Assembly: GCF_900230215.1 (NCBI RefSeq) | Contig: NZ_LT907982.1 | Location: 3,210,001-3,274,000 of the forward strand | Source: Jatrophihabitans sp. GAS493 | GTDB taxonomy: Bacteria > Actinomycetota > Actinomycetes > Mycobacteriales > Jatrophihabitantaceae | Length of the DNA: 64,000 nt | Direction of reading: 5' to 3' | Shown here: piece after piece, positions 1 to 64,000 of the stretch | Layout of the letters: each line of letters starts with the position of its first letter | Position numbering within the stretch: the first letter of the stretch is position 1 | Notes under the pieces: generated by a model | The model's input: the letters and a program-made list of their open reading frames with translations, nothing else | The model's database searches: none | Told to the model about the DNA's origin: nothing | Program-made: the position numbers and the translations under genes

Positions 1-2357
<2,357 letters not shown>

Positions 2358-2516
2358 CAACACACACTTCAACCCCATCACACCCGGCAACGGGACGTGA
2401 CAGGGAACAAGCGCTACGCGTCCACTGTTCGGTTCCCGAGATACGGACCACCCCCGCAACCACCCCCCAACACAGGGGTGCGTCAGCGGCGGGTGAAACC
2501 CACATATCTCCATAAC

Positions 2517-2633
2517 GTTACGGCGACCATAGCGAGAGGGAAACGCCCGGACCCATCCCGAACCCGGAAGCTAAGCCTCTCAGCGCCGATGGTACTGCAC
2601 GGGCCACTGTGTGGGAGAGTAGGACGTCGCCGG
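2517..2633 (+). rRNA. rrf: 5S ribosomal RNA
   Basis: About 117 nt lying 160 nt after the 23S gene, as in a standard 16S-23S-5S operon. The usual core CCCGGACCCATCCCGAACC and the 3' segment GGGAGAGTAGGACGTCGCCG are present, and the two ends (GTTACGGCGACC and GTCGCCGGACAC) pair through GGCGAC/GTCGCC. The exact ends may be off by a few bases. Confidence 0.95.
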
Positions 2634-2644
2634 ACACAACTCAC

Positions 2645-2694
2645 AGACGAGGACCAGACCCCGGCCCACCAGCCGCAGGGACTGGTCCTCGTCT
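2645..2694 (+). terminator. rRNA operon hairpin 1
   Basis: A perfect 13-bp inverted repeat (AGACGAGGACCAG at 2645-2657 and its complement at 2682-2694) closes a 24-nt loop just after 5S rRNA. No U-tract follows, so alone it would be a weak intrinsic terminator. It may act in rRNA 3' processing or add to the stronger hairpin downstream. Confidence 0.6.
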
Positions 2695-2707
2695 CACATA
2701 CACCAAC

Positions 2708-2758
2708 AAAATGCCCGATAATTCGAAGGCTTAAACGCTTCGAATTGTCGGGCATTTT
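2708..2758. terminator. strong bidirectional intrinsic terminator
   Basis: A 21-bp stem with a single T-G wobble (2708-2728 with 2738-2758) and a 9-nt loop. The stem starts with AAAA and ends with TTTT, so it has a U-tract in both directions. It separates the plus-strand rRNA operon from the convergent minus-strand DUF1015 gene and probably serves both. Confidence 0.9.
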
Positions 2759-2832
2759 CTGTTCGGGGGAATCTGAAACGCAGGGGGATTGACAGCTCCC
2801 GGGCAGCATCTGCCACAAGGGTGAATTGCCGG

Positions 2833-4086
2833 TCATTTGTATTCGTCGATAAAGCGACGGATCAATAGGCCGGATGCTGGTTTGGGCGTAAAGAGCGTCG
2901 ATTTTCTCGGCATGCGCAGACCGCTGGCCGCGACTTGAGTCACCGCAGATACCGGGGTCGGCCTAAGTAGTACCGCGGTCCCGCCAACGGCCTGTGCCGC
3001 CCGGATCGCGTCCTCGACGCTGTGTTCGTAACCGACCGTCTCGACATTGTCTTCCAGCTTCCAGATTCCTTCGACCAGGCCGCGGTGCAGCACGACCACA
3101 TCTAATGCGGTCAGCTCAGCCGGCTCGTCAATCGCGTTCACAACATCCGGGGCGAGATCAGTCACCAACGCGTAGGTCTGGCCATCGGTGAGCACGATGG
3201 CGAAGGCCGCCTCTCGTTCGGCGCCCTCAAGTGCCGTCTGGGCGCTGTCGAACTCGGTGACGCGAGCCTGGGTGCCGATGTCGGCCACAGCTTCGGCGAA
3301 CCCACGGGTTCGAAGTACACGATGTATCGCGTGCACCTGGGGGCCATATTCGGACGCGTCCACCAGCAGGGTGAGGCCACGGTCCCACGGTCCGGAACCC
3401 GATTCGGAGGTACGAAGCTGCTGCATTCGGCGGTAGGTCGCGTAACGGTGGTGCCCGTCCGCTATGAGGGCTCGCCGGGGCCGCAGGTCGTCGGCGATGG
3501 CGGAAAGCTCGGCCGAGGCCGTGATGCCCCAGAGCCGATGGGTGATCCCGTCGCTGGTGGTCGCGGTGGCCAGCACTGAGTCGTCGTCGACTCCGGCCAC
3601 AGCTCGTGATGCCGCCCCGCCGCCGTCGTAGACGAGGTAGATCGGCTCGAGATTCGCGTTGGTCGCCTCCATCAGGGCGAGACGATCGGCCACCGGACCG
3701 GCCATGGTGTTCTCGTGGGGCAGGACCACGCCCAGTTCGGGGTCGCGCAGTTCGAGTGCACCGACGAGGCCGCGAGTGGTCTCACCGGTCTGCGATCGCA
3801 TCTCGTAGACGTAGAGCGTGGGTGTCACATCCACGGCACTGAGCCCGTCGTTGACCAGGTGGTTGAGCAGCTGTGCCGCCCGCTGATATGGATCGTCGCC
3901 TTCAGCCGCCTCCGGAAGGATCAGGCTCACCGCGTTCTCGGAGTCGCCCTCGACCAACCGGGCGCGCTCGCTGGCCGAGATCACGTCATAGGGCGGGCAG
4001 AGACGGGAGGCCAGGGCGGGGCCATCGGCGATCGGGCGGGTGGCCCGGAACGGATGCAGTACCAGGGTCGAGGGCTCAGAGGTCAC
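2833..4086 (-). CDS. DUF1015 family protein
   Basis: A 417-residue protein of the DUF1015 family, whose biochemical role is not firmly established. Family hallmarks are the N-terminal PPYDVIS (about residues 31-37), PHENT (about 123-127) and the ADGHHRYATYRRM segment (about 210-222). No signal peptide or membrane segment is seen. It is transcribed towards the rRNA terminator and diverges from the HAD phosphatase at 4206, leaving a 119-bp shared promoter region. The length is normal for the family and the ATG start puts PFRATRP at the expected N-terminal position. Confidence 0.85.
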   Translation of the reverse strand: MTSEPSTLVLHPFRATRPIADGPALASRLCPPYDVISASERARLVEGDSENAVSLILPEAAEGDDPYQRAAQLLNHLVNDGLSAVDVTPTLYVYEMRSQTGETTRGLVGALELRDPELGVVLPHENTMAGPVADRLALMEATNANLEPIYLVYDGGGAASRAVAGVDDDSVLATATTSDGITHRLWGITASAELSAIADDLRPRRALIADGHHRYATYRRMQQLRTSESGSGPWDRGLTLLVDASEYGPQVHAIHRVLRTRGFAEAVADIGTQARVTEFDSAQTALEGAEREAAFAIVLTDGQTYALVTDLAPDVVNAIDEPAELTALDVVVLHRGLVEGIWKLEDNVETVGYEHSVEDAIRAAQAVGGTAVLLRPTPVSAVTQVAASGLRMPRKSTLFTPKPASGLLIRRFIDEYK

Positions 4087-4205
4087 ATCAGCTGATGCTA
4101 GTCACGATTGACGCCGGCGCCGGGCACTAGCGTAGTAGCGGTCTATCCAGCCCGGGCTCCCAGCCGCCAACCCTGGTTCTGCGCCCCTGATCGATCGAGG
4201 TACAG

Positions 4206-5300
4206 ATGCCCGACCAGTCCCGTCCGCGTTCGTCAGGCAAGCCACTCGCCCAGCAGTATGACGTGGCGCTCCTCGACCTGGACGGGGTCGTCTACGTGGG
4301 TCCGCACGCCGTCGCCGGAGCCGTCGCGGCATTGGCCCAGGCCCGGGACGTTGGGATGCGACTGGCATTCGTCACCAACAACGCGGCCCGGACGGCCTCC
4401 ACGGTGGCCGACCATCTCAGCGACCTCGGGGTGCCGGCGGTCGCCTCCGACGTCACGACCTCGTCCCAGGCCGCGGCACACTACCTCGCCGAACGGCTCC
4501 CGACCGGTGCGAAGGTGCTGGCCGTGGGCGCTGAGGGACTCACGGCGGCGCTGCTGGAGCGTGGGCTGAGGCCTGTGCAGAGTGCTGACGAGAATCCCGA
4601 GGCCGTGGTTCAGGGGTACTCGCCGGATACGAACTGGGAAATGCTGGCCGAGGCGACAGTCGCGGTCCTCGGCGGCGCACTCTGGGTGGCCACCAACCTT
4701 GACGCGACACTCCCCTCGCCGCGCGGTCCGCTGCCCGGCAACGGTTCGCTCGTCGCCGCCGTGGCGACGGCGACCGGTCAGCGACCGGTCGCCACTGGCA
4801 AGCCTGATCCGACGATGCATCGCGAGACGTTGGAGCGCTCCGGCGCCAACCATCCACTCGTGGTCGGTGACCGCCTCGACACCGATATCGCCGGTGCGGT
4901 CGCCGTGGGCTGCGCCAGCCTGCTCGTCCTCAGCGGAGTGACCACTCCGAAATCGCTTTTGAAAGCATCACCCGACGAACGCCCGGACTATCTGGGCCTC
5001 GACGTGTCGGCGCTCCTCGCCGCGCACCCGCCGGTGGTCCGGGACGGTACCGAATACAGCTGCGGTTCGTGGCGGGCCGGCGGCAGCTGGACGGGTTTCA
5101 CGCTACGTAGAGTTGATGACGATGCGCCCGCGACGACCGAGTTCATCGACGACGGACTGGACCCGCTGCGTGCCCTGTGCGCCTGCGTCTGGTCGGTGAA
5201 TCTCCCGACTGACTCGCCCCTCGAGATCACGGCCGTCGCACCAGAGGCAGACCGGGTATTGCGTGACTTCGGGTTACTCAGAACAGCGACCGAAGTTTGA
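4206..5300 (+). CDS. HAD-IIA family sugar/nucleotide phosphatase (NagD-like)
   Basis: A 364-residue haloacid-dehalogenase phosphohydrolase of the IIA (NagD-like) subfamily. The nucleophile motif LLDLDGVVYVG (about 22-32), the FVTNNAARTAS motif II, the GKPDP lysine (about 198-202) and the VVGDRLDTDI acidic motif are all present, so it should be an active Mg2+-dependent phosphatase; the substrate cannot be read from sequence. The C-terminal ~100 residues extend past the HAD core, as in the mycobacterial homologue next to tlyA. An SD-like GAGGTACAG precedes the ATG. Its 3' end overlaps the convergent SCP2-like gene by 23 bp. Confidence 0.9.
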   Translation: MPDQSRPRSSGKPLAQQYDVALLDLDGVVYVGPHAVAGAVAALAQARDVGMRLAFVTNNAARTASTVADHLSDLGVPAVASDVTTSSQAAAHYLAERLPTGAKVLAVGAEGLTAALLERGLRPVQSADENPEAVVQGYSPDTNWEMLAEATVAVLGGALWVATNLDATLPSPRGPLPGNGSLVAAVATATGQRPVATGKPDPTMHRETLERSGANHPLVVGDRLDTDIAGAVAVGCASLLVLSGVTTPKSLLKASPDERPDYLGLDVSALLAAHPPVVRDGTEYSCGSWRAGGSWTGFTLRRVDDDAPATTEFIDDGLDPLRALCACVWSVNLPTDSPLEITAVAPEADRVLRDFGLLRTATEV

Positions 5301-5631
5301 GCAGGTCGAAGACACTGGCGTCCACCTTCAGGCGCCCGGTCGCCCACGCGGCGGCAAAGTTCAAGTCGCCTGCGGTGAGTTTCAACAGGTCGTCGCTGTT
5401 CAGGGCCAGCTTGATCTGGGCCGAGTCGTGTTGACGCGGTCCGAGCGTTACCTGATGAACGTCATGCAGACCGCCGTCGCGCAACGCACCGGCGAAAGTG
5501 ACATCGAGGTCCTTGATCCGCGCGCTCACCGTCCGGTCAAGGACGACCTTCTTCCGATGGCTCTCGTCCATGCCACCGAGAAGCTGTGCCAATTCGGCGA
5601 AAGCTGCTTCACACTCTTCAATGCTGGCCAT
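5278..5631 (-). CDS. SCP2-like sterol-binding domain protein
   Basis: A 117-residue protein resembling the SCP2 lipid-binding domain. The C-terminal half carries the recognisable segment LKLTAGDLNFAAAWATGRLK, ending in VFDLLKLRS. Actinobacteria often encode such small stand-alone SCP2 proteins, with unknown ligand. I chose the ATG at 5631, which has AAAGGAA about 12 nt upstream; a GTG at 5667 is an in-frame alternative adding 12 residues. It converges on the HAD gene with overlapping coding ends, so the two transcripts are antisense to each other over their 3' ends. Confidence 0.8.
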   Translation of the reverse strand: MASIEECEAAFAELAQLLGGMDESHRKKVVLDRTVSARIKDLDVTFAGALRDGGLHDVHQVTLGPRQHDSAQIKLALNSDDLLKLTAGDLNFAAAWATGRLKVDASVFDLLKLRSLF

Positions 5632-5742
5632 GAATCTTGAACGTTCCTTTCGTTTACCAATCGACACACTAGCGCCCGATGCGATCCCTCCGGGGCGGCG
5701 ACGGTACCGTCAGAGCGAGAATCATCTCGTGAGGAGCAGAGT

Positions 5743-6039
5743 GTGAGCGCACCGCAATTCCCGTCGGCGCCGACGCCCGGCCCGGTCGCTCCAGTACCCG
5801 GCCCGGTCGGTCCGAGACCGGGGCCAACGGTGCAAGGTGGTACACCGAGCGCGGGCTCGCCATCCGGAGCCGTCGAAGCGGCCGGAGGGACCCCGAGCCC
5901 GACCCCGAGCGTGGCGGCCGCCGTTGAGTTGCTGCAGGGCATCGAAGCGCGCCCGGTGACCGAGCACGTCGAGATCTTCGCCGACGTGCATGCGAGGCTG
6001 CAGCGGGCCTTGACCGAGATCGACAACCCGGATCGGTAG
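5743..6039 (+). CDS. small Pro/Gly-rich hypothetical protein upstream of tlyA
   Basis: A 98-residue protein starting at GTG after a good GAGGAGCAGAG Shine-Dalgarno. The first ~60 residues are low-complexity Pro/Gly/Ser/Ala and probably disordered. The last ~35 residues (PVTEHVEIFADVHARLQRAL) look like a folded amphipathic helix and are the part that is conserved in equivalent short actinobacterial genes before tlyA. It sits 7 nt before tlyA and is likely cotranscribed. Function unknown. Confidence 0.75.
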   Translation: MSAPQFPSAPTPGPVAPVPGPVGPRPGPTVQGGTPSAGSPSGAVEAAGGTPSPTPSVAAAVELLQGIEARPVTEHVEIFADVHARLQRALTEIDNPDR

Positions 6040-6046
6040 GTAGCCG

Positions 6047-6919
6047 GTGGCGGCACGACGACTGCTGCGCCTGGACGCCGAACTGGTCCGGCGGGGCCTC
6101 GCCCGCAGCCGTGACCAGGCGTGCGAACTGATCACGGCCGGGCGGGTCGAGGTACGTGGGGTCGTGGCCACCAAAGCCGCGACCGCGATCGACAACGACA
6201 CGCCGCTGCGAGTCCTCGCCGACGAGGCCGACCCATCCTTCGCCTCCCGGGGGGCCTACAAACTCGTCGGTGCGTTACGTGACTTCGGTATCGAGGCGCG
6301 CGGTCGGCGTTGTCTGGATGCCGGAGCGTCCACTGGCGGGTTCACCGACGTCCTATTGCGTGACGGGGCCGCGAGCGTAGCCGCGGTCGACGTCGGCTAC
6401 GGGCAGTTGGCCTGGGCGCTGCGAACGGACGAGCGGGTAACCGTCTACGACCGGACGAATGTCCGCGCGCTCACTCCAGAGGAGATCGGCGGACCAGCCT
6501 CGCTGACTGTCGCCGACCTCTCCTTCATCTCCCTGCGACTGGTTCTTCCGGCGCTCATCAACTGCACCGAACCCGATGGCGACCTGGTGCCCATGGTGAA
6601 GCCGCAGTTCGAGGTCGGCCGTGAGCGGCTGGGGCGCGGGGGTGTGGTTCGCGACCCGGTTTTGCACACCGACGCGGTATTCGGTGTCGCGCAGGCGGCA
6701 GCCGATCTAGGCTGGGGCGTCGCCGGTGTGACCCGAAGTTCATTGCCGGGGCCGTCAGGCAATATTGAGTTCTTTCTATGGTTACGTCGGTCTGCGAACA
6801 TCGCGGGGGTACCTGTCGATCGTGCCTCGATCGAGGCGGCGGTGACACAGTTGCAAGCGCAGCCGGAGAAGAGTGTGGGCACCGAGCCGGTGTCGGGGGG
6901 AGCAGTGGGGGATTCGTGA
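6047..6919 (+). CDS. tlyA: TlyA family 2'-O-methyltransferase (16S/23S rRNA)
   Basis: Predicted rRNA cytidine 2'-O-methyltransferase; in mycobacteria TlyA modifies 16S C1409 and 23S C1920 and sets capreomycin susceptibility. The 290-residue protein has an N-terminal S4 RNA-binding domain (about 5-62), the RGAYK linker with the first catalytic Lys (72), the SAM motif DAGASTGGFTDVLL (about 91-104), ADLSFIS with the catalytic Asp, and VPMVKPQFEVG with the second Lys. The C-terminal ~30 residues are a variable extension. Start GTG; it overlaps nadK by 4 nt (GTGA). Confidence 0.95.
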   Translation: MAARRLLRLDAELVRRGLARSRDQACELITAGRVEVRGVVATKAATAIDNDTPLRVLADEADPSFASRGAYKLVGALRDFGIEARGRRCLDAGASTGGFTDVLLRDGAASVAAVDVGYGQLAWALRTDERVTVYDRTNVRALTPEEIGGPASLTVADLSFISLRLVLPALINCTEPDGDLVPMVKPQFEVGRERLGRGGVVRDPVLHTDAVFGVAQAAADLGWGVAGVTRSSLPGPSGNIEFFLWLRRSANIAGVPVDRASIEAAVTQLQAQPEKSVGTEPVSGGAVGDS

Positions 6920-7797
6920 CTCGGTCGGCAGTGGTCGTGGCGCACACCGGACGCAAGGAGATCCGGAGCATGGCGACGTCTGTCGTCTCCAAGCTCACCG
7001 ACGCAGGCTTCGAAGTCCGCATGCTGGCCGCCGAGGCGGCCGACTGCGAAGTCACCGACGAGGTCACCATCGTGGATGGTCCGCACGCCGCAGCGGGCGC
7101 GGAGATCCTGTTGACCTTCGGAGGGGACGGCACTTTCCTGCGCGCGTCGGAGCTGGCCCGGCCGGCCGCCGTTCCGATGATCGGTGTGAACTTCGGGCAT
7201 GTCGGCTTCCTGGCCGAGGCCGAGCCGGATGAGTTCGACGAGACGGTCGCCTCCATCGTGGCCCGTCGCTACAGCGTCGAGGAGCGAACGACGGTAGACG
7301 TCGAGGTGAGTTCCGGCGGGATGCTCATCGCGGAGCAGTGGGCCTTGAACGAGGCGTCGGTGGAGAAGGCCAGCCGGGAACGCATCCTGGAGGCCGCGGT
7401 CTCCGTCGACGAACGGCCGCTGCTGCGATTCGGCTGCGACGGCGTTCTCTGTGCGACACCGACCGGTTCCACGGCCTACGCCTTCTCAGCCGGCGGCCCG
7501 ATCGTCTGGCCCAACGTCGATGCCTTTCTGGTCGTCCCGAACGCGGCACACGCGGTCTTCTCCCGGCCGATCATCGTCGCACCGCACAGCGTCGTCGACG
7601 TGGAGCTGATCTCGCCGGAGCTACCGGCCGTACTGAGCTGCGACGGTCGGCGTTCGGTGGCGCTGCCGCCTCAGGCGCGGATCCGGTTCCGGCGCGGAAA
7701 GCAGTCAGTACTGATCGCACGGGCGCACGAGTGGAACTTCGGCGAACGGCTGGTCACCAAGTTCCAGTTGCCGGTCCGCGGCTTCCGGGGCATGTGA
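6916..7797 (+). CDS. nadK: NAD kinase
   Basis: Phosphorylates NAD to NADP with ATP or polyphosphate in the cytoplasm. The 293-residue protein has the GGDGTFLRA motif (69-77), the NFGHVGFLAEAE segment, the ALNEASVEK NE motif and the GDGVLCATPTGSTAY-type conserved domain. I place the start at GTG 6916, which overlaps the tlyA stop (GTGA) and puts VVVAHTGRKEI at the N terminus; the open frame runs further upstream but that part lies inside tlyA. The tlyA-nadK-recN order is conserved in mycobacteria. Confidence 0.96.
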   Translation: MTRSAVVVAHTGRKEIRSMATSVVSKLTDAGFEVRMLAAEAADCEVTDEVTIVDGPHAAAGAEILLTFGGDGTFLRASELARPAAVPMIGVNFGHVGFLAEAEPDEFDETVASIVARRYSVEERTTVDVEVSSGGMLIAEQWALNEASVEKASRERILEAAVSVDERPLLRFGCDGVLCATPTGSTAYAFSAGGPIVWPNVDAFLVVPNAAHAVFSRPIIVAPHSVVDVELISPELPAVLSCDGRRSVALPPQARIRFRRGKQSVLIARAHEWNFGERLVTKFQLPVRGFRGM

Positions 7798-7803
7798 GCC
7801 AGG

Positions 7804-9615
7804 GTGCTGGAAGAGATCCGAATCAGCTCGCTCGGCGTCATCCAGGACGCGGTTCTTCCGCTCACTCCCGGACTGACCGTGGTCACGGGCGAGACCGGTG
7901 CCGGGAAGACGATGGTGGTCACGGGGCTCTCACTGCTCTTCGGCGGACGGGCTGACCCCGCTCGAGTGCGCACTGGGGCCACCGAGGCCAGCGTCGACGG
8001 GCGGGTGCTGCTGGAGCGGTCGCGTCCGCGAATGGCGGAGGTCGCGGCGCGGGTGGCCGACGCCGGTGGCGCGGTCGAGATTGAAGAGCCTCCCGGCGAC
8101 GGGGCCGATGTTTTACTGCTGCGCCGGATCGTGAACGGAAACGGGCGCTCCCGGGCCTATGTCGGCGGTGCGCCGGCCCCGGCGTCGGTGCTGGCCGAAC
8201 TGGGCGAATCGCTGCTGGTGATGCACGGCCAGTCCGACCAGCTCCGGCTCACCCGCCCGGCCGAGCAGCGCGCCGTCCTCGATCGCTTCGCCGGCGTGGA
8301 ACTGGAGGAGTACGCAGTCGCCTTCACCGAATGGCGCGACGCCGATCGTGTTCTGCAGGAGCGCACCTCTCGGGCCCGTGAGATGCAGCGGGAGGCTGAG
8401 TTGCTCGCCCACGGAGTAGCCGAAATTGATGCCGCCGAGCTGATTCCCGGCGAAGATGTGGAACTGAACGAGGCGGCGAAGCGGCTCTCGCATGCTGACG
8501 CGCTGCGGCTGGCCGCCCTCGGTGCTCACACCGCCCTGCGTGGCGGCGACGAGTCGACCGGTGACGCGCCGACCGATGTCGCCTCGCTGCTGGACTCGGT
8601 TGTTCGTCAGCTCGGCGCGGTGGTGGGCGCCGATCGAGAGCTCGACGAGCTGGCCAGCCGGGCTCGTGACCTCTCCGCGGTGGCCGACGATCTCGCTCAC
8701 GAACTCTCCGCCTACGTCGATCGAATCGACGCCGATCCAGAGCAGCTCGCCCAGATCGAGACCCGCCGAGCAGTCATCGCCGCGCTGATCCGCCGCTACG
8801 GCGATGACCTCGATGCGGTGCTCTCCTGGGCCGAGGATGCTCGGAAGCAGCTCACCGATCTCGACGTCTCCGACGAGGCGATGGCGGCGCTCGCGGAGAA
8901 GCGGGATCGCTCTGCCCAGAGGGCGGCGAAGCTGGCCGGCACCATTTCCACGACCCGTCGCGTGGCCGCCGAACGTCTGGCCGCAGCCGTCACCGACGAA
9001 CTGCACGGCCTCGCGATGGCCTCCGCTCAGTTGGAGATCACCGTCCAATCGAGGCCGGCCGCCAGCTCCGACCTGGTGCTGGTGGTCGACGGGGTCGGCT
9101 GCGCGGCGTCGATCGACGGTGTGGACGACGTCCAGATCCTGCTTCGCCCGCACCCGGACGCGCCGTCGGTCCCCCTTCAACGAGGTGCCTCGGGGGGCGA
9201 GCTCTCCCGCGTGATGCTGGCTCTCGAGGTGTGCCTGGCCGGGGCTGATCCAGTTGCCACGATGGTCTTCGATGAGGTCGACTCCGGCGTGGGTGGCCGG
9301 GCCGCGGTCGAGGTCGGGCGTCGCCTGGCCCGCCTGGCCCGTACCCACCAGGTGATCGTCGTCACTCACCTGCCTCAGGTGGCGGCCTTCGGGCAGAACC
9401 ATGTCGTCGTCGACAAGGCGGCCACCGAGTCCGTCACGGCGAGCGACCTACGGGTGGTTCGGGGAGAGGATCGAGTCGTCGAACTCGCGCGGATGCTGGG
9501 CGGACGAGACACCGACGCGGCGCGAATTCACGCAACGGAGATGATCGCCGAGGCCGATGCCGAATCGTCTCCGCCGCCCCGTCGGCGTAAGGCCGCGGGC
9601 CAGCGCCGAACCTGA
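7804..9615 (+). CDS. recN: DNA repair protein RecN
   Basis: SMC-like ATPase acting early in double-strand break repair. The 603-residue protein has Walker A GETGAGKT (29-36), the Q-loop-like MHGQSDQLRL segment, a long central coiled coil rich in Ala/Glu/Arg, the ABC signature RGASGGELSRVMLALEV, Walker B VFDEVDSGVGG and a D-loop/H-loop region VIVVTHLPQVAA. GTG start 6 nt after nadK with AGG just upstream; cotranscription is likely. The C-terminal ~30 residues (PPPRRRKAAGQ) form a basic tail. Confidence 0.96.
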   Translation: MLEEIRISSLGVIQDAVLPLTPGLTVVTGETGAGKTMVVTGLSLLFGGRADPARVRTGATEASVDGRVLLERSRPRMAEVAARVADAGGAVEIEEPPGDGADVLLLRRIVNGNGRSRAYVGGAPAPASVLAELGESLLVMHGQSDQLRLTRPAEQRAVLDRFAGVELEEYAVAFTEWRDADRVLQERTSRAREMQREAELLAHGVAEIDAAELIPGEDVELNEAAKRLSHADALRLAALGAHTALRGGDESTGDAPTDVASLLDSVVRQLGAVVGADRELDELASRARDLSAVADDLAHELSAYVDRIDADPEQLAQIETRRAVIAALIRRYGDDLDAVLSWAEDARKQLTDLDVSDEAMAALAEKRDRSAQRAAKLAGTISTTRRVAAERLAAAVTDELHGLAMASAQLEITVQSRPAASSDLVLVVDGVGCAASIDGVDDVQILLRPHPDAPSVPLQRGASGGELSRVMLALEVCLAGADPVATMVFDEVDSGVGGRAAVEVGRRLARLARTHQVIVVTHLPQVAAFGQNHVVVDKAATESVTASDLRVVRGEDRVVELARMLGGRDTDAARIHATEMIAEADAESSPPPRRRKAAGQRRT

Positions 9616-9701
9616 GAAGACGCCGAGAGCAGCCAAGAATCGCGGCCCTCCCGCGTGGCGAATCAGGCTCCGCACAGCAGCCGGTGGCACCATGGGGAAT
9701 C

Positions 9702-10880
9702 ATGAAGCTGGCCAACGTGCGGAGACCAAAGTCCGACAACTTGCCCGGCGTCAGTGGAGTGGGGCGACTCGACCGGCGTACAAATCGTCTGGCCGGGCGC
9801 CTGCACCCCGGTGACATCGCGATCATCGACCACGTTGACCTCGATCGCGTCGCCGCTGAGTCGTTGGTGACGGCGAAGGTGGCCGGCGTGGTGAATGCCC
9901 AACCCAGCATCTCTGGCCGCTACCCGAACCTGGGCCCGCAGTTGCTCGTGCAGAACGGCATCGCGCTGCTCGACAACGTCGGCAGCGAGGTGTTCGGAGC
10001 TGTCAACGAAGGCTCCCGGGTGCGGATCGAGGGCGACGAACTCTACGTCGGGGACCGACTTGTCGCGCGTGGCTCGGCGCAGACCGTCGAGACGATCGAC
10101 GAGCAGATGGCGGAGGCGAAGCTCGGCCTCTCCACGCAGCTAGAGGCCTTCGCCGCCAACACCGGCGAGTACATGAAACTGGAGGGCGACCTGCTGCTGG
10201 AGGGCGTCGGCGTACCCCCCGTTGCCACCAAGTTCGAGGGTCGGCACGTGATCCTCGTGGTCCGTGGCTATGAGTACAAGGCAGATCTTGCTTCGCTGAA
10301 GAATTACATCCGCGAGTACCGCCCGTTGCTCGTCGGCGTCGACGGCGGAGCGGACGTGCTCGTTGACGCCGGCTATCGGGTCGACCTCATCATCGGCGAC
10401 ATGGACGCGGTGTCGGAGAACGCGTTGCGTACCGCCAAAGAGGTCGTCGTCCATGCCTACCCGGACGGGCGCGCTCCGGGGCTCGCCCGAGTGCAGGACA
10501 TGGGCGTAGACGTCGTCACTTTTCCGGCCGCCGGTACAAGCGAGGATATTGCCTTGCTGCTGGCCGATGTGAACAAGGCGGCCGTCATCGTCACCGTCGG
10601 TACCCACGTCACCCTGGCCGAGTTCCTGGACCGAGGCCGCGTCGGTATGGCATCGAGCTTCCTGACCCGTCTTCGGGTTGGCGGGAAACTGGTTGACGCG
10701 CGGTCGGTGAGCCAGCTCTACCGCAGCCGTATCTCCGCGGCCGCGCTTCTCGTACTAGTGCTGGCGGCGCTGGTTGCAATCGGCGTGGCGCTGGCCGTCT
10801 CGGACAGCAGTCACACCTATCTGGACCCGCTGAGCCGTGAGTGGCACAGATTCATCAACCGAATTCAGGACTTCTTCTAG
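9702..10880 (+). CDS. steA: SteA-like membrane-anchored thiamin-pyrophosphokinase-fold protein
   Basis: Homologue of Rv1697 and corynebacterial SteA, which with SteB acts at the septum and affects daughter-cell separation. The soluble region carries the thiamin-pyrophosphokinase-like part with VGVDGGADVL and DLIIGDMDAVSEN (about 211-240). One membrane helix (about 344-366) precedes a short C-terminal tail. I chose ATG 9702, preceded by GGGGAA; an in-frame GTG at 9684 is possible. It overlaps steB by one nucleotide (TAGTG), which supports coupled expression of the pair. Confidence 0.88.
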   Translation: MKLANVRRPKSDNLPGVSGVGRLDRRTNRLAGRLHPGDIAIIDHVDLDRVAAESLVTAKVAGVVNAQPSISGRYPNLGPQLLVQNGIALLDNVGSEVFGAVNEGSRVRIEGDELYVGDRLVARGSAQTVETIDEQMAEAKLGLSTQLEAFAANTGEYMKLEGDLLLEGVGVPPVATKFEGRHVILVVRGYEYKADLASLKNYIREYRPLLVGVDGGADVLVDAGYRVDLIIGDMDAVSENALRTAKEVVVHAYPDGRAPGLARVQDMGVDVVTFPAAGTSEDIALLLADVNKAAVIVTVGTHVTLAEFLDRGRVGMASSFLTRLRVGGKLVDARSVSQLYRSRISAAALLVLVLAALVAIGVALAVSDSSHTYLDPLSREWHRFINRIQDFF

Positions 10881-11794
10881 TGATCAACTTTCGTTTCCAT
10901 CTCATCTCGCTCGTCGCGATCTTCCTGGCTCTCGCCCTGGGGATCGTGGTCGGCACGACGGCTCTGAACGGGCCGATCACCACCGACCTACGGACCCAGG
11001 TGAACTCGGTGAAGGCCGATCGCGCCTCGCTGGCCGAGCAGGTGAAGACGCTGCAGGGTCAGGTCAGCGATACCGACAAGTTCGCCAGCCTCTTCGCCGC
11101 CCAGGTGGTGGCCAAGACCCTGACCGATCAGAAGGTGCTGATTCTCGGCCTGCCGGGTGCGCGGACGGACATCAAGGATGCGGTGGCCAAGGGAGTCACA
11201 GCGGCCGGCGGCACCGTCACCGGACAGCTTCAACTCACCCCGGACTACAGCGACCCTAAGCGGGCGAACGACCTTCAGGCCCTGGTCACGAGTGGCATCC
11301 AACCGACCGGGGCCACGCTGCCGCCGTCGGCCGACCCGGGTGTGGTGAGCGGCGCGATGCTCTCCTACGTACTGCTTGGAAAAGGGCAACCGACCGATCT
11401 ACAGCAGGTGCTCACCGGCTACGCATCGCTGCACATGCTGCGCGACGAGAGCAGTTCAGCGGTTGCCCCGGCCCCGCTCATCGCGGTGGTGGCATCGGGA
11501 AACCTGGCCGGGCAGAACGACGTCGCCCAGACGCAGCTGGATCTGATCGATCAGCTCCGCCAGGCTGGTGCCCACGAGGTGGTCGTCGGTGACTCGCCGA
11601 CGGCCAAGCCGGGCGGGATCATCGCCCGTATCCGGGCTGACGACACCATCAAGAGTGGCGTCTCGACGGTCGACAACGGCGACACGTCACTCGGTGAGGT
11701 GTCGGCGACGCTTGCCCTGTCCGGAGCCGCCAAATCACAGGTCGGTCACTACGGAACAGGTCCGGGCGTCGACGGTCTCTTCCCCCAGGGGTGA
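10880..11794 (+). CDS. steB: SteB/MctB-like channel protein
   Basis: Homologue of Rv1698 (MctB, reported as a copper-export outer-membrane protein) and of corynebacterial SteB, the partner of SteA. The 304-residue product has an N-terminal membrane helix (about 8-27), then a heptad-rich coiled-coil stretch (SVKADRASLAEQVKTLQGQV) and a mixed alpha/beta domain, ending in a Gly-rich tail. GTG start at the steA stop. Known data disagree on whether the main role is copper transport or septal control; the fusion-like coupling with steA favours a complex of the two. Confidence 0.87.
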   Translation: MINFRFHLISLVAIFLALALGIVVGTTALNGPITTDLRTQVNSVKADRASLAEQVKTLQGQVSDTDKFASLFAAQVVAKTLTDQKVLILGLPGARTDIKDAVAKGVTAAGGTVTGQLQLTPDYSDPKRANDLQALVTSGIQPTGATLPPSADPGVVSGAMLSYVLLGKGQPTDLQQVLTGYASLHMLRDESSSAVAPAPLIAVVASGNLAGQNDVAQTQLDLIDQLRQAGAHEVVVGDSPTAKPGGIIARIRADDTIKSGVSTVDNGDTSLGEVSATLALSGAAKSQVGHYGTGPGVDGLFPQG

Positions 11795-11869
11795 GCGCGT
11801 AGTCCGAGCGGCCTGGCAGAAATGTGGCGCGCCTTTGCGAGCTGCACACATCGAGACCTCTGGCGTGTT

Positions 11870-14419
<2,550 letters not shown>

Positions 14420-14421
14420 CG

Positions 14422-15351
14422 TTGGCCGACGTCGCACCCGCCGTTGTGGTCCGCAGCTTCACCGACCACCTAGCTGTCGAGCGGGGGTCGGCCGCGAACA
14501 CACTCTCCTCCTACCGCCGGGATCTCGCCCGATACCTCGCGTACCTCGACCTGACCGGCATCTCATCCTTTGCCGCGATTGATTCGGCCACCGTTAGCGG
14601 CTTCCTCACCTACCTGCGAACTGGGGACGAAGAGCATCAGGCGCTCTCGCCCGCATCGGCGGCCCGGGCGATCGTGGCGGTGCGCGGCCTGCACCGCTTC
14701 GCAGTCCGCGACGGGATAGTCGTCCATGATGTGGCGCACGAGGTTCGACCACCGGTATCGCCTCGACGGCTGCCGAAGGCGATCAGCATCGATGACGTCG
14801 CCCGTCTGCTTGAGGCGGCCGGCATCGACGACACACCCCTGGCGCTTCGCGACCGCGCACTGTTGGAGTTGCTGTACTCGACCGGCGCTCGCATCTCGGA
14901 GGCGGTCGGGCTCGTGGTGGATGAGCTGGATCTGGCCGATCGCACCGTCCTGCTCAGTGGGAAGGGCGGCAAGCAGCGCCGGGTGCCGCTCGGCTCGTAC
15001 GCGGCCGATGCCGTGCAGGCCTACCTCGTTCGGGCCCGGCCGACGCTCGCCGCTAAGGGGCGCGGAACCCACGTCGTATTTCTGAACGCCCGAGGTGGAG
15101 CGCTCTCCCGGCAATCGGCGTGGACGGTGCTGCGCAGTGCAGCGGATAAGGCGGGCCTGACTGCCGAGATCTCGCCCCACACGATGCGTCACTCGTTCGC
15201 CACCCATCTCATGGAGGGGGGAGCCGATGTGCGAGTTGTCCAGGAATTATTGGGACATTCTTCGGTGACAACCACCCAGATCTACACCCTGGTCACGGTC
15301 GACCGGCTCCGCGAGGTCTACGCCTCAGCCCACCCGCGAGCATTGGGCTGA
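14422..15351 (+). CDS. xerD: tyrosine recombinase XerD
   Basis: Site-specific recombinase that resolves chromosome dimers at dif with XerC. The N-terminal core-binding SAM-like domain is followed by the catalytic domain with [11 protein letters not shown] (first Arg), the catalytic Lys in [30 protein letters not shown] (His-x-x-Arg) and [13 protein letters not shown] (His and nucleophile Tyr). 309 residues. TTG start 2 nt after the Nudix stop; a downstream GTG (codon 9) is possible. The pyrG-nudix-xerD run matches mycobacteria. Confidence 0.94.
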
Positions 15352-15416
15352 ACTCGTCAATGAGGTAGCCTCGCTGACGTAAGTAGAGATCAGCAGCTAG
15401 GGAGTTTTAGTAACCA

Positions 15417-16334
15417 ATGGCTAAGTCGACAAACAGCGACTCCGAGTCTGCTACCGAACTCTTCAGTGTCGACAAGTCCAGTCCCGCGGTGAGCGCCGTC
15501 AAGTCGGTGGATCCTGCGGCGGCCCGGGTGAAGCGGCCTCTCATCGAGCCGAAGCCGTTGGATCGACATGGCCCGGCGCGCGTCATCGCCCTCTGCAATC
15601 AGAAGGGTGGCGTCGGCAAGACCACGTCGACGATCAACCTCGGTGCTGCCCTGGCCGAGTTCGGTCGCCGGGTGCTGCTCGTTGATTTCGATCCGCAGGG
15701 TGCCCTGTCGGTCGGACTCGGCGTCCAGCCGCATCAGCTGGAGCGAACTGCCTACAACCTGCTCATGGAGCGGGATGTCAGCATCGACGATGTCGTGCTA
15801 AAGACGAGTGTCTCCGGTCTTGACATGCTCCCGAGCAACATCGACCTCTCCGCCGCCGAGGTTCAGCTGGTGGGGGAGGTGGCCCGTGAACAGGCGCTGG
15901 CCCGAGCTTTGAACCCGGTGCTCGACGACTACGACTTCGTCCTCATCGATTGCCAGCCGTCGCTCGGTCTGCTGACCGTCAACGCGCTCACACTTGCCGA
16001 AGGCGTCATCATTCCCCTCGAATGCGAATTCTTCAGTCTCCGCGGGGTCGCGCTTCTCATCGACACGATCGAGAAGGTGCGTGAACGCCTGAACCCGAAG
16101 CTGAAGCTGGAAGGCATCCTGGCCACCATGTACGACGGCCGGACCCTGCACAGTCGCGAGGTGTACGCGCGCGTCCTCGAAGCCTTCGGTGACAAGGTCT
16201 TCGATACGGTCATCGCCCGGACGGTCCGCTTCCCGGAGACCACCGTGGCCGGCGAGCCGATCACGACGTGGGCCAGTTCGTCGGCTGGAGCGCTGGCCTA
16301 CCGCAATCTTGCTCGCGAGGTTCTCGCACGATGA
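15417..16334 (+). CDS. parA: ParA/Soj-family ATPase next to scpAB
   Basis: A 305-residue MinD/ParA-type ATPase. After a ~50-residue disordered N terminus it has the deviant Walker A CNQKGGVGKTTS (60-71), the DFDPQG switch I and the IDCQPSLG motif. It is the scpA-linked paralogue found in actinobacteria (Rv1708 type), not the oriC parA of the parABS locus; no parB follows. AGGGAG lies upstream of the ATG. It overlaps the next ORF by 4 nt (ATGA) and leads a coupled chain into scpA and scpB, suggesting a role with the SMC-kleisin complex. Confidence 0.92.
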   Translation: MAKSTNSDSESATELFSVDKSSPAVSAVKSVDPAAARVKRPLIEPKPLDRHGPARVIALCNQKGGVGKTTSTINLGAALAEFGRRVLLVDFDPQGALSVGLGVQPHQLERTAYNLLMERDVSIDDVVLKTSVSGLDMLPSNIDLSAAEVQLVGEVAREQALARALNPVLDDYDFVLIDCQPSLGLLTVNALTLAEGVIIPLECEFFSLRGVALLIDTIEKVRERLNPKLKLEGILATMYDGRTLHSREVYARVLEAFGDKVFDTVIARTVRFPETTVAGEPITTWASSSAGALAYRNLAREVLAR

Positions 16335-16465
16335 ACAACGACACCACCGAATCGAAAGGCCGCGACATGAGTCTTCAGCGCAGCAATGTCCGGACGAGGG
16401 CGGAGTCTCGACCGGAGCTTCCCTCACCGACCGCCTCCCGGTTCATTCACGGCGCTACTCGATGA
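16331..16465 (+). CDS. possible 44-residue translationally coupled small ORF
   Basis: ATG at 16331 overlaps the parA stop (ATGA) and its TGA at 16463-16465 overlaps the next ATG (16462) the same way. The product is polar and Arg/Ser-rich with no membrane helix. GCGAGG stands about 10 nt before its ATG, while the following gene lacks any Shine-Dalgarno, so ribosomes finishing this ORF could start the next one. Third codon positions look moderately G+C-rich. I do not recognise a family; it may be a coupling leader rather than a functional protein. Confidence 0.4.
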   Translation: MNNDTTESKGRDMSLQRSNVRTRAESRPELPSPTASRFIHGATR

Positions 16466-17022
16466 GCCGCCGTACCAGCCTCCCCGGTGCCGCCGAGCTC
16501 TTCCGGACCACGGCGGCGCCGCTCACCGCCGAACCGGCGGAGCCAGCTGCGAGTGAGCCGGCCCAGGTCGACACCGCGCACCCGACGGCGGCGCAGCCCG
16601 GCGCCGTGCTGGCCGAACCTCGCCAGCTGAACTCTGTCTCGGCCATCGACATTGAGGCCGAGACGCTGGCCGAGCCGGCGCCGGTCGTCCGCGATGTCGA
16701 GCCCGCCGCGTTCGCCGCTGCCCCCCGGCGCCCGGCTGCTGCTCCTGCTGCGCGCGCCACCGCGGTGCGAAACACCCGCCGAATTCGCGCCGTCGCGGAT
16801 CGAGCTCCCTCGGGGAGGGAGCGGCACGAAGAGAAGATCACCGTGTATTGCTCGCCGGAGGAGCTGCTCGACCTTGAGTCGGCGCGGCTGCATTTGCGGG
16901 CCGAACACGGACTTGCGGTTGACCGTGGCCGAATCGTGCGAGAGGCACTGGCCGTCGTCCTGGCCGACCTCGAGGCAAAGGGTGAGTCGTCGATCCTGGT
17001 ACGACGACTGCGCGAGGCGTGA
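16462..17022 (+). CDS. ribbon-helix-helix-like protein between ParA and ScpA
   Basis: A 186-residue protein with two parts: residues 1 to ~110 are Ala/Pro/Glu-rich and probably disordered, and the C-terminal ~65 residues contain EEKITVYCSPEELLDLESAR and DRGRIVREALAVVLADLEAK. This strand-helix-helix pattern fits a ribbon-helix-helix (Arc/MetJ-type) DNA-binding fold. Streptomyces has an uncharacterised gene at the same place. Its position after a ParA suggests a DNA-binding partner of the ATPase. Overlaps scpA by 4 nt (GTGA). The fold call is from pattern, not alignment. Confidence 0.75.
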   Translation: MSRRTSLPGAAELFRTTAAPLTAEPAEPAASEPAQVDTAHPTAAQPGAVLAEPRQLNSVSAIDIEAETLAEPAPVVRDVEPAAFAAAPRRPAAAPAARATAVRNTRRIRAVADRAPSGRERHEEKITVYCSPEELLDLESARLHLRAEHGLAVDRGRIVREALAVVLADLEAKGESSILVRRLREA

Positions 17023-18089
17023 GTTCGACGGAGCCAACAACGCAGTTGCCGCAGCCGCCCGAAGGGACGGCGCATTCCGAAACCAGTGACTCGGCTCCGG
17101 ATTCGGCACCCCGCGGCGATTCGAATGCTGACCAGTCGAACGCCGATCAGCCGACCGGGCGCTCGCCGCTTCCCGACGGCGCCCAGCTCGCCCCGCCGGC
17201 ATTGTTGCTGGCCCGCCCCGACGCATTCTCGGTCAGCCTGGACAATTTTGAAGGCCCGTTCGACCTCCTCCTGAGCCTTATCGCCAAGCGGCAGATGGAT
17301 GTAACCGAAGTTGCCCTGTCGCAGGTGACCGACGACTTCATCGCGTATCTGAGCGCGTCGGAGGAGTGGGACCTGGGTCAAGCTACCCAGTTCCTCGTGG
17401 TCGCCGCGACCCTGCTCGACTTGAAGACCGCCCGTCTGCTGCCGTCGGCCGAGGTCGAGGACGAGGAAGATCTGGCGCTGCTCGAGGCACGGGATCTGCT
17501 GTTCGCCCGGTTGTTGCAGTACCGGGCCTACAAGCTGGCGGCCGCATACTTCGCCGAGCTCGACCGAGCGCAGGCGCTGCGGCACCCGCGTTCGGTCGAG
17601 CTCGACACCGAGTTCTCACAACTTCTGCCAGAGGTGGAGATCGGCGTCTCGGCCGATCGCTTCGCGATTCTGGCCGCCCGGGCCATGGCGCCGCGGCCGG
17701 TTCCAGTGGTCGGGATCGATCACATCCATTCGGTGCGGGTGAGCGTCCACGAACACATGCAGATCATTCGTGAGCGGATACGGCAGGCCGGTTCGGCTAC
17801 CTTTCGGGCGCTCGTGGCTGACTGCGGCTCGACGCTTGAGGTGGTGGCCCGATTCCTCGGCCTGCTGGAGCTCTACCGTGAAGGGAGCGTCGCGTTCGAT
17901 CAGGCCGCAGCGTTGGCTGAGCTTCGGGTTCGATGGGTGAACTCGGCCGCCGCGCAGAGTGACCGTGAGGCCGCAGCTGCCGAGGAGCCGGCGGCTGCTC
18001 CGCCAGTCGCGGCAGATAGTGGATTTGTCGATTCAACGATGTCAACAGATGACGAGACTGAGCGTTCGGTCGATGAGGAGTACGGATGA
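17019..18089 (+). CDS. scpA: segregation and condensation protein A (kleisin)
   Basis: Kleisin subunit that bridges the SMC ATPase heads in the bacterial condensin. After ~70 disordered residues the core starts with FSVSLDNFEGPFDLLLSLIA and continues with the QMDVTEVALSQVTDDFIAY helix; the C-terminal winged helix includes FLGLLELYREGSVAFDQ. A further acidic tail of ~40 residues follows. 356 residues, longer than the usual ~250-280 because of both tails. GTG start overlapping the RHH gene; overlaps scpB by 4 nt. Confidence 0.94.
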   Translation: MSSTEPTTQLPQPPEGTAHSETSDSAPDSAPRGDSNADQSNADQPTGRSPLPDGAQLAPPALLLARPDAFSVSLDNFEGPFDLLLSLIAKRQMDVTEVALSQVTDDFIAYLSASEEWDLGQATQFLVVAATLLDLKTARLLPSAEVEDEEDLALLEARDLLFARLLQYRAYKLAAAYFAELDRAQALRHPRSVELDTEFSQLLPEVEIGVSADRFAILAARAMAPRPVPVVGIDHIHSVRVSVHEHMQIIRERIRQAGSATFRALVADCGSTLEVVARFLGLLELYREGSVAFDQAAALAELRVRWVNSAAAQSDREAAAAEEPAAAPPVAADSGFVDSTMSTDDETERSVDEEYG

Positions 18090-18901
18090 GCCACCCCGAC
18101 GCAGCACCCCATGAGCTGGCTGACTTGGGGGATCCTCATGCGGCACCGGAGGGTGGAGACATGAGCGCGCCGGTGGATGCTGCGCCGATCGCTCCAGAGG
18201 CAGACGCACCGGTGGCATCCGCCGGCGAGCCGTTCGAACCCGCATCGGCCGACGCATTCCAGCAGGGCGATCTGGGGGAGGGCGATCTGGCGGTGGCGGG
18301 TTCGTCCGAGCGGGAGGACAGGACGGAGATCGATGGACTTCCGCGTCCTGACCTGGACGATCCACAGGTTCTCGTCGCCGCGATCGAGGCGATTCTCTTC
18401 GTGGTGGAGGCGCCGGTGACCGGCGCGCAGCTGGCTGTGGCCCTGCAACGTCCGACCTCCGAGGTGGACGACGCGCTGGCCCGGCTCGCCGGTCAGCTGG
18501 ATGAGCGGGGGAGCGGGCTCGAGCTTCGAAGTGTCGCCGGTGGTCACCGCCTCTTTACCCGTCCGATACTGAGCTCGGTGGTTGAGGCGTTTCTGCTCGA
18601 GGGGCAGCGAAGCAAACTCAGCCAGGCAGCGCTGGAGACGCTGGCCGTCGTGGCCTACCGCCAGCCGGTCACGCGAGCACGTATCTCGGCGATCCGCGGG
18701 GTGAACGTTGACGGAGTGGTTCGGACTCTGGTCACCCGCGGGCTGATCGTCGAAGCGGGGAGCGACCCGGATACCGGCGGGGGTGTCTACCGGACCACCG
18801 AAGTCTTCCTCGAGCGGCTCGGCCTCGACTCAATATCCGAGCTTCCGTCTCTTGCTCCACTGCTACCTGAGTTAGATATGCTCGAAACCGATGAACTGTA
18901 A
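18086..18901 (+). CDS. scpB: segregation and condensation protein B
   Basis: Partner of ScpA in the SMC complex, built of two winged helices. The first contains AAIEAILFVVEAPVT (about 94-108), the second SQAALETLAVVAYRQPVTRA and IRGVNVDGVVRTLVTRGLI. The N-terminal ~90 residues are acidic and probably disordered. 271 residues. The ATG overlaps the scpA stop, which fits a fixed ratio of the two proteins. An 18-nt gap separates it from rluB. Confidence 0.94.
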   Translation: MSHPDAAPHELADLGDPHAAPEGGDMSAPVDAAPIAPEADAPVASAGEPFEPASADAFQQGDLGEGDLAVAGSSEREDRTEIDGLPRPDLDDPQVLVAAIEAILFVVEAPVTGAQLAVALQRPTSEVDDALARLAGQLDERGSGLELRSVAGGHRLFTRPILSSVVEAFLLEGQRSKLSQAALETLAVVAYRQPVTRARISAIRGVNVDGVVRTLVTRGLIVEAGSDPDTGGGVYRTTEVFLERLGLDSISELPSLAPLLPELDMLETDEL

Positions 18902-18919
18902 ACTTGAGATTGAGACGTA

Positions 18920-19675
18920 ATGTCACCAGCTGAACTGCCGGACGGGATTCGCCTCCAGAAGGTGCTATCGGCCGCCGGTCTTGGCTCCCGACGCAAGTGC
19001 GAGGAACTCATCGCCGACGGCCGGGTCAGTGTCGACGGCGTAGTCGTCGAGGAGATGGGGCGACGGGTCGATCCGCTCGTGGCCGTGATTCACGTCGACG
19101 GAGCCCGGGTGAATGTCCGCCAGGATCTGGTGTACCTCGCGCTGAACAAGCCTCTCGGCGTGCTGAGTGCCATGTCCGACGATCGTGGCCGCCCGACGGT
19201 GGGCGACCTGTTGACTGGTCAGCCGGAGTCGGTGTTTCATGTCGGTCGATTGGATGCGGACACGGAGGGGCTGTTACTGCTGACGAACGACGGCGAACTG
19301 GGGCATCGCCTCATGCACCCCTCCTTCGGTGTCGTGAAGACGTACGTAGCCGAAGTTGATGGAGCGGTTCGCAAGGATCTCGGGCGGCGGTTACGGGCCG
19401 GTGTTGAACTCGAGGATGGCCCAGTGAAGGTTGACGGATTCCGGCTCATCCAGACGTCAGGTGAGCTCTCGCTCGTGGAGGTCTCTCTGCATGAAGGTCG
19501 CAATCGGATCGTGCGCAGAATGCTCGATGAGGTCGGCCACCCGGTTCGCAGTTTGGTGCGCACTGCGATCGGGCCGGTGCGCCTAGGCGGCCAACGAAGC
19601 GGCTCAATCCGAACCCTTAGCCGCACCGAACTCGCGGAGCTTCACGCTCTTGTCGACAAACAGATAGACCTGTAA
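18920..19675 (+). CDS. rluB: 23S rRNA pseudouridine synthase RluB type
   Basis: Isomerises a uridine in 23S rRNA (position 2605 in the E. coli enzyme). N-terminal S4 domain (RLQKVLSAAGLGSRRKCEEL, about 11-30), then the catalytic loop VGRLDADTEGLLLLTNDGE with the nucleophile Asp, and the RsuA-family HEGRNRIVRRMLDEVGHPV segment. 251 residues, normal length. It ends the scp operon; the 798-bp gene-free stretch follows. The last codons contain GTCGACAAACAG, also found at the start of parA. Confidence 0.94.
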   Translation: MSPAELPDGIRLQKVLSAAGLGSRRKCEELIADGRVSVDGVVVEEMGRRVDPLVAVIHVDGARVNVRQDLVYLALNKPLGVLSAMSDDRGRPTVGDLLTGQPESVFHVGRLDADTEGLLLLTNDGELGHRLMHPSFGVVKTYVAEVDGAVRKDLGRRLRAGVELEDGPVKVDGFRLIQTSGELSLVEVSLHEGRNRIVRRMLDEVGHPVRSLVRTAIGPVRLGGQRSGSIRTLSRTELAELHALVDKQIDL

Positions 19676-20473
19676 AGAGCTAAAACGGTAGGTCGCGTGA
19701 ACGGCATATTGTTTTATCGGCTGTTACGCACGCGAGTGAGTTGCTGATGGATCTCTCTCTATGTCGATATAGCTACGTGTGGATGCTGGCCGGCCACTTG
19801 GCGTCCTGAAACCCCGAGTCACTATGTCGACTTGTGCGTTCGACCCCTCGGATTGAGGCATCCGCTCGAGGTGCCCTGCTCCGGGTGATTACGCCCGCGT
19901 TTAAACGCTAAGTCGATAAAACGTTGGGGCTACCAGCGGCTGGAGAAGCGGAGGCGGCGCGCGCTGGCTGGGATGGGCTGTCGGGAGAATCGCGTCGACC
20001 GTACGCCGCCTGCGCTAATTGTCGACTTATCACCGTCGCTGCCACGTTGCGGGGTCGTGCCGCGCGGCAGTCCCCGGCAGCATGCCTATAACGTGAGTCG
20101 ACATAGAGGTAAAGCGGGTTAGCCGCAGAGCGGTACAACCTGATACAGCTATATCGTTGAGTGGTGGAGCATCTTGATCGGTTAAGCCATAAAAGGGTGA
20201 ATCGGTGATACGTCAAGGGGATTAGTCGTTGCAGCGACATAGACTGAAAGCGATAGGCCTCGAAATCGTTGTGTCGGTACATCTGTGTATCGATCTCGAG
20301 TGATAGAAGTAGATCGAGGATTTGGTGTCGCTCCCGCAGGCCGCGACGTGCCCCAAGCTGGCAATAGGCCGGCAAATCGTCGGCGGTCGTCCCGGCTCGC
20401 AGGTCTGGCCGAAGGGTCGTGCACAGGGTGAAGCGGTGGACCAGTTGGATTTCAACCGGAGGTAGAACGCAGG
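19676..20473 (+). other. 798-bp gene-free stretch with a TCGA-centred motif family
   Basis: No convincing gene on either strand and the base composition is visibly less G+C-rich than the neighbours. A short motif close to the palindrome TATGTCGACATA recurs: 19760-19771, 19823-19834, 19909-19920, 20019-20030, 20095-20106 and, weaker, 20232-20242. A hairpin candidate (CGCGTG/CACGCG) lies just after rluB around 19692-19736. The right end holds the aroH Shine-Dalgarno (GGAGGT, 20458-20463). Such a length is exceptional in this compact window, so a regulatory or structural DNA role is plausible. Confidence 0.5.
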
Positions 20474-20971
20474 ATGGTTTCGGGTGTACAGGGCGAGGGC
20501 GTATTCGTCGTCGAGACGGGGCGTAAGCCCGACGATGAGCCCGATCAAGCCGGCGGCGAATCGGACGGGCAGGCGGAACAGGCCGGGCAGGCCGGTTCTG
20601 TGGCGCCCCCAAGCGTGCGCGCGGTGCGTGGAGCGAATCAGATCGACTCTGACGATCGCGACGCGATTCTGGCCGGCACCGCTGACCTGGTTACCGAGGT
20701 TATGCAGCGAAATGCGCTCAGCGCTGACGACATCATCAGCATCATCTTCACGGCTACGCCGGACCTGACGGCCGAGTTTCCGGCCTACGCGGCTCGCCAG
20801 CTCGGGTTGACCGACGTTCCGTTGCTCTGCTCCACCGAGATCTCAGTCCCGGGCGCCATGCCGCGGGTTCTGCGTCTGCTGGCGCATGTTGAGACACGGC
20901 GTACGAGAGCTGAGATCAGGCATGTCTACCTCGGGGGAGCCGCCGCGTTACGGACCGACCTTCCGCAGTAG
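20474..20971 (+). CDS. aroH: chorismate mutase, AroH class
   Basis: Catalyses chorismate to prephenate for Phe/Tyr synthesis. The AroH core starts at VRAVRGANQIDSDDRDAIL (about 49-67) and has PDLTAEFPAYAARQLG, CSTEISVPGAMPRVLRLLAH with the active-site Arg, and the final HVYLGGAAALRTDL with the Tyr and Arg. The core is ~117 residues; an extra ~48-residue Gly/Gln-rich N terminus is unusual, but the ATG at 20474 has a good GGAGGT 10 nt upstream. No tyrA is next to it. Confidence 0.92.
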   Translation: MVSGVQGEGVFVVETGRKPDDEPDQAGGESDGQAEQAGQAGSVAPPSVRAVRGANQIDSDDRDAILAGTADLVTEVMQRNALSADDIISIIFTATPDLTAEFPAYAARQLGLTDVPLLCSTEISVPGAMPRVLRLLAHVETRRTRAEIRHVYLGGAAALRTDLPQ

Positions 20972-21204
20972 GGGTGGCTTGGCCGGCGTTTGGACGCAGT
21001 CTCCTGGTCCCAGATCGGTTATTTCTCAACTGCTGAGTTAGCCATCGGTAGGCTCAGAGCTTCACGTTTAACCTGATAGTTAGTCTGAACCACTGTATTC
21101 GTAGTTGACTGTCGGGCGTATCGGCCTCAGGCCCGTCGGCCGTATCCTCGGTAGTTGGACCGCCGGTCCCCGCTGGATCACAACCGATTGAAGGATTTGA
21201 GAAC

Positions 21205-22038
21205 GTGAGTTCGACCGAGGCCCCGGTGAGCATGGGCATTCCGAAATCGGCGGCCCGCTCGCCACAGACGGCCGGGGATCACCAACTACTTGAACGCGGG
21301 GCGGCCGCTGGCTCGCAGAGCGCGGACGACCGTGAAGGCGTCAATTCCTCCTACCTTCCGGTGATCGCCCTGGACGGACCCTCCGGGACGGGCAAGTCGA
21401 CCGTGGCGCAGGCTCTGGCCCGCCGACTCGGCCTCCGTTACCTGGACACCGGCGCGATGTACCGTGCCGCCACTGTCGCGGTGCTCGACGCCGGCGTCGA
21501 ACTCGATGATGCGGTGGCGGTAGCCACGGCGGTCGCTGGAAGCGACATCCAGGTCAGCACCGACCTTGCTGACCGCAACACCTACCTGGGGTCCCGCGCC
21601 GTCTCGCAAGAGATTCGCGGCGAAGCGGTGACGTTAGCCGTCAGCAAGGTGTCGGCTGTGCCGGCCGTGCGCGCGCAGCTGGTAGCGGCACAGCGCGACC
21701 TCATCGGTTCCGGTGGAATCGTGGTCGAGGGACGGGATATCGGTTCGGTCGTGTGGCCGCAGGCGGCCCCCAAGATTTATCTCACCGCCGATGAAGAGGT
21801 GAGGGCTCAGCGCCGCTCTCGCCAGTTGGCCAAGGGAGATCCGATCGAGGCTGTTCGACGCGACCTTGAGCGGCGAGACGCCTTCGACAGCTCGCGCCGA
21901 ACGAGCCCGCTGACCCGCACCGATGACGCCGTCGAAGTTGACACGACGTATCTATCCATCGATGAGGTAGTTAATGTCCTTGTCGACTTATGTGTAAATG
22001 ATCGACCGATTCTCTCCGGACCCGGCCGGCGCGGCTAG
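21205..22038 (+). CDS. cmk: cytidylate kinase
   Basis: Phosphorylates CMP/dCMP. The P-loop IALDGPSGTGKST is at about 54-66 after a ~50-residue N-terminal extension without obvious fold. The CMP-binding region YLDTGAMYRAATVAVLDAGV and the GGIVVEGRDIGSVVWP and Lid-like RRSRQLAKGD segments follow. GTG start with GAAGGA about 12 nt upstream; the extension may instead mean a later start. The 3' coding end contains TTGTCGACTTAT, identical to one motif of the 19.7-20.5 kb stretch. In mycobacteria cmk also precedes der. Confidence 0.93.
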   Translation: MSSTEAPVSMGIPKSAARSPQTAGDHQLLERGAAAGSQSADDREGVNSSYLPVIALDGPSGTGKSTVAQALARRLGLRYLDTGAMYRAATVAVLDAGVELDDAVAVATAVAGSDIQVSTDLADRNTYLGSRAVSQEIRGEAVTLAVSKVSAVPAVRAQLVAAQRDLIGSGGIVVEGRDIGSVVWPQAAPKIYLTADEEVRAQRRSRQLAKGDPIEAVRRDLERRDAFDSSRRTSPLTRTDDAVEVDTTYLSIDEVVNVLVDLCVNDRPILSGPGRRG

Positions 22039-22206
22039 CCGCTGCTACGGCACAGTCGCGCGGGATTGATCGGCACGGTGGGCGTGATTGACCGGCCAGC
22101 GGCCGAATCGTGGGACAGTAGTACAGCCGCTGCGTACTCCCGCGCCCGAGCCGGCGACCAGCAGGATTCGGTCTGAGTCCACAGAATCAACGATGGAGCA
22201 GTACAA

Positions 22207-23595
22207 GTGAGCGAGTTTGGCAGCGAGTCCGGCAGCGACTCCGGCAGCAAGTCCGGAAGCGAGACCGAGGAGACCGCGGCGGTTCCGGTGGTTGCCGTAG
22301 TCGGTCGACCAAACGTCGGCAAGTCGACATTGGTCAACCGGATCCTGGGCCGTCGGGAGGCGGTTGTGCAGGACATCGCCGGTGTAACTCGTGATCGCAT
22401 CCCGTATGACGCGATGTGGGGTGGTCGTCGCTTCACTCTGGTCGACACCGGCGGGTGGGAGCCCGACGCCCGTGGATTACAGGCCCAGGTTTCAGCCCAG
22501 GCCGAACGAGCCGTAGTTACCGCCGACCTCGTCCTCTTCGTGGTCGACGCCCGCACTGGAGCCACCGAGACCGACATGGTGGTGGCCCGGACGCTGCGCC
22601 GGTCTCAGCGCCCGGTCATCCTCGTCGCCACGAAGGTCGACGACGAGCGGGCCGAGCCCGACACCGCTGAGTTGTGGTCGCTCGGCCTCGGTGAACCGCA
22701 CCCGGTCAGTGGATTGCACGGGCGGGGCAGTGGAGATCTGCTCGACGAGATCCTGAGCAAGCTTCCAGATGCCCCGATGGAGACCGAAGAGGAGGGTGGC
22801 CCGCGCCGGGTCGCGCTCGTCGGTCGTCCCAACGTTGGCAAATCCAGTCTGCTCAACAAGATCACCGGCGAAGAGCGTTCCGTCGTCGACTCTGTGGCGG
22901 GGACGACAATTGATCCGGTCGACAGCCTAGTTGAACTCGATTCAGAGATATGGAAATTTGTCGACACGGCTGGTCTTCGCAAGCGGGTGAAGCAGGCGAC
23001 CGGAATGGAGTTCTACGCGAGCCTGCGCACGGCGAGCGCGATCGAGGCGGCCGAGGTCGCAGTCGTACTCCTCGACGCCTCCGAGACCATCAGCGAACAG
23101 GATCAACGCGTCATCACCAGCGTTCTCGAAGCTGGCCGCGCGCTGGTGATCGCATTCAACAAGTGGGACCTGGTCGACGAGGATCGACGCGAGACGCTGG
23201 AACGCGAGATCTCGCGCGACTTGTCGAGGCTGCAGTGGGCGCCCAGGGTGAATGTGTCGGCGAAGACGGGACGCGCCGTCGAGAAGCTGGCGATCGCGCT
23301 GCGCACCAGTCTGGATTCGTGGGACCGTCGAATCTCGACCGGCCGGTTGAACGCTTGGCTGACTGAGGTCGTCCAGCAGACGCCTCCGCCGGCCCGCGGC
23401 GGGAAGGCCCCCCGCGTCCTCTTCGCCACCCAGGCTGACGTTCGGCCGCCGCGTTTCGTGCTCTTCAGCACCGGATTCCTAGAGGCCGGCTACCGCCGAT
23501 TCATCGAACGTCGGCTACGTGAGGACTTCGACTTCACCGGCACGCCCATCGAGATTTCGGTGCGCGTCCGGGAGAAGCGCGGACCCAAGCGCTGA
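22207..23595 (+). CDS. der: ribosome assembly GTPase Der (EngA)
   Basis: Tandem-GTPase needed for 50S assembly. Domain 1: GRPNVGKST (33-41), DTGGWEP, but the G4 motif reads TKVD (about 142-145) instead of NKxD. Domain 2: [21 protein letters not shown] and an intact NKWD. A C-terminal KH-like domain ends in [15 protein letters not shown]. The first 20 residues are an imperfect Ser-Gly-Ser-Glu/Asp repeat encoded by near-identical 12-bp units. 462 residues, GTG start 168 nt after cmk. Confidence 0.95.
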
Positions 23596-23706
23596 CGTTC
23601 CGCGGCTCGCGCGCATCCGGCGAGTCTAGATTCACCGCGTTCGACGCTCGCGTGTTCCGGCTAAACGCGGCGACGGACTCCGCCCAGCCGGGCCGGGAGA
23701 CGGAAG

Positions 23707-23734
23707 TTGGCAATCACCACCGCGTAACTACGAT
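23707..23734 (+). promoter_or_regulatory. predicted promoter of tRNA-Pro
   Basis: TTGGCA (23707-23712) and TACGAT (23729-23734) are separated by 16 bp, close to the housekeeping sigma consensus. Transcription would begin near 23741, about 50 nt before the tRNA. Prediction from sequence only. Confidence 0.45.
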
Positions 23735-23792
23735 AAAGTTGCTCGCGGTTGTGCTGGGTACGGCGTCGTAGCGATGATCCGTTCAGTCACAC

Positions 23793-23866
23793 CGGGACGT
23801 GGCGCAGCTTGGTAGCGCACCTGACTGGGGGTCAGGGGGTCGTGGGTTCGAATCCCGCCGTCCCGA
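23793..23866 (+). tRNA. tRNA-Pro (GGG)
   Basis: A 74-nt cloverleaf: acceptor CGGGACG/CGTCCCG, D-arm GCGCAGCTTGGTAGCGC, anticodon stem CCTGA/TCAGG with loop CTGGGGG (anticodon GGG), and T-arm GTGGGTTCGAATCCCGC. CCA is not encoded. It stands alone before pgsA. Confidence 0.95.
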
Positions 23867-23941
23867 CATATGTATCGCTGGAGTTGATCGCGGTAAGCGC
23901 GGCACCGTCCGGTGATGCCCGTGGATCTGATTGGAGGGCGC

Positions 23942-24550
23942 GTGACGACACCCGGGTCGGCGCAGGCCGACCGGATCGCAACCGTCCCGAATGCGCTGAG
24001 CGTGCTGCGACTGCTCGGCGTCCCGCTCTTCCTCTGGTTACTGCTAGGTCCGCAGGCTGACCTCCTGGCGATCGTCGTGCTGATGGTCAGCGGCTTCACC
24101 GACTGGGCGGACGGCTGGCTGGCGCGCCGCCTCAATCAGCAGAGCAGCCTCGGCACGCTGCTGGACCCGGCCGCCGATCGTCTCTACATCCTGGCCACGC
24201 TCTTCGGATTCTCGGTCCGAGACATCATTCCGTGGTGGCTGGCGGCGGTGATCGTCGGCCGCGACCTCATCCTGGCCGCTGTCCTAGCCCTTCTGCGCCG
24301 CTACGGCTATGCGCCGCTGCCGGTGCATTACCTCGGCAAGGCCGCGACCTTCAACCTGCTCTACGCGTTCCCGCTGCTGCTGATCGGAGACGGCGACGGC
24401 ACGCTCAGCGCCGTGGTCCGCCCGATCGCCTGGGCCTTCACCATCTGGGGCACGGTGCTATATCTATGGTCGGGTGGGCTCTACGTGCTGCAGGCGCTGC
24501 GACTCATCATGGCGGCTCGTGGCACCGCGCGGCTGGTGCAGAACCCATGA
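23942..24550 (+). CDS. pgsA: CDP-alcohol phosphatidyltransferase (PgsA-like)
   Basis: Integral membrane enzyme that transfers a phosphatidyl group from CDP-diacylglycerol to an alcohol acceptor. The diagnostic CDP-OH motif D-G-x2-A-R-x8-G-x3-D-x3-D is present in the segment from DGWLARR to DPAADRLY (about 51-78), flanked by some five or six hydrophobic helices. It matches the second PgsA of mycobacteria (Rv1822), likely a phosphatidylglycerophosphate synthase, though a related acceptor is possible. Start GTG 23942 follows TTGGAGGGC; overlaps the next gene by 4 nt (ATGA). 202 residues. Confidence 0.88.
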   Translation: MTTPGSAQADRIATVPNALSVLRLLGVPLFLWLLLGPQADLLAIVVLMVSGFTDWADGWLARRLNQQSSLGTLLDPAADRLYILATLFGFSVRDIIPWWLAAVIVGRDLILAAVLALLRRYGYAPLPVHYLGKAATFNLLYAFPLLLIGDGDGTLSAVVRPIAWAFTIWGTVLYLWSGGLYVLQALRLIMAARGTARLVQNP

Positions 24551-25512
24551 CTACGCCTACGACCGGCCGAGGGTACCGAGACAGCTCCGGCACTCCCAGC
24601 CTGCTGCTGGATCTCATCAACAACACGGCCGACCCTGGTTATGCCGCCGCCGCAGCCCGGCGTGGCGAATCGAACCACAGCTGGTACGAGCAACCGCTGG
24701 CCGCGCTCGGTGCGGCGCTCGTCGGGCTCATCCTCGTCATCGCCTACCTGCACGCGCATCGCGCGGCACCGCAGACGGCCAAACTGCACGCCGAACTGGT
24801 CAAGCGCGTGCGGGCCGCGCAGCTCATGAACGACTCCCTCCAGCACGATCTGCTCGGCGATCAAGCGAAGCTGAACGCGCTGCGCGACAAGTCGCTGCCG
24901 GCTGCCGGGCAGCTGCGTTCAACCCTGCAGAGTGATCAACTGGCCGCCGGCGCACTGACGACCTTTGGAACCGGAATGCAGGTTCAGCTGGCGGTCACGG
25001 CTGCACCCACGGCAACTCAGGCCGCCCGGGTCGGGGTCACCACGGTCACCGACACCTCGCCGCTGTCGGACAAGGACATCCGCAGCGTCGTGAACGAACT
25101 CTGGCATGACGGTGCGGAGGCGATCTCGGTCAACGACATCCGCCTCACTCCGACGTCGGCGATTCGCTTCGCCGGCCAGGCCGTGCTGGTCGACTTCCAG
25201 CCCATAACCTCCCCGTACGTGATCCGGGCGATAGGAGATTCAGACGTGCTTGTGACGAACTTCGCCGACAGCGAGGTGGCCAGTCGCTACCACACACTGG
25301 CGGCGCTCGGCGGCATCACGTTCGATTGGTCGCAGCAGAACCACCTTGAACTCCCGGCCGGCTCGGCGGCCAAACCCAACTACGCCGCGCCGGTTACGCC
25401 AGGCGCGGCGGCCAACGGGTCGCCGAAACCCACGCCGTCGCCGCAACCCACGGTCTCGCCGAAACCCACACCCGCGCCGACATCCAGTTCGCCGACCGGG
25501 GGGCCACGATGA
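24547..25512 (+). CDS. DUF881 membrane-anchored protein 1
   Basis: A 321-residue DUF881 protein (Rv1823 position). One membrane helix (about 57-75, LAALGAALVGLILVIAYLHA) is followed by a coiled-coil stretch and an extracytoplasmic alpha/beta domain containing LWHDGAEAISVNDIRL and SPYVIRAIGDSDVL. The C-terminal tail alternates PKPTPSPQPTVSPKPTP and is likely disordered, outside the membrane. Function unknown; the pair of DUF881 genes around a small basic membrane protein also occurs in Firmicutes division loci, hinting at an envelope role. Overlaps both neighbours by 4 nt. Confidence 0.85.
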   Translation: MTTPTTGRGYRDSSGTPSLLLDLINNTADPGYAAAAARRGESNHSWYEQPLAALGAALVGLILVIAYLHAHRAAPQTAKLHAELVKRVRAAQLMNDSLQHDLLGDQAKLNALRDKSLPAAGQLRSTLQSDQLAAGALTTFGTGMQVQLAVTAAPTATQAARVGVTTVTDTSPLSDKDIRSVVNELWHDGAEAISVNDIRLTPTSAIRFAGQAVLVDFQPITSPYVIRAIGDSDVLVTNFADSEVASRYHTLAALGGITFDWSQQNHLELPAGSAAKPNYAAPVTPGAAANGSPKPTPSPQPTVSPKPTPAPTSSSPTGGPR

Positions 25513-25841
25513 TTCCGGCGATCGCGCTCGTCATCGGCATCATCGCCGGACTCGTCCTGCAGCCGACTGTTCCGCACGCGCTCGAGCCCTACCTGCCAAT
25601 CGCAGTGGTGGCCGCCCTCGATGCGGTCTTCGGAGGCCTACGGGCCCGGTTGGATCACATCTTCGACGCGAAGGTCTTCATCGTCTCGTTCATTTCGAAC
25701 GTTCTGGTTGCGGCGGTGATTGTGTTCATCGGCGACAAGCTCGGAGTCGGCGGAGCGCTCTCCACCGCAGTGGTCGTCGTGCTGGGCATCCGGATCTTCG
25801 GCAACGCAGCAGCGATTCGGCGGCATCTCTTCCATGCCTGA
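25509..25841 (+). CDS. sbp: small basic membrane protein (Sbp, DUF1290)
   Basis: A 110-residue protein with three hydrophobic helices (about 2-18, 55-75 and 80-97) and a basic C terminus (AAAIRRHLFHA). It matches the Sbp/DUF1290 family, named after a small protein gene next to ftsZ-region genes in Bacillus. Role unknown. It is sandwiched between two DUF881 genes and overlaps them by 4 and 8 nt, so the three are almost certainly made together. Confidence 0.88.
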   Translation: MIPAIALVIGIIAGLVLQPTVPHALEPYLPIAVVAALDAVFGGLRARLDHIFDAKVFIVSFISNVLVAAVIVFIGDKLGVGGALSTAVVVVLGIRIFGNAAAIRRHLFHA

Positions 25842-26622
25842 CCGATCCGGCTCGGACGGGCCAGCTGAAGCGCCGGATCCAGCCGGCGATGCCGCGCCGG
25901 CGGGGGAGCCGATCGAGGCGCCGGCGGAGGGAAAGCGACGCACCTCGCACCGACGGGCTGGAGCGCTGATCGGGGTGCTCGCCGCACTACTCGGCTTTGC
26001 GATCGTGGTGCAGGTCCGCTCCAACTCCTCGCAGGACAGCCTCTCCAACGCCCGTGACGACGATCTCGTCGGCATCATCGCCAATCAGAACGAGCTGGCG
26101 GAGCGGCGTCGGGACCAGATCTCGGACCTGCAGCGGGTACAGCAGCAGCTACAGGCCAGCGGCAACGTCGACGGCGTCGCCCAGCAACAGGCCGAACAGG
26201 AGACGCAGGCGCTCGGCGTGCTCCTCGGAACGGTCCCGGCCACGGGTCCCGGCATCACCGCGACGATCACCGATCCGCAGGGAAACCTGAAGGCCGAGGA
26301 TCTGCTCGATGTGATCGAGGAGCTGCGCGGCGCGGGGGCGGAGGCGATTCAGTTCGGGCCGGTTCGAGTGGGAACGTCGACGAACTTCGTCGATACCGAA
26401 GCCGGAGTCAGCATCGACGGAACGACCATCAAGCCGCCCTACGTAGTGCGGGCCATCGGCGACCCCAAGACCATGGACACCGCGCTGAACATCCCGGGCG
26501 GGGTCGCCGCCACTGTCCGGGTTGCCGGTGGCGACCTCACGGTGATCGAGCAGCCCAGTCTCACCATCACCGCGGTACGGGCGCTGCCGTCGCCCAAGTA
26601 CGCAGCGCCCACTCCCCATTAA
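25834..26622 (+). CDS. DUF881 membrane-anchored protein 2
   Basis: A 262-residue DUF881 paralogue (Rv1825 position). A ~35-residue Pro/Ala-rich cytoplasmic tail and a basic stretch (KRRTSHRR) precede one membrane helix (about 43-61), a Gln-rich coiled coil (LQRVQQQLQASG) and the DUF881 domain with GTVPATGPGITATITDP, EELRGAGAEAIQFG and YVVRAIGDPKTM. No Pro-rich C-terminal tail, unlike its paralogue. ATG 25834 lies inside the end of sbp. Confidence 0.86.
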   Translation: MPDRSGSDGPAEAPDPAGDAAPAGEPIEAPAEGKRRTSHRRAGALIGVLAALLGFAIVVQVRSNSSQDSLSNARDDDLVGIIANQNELAERRRDQISDLQRVQQQLQASGNVDGVAQQQAEQETQALGVLLGTVPATGPGITATITDPQGNLKAEDLLDVIEELRGAGAEAIQFGPVRVGTSTNFVDTEAGVSIDGTTIKPPYVVRAIGDPKTMDTALNIPGGVAATVRVAGGDLTVIEQPSLTITAVRALPSPKYAAPTPH

Positions 26623-26678
26623 CTGCCGCGGCGGCCACCTCCTAGGATCGAACCCGTCGGTCGCCGCGTGGACAGACG

Positions 26679-26690
26679 GGTCTAGACCCT
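26679..26690. promoter_or_regulatory. 12-bp palindrome in the gcvH leader
   Basis: GGGTCTAGACCC is a perfect palindrome 66 nt before gcvH and about 30 nt after a possible -10 (TAGGAT, 26644-26649). It could be an operator for a repressor bound near the transcription start. No matching copy is seen before gcvP, which uses a riboswitch instead. Confidence 0.3.
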
Positions 26691-26756
26691 CTGCCTGCAC
26701 GTCCGATCCGAGCACGTCCCCGTGAGCCAGCCTCCCTGAGTTAAGGACCTCCAGCG

Positions 26757-27137
26757 ATGAGTGAAGTACCTGACGACCTGCGCTACACCGCCGAGCACGA
26801 ATGGGTCCGCATCGACGGCTCGATCGCGCGCGTCGGTATCACCGACTTCGCGCAGGAGGCGCTGGGCGACGTCGTCTATGTGACCCTCCCAGAGGTCGGC
26901 ACTGCTGTGGAGCGCGGTGCGGCCTTCGGTGAGATCGAATCGACCAAGAGCGTGTCGGACCTCTTCGCACCCGTCGATGGTTCGGTCGTCACCCGTAACG
27001 ATCTACTTGACGGTCGTCCGGAGCTCATCAACTCCGATCCCTACGGCGACGGCTGGATCGTCGAGATCGAGATCGCCGATCCCGCGCAGGCGAATGCACT
27101 GCTCGACCCGGCCGCCTACGGCGAACTCAGCCAGTAG
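26757..27137 (+). CDS. gcvH: glycine cleavage system H protein
   Basis: Lipoyl-carrying shuttle of the glycine cleavage complex, passing the aminomethyl group from P to T and L proteins. 126 residues with YTAEHEWVRIDG at the N terminus, GDVVYVTLPEVG, and the lipoylation segment FGEIESTKSVSDLFAPVDG (modified Lys about 64). The ATG follows AAGGACC. It is separated from gcvP by four genes; no gcvT lies in the window. Confidence 0.96.
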   Translation: MSEVPDDLRYTAEHEWVRIDGSIARVGITDFAQEALGDVVYVTLPEVGTAVERGAAFGEIESTKSVSDLFAPVDGSVVTRNDLLDGRPELINSDPYGDGWIVEIEIADPAQANALLDPAAYGELSQ

Positions 27138-27151
27138 CTGAAGATAGTGCA

Positions 27152-27178
27152 GATTGTGTAGAAATATTCGACACAATC
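27152..27178. promoter_or_regulatory. imperfect palindrome between gcvH and garA
   Basis: GATTGTGT (27152-27159) and ACACAATC (27171-27178) form an 8-bp inverted repeat, with further GAA/TTC symmetry inside the 11-nt spacer. It could be the end of the gcvH transcript, but no U-tract follows, so an operator just upstream of the predicted garA promoter is equally likely. Confidence 0.35.
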
Positions 27179-27197
27179 CTAAAACCTCCAGCTGACA

Positions 27198-27227
27198 TTG
27201 ACCCTCGGGTCGATGCGGAACTAGGCT
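27198..27227 (+). promoter_or_regulatory. predicted garA promoter
   Basis: TTGACC (27198-27203) and TAGGCT (27222-27227) with an 18-bp spacer. This would give a leader of roughly 170 nt before the garA start at 27407. Prediction only. Confidence 0.45.
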
Positions 27228-27406
27228 CGACAGCATTCGGTGAGTTGGCGAGCTGGACCACGTTCAGCTCGCCTCTTCATACGGGTTGCCATACGACTCT
27301 CCGGATCAGCCGGGACGGAGTAGTCGTGGCGGCGGCGTGTGGCAGCAGGACCTGAGCAGCACAGCTTTTCCCCCGTTCAACAACGTCCATCAGAAGGGCA
27401 CCAAGA

Positions 27407-27925
27407 GTGTTCTGCACCGTATGTGGTTCGGAGAATCCGCCTGGAAGTCGCTTCTGCGCCAACTGTGGTGCCCCGATCGGAGACGAACGCCTGCCCGCTG
27501 CACCGGACTCGACCGGCATCATCACCACGGTAACCACGGCCACCGACGGCGACGCTGATTTCTCACCCGATGCGCACCAGGGTGCAATCGACGCGCTCAG
27601 TCCAGGTTCGGCCTTACTCGTGGTGAAGCGCGGTCCGAATGCGGGCAGCCGATTCCTGCTCGACCAGGACGTCACATCGGCTGGACGTCACCCTGACAGT
27701 GACATTTTCCTCGACGACGTGACCGTCTCCCGTCGCCATGCGGAGTTTCGACGTGAGGGGAGTGGGTTCAGCGTGCACGACGTCGGTTCACTCAACGGCA
27801 CCTACGTCAATCGGGAGCGCATCGATGTCACCCCGCTCGCCGGGGGTGACGAGGTTCAGATCGGCAAGTTCCGGCTCGTGTACCTCACCGCGTCGCGATC
27901 CGTCGCCGCCGGAGCGGGCGAGTGA
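27407..27925 (+). CDS. garA: GarA/OdhI-type FHA regulator with N-terminal zinc ribbon
   Basis: FHA-domain regulator; its relatives GarA and OdhI inhibit 2-oxoglutarate dehydrogenase and glutamate enzymes until phosphorylated by Ser/Thr kinases. The FHA domain (about 65-160) is almost identical in key parts to GarA: GSALLVVKRGPNAGSRFLLD, TSAGRHPDSDIFLDDVTVS, SRRHAEF and VGSLNGTYVN. Instead of the simple N-terminal tail, residues 3-22 contain CTVCG and CANCG, a four-Cys zinc ribbon, before a linker with TTVTTATDGDADF that may replace the ETTSVF kinase site. GTG start; overlaps ftsR by 4 nt. Confidence 0.9.
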   Translation: MFCTVCGSENPPGSRFCANCGAPIGDERLPAAPDSTGIITTVTTATDGDADFSPDAHQGAIDALSPGSALLVVKRGPNAGSRFLLDQDVTSAGRHPDSDIFLDDVTVSRRHAEFRREGSGFSVHDVGSLNGTYVNRERIDVTPLAGGDEVQIGKFRLVYLTASRSVAAGAGE

Positions 27926-28662
27926 CCGCCCCTGAGGTCGCGGCCCGCGGCTCGCTCACGATCGGTGAGGTTCTCACCGCCCTCCGTCCCGACTTCCCGG
28001 ACATCACGATCAGCAAGATCCGGTTCCTGGAGACCGAGGGTCTGGTGGCGCCGCATCGCACACCGTCCGGGTACCGCAAGTTCTCCTCCACCGACATCGC
28101 CCGGCTGAAGTACGTGCTCAGCCAGCAGCGCGACCACTACCTGCCGCTGCGGGTCATCAAGGACCAGTTGGACGCGATCGATCGGGGCTTGGTCCCGCCT
28201 GGTGCCGGCGGGCTACCCCGGGTGCCGCACCTGGCGATCGCCGACAATGCGCCGACGGCCGACCACTTCCGACCGGTGCTTCCGACACTTCGTCTGTCGC
28301 GCGAGGAGCTGATCAACGCCGCCGGTCTCACCTCCGAGCAGTTGCGCGAGCTGGAGCAGTTCAACCTGGTGACACCCAAGAGCGGCGGGTTCTACGACGA
28401 GGACGCGCTGGCTATCGGTCAGGTCGTCTCGCAGCTGGCGCGGTACGGGCTGGAGGGGCGCCACCTGCGCGCCTTCCGGACGGCGGCCGAGCGGGAGGTC
28501 GGGCTCTTCTCCCAGGTCGTGGGGCCGATGAGCCGCCAGCGCAGCGCCGAGGCCAAAGCCCGAGCTGAGGAGACGGTGCGTGAACTTGCCGCGCTCTCCG
28601 TGCGGCTGCACGCGACGCTCGTCCAGATCGGTCTGCGTGAAGTCACCGGTACCGCGACCTGA
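27922..28662 (+). CDS. ftsR: MerR-family regulator FtsR
   Basis: Homologue of Rv1828 and corynebacterial FtsR, an activator of ftsZ. The winged-helix domain begins with LTIGEVLTALRPDFPDITIS and contains KIRFLETEGLVAPHRTPSGYRKF; a second domain (about 125-235) has LTSEQLRELEQFNLVTPKS and a Glu/Arg-rich helical end. 246 residues. GTG start overlapping garA (GTGA), so the metabolic FHA regulator and a division regulator are coupled. Confidence 0.88.
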   Translation: MTAPEVAARGSLTIGEVLTALRPDFPDITISKIRFLETEGLVAPHRTPSGYRKFSSTDIARLKYVLSQQRDHYLPLRVIKDQLDAIDRGLVPPGAGGLPRVPHLAIADNAPTADHFRPVLPTLRLSREELINAAGLTSEQLRELEQFNLVTPKSGGFYDEDALAIGQVVSQLARYGLEGRHLRAFRTAAEREVGLFSQVVGPMSRQRSAEAKARAEETVRELAALSVRLHATLVQIGLREVTGTAT

Positions 28663-28798
28663 GTCGAGGTGGCGGCCATTGATCTCTGCCGGTGCGCCGA
28701 ACTTCCCGCGAGCCGAGATGGACGTCGGCGTGTAGCGTCGAGTTGTAGCAGAAGTGGTACATAGAGGCAGTAGAAGACAGGCAACCGAGAGGGCCGAC

Positions 28799-29269
28799 GT
28801 GCATCCGTTGCGGGTAGTGGGAGTGCGAGTTGAACTCCCCACGAACCAGCCTGTCGTGCTGCTGCGTGAAGAGGACGGCGTGCGTTATCTGCCGATCTGG
28901 ATCGGGGCCGTGGAGGCGTCGGCCATCGCGTTCCAGCAGCAGGGTGTGCAGACGGTACGGCCGCTGACCCACGACCTGCTGCGTGATGTCATCACCGCGC
29001 TCGGTGTGCGACTCGAGTCGGTCCACATCACCGAGATGCGCGATGACATCTTCTATGCGGAGTTGAGCTTCAGTGATGGGATCAAGGTCAGTGCGCGTCC
29101 GTCGGATGCGATAGCGCTGGCCCTGCGTTGTGAAGTCGCGATTCTCGGTACCGACTCGGTGCTGGACGCGGCGGGGATCGAGATCCCCGATGAACAGGAC
29201 GATGAAGTCGAACGTTTCCGGGAGTTCCTGGACAGCGTCTCGCCCGAGGATTTCGCAGCGGACGGGTGA
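28799..29269 (+). CDS. bifunctional nuclease family protein (DUF151)
   Basis: A 156-residue protein of the DUF151 family (Rv1829). Conserved parts are PVVLLREEDGVRYLPIWIGAVEASAIA, RPLTHDLLRDVI and the acidic ARPSDAIALALRCEVAI segment. Plant members have RNase/DNase activity; bacterial members are poorly characterised. Start GTG 28799 after GAGAGGG; the open frame continues upstream but without a better start. Lies between the two MerR genes, as in mycobacteria. Confidence 0.88.
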   Translation: MHPLRVVGVRVELPTNQPVVLLREEDGVRYLPIWIGAVEASAIAFQQQGVQTVRPLTHDLLRDVITALGVRLESVHITEMRDDIFYAELSFSDGIKVSARPSDAIALALRCEVAILGTDSVLDAAGIEIPDEQDDEVERFREFLDSVSPEDFAADG

Positions 29270-29341
29270 CGTTCAGTTCCGATTGGAACTCTCAACCTCA
29301 ACATGAACGTTACTAATTTTCGAGATTGCCAGCGCGTCGCG

Positions 29342-29374
29342 TTGACCAGGCTAGCCACCAGTCATACGGTCAAC
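29342..29374 (+). promoter_or_regulatory. predicted promoter and inverted repeat before second MerR gene
   Basis: TTGACC (29342-29347), a 17-bp spacer and TACGGT (29365-29370) make a good housekeeping promoter. The same DNA is an inverted repeat, GTTGACC (29341-29347) and GGTCAAC (29368-29374), so it covers both promoter hexamers, a layout compatible with autoregulation by a MerR protein. A second inverted repeat GTTCC/GGAAC lies near 29275-29290. Confidence 0.5.
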
Positions 29375-29462
29375 GAAGAAGTTGACACAGACGCAGTCTT
29401 CGAGCATTCCGCGCAGGCACACCGTGCTGCGAAGCGCTAACGGGGTAACGCAGAAGGTAGGC

Positions 29463-30062
29463 ATGATGGCCGAGCACATCGGACCGGTAGATGGATCGCA
29501 GCGCCCCGAACAGGGCGCGCTCTTCGACGACCCGATGGCCAGGTCGGACGACGAGGTCGGCTACCGCGGACCCACCGCCTGCTCCGCCGCTGGCATCACC
29601 TATCGCCAGCTCGACTACTGGGCCCGCACCGACCTCGTGGTGCCCACGGTCCGCTCGGCTACCGGGTCCGGCAGCCAGCGTCTCTATGGCTTCAAGGACA
29701 TCCTGGTGTTGAAGGTCGTCAAGCGACTGCTCGACACCGGAGTCTCACTGCAGAACATCCGCCTCGCGGTCGAGCACCTGCGGGCGCGCGGAGTGGACGA
29801 CCTGGCCCGCATCACTCTGCTCTCCGACGGCGTCACGGTCTATGAGTGCACCTCCTCGGAGGAGGTCGTCGACCTGCTGCGCGGAGGCCAGGGCGTCTTC
29901 GGAATCGCCGTCAGTGGCGCACTTCGCGAACTGGTCGGCTCGTTGGCTGAGCTTCCCTCCGAGCGGGCCGTCTCGGCCGATCGCGTCCCGTCGGTTGACG
30001 CCGAATCGCTGGCCGCCGATGAGCTGTCCCGCCGCCGCCAGAAGCGTGCCGCCACCGCTTGA
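29463..30062 (+). CDS. MerR-family transcriptional regulator (Rv1830 type)
   Basis: A 199-residue MerR-like regulator. The winged-helix region contains GPTACSAAGITYRQLDYWAR and SQRLYGFKDILVLKVVKRLLD, followed by a dimerisation helix (NIRLAVEHLRARGVDDL) and a C-terminal domain with VYECTSSEEVVDLLRGGQG. The end is basic (SRRRQKRAATA). I chose the ATG at 29463 with GAAGGTAGG upstream; an in-frame start at 29382 would add 27 residues. It directly precedes the glycine riboswitch. Confidence 0.85.
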   Translation: MMAEHIGPVDGSQRPEQGALFDDPMARSDDEVGYRGPTACSAAGITYRQLDYWARTDLVVPTVRSATGSGSQRLYGFKDILVLKVVKRLLDTGVSLQNIRLAVEHLRARGVDDLARITLLSDGVTVYECTSSEEVVDLLRGGQGVFGIAVSGALRELVGSLAELPSERAVSADRVPSVDAESLAADELSRRRQKRAATA

Positions 30063-30111
30063 GCGGAGATTGCTCGCGGTCCGGTAGCCTGGTCTCACTG
30101 GCCGTATCAGT

Positions 30112-30240
30112 CGGGCGGGAGAGTTCGTCGACGATTCGTCTGCATGCAGATGCAACGAACGCCGGACGGCGCCGAAGGGGCAACATCCCCGGAACCTCTC
30201 AGGCACCCGAACCGCGCGACTGAGGCCACTCTGAAGGGCT
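30112..30240 (+). ncRNA. glycine riboswitch
   Basis: The leader of gcvP contains the glycine aptamer signatures GGGCGGGAGAGT (30113-30124), GCGCCGAAGGGGCAAC (30170-30184) and CCTCTCAGGCACCCGA (30195-30210); GGG and CCC ends can form P1. The following GAGGCCACTCTGAAGG resembles the reduced partner (ghost aptamer) of singlet glycine riboswitches. It should sense glycine and raise gcvP expression. The exact ends are approximate. Confidence 0.9.
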
Positions 30241-30288
30241 GGATCAAATCGTCGCCGGTTTGCGGTGGTCGATCCGATTCGCCTGACA

Positions 30289-30327
30289 GACGGGGAGTTG
30301 AGTCGCCGTCCGGCGAGTCGCCCCGTC
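30289..30327 (+). promoter_or_regulatory. hairpin between riboswitch and gcvP start
   Basis: GACGGGG (30289-30295) pairs with CCCCGTC (30321-30327), with an inner TCGCC/GGCGA stem (30303-30307 with 30312-30316). There is no U-tract, so it is not a simple terminator. It ends 19 nt before the gcvP start and may be the expression platform controlling ribosome access. Confidence 0.45.
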
Positions 30328-30346
30328 GTCAGAAGCGAGCGAGTAG

Positions 30347-33265
30347 TTGACCAGTTCTGCCAACCAGTTGAGCCTTTTCGCGCTTGAGGGCAATGACGAG
30401 TTCGTCGCCCGCCACATCGGAGTGAGCCGCCCCGCCGATCGCGACCGGATGCTGAGTGCCATCGGGCACGACTCGCTCGATTCGCTGCTGGCGCAGGCGA
30501 TCCCCGGCACGATCCGTGAGCACGAGGCGCTGAAGCTGCCGGCCGCGAGTTCGGAGGCGGAGGTGGCCAGCGAACTGCGTGACCTGGCCGGACGCAATCG
30601 GGAACTCACCTCGATGATCGGACTCGGGTACTACGACACGATCACTCCGGCGGTGATTCGTCGCAATGTTCTGGAGAGCCCGGCGTGGTACACGGCCTAC
30701 ACGCCATATCAGCCGGAGATCAGTCAGGGGCGGCTGGAGACTCTCCTCAATTTCCAGACGATGATCGAGGACCTTACCGCGCTGCCGGTGGCCGGAGCGT
30801 CGCTGCTGGACGAAGGCACCGCAGCGGCTGAGGCGATGACTCTGATGCACCGCGCCACCCGGGGCAGCAAGAACACCATCGTCGTTGATTCGCAGATTCT
30901 GCCGCAGACACTGGCCGTCCTGCGTACCCGGGCCGAACCGATCGGGCTGAAGGTCGTCCTCGACGATCTTGAGGACGCGGACAGCCTGCTGAGCTCACTC
31001 GACTGTGCCGAGGACATCTTCGGCGTGCTGGTTCAGTACCCGGGAGCGAGTGGTCGAGTGCGCGAGCTGGCGCCGATCGTCACCGCGGCACATCAGCTCG
31101 GTGCGCTGGTCACGGTCGCCGCTGATCTGCTCGCGCTGACCCTGCTGACGCCACCGGGCGATGCGGGGGCGGACATCGCGGTCGGCAGCGCACAGCGATT
31201 CGGCGTGCCGATGGGCTTCGGCGGTCCGCACGCGGGTTACATGTCGACCCGGGCCGGGCTGGAGCGACAGATGCCGGGTCGCCTCGTCGGCGTCTCGGTC
31301 GACGCCGACGGAAAGCCCGCCTATCGACTGGCCCTGCAGACCCGCGAGCAGCACATCCGTCGTGAGAAGGCGACGAGCAACATCTGCACCGCTCAGGTGC
31401 TGCTGGCCAACATGGCCGGACTCTATGCGGCTTACCACGGGCCGGAGGGCCTTCGGGAGATCGCTCAGCGCACGCACCGTTTCGCTACGATCCTCGCGGC
31501 TGGGCTGCGCGAGGGTCAGCTCGCCGTCGCCGATGGGGCCTTCTTCGATACCGTGACGGTGGCTGTGCCAGGCGCGGCCGTGCAGGTCGTGGCCGCGGCA
31601 CTGGCCGACGGCATCAACCTGCGCCAGGTCGACGCCGACACGGTAGCCATCTCCACCGACGAGAAGACCCACCGCTCGCACCTGGTCGCCGTCTGGAACG
31701 CCTTCGGGTTGAAGCTGAGCTACGGCGACGTGGAGCGCCTCGACGCCGCCGCGGCCGGTGAAGTGGAGTTCACGGCGCCGCTGGCCCGCACCTCGCCGTT
31801 CCTCACGCATCCGGTCTTCTCGGCCTACCACTCCGAGACCGCCATGCTGCGCTACCTGCGCCGGCTCTCCGATCGCGACTACGCGCTGGACCGGGGGATG
31901 ATTCCGCTCGGCTCCTGCACCATGAAGCTCAACGCGACGACTGAACTGGAGCCGATCAGCCTCGGTGGCTTCGCGAACCTCCACCCGTTCGCGCCGGTGG
32001 GTCAGTTCGATGGTTACCAGCGGATGTTCGACGATCTGCAGCGCTGGCTCGTCGAGATCACCGGTTACGACGCCGTCTCGCTTCAGCCGAATGCGGGCTC
32101 GCAGGGTGAGCTCGCCGGTCTACTTGCCATCCGTGGATACCACCTGGCGAATGGCGACTCGCACCGCGACGTGTGCCTGATTCCGGCCAGCGCGCACGGC
32201 ACCAACGCGGCGAGCGCGGTGATGGCCGGGATGCGGGTGGTCGTGGTCAAGACCGGCGGTGACGAGGGCGAGATCGACTTGACCGACCTCACCGCGAAGG
32301 CCGAGCAGTATGCCGATTCGCTGGCCGCGGTGATGGTCACCTACCCCTCGACTCACGGCGTCTTCGAAGAGCACATCGGTACCGTCTGCGAGATCGTCCA
32401 TTCCCACGGCGGTCAGGTCTACGTCGACGGTGCGAACCTCAACGCCATGGTCGGGCTCGCCCGCCCGGGCAAGTTCGGGGCCGACGTCTCGCACCTCAAC
32501 CTGCACAAGACCTTCTGCATTCCGCACGGTGGCGGCGGACCGGGTGTGGGGCCCATCGGAGTGCGGGCCCACCTGGCCCCGCACCTGCCCAATCACCCGC
32601 TCCAGGCCGGTGCCGGGCCCGACTCCGGCTGCGGCGCCATCTCGGCCGCTCCGTGGGGGTCGGCGGCGATCCTGCCGATCACCTGGGCTTACATCCGGAT
32701 GATGGGTCCGGCCGGACTCACTGAGGCGACCGGAGCGGCGATCCTCTCCGCCAACTACATCGCGACCCGTCTGAACGAACATTTCCCTGTTCTTTACAGC
32801 GGATCACACGGCCTCGTCGCACATGAGTGCATTCTCGATCTGCGGGAGATCACGAAGACGACCGGCGTCACCGTCGACGATGTGGCCAAGCGACTCATCG
32901 ACTATGGGTTCCACGCTCCGACGATGTCCTTCCCGGTTCCGGGAACCCTCATGGTCGAGCCGACCGAGTCCGAGGACCTGGTCGAGATCGATCGCTTCAT
33001 CGAGGCAATGATCGCGATCAAGGGCGAGATCGACCTGATCGGATCGGGGGAGTGGAGCGGAGCCGACAACCCGCTTCGCAATGCACCGCACACCGCGGCC
33101 TGCCTCACGCAGGAGTGGAGCCACCCGTACTCGCGGGAGATCGCAGTATTTCCTGGTGGGGTAGATCCTTCGGCGAAGTACTGGCCGCCGGTGCGTCGTA
33201 TCGACGGTGCCTTCGGCGACCGGAACCTGGTCTGCTCCTGCCCGCCGATCGAGGAGTACGTCTAA
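30347..33265 (+). CDS. gcvP: glycine dehydrogenase (decarboxylating), P protein
   Basis: PLP enzyme that decarboxylates glycine and loads the aminomethyl group on GcvH. The 972-residue single-chain form has both halves: residues ~20-460 (structural) and ~490-960 (catalytic) with the PLP lysine in [18 protein letters not shown] and the glycine-rich loop after it. [17 protein letters not shown] and [13 protein letters not shown] are intact. Start TTG 30347 with only a weak GCGAG upstream. Under the glycine riboswitch. Confidence 0.97.
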
Positions 33266-33298
33266 CCGCTTCGGCCGGCCGGCCTTGGGGTGTTGCCG

Positions 33299-33544
33299 CT
33301 AACTGGCGCGGTGCTCTGCGCAGTGCAGTAGTTCAGCCCGGCGGGCGGCAACACTGCTGCCGTCCGGTAGGAGTTCGCCGGTGTCCTCGAAGAGCACGAC
33401 ACCGTTGCAGAGCAGACTCCAGCCCTGCTCCGGGTGTGCGACAAGCACGTGGGCCGCGTCGCGTGACACCGCGTCGGCCGAAGGGCAGACCGGGGTGTGT
33501 GTGCAACTGCCCGAGAGGTGGGCGGCTGGTGCCGAAACTGTCAT
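33299..33544 (-). CDS. DUF5999 family protein
   Basis: An 81-residue protein with the strongly conserved DUF5999 segment: PVCPSADAVSRDAAHVLVAH followed by PEQGWSLLCNGVVLFEDTGELLPDG (shown in parts). The family is small, actinobacterial and of unknown function; three or four Cys residues (CTHTPVCPS, LLCNG, LHC) could bind metal. ATG 33544 has AGGGAAG at good spacing; a longer frame upstream lacks a better start. It lies convergent to gcvP with a 33-nt gap. Confidence 0.85.
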   Translation of the reverse strand: MTVSAPAAHLSGSCTHTPVCPSADAVSRDAAHVLVAHPEQGWSLLCNGVVLFEDTGELLPDGSSVAARRAELLHCAEHRAS

Positions 33545-33701
33545 GGTGCACTTCCCTGCAATCGCTTCCAGTGTTCTATGCCACAAGTGTGCACTTTGTT
33601 TAGCCATTGTTCCACTTAAGACGCGACTTTCTTCCCGTGTCGCGACGCAGTTGTTATATACACGCGCCGCCTGGTTGTAGCCGGTGAGCTACCACTGGTG
33701 A

Positions 33702-34172
33702 TTAGGTACGTCCGAGCTTGTCCTGGGCATCCCGCAGGGCACCGCCGCGTGGCACCCAATCCGCCAATATTGCTGGGAAATCTGCCGCAAGTGCGGCTGC
33801 CACGACATCGGCGTCGTCGTCGACGAAGGCCGCAACCTCACGTGGTTGCAGTCGACGCAGCACGTCCAACTTCAACTGTGGCGCCGGCCGAAAATCGTAT
33901 TCGGTCCGCATATACAACTCGTCAGCCGGCAGGTCGTGAGCGATCAACCAATCGAGCGTTACTCTGCGTAACCAGTCGGGTCGGCCGGTGAGCCAGACGA
34001 TGTCGTGCCGGCCGGCCAAGTCGGTCACCAGTGCCCGCCCCTCCTCCAGGAGTGGATCGAGGTGGGCGCCTCGGAAGAATCCGGGCCAGTTCTTCGATCG
34101 CCCCTCCAGGAAATGCACGCGATGGCGAACATCGGCTACGACTCCGTCGATGTCGAAGACTGCGATCGTCAT
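33702..34172 (-). CDS. small HAD-superfamily phosphatase
   Basis: A 156-residue HAD protein starting MTIAVFDIDGVVADVRHR, with the nucleophile Asp and general acid Asp in DIDGV, the motif II Thr in VWLTGRPDW, a Lys in QLKLDVLRRL and the terminal acidic FVDDDADVV. It resembles polynucleotide kinase 3'-phosphatase-like or 5'-nucleotidase-like small HADs; the substrate is not clear. ATG 34172 follows GGTGGGTGCT. Diverges from guaB1. Confidence 0.85.
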   Translation of the reverse strand: MTIAVFDIDGVVADVRHRVHFLEGRSKNWPGFFRGAHLDPLLEEGRALVTDLAGRHDIVWLTGRPDWLRRVTLDWLIAHDLPADELYMRTEYDFRPAPQLKLDVLRRLQPREVAAFVDDDADVVAAALAADFPAILADWVPRGGALRDAQDKLGRT

Positions 34173-34283
34173 AGCACCCACCATAGGGGCAGGACCGACC
34201 GAGTTCGGCATCGCTTCCAGCCGGGGCAGCTGACCTCCATTCGCCTTCGGCGAAGGCCGGCCCCATGGATCGACCGAATGCCC

Positions 34284-35732
<1,449 letters not shown>

Positions 35733-35760
35733 CCTAATCTCTCTAGCCGGGGGGATGCAG

Positions 35761-37161
35761 ATGCTGGTACCGATGTCGCCGACCGACTCGGTGTTCCTCT
35801 TCGCCGAGTCGCGGGATCAACCGATGCACGTCGGCGGCCTGCAGGTCTTTCACCCAGCTGACGGCATGGAGCGCGACGACGTTCTCGACACCTTCCAACA
35901 GATGCTCAGTTCGAACGAAACGTCTCCGATGTTCGGCAAGCGGGTACGCCGCTCGATCCGTACCGGATGGCTGTGGGCCTGGGAGGAGGATGAGCGATTC
36001 GATATCGAGCATCACGTCCGGCACAACGCGCTACCCCGACCGGGTCGCGTGCTGGATCTCTTTGCCCTCTGCTCCCGTCTGCACGGCAGCCTGCTCGACC
36101 GGCACCGCCCGCTCTGGGAGACACACCTCATCGAGGGACTGCACGATGGACGCTTCGCGGTCTACACGAAGGTGCACCACAGTCTGACCGACGGTGTTTC
36201 GGCGATCCGGCTCATGCAGTCCAGCCTCTCCGACGACCCGGAGTTTCGAGGAGGCGTGCCGCCGTGGCGGGCCGGTGTCGAGTCGATGTCGCCCCGACGC
36301 AGTGAGGTCGTGGCGCCGGCGAGCCGAGGCCCGGTCGAGTTGAGCTCCGACACCCTGCGCACCGCGCTGAGAACCGCGGGCGAGGCGGCCGCGCTGCCGC
36401 TCGTGCTGGCCAGGTCGGTGAATCGGGGCCTGCATGCGCAGAGTGGCCCGCTGGCCTTCACCGCACCCAAGATGATGTTCAACGTCCCGATCACCGGTGC
36501 CCGCCGCTTCGCCGCCCAGTCCTGGGCGATCGAACGCTTCCAACTCGTCGCGAAGCGGTCGGACTGCAGCCTCAACGACGTCGTGCTGGCGATGTGTTCC
36601 GGGGCGCTGCGGCGTTACCTGCTCAGTCTCCAGATGCTTCCGCAAGCGCCGTTGATCGCGATGGTTCCGGTCTCGCTACGCGACGAGTCGACGGCACCCA
36701 CCGGCGGCAACTCCGTCGGCGCGGTGATGTGCAACCTGGCCACTCAGCTCGATGACCCCGGGCAGCGGCTGTCGGCCATCACCCAGTCGATGCGCAATGG
36801 CAAGCAGGCGCTGGCCTCGATGACTCAACTTCAGATCCTGGCGATGACCGCACTGGCCGTGAGCCCCTTGGGGATCGACCCGCTGCTTCGCCTCACCGGC
36901 GTGGTGCGGCCACCGTTCAACCTGATCATCTCCAATGTCCCCGGCCCACGTTCTGAGCTGTACTGGAATGGGTCGAGAATGTCAGGGCTTTATCCGCTCT
37001 CGATCCCGGTGGACGGTCAGGCGTTGAACATCAGCTGCGTAAGTCACGCCGAGCAATTGTCCTTCGGTCTCACCGGCTGCCGGCGCACCGTGCCTCACCT
37101 GCAGCGTCTGCTGTCGCACCTCGACGACGAGCTGGTGGCCCTGGAACTGGCTACCGCGTAA
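35761..37161 (+). CDS. WS/DGAT-type O-acyltransferase
   Basis: Wax ester synthase/diacylglycerol acyltransferase family protein that would join acyl-CoA to an alcohol or diacylglycerol to form storage lipid. The catalytic HHxxxDG motif is HHSLTDG (about 140-146), preceded by PLWETHLIEGL; PFNLIISNVPGP is the family's conserved C-terminal motif. 466 residues. Two ATGs are possible: 35761 has GGGGGG six bases upstream, 35755 abuts it, so I prefer 35761. Its TAA stop lies in a short tandem repeat. Confidence 0.9.
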   Translation: MLVPMSPTDSVFLFAESRDQPMHVGGLQVFHPADGMERDDVLDTFQQMLSSNETSPMFGKRVRRSIRTGWLWAWEEDERFDIEHHVRHNALPRPGRVLDLFALCSRLHGSLLDRHRPLWETHLIEGLHDGRFAVYTKVHHSLTDGVSAIRLMQSSLSDDPEFRGGVPPWRAGVESMSPRRSEVVAPASRGPVELSSDTLRTALRTAGEAAALPLVLARSVNRGLHAQSGPLAFTAPKMMFNVPITGARRFAAQSWAIERFQLVAKRSDCSLNDVVLAMCSGALRRYLLSLQMLPQAPLIAMVPVSLRDESTAPTGGNSVGAVMCNLATQLDDPGQRLSAITQSMRNGKQALASMTQLQILAMTALAVSPLGIDPLLRLTGVVRPPFNLIISNVPGPRSELYWNGSRMSGLYPLSIPVDGQALNISCVSHAEQLSFGLTGCRRTVPHLQRLLSHLDDELVALELATA

Positions 37162-37204
37162 GCCTATTCGGGTAAGCCAATTCGGCCCGCGTAAGCCTAT
37201 TCGG
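37158..37204. repeat. three-copy 14-bp repeat between convergent genes
   Basis: GTAAGCCTATTCGG at 37158-37171, GTAAGCCAATTCGG at 37172-37185 and GTAAGCCTATTCGG at 37191-37204. The first copy holds the acyltransferase stop, the last holds the TetR stop and the end of its coding sequence. The two outer copies share a 17-bp identity starting with CGC. It looks like a recent local duplication. Confidence 0.85.
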
Positions 37205-37874
37205 CCGTCTGGGGGGCGAGTGCGGCGGTGATGATCTCGGCCGTCTGCGGATCCTGCGCGGCGCTGGCGCCGGCCATGGCGATGAGCTGGCCGATGAGCC
37301 AGTCCTCCAGGCCCTCCCGCTGCAGCCCGTTCCCGCAGAGCCAGGCGAGGGTGGTGTATTCGACCATCCGCACCCAGTTCTCCAGCGTCAGCAGGAAGAT
37401 TCTCGTCGGCGAGGTGACTTGGACCCGGCGCAGGATCTCGGCTACCGAAGCCGCTCGAAGCTGCTCGATGATGGTGTCGGTGCCGGTGCTGGCCTGCACG
37501 CTGGTGTTACGGAGCAGGGCCACATAGTTGGCCGAGAAGGACTCGGCGAAGTCGAGGAATGCGCTGAGCGACCGGTGCATCTGCTCCAGCAGCGTGAGGT
37601 CGTGCGGGACATCAGAGAATTCCAGGATCAACCCGTCGACGATCTGCTGCGTTGTGGCGGTGAAGATCTCCCGCGGCCCGGCGAAATACCGGTAGAAGAG
37701 TGCCCGGGACACACCCGCCGCGTCGGTGATGTCGTCGACCGCGACCTGATCGAAGGGGCGTTCGGCGAAGAGTGTCGCGGCGACCTCGATGAGATGCTGC
37801 CGCCGTTGCTCGGGCGCCATGCGCCGAGGCAGTGAGCCCGGCTGGCCGGGGGTAGGCATTGATACAGCGGTCAT
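37197..37874 (-). CDS. TetR-family regulator of the ephD operon
   Basis: A 225-residue TetR regulator. The helix-turn-helix is AERPFDQVAVDDITDAAG plus VSRALFYRYFAGPREIFTA (about 38-75); the rest is the all-helical ligand domain. The ATG at 37874 overlaps the stop of the reductase gene (ATGA), so it is the distal gene of the operon and translationally coupled. The C terminus repeats PQTAE because of the 14-bp DNA repeat. The likely operator is the palindrome at 41609-41629 upstream of ephD. Confidence 0.9.
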   Translation of the reverse strand: MTAVSMPTPGQPGSLPRRMAPEQRRQHLIEVAATLFAERPFDQVAVDDITDAAGVSRALFYRYFAGPREIFTATTQQIVDGLILEFSDVPHDLTLLEQMHRSLSAFLDFAESFSANYVALLRNTSVQASTGTDTIIEQLRAASVAEILRRVQVTSPTRIFLLTLENWVRMVEYTTLAWLCGNGLQREGLEDWLIGQLIAMAGASAAQDPQTAEIITAALAPQTAE

Positions 37875-38923
37875 AGGTCTATAACAATACGTCGGTCGCT
37901 GCGCGATACGCACAGCATCATCGAGTCGTGTCGCCGCTGCGGAGAGAGGAAGCGGTCGCGGTGGTCCACCTCACCCGCCAACACACTCACCTGGCAGGTG
38001 CCGCAGTACCCCTGCTGGCAGGAGTAGGCCACGCCGGGAAGTGCGGCCCGCACGGCGGCGAGGGCAGTCTGATCGGCCCCGACCAGGATCGTTCGCCGCG
38101 ATTGGTGAAGCTCAATTTCGAATGGGACGCCGCCGGCGACCGGCAGTGGCGAGAATCGTTCGAAGTGCAGGGCTTTGATCCGCGGCGCCGGCATGATGGC
38201 CCGCATTCCGGCGATCATGCCGGGCGGCCCGCAGCAGTACATGGCCGCCCCCTCCGGTGCCAGTTCGAGCAGCCGCTGCGGGGTCGGAATCCCCGATTCG
38301 TCGTCGGCCAGCAGCGTCACCGATCCCGTTCCCGATGCGGTCAATGCGCTGACCTCGTCGATGAACGGCATCGAGGCCCGGGACCTACCGGCAAAGACGA
38401 GCGACCACTGCGCACCCGATGCGGCGGCGGCGGTGACCATCGGCAGAATCGGCGTGATTCCGATGCCACCGGCGAGGAAGAAATATCGCTCGGACGTGAG
38501 GAAGGGAAAGGCGTTGCGCGGCTCGCCGATGCTCAGCCTCGCGCCGACTGACAGCTCATGCAGCTCTACCGAGCCGCCGCCCCCGTCGACGATCCGGCGA
38601 ACGCCGATTCGGTAGGTCGAACCGGCCCGGTCGCCGCAGAGTGAGTATTGCCGTTGCCGGCCAGATGGCAGGTAGACATCGATGTGTGCACCGGGCAACC
38701 ACCCGGGGAGCGGGCGGCCGTCGGCGGGAGCGAAGGTGAAGCTGCGGACACCTTCGGCCCGGTCGGCGATCTCGGCTACGGTGACAGCCCGGCGCCGGCT
38801 CACCGGCTGCGGCGGTCGACGACCCGCTCCAGCCCGAAGCGAGTTTCGAGCCAGGCGCGTGACGGCGCGGTCAGCCAGCCGCCACACCAGGTCGGTGGGC
38901 TGATGCGGATGGGAGCTGCTCAA
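37871..38923 (-). CDS. ferredoxin reductase with C-terminal [2Fe-2S] domain
   Basis: A ~350-residue phthalate dioxygenase reductase/VanB-type electron transfer protein. FMN/FAD domain with RQRQYSLCGDR; NAD domain with FFLAGGIGITPILPM and YCCGPPGMI; C-terminal ferredoxin with CQQGYCGTC and a distant Cys in MMLCVSR, giving four cluster ligands. It would pass electrons from NADH to a partner, plausibly the ferritin-like hydrolase encoded just upstream. Start TTG 38923 follows GGCGGA; an in-frame GTG at 38887 is possible. Overlaps tetR by 4 nt. Confidence 0.88.
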   Translation of the reverse strand: MSSSHPHQPTDLVWRLADRAVTRLARNSLRAGAGRRPPQPVSRRRAVTVAEIADRAEGVRSFTFAPADGRPLPGWLPGAHIDVYLPSGRQRQYSLCGDRAGSTYRIGVRRIVDGGGGSVELHELSVGARLSIGEPRNAFPFLTSERYFFLAGGIGITPILPMVTAAAASGAQWSLVFAGRSRASMPFIDEVSALTASGTGSVTLLADDESGIPTPQRLLELAPEGAAMYCCGPPGMIAGMRAIMPAPRIKALHFERFSPLPVAGGVPFEIELHQSRRTILVGADQTALAAVRAALPGVAYSCQQGYCGTCQVSVLAGEVDHRDRFLSPQRRHDSMMLCVSRSDRRIVIDL

Positions 38924-38939
38924 GTTAGTCCGCCGCCGC

Positions 38940-39824
38940 TTAGTCTGCCGCCGACAAGGCGGCCGGTGAGGTGGCCAGGTAGGCCACCGCCTGGCTCGTC
39001 GAGCATTCCTGCGAAGGGTGGTAGTCACGCCGGAAATAGCTGCGGTACGAGCGGAGGAACTCCGTCGGGCCGGGAAGCAGGTTGAGCCGCCCAGCCCGGG
39101 TCCAATCACGCCAACGGGCGCGCGTCCCGGTGCCGGCGAGCATCGGATCACTGGCCATCAGCTGCCGAATGCCCCGTGACCAGAGCCAGACCAGCGCCGG
39201 CAGGATTGTCACGTGGGAGCGCACCCGTCGGGCGTACCGTCCATCCACATGCATGTACAGGTCGAAGGCGACGCTGCGATGCTCGACCTCCTCGGCCCCG
39301 TGCCAACGCAGCAGATCGAGCATCGTCGGGTCGGCGCCGGCTCGATCGAGCCCGTGTGAATTGAGGATCCAGTCGCCGAGAACGGCGGTGAGGTGCTCGA
39401 TGGAGGCGATCAGCGAGAGCCGCTCGACGAGCCACTCCTCAGCCGCCGCTCCGGTCAGCTCGCGGTTACCCAACCGCTGTTCGAAGAACCACTCGATCTC
39501 GCCGACGTAGCGCGTCGTATCCAGCCCCTGCACCCTGAGATGGTCCTGTGCCCCCTGGTGCGCCGAGGCATGTGTCGACTCCTGTCCAATGAAACCAAGG
39601 ACGTCCTCACGCAGCCGATCGTCGCGGATCAACGGAAGGGCCTGCGTGAAGACCTCGACGAACCAGCGCTCACCGGCTGGCAGCAGCATGTGCATCACAT
39701 TGGCCCAGTGCGTGACGAAGGGTTCGTCCGGGACGTAGTGCAGGGGCAGGTTGGTCCAGTCGAAGGCGACATTGCGCGCCCGCAGGGTGACGTCGACCAG
39801 CTCGCCGTCCGGGTGGGTACTCAC
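38940..39824 (-). CDS. metal-dependent hydrolase, ferritin-like fold (PF10118 type)
   Basis: A 294-residue protein of the putative metal-dependent hydrolase family. Candidate metal ligands are in GFIGQESTHASAHQ, SLIASIEHLTAVL and HGAEEVEHRSVAFD, a Glu/His pattern like di-iron proteins. The activity of this family is not established; the next gene is an Fe-S reductase, so an oxygenase role should be considered. GTG start with GAGG, 14 nt after ephD. Mycobacteria carry homologues near lipid genes. Confidence 0.82.
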   Translation of the reverse strand: MSTHPDGELVDVTLRARNVAFDWTNLPLHYVPDEPFVTHWANVMHMLLPAGERWFVEVFTQALPLIRDDRLREDVLGFIGQESTHASAHQGAQDHLRVQGLDTTRYVGEIEWFFEQRLGNRELTGAAAEEWLVERLSLIASIEHLTAVLGDWILNSHGLDRAGADPTMLDLLRWHGAEEVEHRSVAFDLYMHVDGRYARRVRSHVTILPALVWLWSRGIRQLMASDPMLAGTGTRARWRDWTRAGRLNLLPGPTEFLRSYRSYFRRDYHPSQECSTSQAVAYLATSPAALSAAD

Positions 39825-39838
39825 GACAAACCTCGCTT

Positions 39839-41593
39839 TCAGAGCTTGTTCAGGTCGACGGTGGCGATGGCCCGGGCCAGGCCGGGTGTGAATCTCGACA
39901 TGGCCAGAAATGCCTTGGATTCACTGGTGATCGTCGCGACGGGGCGGTTGGCCGCAGTGGCGTCCACGATGTGCTTCGCCGCCCGCTCGGGAGAGTAGTT
40001 GCGGCGCCCGTAGGACTTGACCGCGTGTCTGCGCAGCACCTCCTGGGCCGCCGGGTCGACCCCGACATGCTCGGTCGAACGCGAGATGTCGGAGTTGATG
40101 AATCCGGGGCAGATCGCTACGGCGCCGATATTGTCGCGGGCCAGTTCCGCCCGTAGGCATTGGGTGAGCATGAGCACGGCGGCCTTCGTGGTGGCATAGG
40201 CGGGGTAGGTGCGGGATGGGGCGTAGGCCGCCGCCGAGGCGATGTTGACGATGCGGCCGCCCTCTCCACGGGCCACCATCTGGGCGGCGAAGAGCCGCGA
40301 GCCGTGGATGACGCCCCACAGATTTATGTCGATGATGCGATCCCAGTCTGCGACAGTGGTGGCCAGGAACGGACCGGCCATCCCGATGCCGGCGTTGTTC
40401 ACAACGATGTCCGGCGTGCCGTGGTCAGCCTGTACTTGCTTGGCGAAGGCCGTGAAGGCGTCGCCATCGGCCACGTCAAGGTGATAGCTCGTCGCCACCA
40501 CCCCGTGCGCCCGCAGTTCGGTGGCGGTCCGCGTCGCTGCGTCGAGGTTGATATCGGCGACGATCACGTCCGCACCCCGGCGGGCGAACTCAATCGCGGT
40601 GGCCCGCCCGATACCGGCTCCGGACCCGGTGATCACAGCCAACTGCCCGGCGAACGGCTTGCCGATCCGGTCGCCACGGACGCGGGTCGCGGCGACCCTT
40701 GCCGCGACGAGACCGCGGGGCGTGGGTGCGGCATTCTCGACGTCGTCGATGAGTTCGATGGCGGCCTGCGCAACCACCTCCGGACGGCTGCTGACCACCC
40801 AGTGCCCACCGACGAGGACCCGGACGTGCAGGTTCGTCGCCCACGGCGCCGGAGCCTGCGTCTGCAGCTCGACGCCGACGTAGGAGTCACCGGCGGGAGC
40901 GAGCACTTGAACGGGCACCTGGGTGCTCTGCGGCTGCGGAGCCCGGAATCGGCGCACCATGTTCGCCCGGTAGAGCTTCAGGCCGTACAGCTTGTCGGTC
41001 AGGGTGCCGGTCGGGCCGACCGACGCCCCGGATCCGGAGAGGACGCGATCCAGCAGCCCGCTGCGCCAGAGCAGTTCGGGCAGCAGCGGAGTGATGAATA
41101 CGCCGATATAGGCCGAGTGGGCCAGTTGCCTGAGCAGCGCGCGGATGGCCTTCGGATTCGGTCGCGCCTGGCGTCGCATCCACTGGCCGGCGTAGTCGAG
41201 GTTCGGGCCGGAGACAGAGGTGTAGGAGGCGATTCGCCCGTCCAGACGCGCATCGGTGACGCCATGCCAACCTTGAATGGAGCCCCAATCGTGCGCGATC
41301 AGATGTACGGGCCGCTGCGGGCTCGCCGCGTCGATGACTCGTGCGAGGTCATCGACGAGTTGGTCGATCACGTAGGCCGAGGTCTCATCGGGCCGGTCGG
41401 AGGCGCCGGCGCCACGCACGTCGTAGGTGACGACGTGATATCGGGGGCGCAGGATCGCCACCAGCCCGTCCCATACCGCGCTGGTGTCCGGGTAGCCGTG
41501 AATAAGCACGACCGTGGGATTGTCGGGCTCGCCGTATTCGCGCACCGATAGGGTGATGCCGTCGCTGGTCGGGACGCGAGTCGTGTCTGCCAT
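39839..41593 (-). CDS. ephD: EphD-like fusion: alpha/beta hydrolase plus short-chain dehydrogenase
   Basis: A 584-residue two-domain enzyme like mycobacterial EphD. Residues ~1-290 are an epoxide-hydrolase-type alpha/beta hydrolase with the HGYPD oxyanion motif and AHDWGS, whose Asp is the usual nucleophile. Residues ~310-584 are a short-chain dehydrogenase with VITGSGAGIGRATAIEFARR, NNAGIGMAG and the catalytic YATTK. EphD has been linked to mycolic acid metabolism in mycobacteria; here the substrate is unknown. First gene of a four-gene operon. The promoter (TTGACA-17-AATAGT) places transcription at or next to the ATG. Confidence 0.92.
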   Translation of the reverse strand: MADTTRVPTSDGITLSVREYGEPDNPTVVLIHGYPDTSAVWDGLVAILRPRYHVVTYDVRGAGASDRPDETSAYVIDQLVDDLARVIDAASPQRPVHLIAHDWGSIQGWHGVTDARLDGRIASYTSVSGPNLDYAGQWMRRQARPNPKAIRALLRQLAHSAYIGVFITPLLPELLWRSGLLDRVLSGSGASVGPTGTLTDKLYGLKLYRANMVRRFRAPQPQSTQVPVQVLAPAGDSYVGVELQTQAPAPWATNLHVRVLVGGHWVVSSRPEVVAQAAIELIDDVENAAPTPRGLVAARVAATRVRGDRIGKPFAGQLAVITGSGAGIGRATAIEFARRGADVIVADINLDAATRTATELRAHGVVATSYHLDVADGDAFTAFAKQVQADHGTPDIVVNNAGIGMAGPFLATTVADWDRIIDINLWGVIHGSRLFAAQMVARGEGGRIVNIASAAAYAPSRTYPAYATTKAAVLMLTQCLRAELARDNIGAVAICPGFINSDISRSTEHVGVDPAAQEVLRRHAVKSYGRRNYSPERAAKHIVDATAANRPVATITSESKAFLAMSRFTPGLARAIATVDLNKL

Positions 41594-41599
41594 CTCCTG

Positions 41600-41629
41600 A
41601 CTATTTACGTTGTTAGACGATCTGTCAAC
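41600..41629 (-). promoter_or_regulatory. ephD promoter with overlapping TetR-type palindrome
   Basis: On the minus strand TTGACA (41628-41623) and AATAGT (41605-41600) are 17 bp apart, six bases before the ephD ATG. The imperfect palindrome GTTGTTAGA-CGA-TCTGTCAAC (41609-41629) covers the -35 and most of the spacer. A TetR dimer bound there would block RNA polymerase; the TetR gene closing this operon is the obvious candidate. Confidence 0.6.
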
Positions 41630-41667
41630 AGGACTGAAAGTTCAATTCGGGCATCTAGGCTGAAGCC

Positions 41668-42330
41668 ATGCCGATGAATACCTGGACCGCCGTGGATGAC
41701 GTCTTTGCCGCCTCGCTACTCGAGCCGGACCCGATTCTGGAAGGGGCCCTACGGGCCAGCGACGCCGCCGGGCTTCCGGCGATCAGCGTCTCGGCGGCCC
41801 AGGGAAAGTACCTGTACTTGCAGGCACTCTCGCTGCGGGCGACGAGGATCCTGGAGGTCGGAACGTTGGGCGGCTACAGCGCGATCTGGATGGCGCGAGC
41901 TCTCGGTGACGAAGGCCGGCTGACGACCCTCGAGGCCGAACCCCGGCACGCCGAGGTGGCCCGGGCCAACATCGCCGCGGCCGGACTGCAGGACCGCGTC
42001 GAAGTCATCGTCGGCCGCGCTATCGAGACGCTACCCACGCTGGAAGACCGCGCCCCCTTCGACCTCGTCTTCATCGACGCCGACAAGCCGAGCAATGCCG
42101 ACTACTTCGATTGGGCAGTGCGCTTGGGGCACCCCGGCACTGTCATCATCGTCGACAACGTCGTCCGGGACGGCGCCATCGCCGATCCCACCAATGCCGA
42201 GGCCAGCGTCGAGGGAGTCCGCCGGCTGAACAAGGCCGTTGAGGCGCAGCCCCGGGTCAGCGCGACGGTCGTGCAGACCGTCGGCGCCAAGGGCTATGAC
42301 GGGTTCATGTATTGCGTGGTCGTTAGCTAG
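41668..42330 (+). CDS. class I SAM-dependent O-methyltransferase
   Basis: A 220-residue O-methyltransferase of the catechol/caffeoyl-CoA type. SAM motif ILEVGTLGGYSAIWMARAL (about 62-80), metal-binding FIDADKPSNADYF (Asp ligands) and IIVDNVVRDGAIAD. The substrate is unknown. ATG at 41668 has no Shine-Dalgarno, but TAGGCT (41656-41661) is six bases upstream, suggesting a leaderless mRNA. Divergent from ephD with a 74-bp gap, so the two share the promoter region. Confidence 0.9.
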   Translation: MPMNTWTAVDDVFAASLLEPDPILEGALRASDAAGLPAISVSAAQGKYLYLQALSLRATRILEVGTLGGYSAIWMARALGDEGRLTTLEAEPRHAEVARANIAAAGLQDRVEVIVGRAIETLPTLEDRAPFDLVFIDADKPSNADYFDWAVRLGHPGTVIIVDNVVRDGAIADPTNAEASVEGVRRLNKAVEAQPRVSATVVQTVGAKGYDGFMYCVVVS

Positions 42331-42382
42331 GGTCTGTATCTGCCGAGGCGCCCAACGGGGAGTCGGGGAAGAGGAGACCGCA

Positions 42383-42808
42383 ATGGCCAAGCTGCATCGA
42401 TACGCCTTCACCCACGAGATCGACGCCTCGCCGCAGAAGGTGTGGGACCTGGTGGCCGACCACGAAGGGATGTCGGCATGGTCTCCGGTGCGCAGCGTGA
42501 CGCTTGAGAAAGAAGGCGCACCGGACCGAAACGGTGTCGGCGCGATCCGCGTGCTGCGCCTGGCCGGCCCACCGCTGCGGGAGCAGATCACCGCCTTCGA
42601 ACCGACTCATCATCTGGCGTACCGGATGCTCTCCGGCGCGCCGGTCACCGACTACACCGGCGAGATCAACGTGACACCCTCCGGGGCCGGCAGCAGGCTC
42701 GTCTGGAGTGTGCAGTTCCGTCCCAAGCTGCCCGGCGCCCAGTTCGTCGTCGCCGTGGTCATCCGAGAGGGAGCCAAGGCGCTGGCCAAGCGGGCCGCCC
42801 GCTCGTAG
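42383..42808 (+). CDS. SRPBCC family protein
   Basis: A 141-residue START/Bet v1-like protein (polyketide-cyclase type). FTHEIDASPQKVWDLVADHE at the N terminus and MSAWSPVRSVTLEKEG are typical; the C-terminal helix VVAVVIREGAKALAKRA closes the ligand cavity. Such proteins bind hydrophobic small molecules. ATG with GAGGAG six bases upstream; 52 nt after the methyltransferase, probably cotranscribed. Confidence 0.85.
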   Translation: MAKLHRYAFTHEIDASPQKVWDLVADHEGMSAWSPVRSVTLEKEGAPDRNGVGAIRVLRLAGPPLREQITAFEPTHHLAYRMLSGAPVTDYTGEINVTPSGAGSRLVWSVQFRPKLPGAQFVVAVVIREGAKALAKRAARS

Positions 42809-42897
42809 CCAACTCGCGCCGGCCAGATGATGCCGTCGAGCCTGACCTGCCGCGGGACCGCTGCCGTCGGCGACTCTGCTCGCTAGGCTCAGCAGGT

Positions 42898-45105
42898 GTG
42901 AGCGCCCCGCAGAGTTCCGGTTCGCCGGCGACCGGACGCGACCGCCCGATGCGGGTGATCGGCGGTTCGATCCATCGCCTGTATACAGATGCGACGAAGC
43001 TGGACCGCACCCAGTCCGATCCGGTAGTCGCCGGGCGTAACGCCATCGGCCTGGTGATTCCGCTGGCCATCGGCGGCCTGATCGGCCATCCGGGGCTCGG
43101 AGTGCAGTCGGCTATCGGTGCCCTGCAGACGGCCTTCGCCGACCGCCCCGGCCCGTACCGCCTGCGGATGGCCCGGATGCTGATCTCGGCACTGGTGGCC
43201 GGGGTCACGGCGGGGTTGGCCGCCGGATTCGGGCACAGTCTGGCCCTGTCAGCACTGCTGCTCGCCGTCTGTGCGTTCTCCGCCGGTCTGCTGGTGATGT
43301 TCGGCCCCAGCGCCGCCCAGGTCGGGGTAGCGGCAACCGGCTGCGCGCTGATCCTCGGCCACATTCCCGAACGCCCGCTCGGCGCGCTCGACACCGGTCT
43401 GCTCGTCTTCGCCGGCGGCGTCGTCCAGATGCTGCTCGCGATCACCGCGTGGCCGCTTCGGCGGCACGGTCCGGAGCGCCGGGCACTGGCCGGTCTGTAC
43501 GAGGAGCTGGCCGATCTGGCGGCGAGGCCCATCGACTCCAGCGTCAGCCCGCCGCTCGGGGAGACCATCGCCCAGACCAGGGCCGTCCTCACCGGGGCCG
43601 GGCGTGACCATGGGCCGAGCGTCGAGGCTTACCGGGTGCTGCTCGACGAAGCGGTGCGAGCCCGGCAGGACATTCTCGCGCTGTCGGCCTATGCCGATCG
43701 GCTCACCGCAGAGGAGTGTCAGGCCAGCGCCGCCGCTCTGTATGCCGCGCTGTCGGCGACCGCTACGGTGCTCACTCGTATTGCCGACGCACTGGCCGCC
43801 GGCCGCACGCCCGGAGAGCGGGAGTATCGGGAAACATTGGAGGTTGCCACCAGAATCGGGGAAGGGGCACCGCTCGGCGCGTCGCTGACCGAGCGCGCGG
43901 CCGCTGATCGCCGGGCGAGCCTGGTGTCGCAGCTGCGCGCGATGGTGCAGACCGCCCGTACCGGTGCCGGCGAGGGGAGTACCGATGAGGACGTCGAGTC
44001 GCCCAAGGGCGTCCGTCGACTGCGGGATCCCATCGCCGTGCTGCGGGCCAACCTCGATGTGCGCTCGCCCGCGCTTCGTTACGCGGTGCGTCTGGGGGTA
44101 TTGGTGCCGCTCACCGACATATTGACCCGGGTCGGCGGATTCGACCGAGGCTACTGGATTTCATTGACGATCCTGGTGGTGCTTCGTCCGGATTTCGGGG
44201 CTACCTTCCAGCGCTCACTGCAGCGAGTGATCGGCACTCTCATCGGGTTGCTGCTGGCTTCGATAATCGTGCACTACCTACTCGGCGACGGCGTGGCACC
44301 GCTGGTTGTGCTGGTTGGTCTCTGCTTCTTCGGAATGCGGTTGGCCGGTCCGAACAACATGGGGCTCTCCTCCGTCTGCCTCTCGGCACTTGTGGTTGCG
44401 CTGCTGTCGATCGCCGGTATTCCGGCCCATACGACCGTCCTCGACCGGGCGGTGGCGACCGTGATCGGTGGCGCGATCGCCCTGCTCGCCTCGCTGCTGT
44501 TTCCGACCTGGGAACGTTCGCAGGTGCCCGACCGGCTCGCCGAACTCATGGGTGCCTACCGGGAGTACCTGCAGACGATGGTCGATCCACGAGCCACTGC
44601 GGCCCAGCGTTCGGCCGTACGTAGTCGATCGCGTCTCGCTCGCTCCAACGCTGAGGCATCGCTGGACCGGGCTCGATCAGAACCGGTTGATTCACAGGGG
44701 GTTCGCGAGGTCGGCGGTGCGGTGCTGGCCAATTCGCATCGTCTGGTCCATGCCCTGACGGCCATCGACGCAACCCGCCGGGCCCGCGACGCCTACCGCG
44801 AGATCCCGGAGTTTCGGGCGTTGGTCGACGCGGTCGTGGAGCAGTTGCACCTACTGCAGGGTGCGCTGCAGGGCGAGGAGATCCGAGAGCAGACGACCCT
44901 CCGCCGCCTCCAGGTCGAGTTGGCGACGAAGTACGGCGATACCTTGACGAACGCGGCGGACGACCCTGCATCCGAATACGACTCCGAATATGCCTATGGG
45001 GCAACGGTGATCGAGGCGACCGATCGCCTCGTCGACAGCATCGACACGATCACGGCGGTGCTGCACGACGCTGGCGAGAACCTGCGACTCACGGCCGCCG
45101 GCTAG
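42898..45105 (+). CDS. FUSC family inner-membrane protein
   Basis: A 735-residue membrane protein with two hydrophobic blocks (about 48-185 and 395-510), each with five or six helices, alternating with cytoplasmic helical domains. This is the FUSC / aromatic acid exporter-like architecture; the transported substrate is unknown. The second block contains RVGGFDRGYWISLTILVVL and RPDFGATFQRSLQRVIGT, a conserved FUSC motif. GTG start; TAGGCT eight bases upstream suggests a very short leader. Confidence 0.87.
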   Translation: MSAPQSSGSPATGRDRPMRVIGGSIHRLYTDATKLDRTQSDPVVAGRNAIGLVIPLAIGGLIGHPGLGVQSAIGALQTAFADRPGPYRLRMARMLISALVAGVTAGLAAGFGHSLALSALLLAVCAFSAGLLVMFGPSAAQVGVAATGCALILGHIPERPLGALDTGLLVFAGGVVQMLLAITAWPLRRHGPERRALAGLYEELADLAARPIDSSVSPPLGETIAQTRAVLTGAGRDHGPSVEAYRVLLDEAVRARQDILALSAYADRLTAEECQASAAALYAALSATATVLTRIADALAAGRTPGEREYRETLEVATRIGEGAPLGASLTERAAADRRASLVSQLRAMVQTARTGAGEGSTDEDVESPKGVRRLRDPIAVLRANLDVRSPALRYAVRLGVLVPLTDILTRVGGFDRGYWISLTILVVLRPDFGATFQRSLQRVIGTLIGLLLASIIVHYLLGDGVAPLVVLVGLCFFGMRLAGPNNMGLSSVCLSALVVALLSIAGIPAHTTVLDRAVATVIGGAIALLASLLFPTWERSQVPDRLAELMGAYREYLQTMVDPRATAAQRSAVRSRSRLARSNAEASLDRARSEPVDSQGVREVGGAVLANSHRLVHALTAIDATRRARDAYREIPEFRALVDAVVEQLHLLQGALQGEEIREQTTLRRLQVELATKYGDTLTNAADDPASEYDSEYAYGATVIEATDRLVDSIDTITAVLHDAGENLRLTAAG

Positions 45106-45146
45106 CGCGCCCGGCCAGTGACTGTGCCCCCGAGGCTTGCCTGCAT

Positions 45147-46343
45147 CTAGTCGATCAGCCAGACGTCGACGAGGTCGCCGACGTCGAGCGCGACGACCTC
45201 GGCCGGTATGTCGATGAGGCAGTTGGAGGCGGCGAGCCACCGCAGGAAGTGTGAGGCCGGTGGGCCGATCGTCTCCACTGCCGTGTCCCCGTCGCCGACC
45301 ACACCGCGACGGAACTGCCGGCGGCCGGATGGTGAGGTGAGCGAGGCAGCCAACGGCATCCGCACCAGCGGTCGGTGGGACGGCGAATATCCCATGGCAC
45401 TGCGCAGCGCCGGCCGCAGGAACACCTCGAAGGAGACGAGTGCACTCACCGGATTTCCTGGGAGGGTGACCGTCGAGATTCCCGCATAGATGCCGGCCCC
45501 CTGCGGCATTCCCGGCTGCATCGCCACCTTCACGAAGTCCACGCCGCGATCGGCGAGAGCATCCTTCACGACTTCGTAGGCCCCGGCGCTCACCCCGCCC
45601 GAGGTCAGGATCAGGTCAGTCTGGTCCAGGTGCGGTTGCAGGGCGGCCAGAAGATCGTCGACGTCGTCAGCAACAAAATGCACCTCTTCGGCCTCCGCCC
45701 CACAGGCTCTGACTGCAGTGGCCAGCATGATGGTGTTGGATTCGTGGATCTGCCCGGGCAGCAGCGACTGCCCTGGCGCGACCAACTCGCTTCCGGTAGA
45801 GAGAACCAGGACGCGCACGGGCGCCCAGACCGTCGCCGACGGCTCACCGAGCGCGGCCAGCAGTCCCAGGTGAGCCGCCCCGAGCACGGTGCCGGCGGTC
45901 AGCACGGTCTCTCCCACGGTCACGTCCTCGCCGGCCCGGCGGATCGCCGTGCCGACGGTGCGGGTCTCGTGGATGACCACCTGAGTGAGACCGCCGTCGG
46001 TCGCCTCGACCTGAACGATGGTGTCCGCGCCGACCGGAACCGGAGCCCCGGTCATGATGCGATGGGCGGTACCGACCGCGAGCTCCGGCGTGTCCACCCG
46101 CCCGGCGGGAATGTCGGCGCCCACCGGGAGCGTGACCGGAGCCTGTCGGGTGGCGGAGGCGACCTCGGTCCCGCGTACGGCGTACCCGTCCATCGCGGAA
46201 TTGTCGAAGGCCGGCAGCGGGCGCTTGGCCACCACATCCGCCGCGAGCACCCGCCCGGCGGCCGCTGGCAACGGAAGGGAGACCGATCGGGTGCGCGGGA
46301 TCAACGCGGCGATCAGGGCTTGGTGTTCGCTGACGGTCCGCAT
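45147..46343 (-). CDS. moeA: molybdopterin molybdotransferase
   Basis: Inserts molybdate into adenylated molybdopterin, the last step of molybdenum cofactor synthesis. 398 residues with LPAFDNSAMDGYAVRG, TAHRIMTGAPVPVGADTIV, VLSTGSELV, LTSGGVSAG and VTLPGNPVSALVSFEVF. I chose the ATG at 46343, which has GCAGG just upstream; a longer frame reaches across the start of the divergent hydrolase gene. No other moa/moe gene or molybdoenzyme lies nearby. Confidence 0.94.
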   Translation of the reverse strand: MRTVSEHQALIAALIPRTRSVSLPLPAAAGRVLAADVVAKRPLPAFDNSAMDGYAVRGTEVASATRQAPVTLPVGADIPAGRVDTPELAVGTAHRIMTGAPVPVGADTIVQVEATDGGLTQVVIHETRTVGTAIRRAGEDVTVGETVLTAGTVLGAAHLGLLAALGEPSATVWAPVRVLVLSTGSELVAPGQSLLPGQIHESNTIMLATAVRACGAEAEEVHFVADDVDDLLAALQPHLDQTDLILTSGGVSAGAYEVVKDALADRGVDFVKVAMQPGMPQGAGIYAGISTVTLPGNPVSALVSFEVFLRPALRSAMGYSPSHRPLVRMPLAASLTSPSGRRQFRRGVVGDGDTAVETIGPPASHFLRWLAASNCLIDIPAEVVALDVGDLVDVWLID

Positions 46344-46404
46344 CCTGCAATAGTGCCTGACCACCGCCGTCGGCTCGCATAGGAACCCGTGCTTCGATGG
46401 GGTC

Positions 46405-47160
46405 ATGAGCGAGTGCTTGAAGACGCAAGTAACTTATGTCGATGGTCATGGCGGCGACCAGGTCGAGGCCTACCTGGCCCGCCCGGATGGAGAGACGCGA
46501 CGGGGCGGCGTGGTGGTGATCCACCACATGCCCGGCTACGACCGGGCGAGTAAGGAGATCGTCCGTCGCTTCGCCGAGTTGGGCTACGACGCGATCTGCC
46601 CCAACCTCTACTGGCGGGAGGCGCCCGGAGCGGCGCCAGATGACGCGGCGGCGACGGCGCGGGCCCAGGGCGGCGTTCCGGACGAGCGCCTCCTCGGCGA
46701 TGTCGCCGGGGCGGCGGCGCTACTGCGTGGGCTGGAGACGAGCAATGGCAAGGTCGGCGTCATCGGCTACTGCTCCGGCGGGCGGCAGAGCGTATTGGCC
46801 GCCTGCAATCTGGACCTGGACGCGGCGGTGGACTGCTATGGCGCCTTCGTCACGGGAACGCCTCCGGAGACCTCCCTGCTGCGGGGGAACCTCGTCACGC
46901 AGCTGCCGAACCTACGGGCTCCACTGCTCGGGCTCTTCGGCAACGAGGATTCCTACCCGAGTCCCGAGCAGGTGAACGAGTTGGACGAGATCCTGACGGC
47001 CAACGGCAAGCCGCACGAGTTCCACCGCTACGACGATGCCGGGCACGCCTTCTTCGCCGTTGACCGCCCCTCCTACCGGGTGGCGGCGGCCAACGACGGC
47101 TGGGAGCGAATCGAGGCGTTCTTCGCCACGCACCTCGCCGCCGCGAGTGAAGGTTCCTGA
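46405..47160 (+). CDS. dienelactone hydrolase family protein
   Basis: A 251-residue alpha/beta hydrolase of the dienelactone hydrolase group, with the Cys nucleophile in GVIGYCSGGRQS, the acid in LFGNEDSYPS and the His in YDDAGHAFFAV. GVVVIHHMPGYD holds the oxyanion loop. The natural substrate may differ from dienelactones. It precedes a DUF6295 gene by one nucleotide, so they form one unit. Confidence 0.9.
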   Translation: MSECLKTQVTYVDGHGGDQVEAYLARPDGETRRGGVVVIHHMPGYDRASKEIVRRFAELGYDAICPNLYWREAPGAAPDDAAATARAQGGVPDERLLGDVAGAAALLRGLETSNGKVGVIGYCSGGRQSVLAACNLDLDAAVDCYGAFVTGTPPETSLLRGNLVTQLPNLRAPLLGLFGNEDSYPSPEQVNELDEILTANGKPHEFHRYDDAGHAFFAVDRPSYRVAAANDGWERIEAFFATHLAAASEGS

Positions 47161-47161
47161 G

Positions 47162-47428
47162 ATGTGCACCTACGCAACGATGAGTGCGAAGGTCGACGGC
47201 AGCGCCAAGGGTCCCGGGGGCCGGTGGTTTCACGTCAGCGACGCCACCGTCTACTTCGACCACCCGGTGCACGCCATGGCCGAACACACCCTGAACATCG
47301 ACTTCGCCGCACCCGCGGGCGCGCCGGCGAGCCGGCTCGCCCTCGAGTTGACCGCCGCCTCGGCGCGGGAGCTGATGCAGGCAATCGCGGCGGCCCTGGA
47401 GTCGGCACCGGCGGAACTCACCGCCTGA
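47162..47428 (+). CDS. DUF6295 family protein
   Basis: An 88-residue protein beginning MCTYATMSAKVDGSAKGPGG with DATVYFDHPVHAMAEHTLNI, the DUF6295 pattern. Function unknown. The gene pair with dienelactone hydrolase (1-nt gap) suggests a shared pathway. His and Cys residues in the conserved part could bind metal. The last ~25 residues form an Ala/Glu-rich helix. Confidence 0.82.
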   Translation: MCTYATMSAKVDGSAKGPGGRWFHVSDATVYFDHPVHAMAEHTLNIDFAAPAGAPASRLALELTAASARELMQAIAAALESAPAELTA

Positions 47429-47475
47429 GCGCCGACCGCCACCGCTGGAGCTGATCCGTCTGCCAAGCTGAACCG

Positions 47476-47868
47476 GTGGACCCCGACCGCCTGCTCAACT
47501 TCTCCATGCCGAAGCGGGCCTGGTACGTCTGTGCCGGCATCCTTGCCATCGCCGCCGTCGTCATCTCGATCAGGATCCTGAACGCCCCGGACTCCGAGCC
47601 GATCACCCTCGTCAACGATGGCGGGCAGGCGGTGAACGTGAGCGGGTGCTACCCGGGCGACGGGCTGTCGCTGAGCCCGGGCCAGGCGGCCCCGCCGCTG
47701 TCGGTTACGAATCGCACCTACTGTGCGATCTACGTCGATCATGGGCATACCTATGTCGGCTGCATCGTGCTCGACCGCCAGCACACCAGCGGGCGCGAGC
47801 TGCGAATCGGCGAGGTCACGGCGCATGACGTGGCCGAAACGGACTGTGTCACCACTGGGGCGAGCTAG
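47476..47868 (+). CDS. small membrane-anchored hypothetical protein
   Basis: A 130-residue protein with one membrane helix (about 15-33, AWYVCAGILAIAAVVISI) after a short basic N terminus, and an extracytoplasmic domain of ~95 residues with four Cys (SGCYPGDG, RTYCAIY, VGCIVL, ETDC), which may form two disulfides. I recognise no family. GTG start 47 nt after DUF6295. Confidence 0.65.
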   Translation: MDPDRLLNFSMPKRAWYVCAGILAIAAVVISIRILNAPDSEPITLVNDGGQAVNVSGCYPGDGLSLSPGQAAPPLSVTNRTYCAIYVDHGHTYVGCIVLDRQHTSGRELRIGEVTAHDVAETDCVTTGAS

Positions 47869-47929
47869 GTGGTGGAAAGTAGGGTCGAGATTTGTGGCCG
47901 GTGGAATCTCCGGTCTCATGAGGAGCGAG

Positions 47930-49141
47930 ATGTCAGGCAGTGAAGTGAACGAGCCCGGCTCAGCCGGCTCGGTCGAGACCGACCAACTGGCGCCCGACGC
48001 GCACGCCGAGGTACCGGAGTCGAAGACCGTCAGCGGCTCACTCTTCGAGCCGCTGCCCGAACTCGAGTCACCGGCGGTCGTCGAGTCGCGCTTCGGTGTG
48101 CCCGGGCCGGAGCTCTCGCATGACTCTGCCTTCTACCGTGGCCTCTGGGGCGCGGTCGGTGTGCTCCTGGCCATCGGCGCGGCCCTCGCGCTGCGCGAGG
48201 TCACCTCGGTACTGGAGCTTGTTCTGATATCGGGATTTCTCGCCATCGGGCTCAACCCGATCGTGGAACTGCTCATCGGCATCGGGCTCAAGCGAGCCTG
48301 GGCGGTGCTGGTGGTGGCCCTCTCCGGACTGGCGATCGTGACGGTGATCGTGGCCGTGCTGGTGAGCGTGCTCGATAATCAGGTCACCACTTTCGTGCGT
48401 GACGCCCCGCATCTGCTGCACGATCTGTTGCAGCACAAGACAATCGCCAACCTCAACGACCGATACCACTTCATCACCGACCTCCAGGCTAAGTTGAAGG
48501 ATCCTGAACTCGGCTCACGGGTGCTGAAACAGGTCTTCAGCACCGGACTCGGCGCGCTTCAGGCCGCGGCCAGCACCCTGGTTGTCTTCGTGCTCACGCT
48601 GTACTTCCTGGCCGCGCTGCCGCAGCTGAAGAATGCGGCCTATTCACTCGCGCCGGCCTCGCGGCGGACCCGAGTCGGGCAGTTGGGTGATGAGATTCTG
48701 CGGCGTACCGGTCGGTTCGTCGTCGGTGCGTTCCTGGTCGCCCTGCTCGCCGGGTCCGTGACCTTCATCTTCCTGCTGGTGGTCGGGCTCGGTCAGTACG
48801 CGCTGCCCCTCGCGCTCTTCGTCGCACTGCTGGACCTGGTACCGCTGGTCGGGTCGATCACCGGTGCGGTCGTGGTGACCCTGGTCTGCTTGGCGACCTC
48901 GCTCGACATCGGAATCGCCGCGGCCATCTTCTACCTGATCTACGAACCGCTCGAGGGGTATGTGATCTATCCGCGGGTGATGCGCTCGTCGGTCGACGTT
49001 CCGGAGTACGTGACCGTGATCGCGGTGCTGGCCGGCGGCGCCGTCGGCGGTGTCATCGGAGCACTCCTGGCCCTGCCGATCGCCGCGGCGATGCTGCTGC
49101 TGACCAACGAGGTGTGGATCCGCCGGCAGGACGCCAAGTAG
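47930..49141 (+). CDS. AI-2E family transporter-like permease
   Basis: A 403-residue AI-2E/PerM-type membrane protein with about eight helices. After a ~65-residue acidic cytoplasmic tail come paired N-terminal helices, a soluble loop (about 145-205, with QVTTFVRDAPHLLHDLL) and a helix cluster with LDLVPLVGSITGAV and YEPLEGYVIYPRVM, the family's conserved C-terminal motif. Substrate unknown; few members transport AI-2. ATG 47930 follows AGGAG closely; 47918 is an in-frame alternative. Confidence 0.88.
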   Translation: MSGSEVNEPGSAGSVETDQLAPDAHAEVPESKTVSGSLFEPLPELESPAVVESRFGVPGPELSHDSAFYRGLWGAVGVLLAIGAALALREVTSVLELVLISGFLAIGLNPIVELLIGIGLKRAWAVLVVALSGLAIVTVIVAVLVSVLDNQVTTFVRDAPHLLHDLLQHKTIANLNDRYHFITDLQAKLKDPELGSRVLKQVFSTGLGALQAAASTLVVFVLTLYFLAALPQLKNAAYSLAPASRRTRVGQLGDEILRRTGRFVVGAFLVALLAGSVTFIFLLVVGLGQYALPLALFVALLDLVPLVGSITGAVVVTLVCLATSLDIGIAAAIFYLIYEPLEGYVIYPRVMRSSVDVPEYVTVIAVLAGGAVGGVIGALLALPIAAAMLLLTNEVWIRRQDAK

Positions 49142-49157
49142 CCGGCCGGGGGGAGTC

Positions 49158-50165
49158 TCAGGCCGCCGCTGCCGTCGTCGCGCGGAGGATCAGCATCGGT
49201 GCGGTGATGACCTCGACCGCCTCGTGGGTCACCTCGGCGGATCGCTCGATGGCGATCTCCAGTGCCCGGTAGGCCAGCGTCCGCGCGTCCTGCGCGATGG
49301 TGGAGAGCGACAGGGTGGCCGAGCGGGCGACGCCGGTGTTGTCGTAGCCGATGACGGAGAGGTCCTGCGGCGTCCGTACTGATCGGGTGCGGAATTCAGC
49401 GATGAGGCCGGCGGCGCAGTGATCGTTGAAGGCGAAGACGGCCGTGGGAAGGTCTGTGCTCAGCAGGCGATCGGCGGCTCGGGCGCCCGCGTCCTCGGTG
49501 AGTCCGCCGGGAACCAGCGCCACTTCCTGCAGCAGCCCGGCCGTCTCCATCGCTCGGCGGTAGCCCCGCCGGCGCTCGGTCGCTCCGGGAGCCCGCTGTC
49601 CCTCTACGTGGGTTATACGCCGGTGCCCGAGGGCAACGAGGTGCGCGACGGCGAGCTCCGCGCCGACGGCGTCGTCGGTGCGCACGACATCGATCGTGCT
49701 GCTTCGTAGCGCCCGGCCGATGACCACCACCGGGAGCCTCCCCGCCACCGCTTCGAGCGCGGCCCTGGGCAGGAACGGTCCGACGAGGATCAGCGCCTCG
49801 CACCGAAAGTCGAGCAGCGACTGGATCGCCTGCTCCTCACTCCGCCCGGCCGCCACCGGGCTCAGGGCGAGCTGGTAGTCGGTCCCCGCCGCCGCCTGGT
49901 AGAGCCGTTCGACGACTTCCGCGTGGAATTCATTGTGCAATCCGAATACCACACCGACGGTTCGACTGCGGTTGCGGCCGAGCAATTGGGCGCGCTGGTC
50001 CGGACGGTAGGAGAGCTCGGAGGCCGCTTGCATGACCCGCCGGCGGTTCTCCTCGCTGGCTCCCGGCACGCCACGGAAGACGATCGACACCAGGGCGCGG
50101 GAGACGCCGGCCCGTTGCGCCACGTCGGCCATCGTTACGGCGGCCGATCGGTTCTGCGATCGCAT
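49158..50165 (-). CDS. LacI-family repressor
   Basis: A 335-residue LacI/GalR regulator. N-terminal HTH with VTMADVAQRAGVSRALVSIV (about 10-29) and the hinge region; the periplasmic-binding-protein-like domain has VGVVFGLHNEFHAEVVERL and DLSVIGYDNTGVAR. Divergent from the dehydrogenase/isomerase pair; two perfect operators lie in the 113-bp gap. The gene likely represses both directions and responds to a sugar or polyol. Confidence 0.93.
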   Translation of the reverse strand: MRSQNRSAAVTMADVAQRAGVSRALVSIVFRGVPGASEENRRRVMQAASELSYRPDQRAQLLGRNRSRTVGVVFGLHNEFHAEVVERLYQAAAGTDYQLALSPVAAGRSEEQAIQSLLDFRCEALILVGPFLPRAALEAVAGRLPVVVIGRALRSSTIDVVRTDDAVGAELAVAHLVALGHRRITHVEGQRAPGATERRRGYRRAMETAGLLQEVALVPGGLTEDAGARAADRLLSTDLPTAVFAFNDHCAAGLIAEFRTRSVRTPQDLSVIGYDNTGVARSATLSLSTIAQDARTLAYRALEIAIERSAEVTHEAVEVITAPMLILRATTAAAA

Positions 50166-50195
50166 CCTCGGACTCCTCTCGACTTGCGCTGAGTA

Positions 50196-50260
50196 TAGAG
50201 CGCTCTAGGTGAGTCTCCTTGACGAGACACGCCGACGGCGGGCATGCTAGAGCGCTCTAG
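50196..50260. promoter_or_regulatory. twin LacI operators
   Basis: TAGAGCGCTCTA (50196-50207) and CTAGAGCGCTCTAG (50247-50260) are perfect palindromes with the CG centre typical of LacI-family sites. Their centres are 52 bp apart, about five helical turns, which allows a short loop or cooperative binding. The second site is 18 nt before the dehydrogenase start, the first 30 bp before the lacI start. Confidence 0.85.
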
Positions 50261-50278
50261 GGTATGAGAGGTGGAGCA

Positions 50279-51307
50279 ATGACGACAAGTGAAGCGATCG
50301 CCCGTCCGGTTCGGGTCGGTCTGGTTGGGGCCGGTCGGATCGGCAATTCGCATGCAGAGGTGCTGGCGCGACGGGTGCCCGGTGCGCAATTGGTCGCGGT
50401 GGCCGATCCGAGGGGCGACGCGGCGCAGCGGCTGGCCGGTGAGTTCGGTGCGCGAGCGCTCTCGCCGGCGGAGCTCTTCGACGATCCCGAGGTCGAGGCG
50501 GTGGTGATCGCCGCCTCGGTCGATGCCCACGTCACGCTCACCGAAGCGGCGACTGCGGCCGGCAAGGCCGTCTTCTGCGAGAAGCCGATGGGACTGACCC
50601 TGGCTGAGATCGATCGATCGATCTCAGTCGCCCACGCCGCCGGCGTCGCCCTGCAGGTTGGCTTCAACCGTCGCTTCAGCCGCGACTTCGCCGAGGCCCA
50701 CCGACTGATCGCCGATGGCGCGATCGGTACACCGCAGTTGCTGCGTTCGCTGACCCGCGATCCGGGGTTGGCCAACCCGGCGGGGGTGCCACCGTGGACG
50801 GTGTTCCTGCAGACCCTCATCCACGACTTCGACACGCTGCTCTGGCTCAACCAGCCAGCCAGACCGGTAAGCATTTACGCGGTGGCCGACGCTCTCGTCG
50901 CGCCGGAGTACAAGGCGGCCGGACTGCTGGATACGGCGGTCGTGGTCATCACCTTCGACAACGGTGCGATCGCGACGGCTGAGGCGAACTTCTCCGCCAG
51001 CTACGGCTATGACGTGCGGGCCGAGGTCTTCGGGTCAGGCGGGATGATCACGGCCGGCGACGGACGCCGTAGCGCCACGGTGCTGTACGACCGCGCCGGC
51101 CAGCACGTCGAGACCGCCCGCAGCGACGTCGAACTCTTCATCGACGGCTACACCGCGGAGTTTGTCGAGTTCGTCGACGCGGTGCGCGAGAAGCGCTCGC
51201 CGTCGGTCACCGGTGTCGACGCCCGCCGGGCTCTGGAGGTCGCCCTGGGCTGTATTGAATCGGTGCAGACCGGGGCGCCGGTGCGATTGACGGAGCAGAC
51301 CCGATGA
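50279..51307 (+). CDS. Gfo/Idh/MocA oxidoreductase, inositol 2-dehydrogenase-like
   Basis: A 342-residue NAD-dependent sugar dehydrogenase. Rossmann motif VRVGLVGAGRIGNSHAEVLA (about 12-31), the EKPMGLTL Lys motif (about 101-108), and the catalytic HDFDTLLWL. Best comparison is myo-inositol 2-dehydrogenase, but scyllo-inositol or another sugar is possible. ATG 50279 with GGTGGAG upstream. Overlaps the isomerase by 4 nt (ATGA). No transporter or other iol gene is adjacent. Confidence 0.9.
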   Translation: MTTSEAIARPVRVGLVGAGRIGNSHAEVLARRVPGAQLVAVADPRGDAAQRLAGEFGARALSPAELFDDPEVEAVVIAASVDAHVTLTEAATAAGKAVFCEKPMGLTLAEIDRSISVAHAAGVALQVGFNRRFSRDFAEAHRLIADGAIGTPQLLRSLTRDPGLANPAGVPPWTVFLQTLIHDFDTLLWLNQPARPVSIYAVADALVAPEYKAAGLLDTAVVVITFDNGAIATAEANFSASYGYDVRAEVFGSGGMITAGDGRRSATVLYDRAGQHVETARSDVELFIDGYTAEFVEFVDAVREKRSPSVTGVDARRALEVALGCIESVQTGAPVRLTEQTR

Positions 51308-52116
51308 CCTCCTCCGACTACGGGTTCATGTTGGCCGTCTGTGCCGAGATGGTCTTCCTGGAGAAACCGATCATCGAACGGGCCGGCATCATTCACGACC
51401 TAGGCTTCGCGGTCGAGATATGGGACTGGACGTCGAAGGACCTCGACGCGCTGGCCGCGACCGGTGCTGAGTTCACCTCGATGACCGGCTACGTCGAGGG
51501 CGAGCTGATCGACCCGGATGGCGCCGACCTGCTGCTGCGTACCGCTGAGCGGTCCATCACCGCCGCCCGACGGTTGGGAAACCCGAACCTGAATCTGCAC
51601 GGGACCGGATTGGACGGTCGCGGCCTGCCCGTACGGCGGACGGAGGTGGTGACCGGTTCGATGTGGCTCGCCGCCGAACAGACCCTGCGGCGCATCAGCG
51701 ACTTGGGTGAGCGGGAGGGAGTCGTCTTCACCCTCGAGAATCTCAACACGTTGGTTGACCACCCCGGAACGCCGTTCGCACGAGCTGCTGACACCCTGGC
51801 GCTGGTGCGAGGCGTCAATTCCCCCCACCTGCGGATGAACCTCGATCTTTACCACGCGCAGATCGGGGAGGGGAACCTGATCGAGCTGATCAACGAAAGC
51901 ATCGACTGGACCGGTGAGATACAGGTCGCTGATGTCCCGGGGCGCTGTGAACCGGGGACCGGGGAGATCAATTACCCCGCAGTCGCCCGCGCTCTGCATG
52001 CGGCCGGCTACCGCGGCACGGTCGGGATGGAGGCGTGGGTCTCCGGCGCGTCGGGCGATAGCCAATCCGCGCTGGAGGCTTTCCGCGCCGCCTTCACCGC
52101 GCCGACCGCTCGCTAG
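51304..52116 (+). CDS. TIM-barrel sugar isomerase (hydroxypyruvate isomerase family)
   Basis: A 270-residue AP-endonuclease-2-type TIM barrel like hydroxypyruvate isomerase. Metal-binding Glu/His/Asp are suggested by VVFTLENLNTLVDHPG, MNLDLYHAQIGEGN, IQVADVPGRCEPGTGEI and VGMEAWVSG. It would isomerise the keto product of the upstream dehydrogenase. The two genes form the entire LacI-controlled unit. Confidence 0.87.
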   Translation: MTSSDYGFMLAVCAEMVFLEKPIIERAGIIHDLGFAVEIWDWTSKDLDALAATGAEFTSMTGYVEGELIDPDGADLLLRTAERSITAARRLGNPNLNLHGTGLDGRGLPVRRTEVVTGSMWLAAEQTLRRISDLGEREGVVFTLENLNTLVDHPGTPFARAADTLALVRGVNSPHLRMNLDLYHAQIGEGNLIELINESIDWTGEIQVADVPGRCEPGTGEINYPAVARALHAAGYRGTVGMEAWVSGASGDSQSALEAFRAAFTAPTAR

Positions 52117-52140
52117 CCCGACGCCAAGAGCGCAGAAAGC

Positions 52141-52176
52141 AAAACTCGCGGTCCCCAGTTTCCTGGGGGCCGCGAG
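52141..52176 (-). terminator. intrinsic terminator of tRNA-Leu
   Basis: A 14-bp stem (52145-52158 with 52163-52176, one T-G wobble) with a TTTC loop. On the minus strand it is followed by TTTT (52144-52141), so it ends the tRNA-Leu transcript about 24 nt after the gene. On the plus strand there is no U-tract. Confidence 0.8.
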
Positions 52177-52199
52177 CCGCTGTCTGTCTCAACCAAACG

Positions 52200-52284
52200 T
52201 GTCCGAGGGGGGACTTGAACCCCCACGCCCGATAAAGGGCACTAGCACCTCAAGCTAGCGCGTCTGCCATTCCGCCACCCGGAC
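52200..52284 (-). tRNA. tRNA-Leu (GAG)
   Basis: An 85-nt class II tRNA: acceptor GTCCGGG/CTCGGAC, anticodon stem CTAGC/GCTAG with loop TTGAGGT (anticodon GAG), a long variable arm (TGCCCTTTATCGGGCG) and T-arm GGGGGTTCAAGTCCCCC. CCA not encoded. Confidence 0.95.
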
Positions 52285-52553
52285 GAGCGATTTGTGAGTC
52301 TAGCTCATACCGAAGGTGGGTTCGCGCACTGACCAGCCAGGCGAGGCAGAAGAACGCTTTCGACTTGCCGGTTTAGAGAAGGCGTGTAAAGGGAACCTTA
52401 AACAGGTGGATGCGTGATTTACACTGTCTTCACCTCAACCTGAGAAGATCCAGGTGACGCGGCTTCGCGGAAGCGCAAGCGCTGAGCTAGCATATGTTCT
52501 ACGTAAGGTAATGGGACGACCGCCGACCACCGACAGCCAGGGGATTTTCGAGC

Positions 52554-53501
52554 ATGCAGGACGCTGAGCACCGTCGCCAGCAGTCGCGGCGAGTACCCGC
52601 GCGCGCTGTCCCGACCGGTCACGCTCACGTAACCGGCAGCGACCCGTCCGCTGTCGAAACGCTAGACACGCTTGAGGCGCGCCGTCGCCATCGCTCTGGT
52701 CGGCGACTGTCGGCCGTCGGTGCCGCCGCAGTGCTGGCCATCCTGGCCAGCCTCATGTTCCCGGTCGCGGCCGGTGCTTCGCCGAGTTCCGCCACCTCGT
52801 CCAAGACCACCGGCAAGGTCACGGCCAAGGCCGCCGACTCGTCGCAGATCTGCTTTCTCTTCTGGTGCTTCGACTGGCCGTTCGGCGGTTCGACGGCCAA
52901 GCCGACGCCGACCCCGACTCCGGCACCGGTGAAGCACCCAACTCCCGCTCCGACGCCCAAGCCGGTCAAATCTCCGAGTCCAGGCAAGGCCACCCCGACT
53001 CCGGTCGTGAAGCCGACCGTGTCGCCGAAGCCGCCGGTGGGTCCTGCGGTCGCCGCCAATCCGGTGACCACCCCGAAGCCGAAGCCGGTCCCGGCGCCGT
53101 CGCCTAAGCCGGCCCACCCCGCCGGGGCTGCTGCCGGAACCGGCGGCGCCGTCGCCAGCGGGGCTGGAGAGGCGGCAGGGGGGTCCGGCAGTGGGTCAAC
53201 CACCAGCGTTCAACCCACACTGCAGTCCATTGCTGCTAGTGATACAAATCTCACTCGGCGTACACCACCCCAGACGTCCGGTGCGAACCAGCCGGCTCAG
53301 GCAGCGGTTCCCGGCGACTCGTCGAAGAGCGGTCAACCGCCCAATGGCGATCCCGAGGCGGTCGTGCTGGCCAATGTGGGTAAGGAGCCGGCTCCGGTCG
53401 GGTACTCCGCCATTCTGGCCGCGCTGATCGTCGGCTTTGCCGTCGGTGTCGCCGTGGTGGTCTTCATCGCCGGTCGCCGCCGCGGCCAGCGCGAAGCCTG
53501 A
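52554..53501 (+). CDS. Pro/Thr-rich cell-surface protein with two membrane segments
   Basis: A 315-residue protein of unknown family. After ~45 basic residues there is a signal-like helix (about 52-75, LSAVGAAAVLAILASLMFPV). Next comes ICFLFWCFDWPFGG, a hydrophobic Cys-containing element, then ~100 residues of Pro/Thr/Lys repeats (PKPTP type), a Gly/Ser linker and a C-terminal helix (about 283-306) with a basic tail RRRGQREA. No LPxTG sortase motif. The design suggests a wall-spanning stalk. The ATG has AGGGGA 11 nt upstream. Confidence 0.75.
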   Translation: MQDAEHRRQQSRRVPARAVPTGHAHVTGSDPSAVETLDTLEARRRHRSGRRLSAVGAAAVLAILASLMFPVAAGASPSSATSSKTTGKVTAKAADSSQICFLFWCFDWPFGGSTAKPTPTPTPAPVKHPTPAPTPKPVKSPSPGKATPTPVVKPTVSPKPPVGPAVAANPVTTPKPKPVPAPSPKPAHPAGAAAGTGGAVASGAGEAAGGSGSGSTTSVQPTLQSIAASDTNLTRRTPPQTSGANQPAQAAVPGDSSKSGQPPNGDPEAVVLANVGKEPAPVGYSAILAALIVGFAVGVAVVVFIAGRRRGQREA

Positions 53502-53561
53502 CCCACCCGCCCGCCCGTGCCGGGTGTGCACGCTGTCAGCCCGAACTGGTAGTAAAGGCGT

Positions 53562-54866
53562 ATGAATAGCGCTGCGCAGACAACCGCGGAGGACGAGGTC
53601 GCCGACCTTCTCAGCGATCTGATTGCGATCAACACCTCGAACCCGACCCACCCTGAGCGTCCCGCCGCGGAGTGGGTCGCTGAGAAGCTAGCCGAAGTTG
53701 GTATCGAGTCTCAGATTCTCGAGGCGGCGCCCGGACGGGCCTCGACGATCGCCCGGATCAGCGGCGAAGACAGCAGCCGGGCACCGCTGCTCATTCACGG
53801 TCACCTCGACGTGGTGCCGGCCGAGGCCAGCGAGTGGTCAGTCGATCCCTTCGCCGGTGAGATCCGTGACGGGTATGTCTGGGGACGCGGCGCCGTCGAT
53901 ATGAAGGACATGGACGCGATGACGCTGGCCGTGGTGCGGGAATGGGCTCGCACTGGCCGCCGCCCGCCACGCGACATAGTCCTTGCCTTCGTCAGCGACG
54001 AGGAGGCCGGAGGCACTCAAGGTGCCCACTGGCTCGTCGACAACCACCCTGGTCTCTTCGCCGACTGCTCGGAGGCGATCAGTGAGGTCGGTGGGTTCAG
54101 CGTGACGATGAACAACGACCTCCGCCTCTACCTGATTCAAACTGCCGAAAAGGGCCTTGGCTGGCTGCGACTGCGGGCCCAGGGGCGGCCCGGGCACGGC
54201 TCGATGATTCACGACGACAACACGGTTACGAAGCTCGCGGCCGCGGTGTCACGTATCGGTGCCCATGAATTCCCGATCACCGTCACCGACACCCTGCGAC
54301 GCTTTCTGGAGGACGTCGCCAAGCTGACCGGCCTGCCGATCGACCCGGACGACCCGCAAGCGGCGTTGCCGCACCTCGGTGGGATGGCCCGCATGATTGG
54401 GGCAACGCTGCGGAACACCGCGAATCCGACGATGCTCTCCGCCGGGTACAAGGCGAACGTCATCCCCTCCACTGCCGAGGCGACGATCGACACACGATTC
54501 CTGCCCGGGTTCGAGGACGAGCTGATGGCCAAGATCGACGAACTCGCCGGCCCTGGAATCGAGCGCGAGTTCATCCATCGAGACATAGCGGTGGAGACCT
54601 CGTTCGACGGCGCGGTGGTCGACGCGATGGCCGCCGCGCTGCGTGCGGAGGATCCAGCCGCGCAGGCCGTGCCGTACCTGATGAGCGGCGGCACCGATGC
54701 GAAATCCTTCTCGACGCTGGGAATCCGTTGCTTCGGCTTCGCACCCCTGCGACTGCCGCCCGACTTGGATTTCAGCGCTCTGTTCCATGGAATCGACGAA
54801 CGTGTCCCGGTGGACGGACTACAGTTCGGCGTCCGCGTCCTGGACCGGTTCCTCTCCAATAGCTGA
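53562..54866 (+). CDS. M20 family metallopeptidase
   Basis: A 434-residue di-zinc peptidase/deacylase of the M20 family (ArgE/DapE/carboxypeptidase group), like Rv2141c. Zn and catalytic residues are in IHGHLDVVPA, GRGAVDMKDMDA and FVSDEEAGGTQGAHWL; the dimerisation domain starts near 190. MSGGTDAKSFSTLGI near the C terminus is also conserved. Substrate not predictable. The ligase gene follows after 5 nt. Confidence 0.9.
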   Translation: MNSAAQTTAEDEVADLLSDLIAINTSNPTHPERPAAEWVAEKLAEVGIESQILEAAPGRASTIARISGEDSSRAPLLIHGHLDVVPAEASEWSVDPFAGEIRDGYVWGRGAVDMKDMDAMTLAVVREWARTGRRPPRDIVLAFVSDEEAGGTQGAHWLVDNHPGLFADCSEAISEVGGFSVTMNNDLRLYLIQTAEKGLGWLRLRAQGRPGHGSMIHDDNTVTKLAAAVSRIGAHEFPITVTDTLRRFLEDVAKLTGLPIDPDDPQAALPHLGGMARMIGATLRNTANPTMLSAGYKANVIPSTAEATIDTRFLPGFEDELMAKIDELAGPGIEREFIHRDIAVETSFDGAVVDAMAAALRAEDPAAQAVPYLMSGGTDAKSFSTLGIRCFGFAPLRLPPDLDFSALFHGIDERVPVDGLQFGVRVLDRFLSNS

Positions 54867-54871
54867 TCGCG

Positions 54872-56389
54872 ATGCTCTTCGCGTCGGTGGCCACCGCCTC
54901 TCTCCAGCTCGCCGGTGAACCAGGGCGGCTGAAGAAGACCGCGCTGCTGGCCGAACTTCTGCGCGGGCTCGAGCCAACTGAGATCGAACCGGCGGTGGCC
55001 TGGTTGTCGGGCGAGTTGCTGCAAGGCCAGATCGGCGTCGGATGGGCGGCCCTACGGACGATCCCAGCGGCCGGCGACGAACCGGTGTTGGCGATCGGCG
55101 ACGTGCAACAGGCCCTCGACTCGATTGCGACGATCTCCGGGGCCGGGTCCAGGGCCGCGCGCGCCGCCGAGCTGACCAGACTCTTCGGTGCGGCGACTGC
55201 CCACGAGCAGAACTTTCTGCGGCGGCTTATCGGAGGTGAACTGCGTCAGGGTGCGCTGGGCGCGCTGATGCTCGACGCCGTGGCCGCCGCGGCCGAAGTT
55301 CCCATCACAGCGGTGCGACGCGCCGCAATGCTCCACGGGGATACCCCGGCCATCGCCCGCCTGGCCCTGCTCGGCGGCGTCACGGAGGTCGGGGCGGTGG
55401 GGCTGGAGGTCGGTCGAGCAGTCGCCCCGATGCTGGCCAAACCTGGCGGCTCGATCGTCGATGCGATTGCCCGTCTCGGCCTGGCCGGATGGGAACAGAA
55501 GCTCGATGGGGCGCGCATCCAGGTCCACCGCGATGGCGAGAATGTCCTTATTTTTACCAGGTCACTGGACGAGATAACCGATCGGCTTCCGGAGATCGTG
55601 GAGCTGGCGCGGCGACTCGGGGCGACCCGCTTCGTCCTCGACGGCGAGGTTCTGCTGCTGCGTCCCGATGGGCGCCCGCACCCATTTCAGGTGACGGCGG
55701 CACGCTTTGCCAGCGGCAACTCCGCGGAGGCGGAGGCAGCGGCCACACTCACCCCGTTCTTCTTCGACCTGCTGCACCTGGACGGGGTGGATCTCATCGA
55801 CGAGCCGGCCGCCACCCGGATCGAGGCCTTGGAAGGGTTGGTCCCTGCGCAGTATCGTCCCCGCCGGGTCGTCACCGCCGACGCTGAGGTGGCGAGCGCA
55901 TTCTTCGAAGACGTCGTCGCCTCCGGGCACGAGGGCGTCGTGGCTAAGTCGCTTAGCGCTAGCTACGAGGCCGGTCGTCGAGGCGACTCATGGTTGAAGA
56001 TCAAGCCGGTGCACACCCTCGACCTGGTCGTTCTCGCCGTGGAATGGGGATCGGGTCGCCGCACCGGGCTGCTCTCCAACATCCACCTCGGTGCCCGCGC
56101 CGCGGACGGTGGGTTCGTGATGCTGGGCAAGACATTCAAGGGAATGACCGACGCGATGCTGCAGTGGCAGACCGAACGGTTTCGGGAACTGGCGGCCACG
56201 CCGCTGGAGCAACGGGTGGTGGCGCTTCGGCCCGAGCAGGTGGTCGAGGTGGCCATCGACGGAGTGCAGCGTTCCACCCGCTATCCGGGTGGGGTGGCGC
56301 TGCGGTTTGCCCGCGTTCTTCGCTACCGCGACGACAAGCCGGTAAGCGAGATCGACACCGTCGAGTCCGTCCAGGCGATGCTGGGGTAG
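54872..56389 (+). CDS. ligB: ATP-dependent DNA ligase (LigB-like)
   Basis: A 505-residue ATP-dependent ligase like mycobacterial LigB (Rv3062). The N-terminal helical DNA-binding domain (about 1-185) precedes the nucleotidyltransferase domain with the adenylated Lys in EQKLDGARIQVH (Lys 210), motif III/IIIa, motif IV HEGVVAKSL and motif V SWLKIKPVHTLDLVVLAVEW. The OB domain follows with GKTFKGMTDAMLQWQTERF. Probably a repair ligase; the essential NAD+ ligase is not in the window. Confidence 0.93.
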   Translation: MLFASVATASLQLAGEPGRLKKTALLAELLRGLEPTEIEPAVAWLSGELLQGQIGVGWAALRTIPAAGDEPVLAIGDVQQALDSIATISGAGSRAARAAELTRLFGAATAHEQNFLRRLIGGELRQGALGALMLDAVAAAAEVPITAVRRAAMLHGDTPAIARLALLGGVTEVGAVGLEVGRAVAPMLAKPGGSIVDAIARLGLAGWEQKLDGARIQVHRDGENVLIFTRSLDEITDRLPEIVELARRLGATRFVLDGEVLLLRPDGRPHPFQVTAARFASGNSAEAEAAATLTPFFFDLLHLDGVDLIDEPAATRIEALEGLVPAQYRPRRVVTADAEVASAFFEDVVASGHEGVVAKSLSASYEAGRRGDSWLKIKPVHTLDLVVLAVEWGSGRRTGLLSNIHLGARAADGGFVMLGKTFKGMTDAMLQWQTERFRELAATPLEQRVVALRPEQVVEVAIDGVQRSTRYPGGVALRFARVLRYRDDKPVSEIDTVESVQAMLG

Positions 56390-56435
56390 CCGGTCGGCTG
56401 GGTCCGCGCGGGCAAGCCTCGTCGATGCCGCAGCG

Positions 56436-56687
56436 CTAGTTGATCAGTCCTGGTAGCGGGAGCAGATCCGGGGCCGGGCGGCGCTTTCGGCGCAGCCAGA
56501 CCCGGCGGCTGCCATCGCCATAACGAAGTACCCGGGCCAGTTCCCAACCGCCGTACTCGGCGTGCAGGGAGAGCTGCACGGCCGCCGAAACCCGGGTCAC
56601 GTCGGCGGGCAGACGCAGCGGCGCGTACTCCCAATCGGGGTCCGCGTCGCTTGATTGTGCCGACGAGCTTGCTCTCATCGACTCCAT
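56436..56687 (-). CDS. DUF5703 family protein
   Basis: An 83-residue protein whose core WEYAPLRLPADVTRVSAAVQ and HAEYGGWELARVLRYGDGSR with VWLRRKRR match DUF5703. Function unknown. An in-frame ATG at 56678 is an alternative start. Convergent with the ligase, 33 nt downstream of the RecD-like gene on the same strand, so it may be read through from it. Confidence 0.75.
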   Translation of the reverse strand: MESMRASSSAQSSDADPDWEYAPLRLPADVTRVSAAVQLSLHAEYGGWELARVLRYGDGSRRVWLRRKRRPAPDLLPLPGLIN

Positions 56688-56720
56688 TGAACCTGGAAGG
56701 CGCGGGGATTTCCAGCCACC

Positions 56721-58628
56721 TCACCGATCGGTGGCACCGACGCTGGCGATCAGCTCCTGCTGAAGCCGCGTTCGCCGGGGGATGGCACCAACGCGCCGGA
56801 CCGCGCTGGCCAGGGCACCCCCGACACCGTGCACCACGGAGAGGTGTCGCTGGGCTCGGGTCAACGCGGTGTAGACCAGCGGCCGGGAGAGCATGCGTCC
56901 CGCCTCCGGAGGGAGCACGACGACGACGGCCGGGAACTCCGATCCCTGGGCTCGGTGCACGGTGATCGCCCACCCGTGCACCAGGTCGGCCAGTGCTTTG
57001 CCCTTGATCTTCGCCGGACCGGAGGCGAAGTCGACGGTGACCACCCCGTCGGGGGCGACATCACTCACCACTCCGACCTCGCCATTGGCATAGCCGTTCG
57101 GCTCGGCCTCCAGATGGTTCGCCGTCGCCACCACACGGTCGCCCGGATCGAAACGGCGCCGGTCGGTTCCCGGGTTTAGCCGCTGCTTCAGCACCTCGTT
57201 CAGTCCCTGCGTCCCGGCCGGACCGCGATGCACCGGCGTCACGACCTGCACCTGCGAAGTCGGAATGCCCAGGACCCGCGGGATCGAATCCGTCACCAGC
57301 TGAACCACCCGGTGGGCGGCGTCGGCACTGCCGCGGGCGGCGACGATGACCACCTCGTGCGTCGGGTCGTCGACGGCGGCGAGCTCGCCGCCGCGCACGC
57401 TGGTCGCGAGCTTCGCGATGGTGCCTCCATCGGCCTGCCGGTACAGCGTGGTGAGCTCGGTGACGGCCACCACCCGGGCGTCTATGAGATCGCCGAGCAC
57501 CCGTCCCGGCCCGATGGACGGCAGCTGCGCAGCATCCCCGACGAAGACCAGATGCGTGCCGTCGGCACAGGCGTCGAGTAGCGCATGGGCCAGATCGACG
57601 TCGAGCATGGAGGTCTCATCGACGACGACGATGTCCTCGTCCAGACGCCACTCGCGGTTGCGGGCGAAGCCGGTGGAGAAGTTGACTTCGTCGCCCCGCT
57701 GCCGCGGTTGCGCGCCGAGCAATCGGTGCAGCGTCGAGGCCGGTGCCTCACAGAGCTCCTCCAGCCGCTTCGCCGCTCGACCGGTCGGCGCGGCCAATGC
57801 CACGGTTTTCCCGACGGATTCTGCTGACGCGACTATCGCGGCGACGGTCCGGCTCTTACCGGTGCCCGGGCCCCCGGTGAGTACGCTGACCCCATCGCTC
57901 ATCGCGAAGCCGACCGCCGCCCGTTGGGTCTGATCCAATTCGGCGACGGCTGGATGCTTCTTGTCGACCTTGATCGCCTTCGCGTTCGTCAACAGTCGCT
58001 GGATATCCGCAGCGATTGCTTGCTCGGCCGCCACATAGTTCGGCAGGCCCAGAGTCGCGTCGTCGAAGAGCACGACCACCTCAGCCTCGACGGCGGCATC
58101 GATCGCCCGCGCGGCGTCGCCGACGCTCCATTCCCGCAGGGCGTCCACGGCATGCTCCCGTTCGGTGACGGTGTGCCCGTCGCGGGCCTGGTCGCTGAGC
58201 ACATGGGCGACCAGAGCCCGAGCTCGTCGTGGGTCGTCGCGGCTCACCCCCGGGATCGCGATGCGGGCGACTCGATCGGCATCGGCGGGGGTCAGTCCGC
58301 CAACCAGCAGCAGCCGCCACGGGTCCTCGCGGATCAGCCGTGGCGCCGCCGGGCCGAGCGCGTCGACGATGCGAGCGGCCACCCGTGCATCGACCTGGGC
58401 CGGCTGCAGTAGCTCGACGACCTCATATTCGGGCGCTGCGCCCAGGAACGAGGAGAAGAGGCGTCCGGCCCGGGTCGGACCAACCTTGGGCAGGAGGGCG
58501 AGGTTGCTCGCGCTCACATCCTCGGGTCCACGGATGTCGGCGGTCTCGAGAGCGGCGGCCAGCGTCTTGCCGAGACCCGGCCACAGGCCGGCGGCACAGA
58601 ACGCGGTGAATACCGCTTCGTCGCTCAG
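56721..58628 (-). CDS. RecD2-like helicase with helix-hairpin-helix N terminus, probable CTG start
   Basis: A 598-635 residue SF1 helicase of the RecD/RecD2 type. Walker A is LTGGPGTGKSRTVAAI, Walker B VVVDETSMLDV, then VFVGDAAQLPSIGPG and the C-terminal WAITVHRAQGSEFP. The first ATG/GTG/TTG is GTG 58517, but 37 in-frame codons upstream encode helix-hairpin-helix-like sequence (LWPGLGKTLAAALETA). CTG at 58628 overlaps the aldo/keto reductase stop (CTGA) and has GAGG seven bases upstream, so I extend to 58628. If wrong, the gene is 56721-58517. Confidence 0.85.
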   Translation of the reverse strand: MSDEAVFTAFCAAGLWPGLGKTLAAALETADIRGPEDVSASNLALLPKVGPTRAGRLFSSFLGAAPEYEVVELLQPAQVDARVAARIVDALGPAAPRLIREDPWRLLLVGGLTPADADRVARIAIPGVSRDDPRRARALVAHVLSDQARDGHTVTEREHAVDALREWSVGDAARAIDAAVEAEVVVLFDDATLGLPNYVAAEQAIAADIQRLLTNAKAIKVDKKHPAVAELDQTQRAAVGFAMSDGVSVLTGGPGTGKSRTVAAIVASAESVGKTVALAAPTGRAAKRLEELCEAPASTLHRLLGAQPRQRGDEVNFSTGFARNREWRLDEDIVVVDETSMLDVDLAHALLDACADGTHLVFVGDAAQLPSIGPGRVLGDLIDARVVAVTELTTLYRQADGGTIAKLATSVRGGELAAVDDPTHEVVIVAARGSADAAHRVVQLVTDSIPRVLGIPTSQVQVVTPVHRGPAGTQGLNEVLKQRLNPGTDRRRFDPGDRVVATANHLEAEPNGYANGEVGVVSDVAPDGVVTVDFASGPAKIKGKALADLVHGWAITVHRAQGSEFPAVVVVLPPEAGRMLSRPLVYTALTRAQRHLSVVHGVGGALASAVRRVGAIPRRTRLQQELIASVGATDR

Positions 58629-59587
58629 CTGAGATCCTCGGGGTAGGCCCGGTAGGGACGTGAGACGTCGTCGAGGGCCTGTTGGATCTCCGGCGGAAGC
58701 GCCAGCGTCTCCGAGGCCAGCGCCGAGACGAGCTGGCCGAGGGTGCGGGCCCCGATGATCGGCGCGGTGATCCCGGGCTGGTCGCGAACCCAGGCCAGCG
58801 CCACCGCGATCGGCGAGGCGGCCAGGCCCTGGGCCGCGGTGGCGACGGCCTCCACGATGCCGATCTCACGGTCGGTGACGATGGGCAGGTTCCGTCCAGA
58901 GCGGGCTGAGCGAGAGTCCGCCGGGATTCCGGTGCGGTATTTCCCGGTCAGCACGCCGCCACCGAGCGGGGAGTACGGCAGAACTCCGAGACCCATCGCG
59001 GCGCAGGCGGGCAGAACCTCACGTTCCAGGCCCCGATCAAGGAGGCTGTAGCGGGACTGATTCGCGATGATCGGGGCCCGACCGACACCGGCGCGCTGCC
59101 AGGTCGCGGCGCGGGCGGTGTGCCAACCGTCGTAGTTCGAGACGCCCACGTACCGGGCCTTTCCGGAGCTCACCGCATAGTCGAGCGCGCTCAGTGTCTC
59201 CTCGAAACCGACGGTGTCGTCCGCTATGTGCACGTACCAGAGGTCAACGTGATCAACGCCGATCTGGGTCAGCGACTGATCCAGCCGCCGAAGCAGTTCG
59301 CCCCGGGAAGCGTCGATGCGCCGCTCGGTCTCGGTGCGGTAGATCCCGGCCTTGGTCGCGATCACCAGCTCCTCACGGGGCACGACATCGGCGATGAGCT
59401 GCCCGAGGATCTGCTCGGCCTGCCCCAGACCATAGGAGACCGCAGTGTCGACGAGAGTGCCACCGGCGTCGCGGAACGCAATCAGCTGGGCCGCTGCCTC
59501 GTCGGCGTCCGTCTCCTGGCCCCAGGTCATGGTGCCCAGCCCCAGGTGCGACACCGACAGTCCGGACTGACCTACCTTGCGTTCCAT
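58625..59587 (-). CDS. aldo/keto reductase
   Basis: A 320-residue NADPH-dependent TIM-barrel oxidoreductase. The catalytic tetrad is visible: DTAVSYGLG (Asp, Tyr), IATKAG (Lys), WYVHIAD (His). Conserved YSPLGGGVLTGKY and the NADP-binding GARTLGQLVSAL near the C terminus. Substrate unknown. ATG 59587 or GTG one codon upstream; the 94-nt gap to the divergent LLM gene holds both promoters. Confidence 0.91.
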   Translation of the reverse strand: MERKVGQSGLSVSHLGLGTMTWGQETDADEAAAQLIAFRDAGGTLVDTAVSYGLGQAEQILGQLIADVVPREELVIATKAGIYRTETERRIDASRGELLRRLDQSLTQIGVDHVDLWYVHIADDTVGFEETLSALDYAVSSGKARYVGVSNYDGWHTARAATWQRAGVGRAPIIANQSRYSLLDRGLEREVLPACAAMGLGVLPYSPLGGGVLTGKYRTGIPADSRSARSGRNLPIVTDREIGIVEAVATAAQGLAASPIAVALAWVRDQPGITAPIIGARTLGQLVSALASETLALPPEIQQALDDVSRPYRAYPEDLS

Positions 59588-59681
59588 CACAGGAAGAACT
59601 TACTGGGCCGGGCTGTACCTCCAGACGCCCGCCGGAGCGCCACGCTTCGGGCCTGAGCGCCCATCGCCTAATGTGAGCGAC

Positions 59682-60731
59682 ATGAAGCTTGCGCTGAACC
59701 TCAGCTACTGGGGTATGGGAAATGACGCCGACAACCTGGAACTCGCGCTGGAGGCCGACAGACTGGGCTTCTCGGTCGTCTGGGTCGCTGAGGCCTACGG
59801 CTCGGACTCGCCGACCGTGCTCTCCTACATAGCGGCCAAGACGAACCAGGTCGACGTCGGCAGCGCTGTGATGCAGATCCCAGCCCGCACACCAACGATG
59901 ACGGCGATGACGGCGGCGACGCTCGACACGCTCTCCAACGGCCGGTTCCGGCTCGGGCTCGGGGTCTCCGGACCGCAGGTCTCCGAGGGGTGGCACGGAG
60001 TCCGTTTCGCCAAGCCACTGGCCCGCACCCGCGAGTACGTGGACATCGTCAAGATGGCGCTCTCCCGGGAGCGCGTCCGCTACGACGGCGCGACCTACAC
60101 GCTGCCGCTCCCCGATGGGCCGGGGAAGGCCCTGCAGCTGACCGTGCACCCGGTCCGCGACCACATCCCGATCTACCTGGCCGCTGTCGGGCCGAAGAAC
60201 CTGGAACTGGCCGGTGAGATCGCCGACGGCTGGCTGGCTATCTTCTTCGCCCCGCAGTTCGCCGCCGAGCAGGCCGAGCACATCAGCGCCGGACGGGCCA
60301 AGGTCGGCAAGACGCTGGAGGGCTTCGACGTCGTCCCCACCGTCCCACTGATGGTCGGCGACGACGTGGCGCTCTGCGCCGACCCGGTGCGCGCCTACGC
60401 GTCGCTCTATGTGGGCGGGATGGGCAGCCGTGAGCAGAACTTCTACAACGCGCTGGCTACCCGGATGGGCTACGGCGAGGCCGCCGAGGAGGTCCAGAAC
60501 AAGTTCCTGGCCCGCGATTACGCCGGTGCCGCGGCGGCCGTGCCGATGGAGTTCATCGACTCGACCTCGCTGCTCGGCCCGGCCAAGCGCATCACCGAGC
60601 GCCTCGTGGACTTCGCCCAGTCAGGTGTCACCACTCTCGCACTCGCGCCCTTCGGCTCCACTCTTACCGAGCGAGTCGAGGCCCTCCGGGTCGCAGCCAC
60701 CGCGCTGCAGGAATCCGGCGTCGGCGAGTGA
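59682..60731 (+). CDS. LLM-class F420-dependent oxidoreductase
   Basis: A 349-residue luciferase-like monooxygenase family protein, of the F420-using type common in actinobacteria. MKLALNLSYWGMGNDADNLE at the start, LEADRLGFSVVWVAEAYGSD, RLGLGVSGPQVSEGWHG, and YLAAVGPKNLELAGEIADGW are typical. Substrate unknown. TAATGT (59669-59674) lies seven bases before the ATG and no Shine-Dalgarno is seen, suggesting leaderless mRNA. Overlaps uppP by 4 nt (GTGA). Confidence 0.9.
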   Translation: MKLALNLSYWGMGNDADNLELALEADRLGFSVVWVAEAYGSDSPTVLSYIAAKTNQVDVGSAVMQIPARTPTMTAMTAATLDTLSNGRFRLGLGVSGPQVSEGWHGVRFAKPLARTREYVDIVKMALSRERVRYDGATYTLPLPDGPGKALQLTVHPVRDHIPIYLAAVGPKNLELAGEIADGWLAIFFAPQFAAEQAEHISAGRAKVGKTLEGFDVVPTVPLMVGDDVALCADPVRAYASLYVGGMGSREQNFYNALATRMGYGEAAEEVQNKFLARDYAGAAAAVPMEFIDSTSLLGPAKRITERLVDFAQSGVTTLALAPFGSTLTERVEALRVAATALQESGVGE

Positions 60732-61618
60732 GTGCGGTGCACTCCATAGTCGCTGCCAGCCAAGTTCTCGCCTCAACCGCCCAGACACAGGACATGAGCC
60801 TCTTCCAGGCCATCGTCTACGGAATCGTCCAGGGTCTCACCGAGTTTCTGCCGGTCTCCTCGACGGCCCACCTTCGGATCGTGCCGGCGCTCTTCAACTG
60901 GCCCGACCCCGGAGCACCCTTCACGGCTGTGATTCAGCTCGGCACCACTATCGCGGTGGTCGGGTACTTCTGGCGAGAACTGCTGCACATCGCCATGGCC
61001 TGGTTCCGCGGTACCTTCGTCGACCGCTCGGTCCGCAGCTCGCTGGAGTGCCGGATGGGGTGGTATCTCATCCTGGCCACCATCCCGGTCAGCGTCTTCG
61101 GGCTGGTCTTCCGCAATCAGATCGAGACCGGCGCGCGCAATCTCTGGCTGATCGCCGTCACGCTCATCGTGTTGGCGCTCATCATGGGTCTGGCCGAGAA
61201 GGTCGGCACAAAGCGCCGCGACGAGGAACAGCTCAACACGACCGATGCCATCTGGGTGGGTAGCGCTCAGGCGCTGGCCCTCATCCCCGGCGCCTCCCGT
61301 TCGGGGACGACCATCACGGCCGGGCTTTTCCGAGGCCTGGACCGCCCCACCGCGGCCCGGTTCTCGTTCCTGCTCTCCATCCCGGCCGTCGTCCTCTCGG
61401 CGCTCTTCGAGGCCCGCAAGATCGGCGACAAGGGGAGCCCGGGCGTCGGTCTCACCGGGGTGGCGACCCTGATCGCGTTCATCGTCGGTCTGGCCTCGAT
61501 CGCCTGGTTGATGAAGTACATCGCGAAGCACTCGGTTTACATCTTCGTTTACTACCGGGTCGCGCTCGGGCTGCTTCTCATCGGCCTGCTCTCCGCCGGC
61601 GTCATCTCGGCGACCTGA
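60728..61618 (+). CDS. uppP: undecaprenyl-diphosphatase
   Basis: Membrane enzyme (BacA type) that recycles undecaprenyl diphosphate for peptidoglycan synthesis. Key motifs: VQGLTEFLPVSSTAHLRIVP and LALIPGASRSGTTITAG with the catalytic Glu, Ser and Arg. About eight helices. GTG 60728 overlaps the LLM stop; an internal ATG at 60794 would give the conventional N terminus MSLFQAIVYGIVQG and is a real alternative. 296 or 274 residues. The uppP-phosphomutase-DUF3090-SCO1664-mshC order matches mycobacteria. Confidence 0.94.
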   Translation: MSAVHSIVAASQVLASTAQTQDMSLFQAIVYGIVQGLTEFLPVSSTAHLRIVPALFNWPDPGAPFTAVIQLGTTIAVVGYFWRELLHIAMAWFRGTFVDRSVRSSLECRMGWYLILATIPVSVFGLVFRNQIETGARNLWLIAVTLIVLALIMGLAEKVGTKRRDEEQLNTTDAIWVGSAQALALIPGASRSGTTITAGLFRGLDRPTAARFSFLLSIPAVVLSALFEARKIGDKGSPGVGLTGVATLIAFIVGLASIAWLMKYIAKHSVYIFVYYRVALGLLLIGLLSAGVISAT

Positions 61619-61620
61619 CC

Positions 61621-62331
61621 GTGTCCACCGTCCTGCTGGTGCGTCACGGTCTGACCGCCATGACCGGTCCCGTCCTCGCCGGCCACACCCCGGGTCTGCA
61701 TCTGGACGAGCGCGGTATCAAGCAGGCTGAGGCGGTGGCCGCGCGGATCGCGGTGCTTCCGCTATCGGCGATCGTCACCAGCCCGCTGGAGCGCTGCGTC
61801 GACACCGCGGACGCCATCGCCGCAGCGCAGCAGGCCGCGGGCCGCACCGTCGAACGCGACGTCGATGAACGGATCGTGGAGTGCCGCTACGGCGACTGGA
61901 CCGGGCAGCAGATCAAGGACCTCGCCAAAGAGCCGATGTGGAAGATCGTGCAGGGGCAGCCCTCGGCGGCTCGCTTCCCCGGCGGAGAGAGCCTGCCCGA
62001 GGTGTCGGCCCGGGCGGTCGAAGCGATCCGCGAGTGGGACGCCAAGCTCGGCCCGGAGGCGATCTGGGTCGCCTGCAGCCACGGTGATGTGATCAAGGCG
62101 ATCCTGGCCGACGCCCTCGGCCTGCACTTGGACCAGTTCCAGCGGATCGTGGTGGATCCCTGCTCGGTGTCGCTGGTCCGCTATACCGACGCGCGTCCCT
62201 ATGTACTGCGTGCCAACGACATTGGGGCGGATCTGAGCGCGTTCATCCCGCCGAAGCGGCGTGGCCGCAAGAGCCGCAGCACGGCGGCCGATGCGACCGT
62301 TGGTGGCGGATCAGGCGCCGGTTCGGTGTAG
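61621..62331 (+). CDS. histidine phosphatase family protein (MSMEG_4193-type phosphomutase)
   Basis: A 236-residue protein with the phosphohistidine motif LLVRHGLTAMTG (His about 8), the RCVDTADAI Arg segment, and the second catalytic His in WVACSHGDVIKAIL. It belongs to the actinobacterial group beside mshC (Rv2135c). A basic, Gly-rich tail (PPKRRGRKSRS) follows the fold. GTG start 2 nt after uppP. Substrate unknown. Confidence 0.9.
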   Translation: MSTVLLVRHGLTAMTGPVLAGHTPGLHLDERGIKQAEAVAARIAVLPLSAIVTSPLERCVDTADAIAAAQQAAGRTVERDVDERIVECRYGDWTGQQIKDLAKEPMWKIVQGQPSAARFPGGESLPEVSARAVEAIREWDAKLGPEAIWVACSHGDVIKAILADALGLHLDQFQRIVVDPCSVSLVRYTDARPYVLRANDIGADLSAFIPPKRRGRKSRSTAADATVGGGSGAGSV

Positions 62332-62358
62332 TCGGCAACCGATAGGCTGGACGGCACC

Positions 62359-62925
62359 ATGGCTCGTCAAGTCTTCCTCTTCGATCACCCGCGACGTTTC
62401 GTCGCCGGCACTGTTGGCGTGCCCGGCGAACGTACCTTCTATCTGCAGGCCGCCGACGGGCCACGCGTCGTCTCAGTCGCGCTGGAGAAGAACCAGGTGG
62501 CCGTGCTGGCCGACCGGGTCGAGGAGCTCCTCGACGACGTCGTCAGCCGCACCGGTACGCCGCTTCCCGCGTCCTCCCCGGACACTGACGGGCTGGAGCA
62601 GCCGGTCGAGGAGGAGTTCCGGGTCGGAGCGATGGGGCTGGCCTGGGACGGCGACCGTGGCGTCGTGGTGATCGAGGCACAGGCCCCGGTGGAGGATGCC
62701 GAGTTGGCCGAGGAGACGCTGCTGGCCGACGTCGAAGAGGGGCCGGACGTGCTGCGGGTGCTGCTTGACCCTCGCGTCGCCCGCGCCTTCGTGGAGCGCT
62801 CCCGCCGGGTCATCTCCGCCGGCCGACCCCCGTGTCCGCTCTGTGGCCAGCCGCTGGACCCCGCCGGTCACATCTGCCCGCGACAGAACGGGTACCACCG
62901 CCGGGCACCGCTGTCGAATGAGTGA
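62359..62925 (+). CDS. DUF3090 family protein
   Basis: A 188-residue DUF3090 protein (Rv2134c position). FDHPRRFVAGTVGVPGERTF opens it; RRVISAGRPPCPLCGQPLDP and HICPRQNGYHRR at the end form a four-ligand zinc-binding site. Unknown function, always near mshC. TAGGCT (62343-62348) lies ten bases before the ATG. Overlaps the next gene by 8 nt. Confidence 0.9.
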   Translation: MARQVFLFDHPRRFVAGTVGVPGERTFYLQAADGPRVVSVALEKNQVAVLADRVEELLDDVVSRTGTPLPASSPDTDGLEQPVEEEFRVGAMGLAWDGDRGVVVIEAQAPVEDAELAEETLLADVEEGPDVLRVLLDPRVARAFVERSRRVISAGRPPCPLCGQPLDPAGHICPRQNGYHRRAPLSNE

Positions 62926-63694
62926 GTTCCGCAGCGACGCCGCGCCACCGGAAGAGCCCGCGCTCACCCCAGCGCGCACGATGGCCGTCGAGGATGCCCT
63001 CAACCTCCTGGCGCACGGCTCGCTGAGCATCGAGGGACGTCTGGTCGACGCCTCCAACGCGACGCTGTACTGCGGGGTCGAGCTGGACGGCGTCGAGGCG
63101 GCCTGCGTCTACAAGCCGGTGTCGGGGGAGCGGCCGCTCTGGGACTTCCCGGACGGCACCCTGGCTGAGCGGGAAGTGGCGGCCTACGAACTCTCTGCGG
63201 CCAGCGAGTGGCTGGTTGTACCGCCCACGCTCTATCGCGATGGACCGGCCGGCCCCGGCATGGTGCAGCTCTGGATCGACATCGACGACGAGGTCGACCT
63301 GATCGGTCTGCTCCGCACCCGCCGCTCCGAGCAACTGCGCGAGATCGCCGTCTTCGATGCTGTGATCAACAACGCCGACCGTAAGGGCGGACACCTGCTC
63401 CCCACCGCGTCGGGGCACATCTACGGGATTGATCACGGCGTGAGCTTCAACCGTGAGCCCAAACTACGCACGATCCTGTGGCAGTGGGCCGGTGATCAGC
63501 TCACCGACGTGGCGGTCGATCAGCTGCAGCGCCTGCGCGAGAAGATGGCCGGCGACCTGGGGGAGCGGCTGTCGGAGCTCCTCACCACCCGCGAGGTCCG
63601 GCAGACGACCCGGCGTATCAACGCGCTCATCGAATCCGGACGGCACCCGGAACCATCTCCGGACTGGCCGGCCATTCCCTGGCCGCCGATGTAG
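62918..63694 (+). CDS. SCO1664 family kinase-like protein
   Basis: A 258-residue protein of the SCO1664 family (Rv2133c position), distantly like PI3/PI4-type kinases. YKPVSGERPLWDFPDGTLAE holds a nucleotide-binding Lys; VINNADRKGGHLL and IYGIDHGVSFN resemble catalytic and metal-binding loops. Activity unknown. ATG 62918 is inside the end of the DUF3090 gene, so the two are coupled. The mshC start lies 69 nt downstream. Confidence 0.88.
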   Translation: MSEFRSDAAPPEEPALTPARTMAVEDALNLLAHGSLSIEGRLVDASNATLYCGVELDGVEAACVYKPVSGERPLWDFPDGTLAEREVAAYELSAASEWLVVPPTLYRDGPAGPGMVQLWIDIDDEVDLIGLLRTRRSEQLREIAVFDAVINNADRKGGHLLPTASGHIYGIDHGVSFNREPKLRTILWQWAGDQLTDVAVDQLQRLREKMAGDLGERLSELLTTREVRQTTRRINALIESGRHPEPSPDWPAIPWPPM

Positions 63695-63763
63695 CCGACC
63701 GCCGATGCAGCCGGCTGGCGAGGTCGTGTCAGCGACTCTTTTCCTACCGGATAGGTTGGTTAC

Positions 63764-64000
63764 ATGGAGTCTTGGTCGAGCTACCCCGTCCCCAAGATCA
63801 GCGGCGCACCGCAGCCGCTGAGATTGTTCGACACCGCAACGGCGAGTGTGCGACCCAGCAGCCCGAGTGAGCTGGCCCGGATGTACGTCTGCGGCATCAC
63901 CCCGTACGACGCCACCCACCTCGGCCATGCCGCGACGTACCTCGCCTTCGACCTGATACAACGCCAGTGGCGCGACACCGGGCTCGCTGTGCGCTACGTC
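63764..64000 (+). CDS. mshC: mycothiol ligase MshC, 5' part
   Basis: ATP-dependent ligation of cysteine to GlcN-inositol in mycothiol synthesis; a cysteinyl-tRNA synthetase-like enzyme. The first 79 residues are visible: [10 protein letters not shown] at the start and [20 protein letters not shown], which holds the zinc Cys and HIGH-type motif. The gene runs off the right edge. TAGGTT (63752-63757) six bases before the ATG suggests leaderless transcription. Confidence 0.95.

Follow-up and report, generated by a model that had tools for sequence, protein, structure and literature searches.

Switches to CUG as a start codon proved extremely rare in a reconstruction of start-codon evolution (PMC5622118): of 61,358 ancestral AUG starts 2 made this switch, and of 5,080 ancestral GUG starts 1 did. 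Initiation complexes do form on CUG but are less stable than those on AUG, GUG or UUG, and a variant of the anticodon stem of the initiator tRNA discriminates less against this codon (PMC11497404, in the sections accessible). Conserved non-canonical starts of other kinds are already known. In Streptomyces, sigR begins with GTC in 32 of 34 species, has a strong, conserved ribosome-binding site and is repressed by IF3, while infC, which encodes IF3, has a conserved ATT or ATC start, a feature also stated for Streptomyces (both according to the accessible portion of PMC5472188). Translational restart at four-base gene overlaps has been described for ATGA (PMC6728339) and for ATGA or GTGA (PMC10666635). 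The accessible text of the former contains no occurrence of CTGA and that of the latter none of CTG or CUG, while CUG and similar terms gave no match in the accessible text of PMC12548453.

Here we analysed a window of 64,000 nucleotides from Jatrophihabitans sp. GAS493, in which a RecD2-like SF1 helicase gene would begin at a CTG codon overlapping the stop codon of the gene upstream. Of the described systems sigR is the nearest precedent, as far as the accessible text of PMC5472188 goes: like the helicase it is actinobacterial, and its non-canonical start has been kept within a lineage behind a ribosome-binding site. It differs in that the codon is GTC and not CTG, and in that the sigR start is experimentally proven, whereas the case for the helicase is comparative. 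The restart pairs with a −4 overlap share the same-strand arrangement and the four-base geometry of this locus, and in relatives of the helicase the junction is indeed ATGA or GTGA. A CTG kept by restart over a stop would constitute a new form among conserved non-canonical starts; in the open-access literature we found no report of a conserved CTGA restart or of a CTG start for this helicase.

All features of the junction lie on the minus strand and are numbered by position in the window. The helicase gene (56721..58628) comprises 635 codons plus stop if begun at the CTG (58626..58628). This codon overlaps the TGA stop (58627-58625) of an aldo/keto reductase gene (58625..59590; 321 aa, Pfam PF00248) that precedes the helicase in tandem, so that the two co-directed genes share an NTGA sequence with a −4 overlap in which the putative start is CTG instead of ATG or GTG. 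The resulting CTGA spans 58625..58628, and a Shine-Dalgarno-like GAGG (58636..58639) lies seven bases ahead of the CTG. The original prediction had named this overlap and this GAGG, and had stated that the 37 codons from CTG 58628 to GTG 58517 are open and free of ATG, GTG and TTG; direct reading of the sequence bore out all three statements. The helicase frame stays open for 79 further codons above CTG 58628, into the reductase gene, and these likewise lack ATG, GTG and TTG. In the 60 codons before the helicase core, the window contains no ATT, ATC or ATA, and CTG 58628 is the sole CTG.

The helicase gene was found in all 24 examined genomes of the family Jatrophihabitantaceae. In one of them (G003) the contig ends inside the helicase gene, and this genome was therefore left out, which gave 23 readable junctions. 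The initial search had returned a match in 49 of 61 genomes, on contigs of Jatrophihabitans and other actinobacterial assemblies, and starts had been read in 30 loci, with matches of ∼39% identity left out. The reductase lies upstream of the helicase at all 23 readable junctions. At 19 of these, the reductase stop is embedded in a CTGA with the CTG in the helicase frame, so the same codon recurs across species; its distance to the D4 position varies from 3 to 16 codons while the frame is constant. In 16 of these 19 genomes the stretch from the CTG to the conserved core is free of ATG, GTG and TTG, so that at 16 of 23 family junctions no such codon within this stretch can supply the conserved N-terminus. 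The other three (G008, G011 and G019) have an additional GTG or ATG after the CTG, so that use of the CTG is not required there. In the four remaining family genomes the CTGA is either out of frame (G005, G009 and G014) or lies 51 codons ahead of the core (G007), and all four have an ATG or GTG start available. Absence of a canonical start is thus associated with a near in-frame CTGA (16/19 versus 0/4; Fisher P-value 0.004, uncorrected for kinship). These data suggest that the CTG start is very probably fixed in most of the Jatrophihabitantaceae.

As an alternative, translation might begin elsewhere, at a canonical codon within the reductase gene or at a different near-cognate codon. Four of the 16 genomes with CTG only do offer an upstream canonical codon: G002 has an ATG 36 codons ahead of the core, and in G004, G016 and G022 the nearest such codon lies 310, 166 and 184 codons upstream of it, respectively. 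In the other 12 the whole open frame ahead of the core is free of ATG, GTG and TTG, and the lack of ATT, ATC, ATA and any second CTG in the 60 codons preceding the core in the window speaks against a near-cognate substitute. We consider such a start very improbable.

The 37-codon N-terminal segment (58518..58628) is the part of the protein that is lost when only ATG, GTG and TTG are annotated as starts. In an alignment of 31 sequences, consisting of the query and 30 relatives that were chosen among the fetched loci from Jatrophihabitantaceae and other families, residues F7, F10, C11, L15, W16 and I32 are invariant. All of these except I32 fall within the conserved core FTAFCAAGLW (residues 7-16; 58581..58610). 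The segment was present in 31 of 31 aligned sequences, and none of them starts at the GTG position without it; this homologue check had been proposed along with the CTG start. Compared to the sister species G001, which is 91% identical, the segment has a pN of 0.037 and a pS of 0.395, much like the bulk of the helicase gene (pN 0.050, pS 0.498), while the pattern is reversed in the two shifted frames of the segment (pS ∼0.03, pN ∼0.17). Judged by these substitution patterns, the segment is coding and under purifying selection.

The segment is also confidently modelled. The AlphaFold model has mean pLDDT values of 87, 89, 90 and 93 for residues 1-40 in blocks of ten, and contains a helix at residues 3-12, a turn and helix at 21-26, and helices at 40-43 and 51-63. 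In this model the first 37 residues look like the part that completes a tandem helix-hairpin-helix. The label of helix-hairpin-helix-like that the original prediction had given to the segment is here our reading of the model and of the sequence, as there is no Pfam match over the segment.

These properties of the segment weigh against translation from GTG 58517 (58515..58517), which would yield a 598-residue protein. This codon is the first ATG, GTG or TTG of the helicase frame and would be the choice of any gene finder limited to those three. A start at this position would lose the invariant residues F7 to I32 together with a stretch that is confidently modelled and under purifying selection, and it would cut between the two halves of the modelled helix-hairpin-helix. 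Moreover, in the 16 genomes with CTG only, the first canonical codon is scattered from 8 to 55 codons after F7 with no common place. We accordingly rejected the GTG as the start, and regard its use as extremely improbable. We give just as little weight to a lost start, with the segment being a decayed remnant or the product of sequencing errors: we found nothing in its favour, the same in-frame junction recurs in 19 genomes, several of which are single-contig assemblies, and purifying selection on the segment is hard to reconcile with decay.

Downstream of the segment, the 635-residue protein matches HHH_RecD2, AAA_30, AAA_19 and UvrD_C_2 above the Pfam cut-offs (PF14490, PF13604, PF13245 and PF13538), while PF18335 (SH3_13) remained under its cut-off. 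The HHH_RecD2 match covers residues 68-154 and leaves the N-terminal 37 residues outside. Since the NCBIfam model for RecD2 (TIGR01448) scored 444.1 bits against a cut-off of 500, we refer to the protein as RecD2-like. Its closest solved relative by both sequence and fold is RecD2 of Deinococcus radiodurans (3gpl, 3gp8 and 3e1s). The best fold match is 3gpl (E 8.6e-36, TM 0.67/0.80) and the best sequence match in the PDB is 3e1s (E 1.8e-51), which spans residues 81-609 and thereby leaves out the 37-residue segment.

Outside the family we compared 75 loci, which are mostly from Geodermatophilaceae and do not represent 75 independent cases. All were recounted by alignment after a stricter, motif-based first pass; this stricter core motif was missing in 8 of the 75 loci, and it is therefore not universal. 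The reductase lies upstream of the helicase in 74 of the 75 loci, and in 56 an ATGA (20) or GTGA (36) close to the core is in frame with the helicase. CTGA occurs at eight outgroup junctions, always out of the helicase frame, and none of the 75 loci needs a CTG start.

Ribosomes might instead shift frame (by −1 or +2) at the stop of the reductase, which would produce a reductase-helicase fusion and leave the CTG without a role as a start. In favour of such a fusion, the helicase frame is open across the junction and above it in the 19 genomes, and 12 of the 16 genomes with CTG only lack a canonical start in that open frame. Yet there is no common slippery sequence, as the last reductase codon is AGC, CGC, TCC, CAC, GGC or AAC depending on the genome, and the helicase has an ATG or GTG start of its own at the junction in the 56 outgroup loci and also in 4 of the 23 family genomes. 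We therefore hold the fusion to be very improbable. Weighing the family conservation and the coding nature of the segment, we consider it highly likely that, as the original prediction had proposed, the helicase starts at CTG 58628, in our reading by restart at the overlapping reductase stop behind the Shine-Dalgarno sequence.

In the protein tree the Jatrophihabitantaceae form one clade (support 97/99) and CTG is found in both main branches. Support is good for 13 of the 30 inner branches of this tree, with another 12 being open, and G009 and G021 are represented by partial rows. The simplest history would be a single switch to CTG, at the base of the family or close to it, followed by a few later replacements. 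The placement is approximate because G005, which has an ATG, stands at an unresolved fork. G008 combines the CTG with a later GTG, while its sisters G009 and G014 use GTG and ATG, respectively, and have the CTGA out of frame; this sister group (loci L004, L036 and L005) looks like a start-codon replacement in progress.

From what was directly observed, namely the position of the CTG, its conservation, the coding segment and the lack of alternative starts, we infer initiation at the CTG, the restart and a reason for the retention of the codon. In the proposed mechanism, a ribosome or its small subunit would end the reductase at the TGA and be held there by the GAGG seven bases upstream. It would then restart on the overlapping CTG with the initiator tRNA, giving the 635-residue helicase. 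The junction, which has ATG or GTG in the sister lineage, would have become CTG at the base of the family or close to it. Most genomes retain this CTG, probably because with the Shine-Dalgarno sequence and the coupling it is sufficient and because a low helicase output is tolerated or favoured.

The distribution of Shine-Dalgarno motifs is consistent with a weak codon that is supported by a Shine-Dalgarno sequence and a stop overlap. GAGG, GGAG or AGGA was found 4-10 bases upstream at all 19 in-frame CTGA junctions of the family versus 5 of the 56 outgroup ATGA or GTGA junctions, an excess that may reflect shared descent, since the GAGG is at the same time coding sequence for part of the reductase tail and persists in G009 and G014, whose starts lie elsewhere. 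Across 2.0 Mb of the genome, the same 4-mers precede 49 of 124 ATGA and 21 of 67 GTGA restart genes. The conserved C of the CTGA proves little by itself, because it is also present in the four family genomes that do not use the CTG and because C is common before TGA (541 of 986 genes ending in TGA across 2.0 Mb of the genome); for the latter reason we do not claim that this C on its own is under selection.

The infC gene of this genome (L259; G000:C1:3188771-3189268), which lies outside the window, appears to use an ATC start preceded by AAGGAGG, in an open frame that has no ATG, GTG or TTG before the conserved beginning of IF3. Initiation at non-canonical codons is therefore very likely to operate in this genome. 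With the helicase, infC would share a conserved non-canonical start, whereas it differs in being a self-regulated gene for a translation factor and in using ATT or ATC rather than CTG (accessible part of PMC5472188). We also considered a changed initiator tRNA and did not retain it: the single genome match, in a tRNA-like context, is to the normal initiator stem-loop GGGCTCATAACCC, in a search that used the normal form and that a variant gene could escape. By analogy with sigR, IF3 might limit the helicase. Only tentatively, and as something we think rather doubtful, do we suggest that the CTG is under selection as a weak, IF3-sensitive start that would keep the helicase low, tied to reductase translation and responsive to initiation fidelity.

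To place the junction in its genomic context, we surveyed 2.4 Mb (half of the genome) and the window with our own codon-usage gene-calling script, for which reason the junction counts are approximate. The original prediction had likened the CTGA to many ATGA and GTGA couplings nearby, and such a geometry was indeed present in the window, where 6 of 7 ATGA and 4 of 8 GTGA lie in the downstream frame. In the 2.4 Mb, this was the case for 175 of 211 ATGA, 134 of 191 GTGA and 17 of 40 TTGA junctions. A general use of CTG starts was rejected, as the excess of in-frame CTGA in the 2.4 Mb was not significant (93/357 versus 88/423 for TAA/TAG, P-value 0.089). Among the 369 close co-directed gene pairs (357 + 12 for the 2.4 Mb and the window) whose first gene ends in CTGA, 12 passed a filter that demanded an open frame at the overlap and the absence of ATG, GTG and TTG both from the 60 codons preceding it and from 15 or more codons following it. 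The gap was coding-like in two of these 12, the helicase (+15.9 bits over 37 codons) and a transporter gene (+6.9 bits over 39 codons), while the other ten had negative gap scores.

The transporter gene (L234; G000:C1:503001-504563, outside the window), whose product we take to be of the DHA2-type MFS class, is a likely candidate for a second CTG start in the genus. It has a CTGA overlap with GGAG seven bases upstream and no ATG, GTG or TTG in frame before the core, and all three features recur in its counterpart from G001 (L235), so that both species of the genus share them. Among more distant relatives, several have an ATG near the same place.

The retention of CTG at 19 of 23 junctions, with ATG or GTG in the sister lineage and different starts in a few members of the family, provides a natural experiment on weak start codons: on what such a start needs, for instance a Shine-Dalgarno sequence and a stop overlap, and on what purpose it serves. 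If the CTG is the start, standard gene finders would miss the N-terminal part of the helicase, and a finder restricted to ATG, GTG and TTG would truncate it at different places in different genomes. On its other side, the helicase is followed closely by a small open reading frame of 83 aa on the minus strand (window 56436-56687), which contains WEYAPLRLPADV and may resemble DUF5703 proteins, and is convergent with a plus-strand gene for an ATP-dependent DNA ligase (window 54872-56389).
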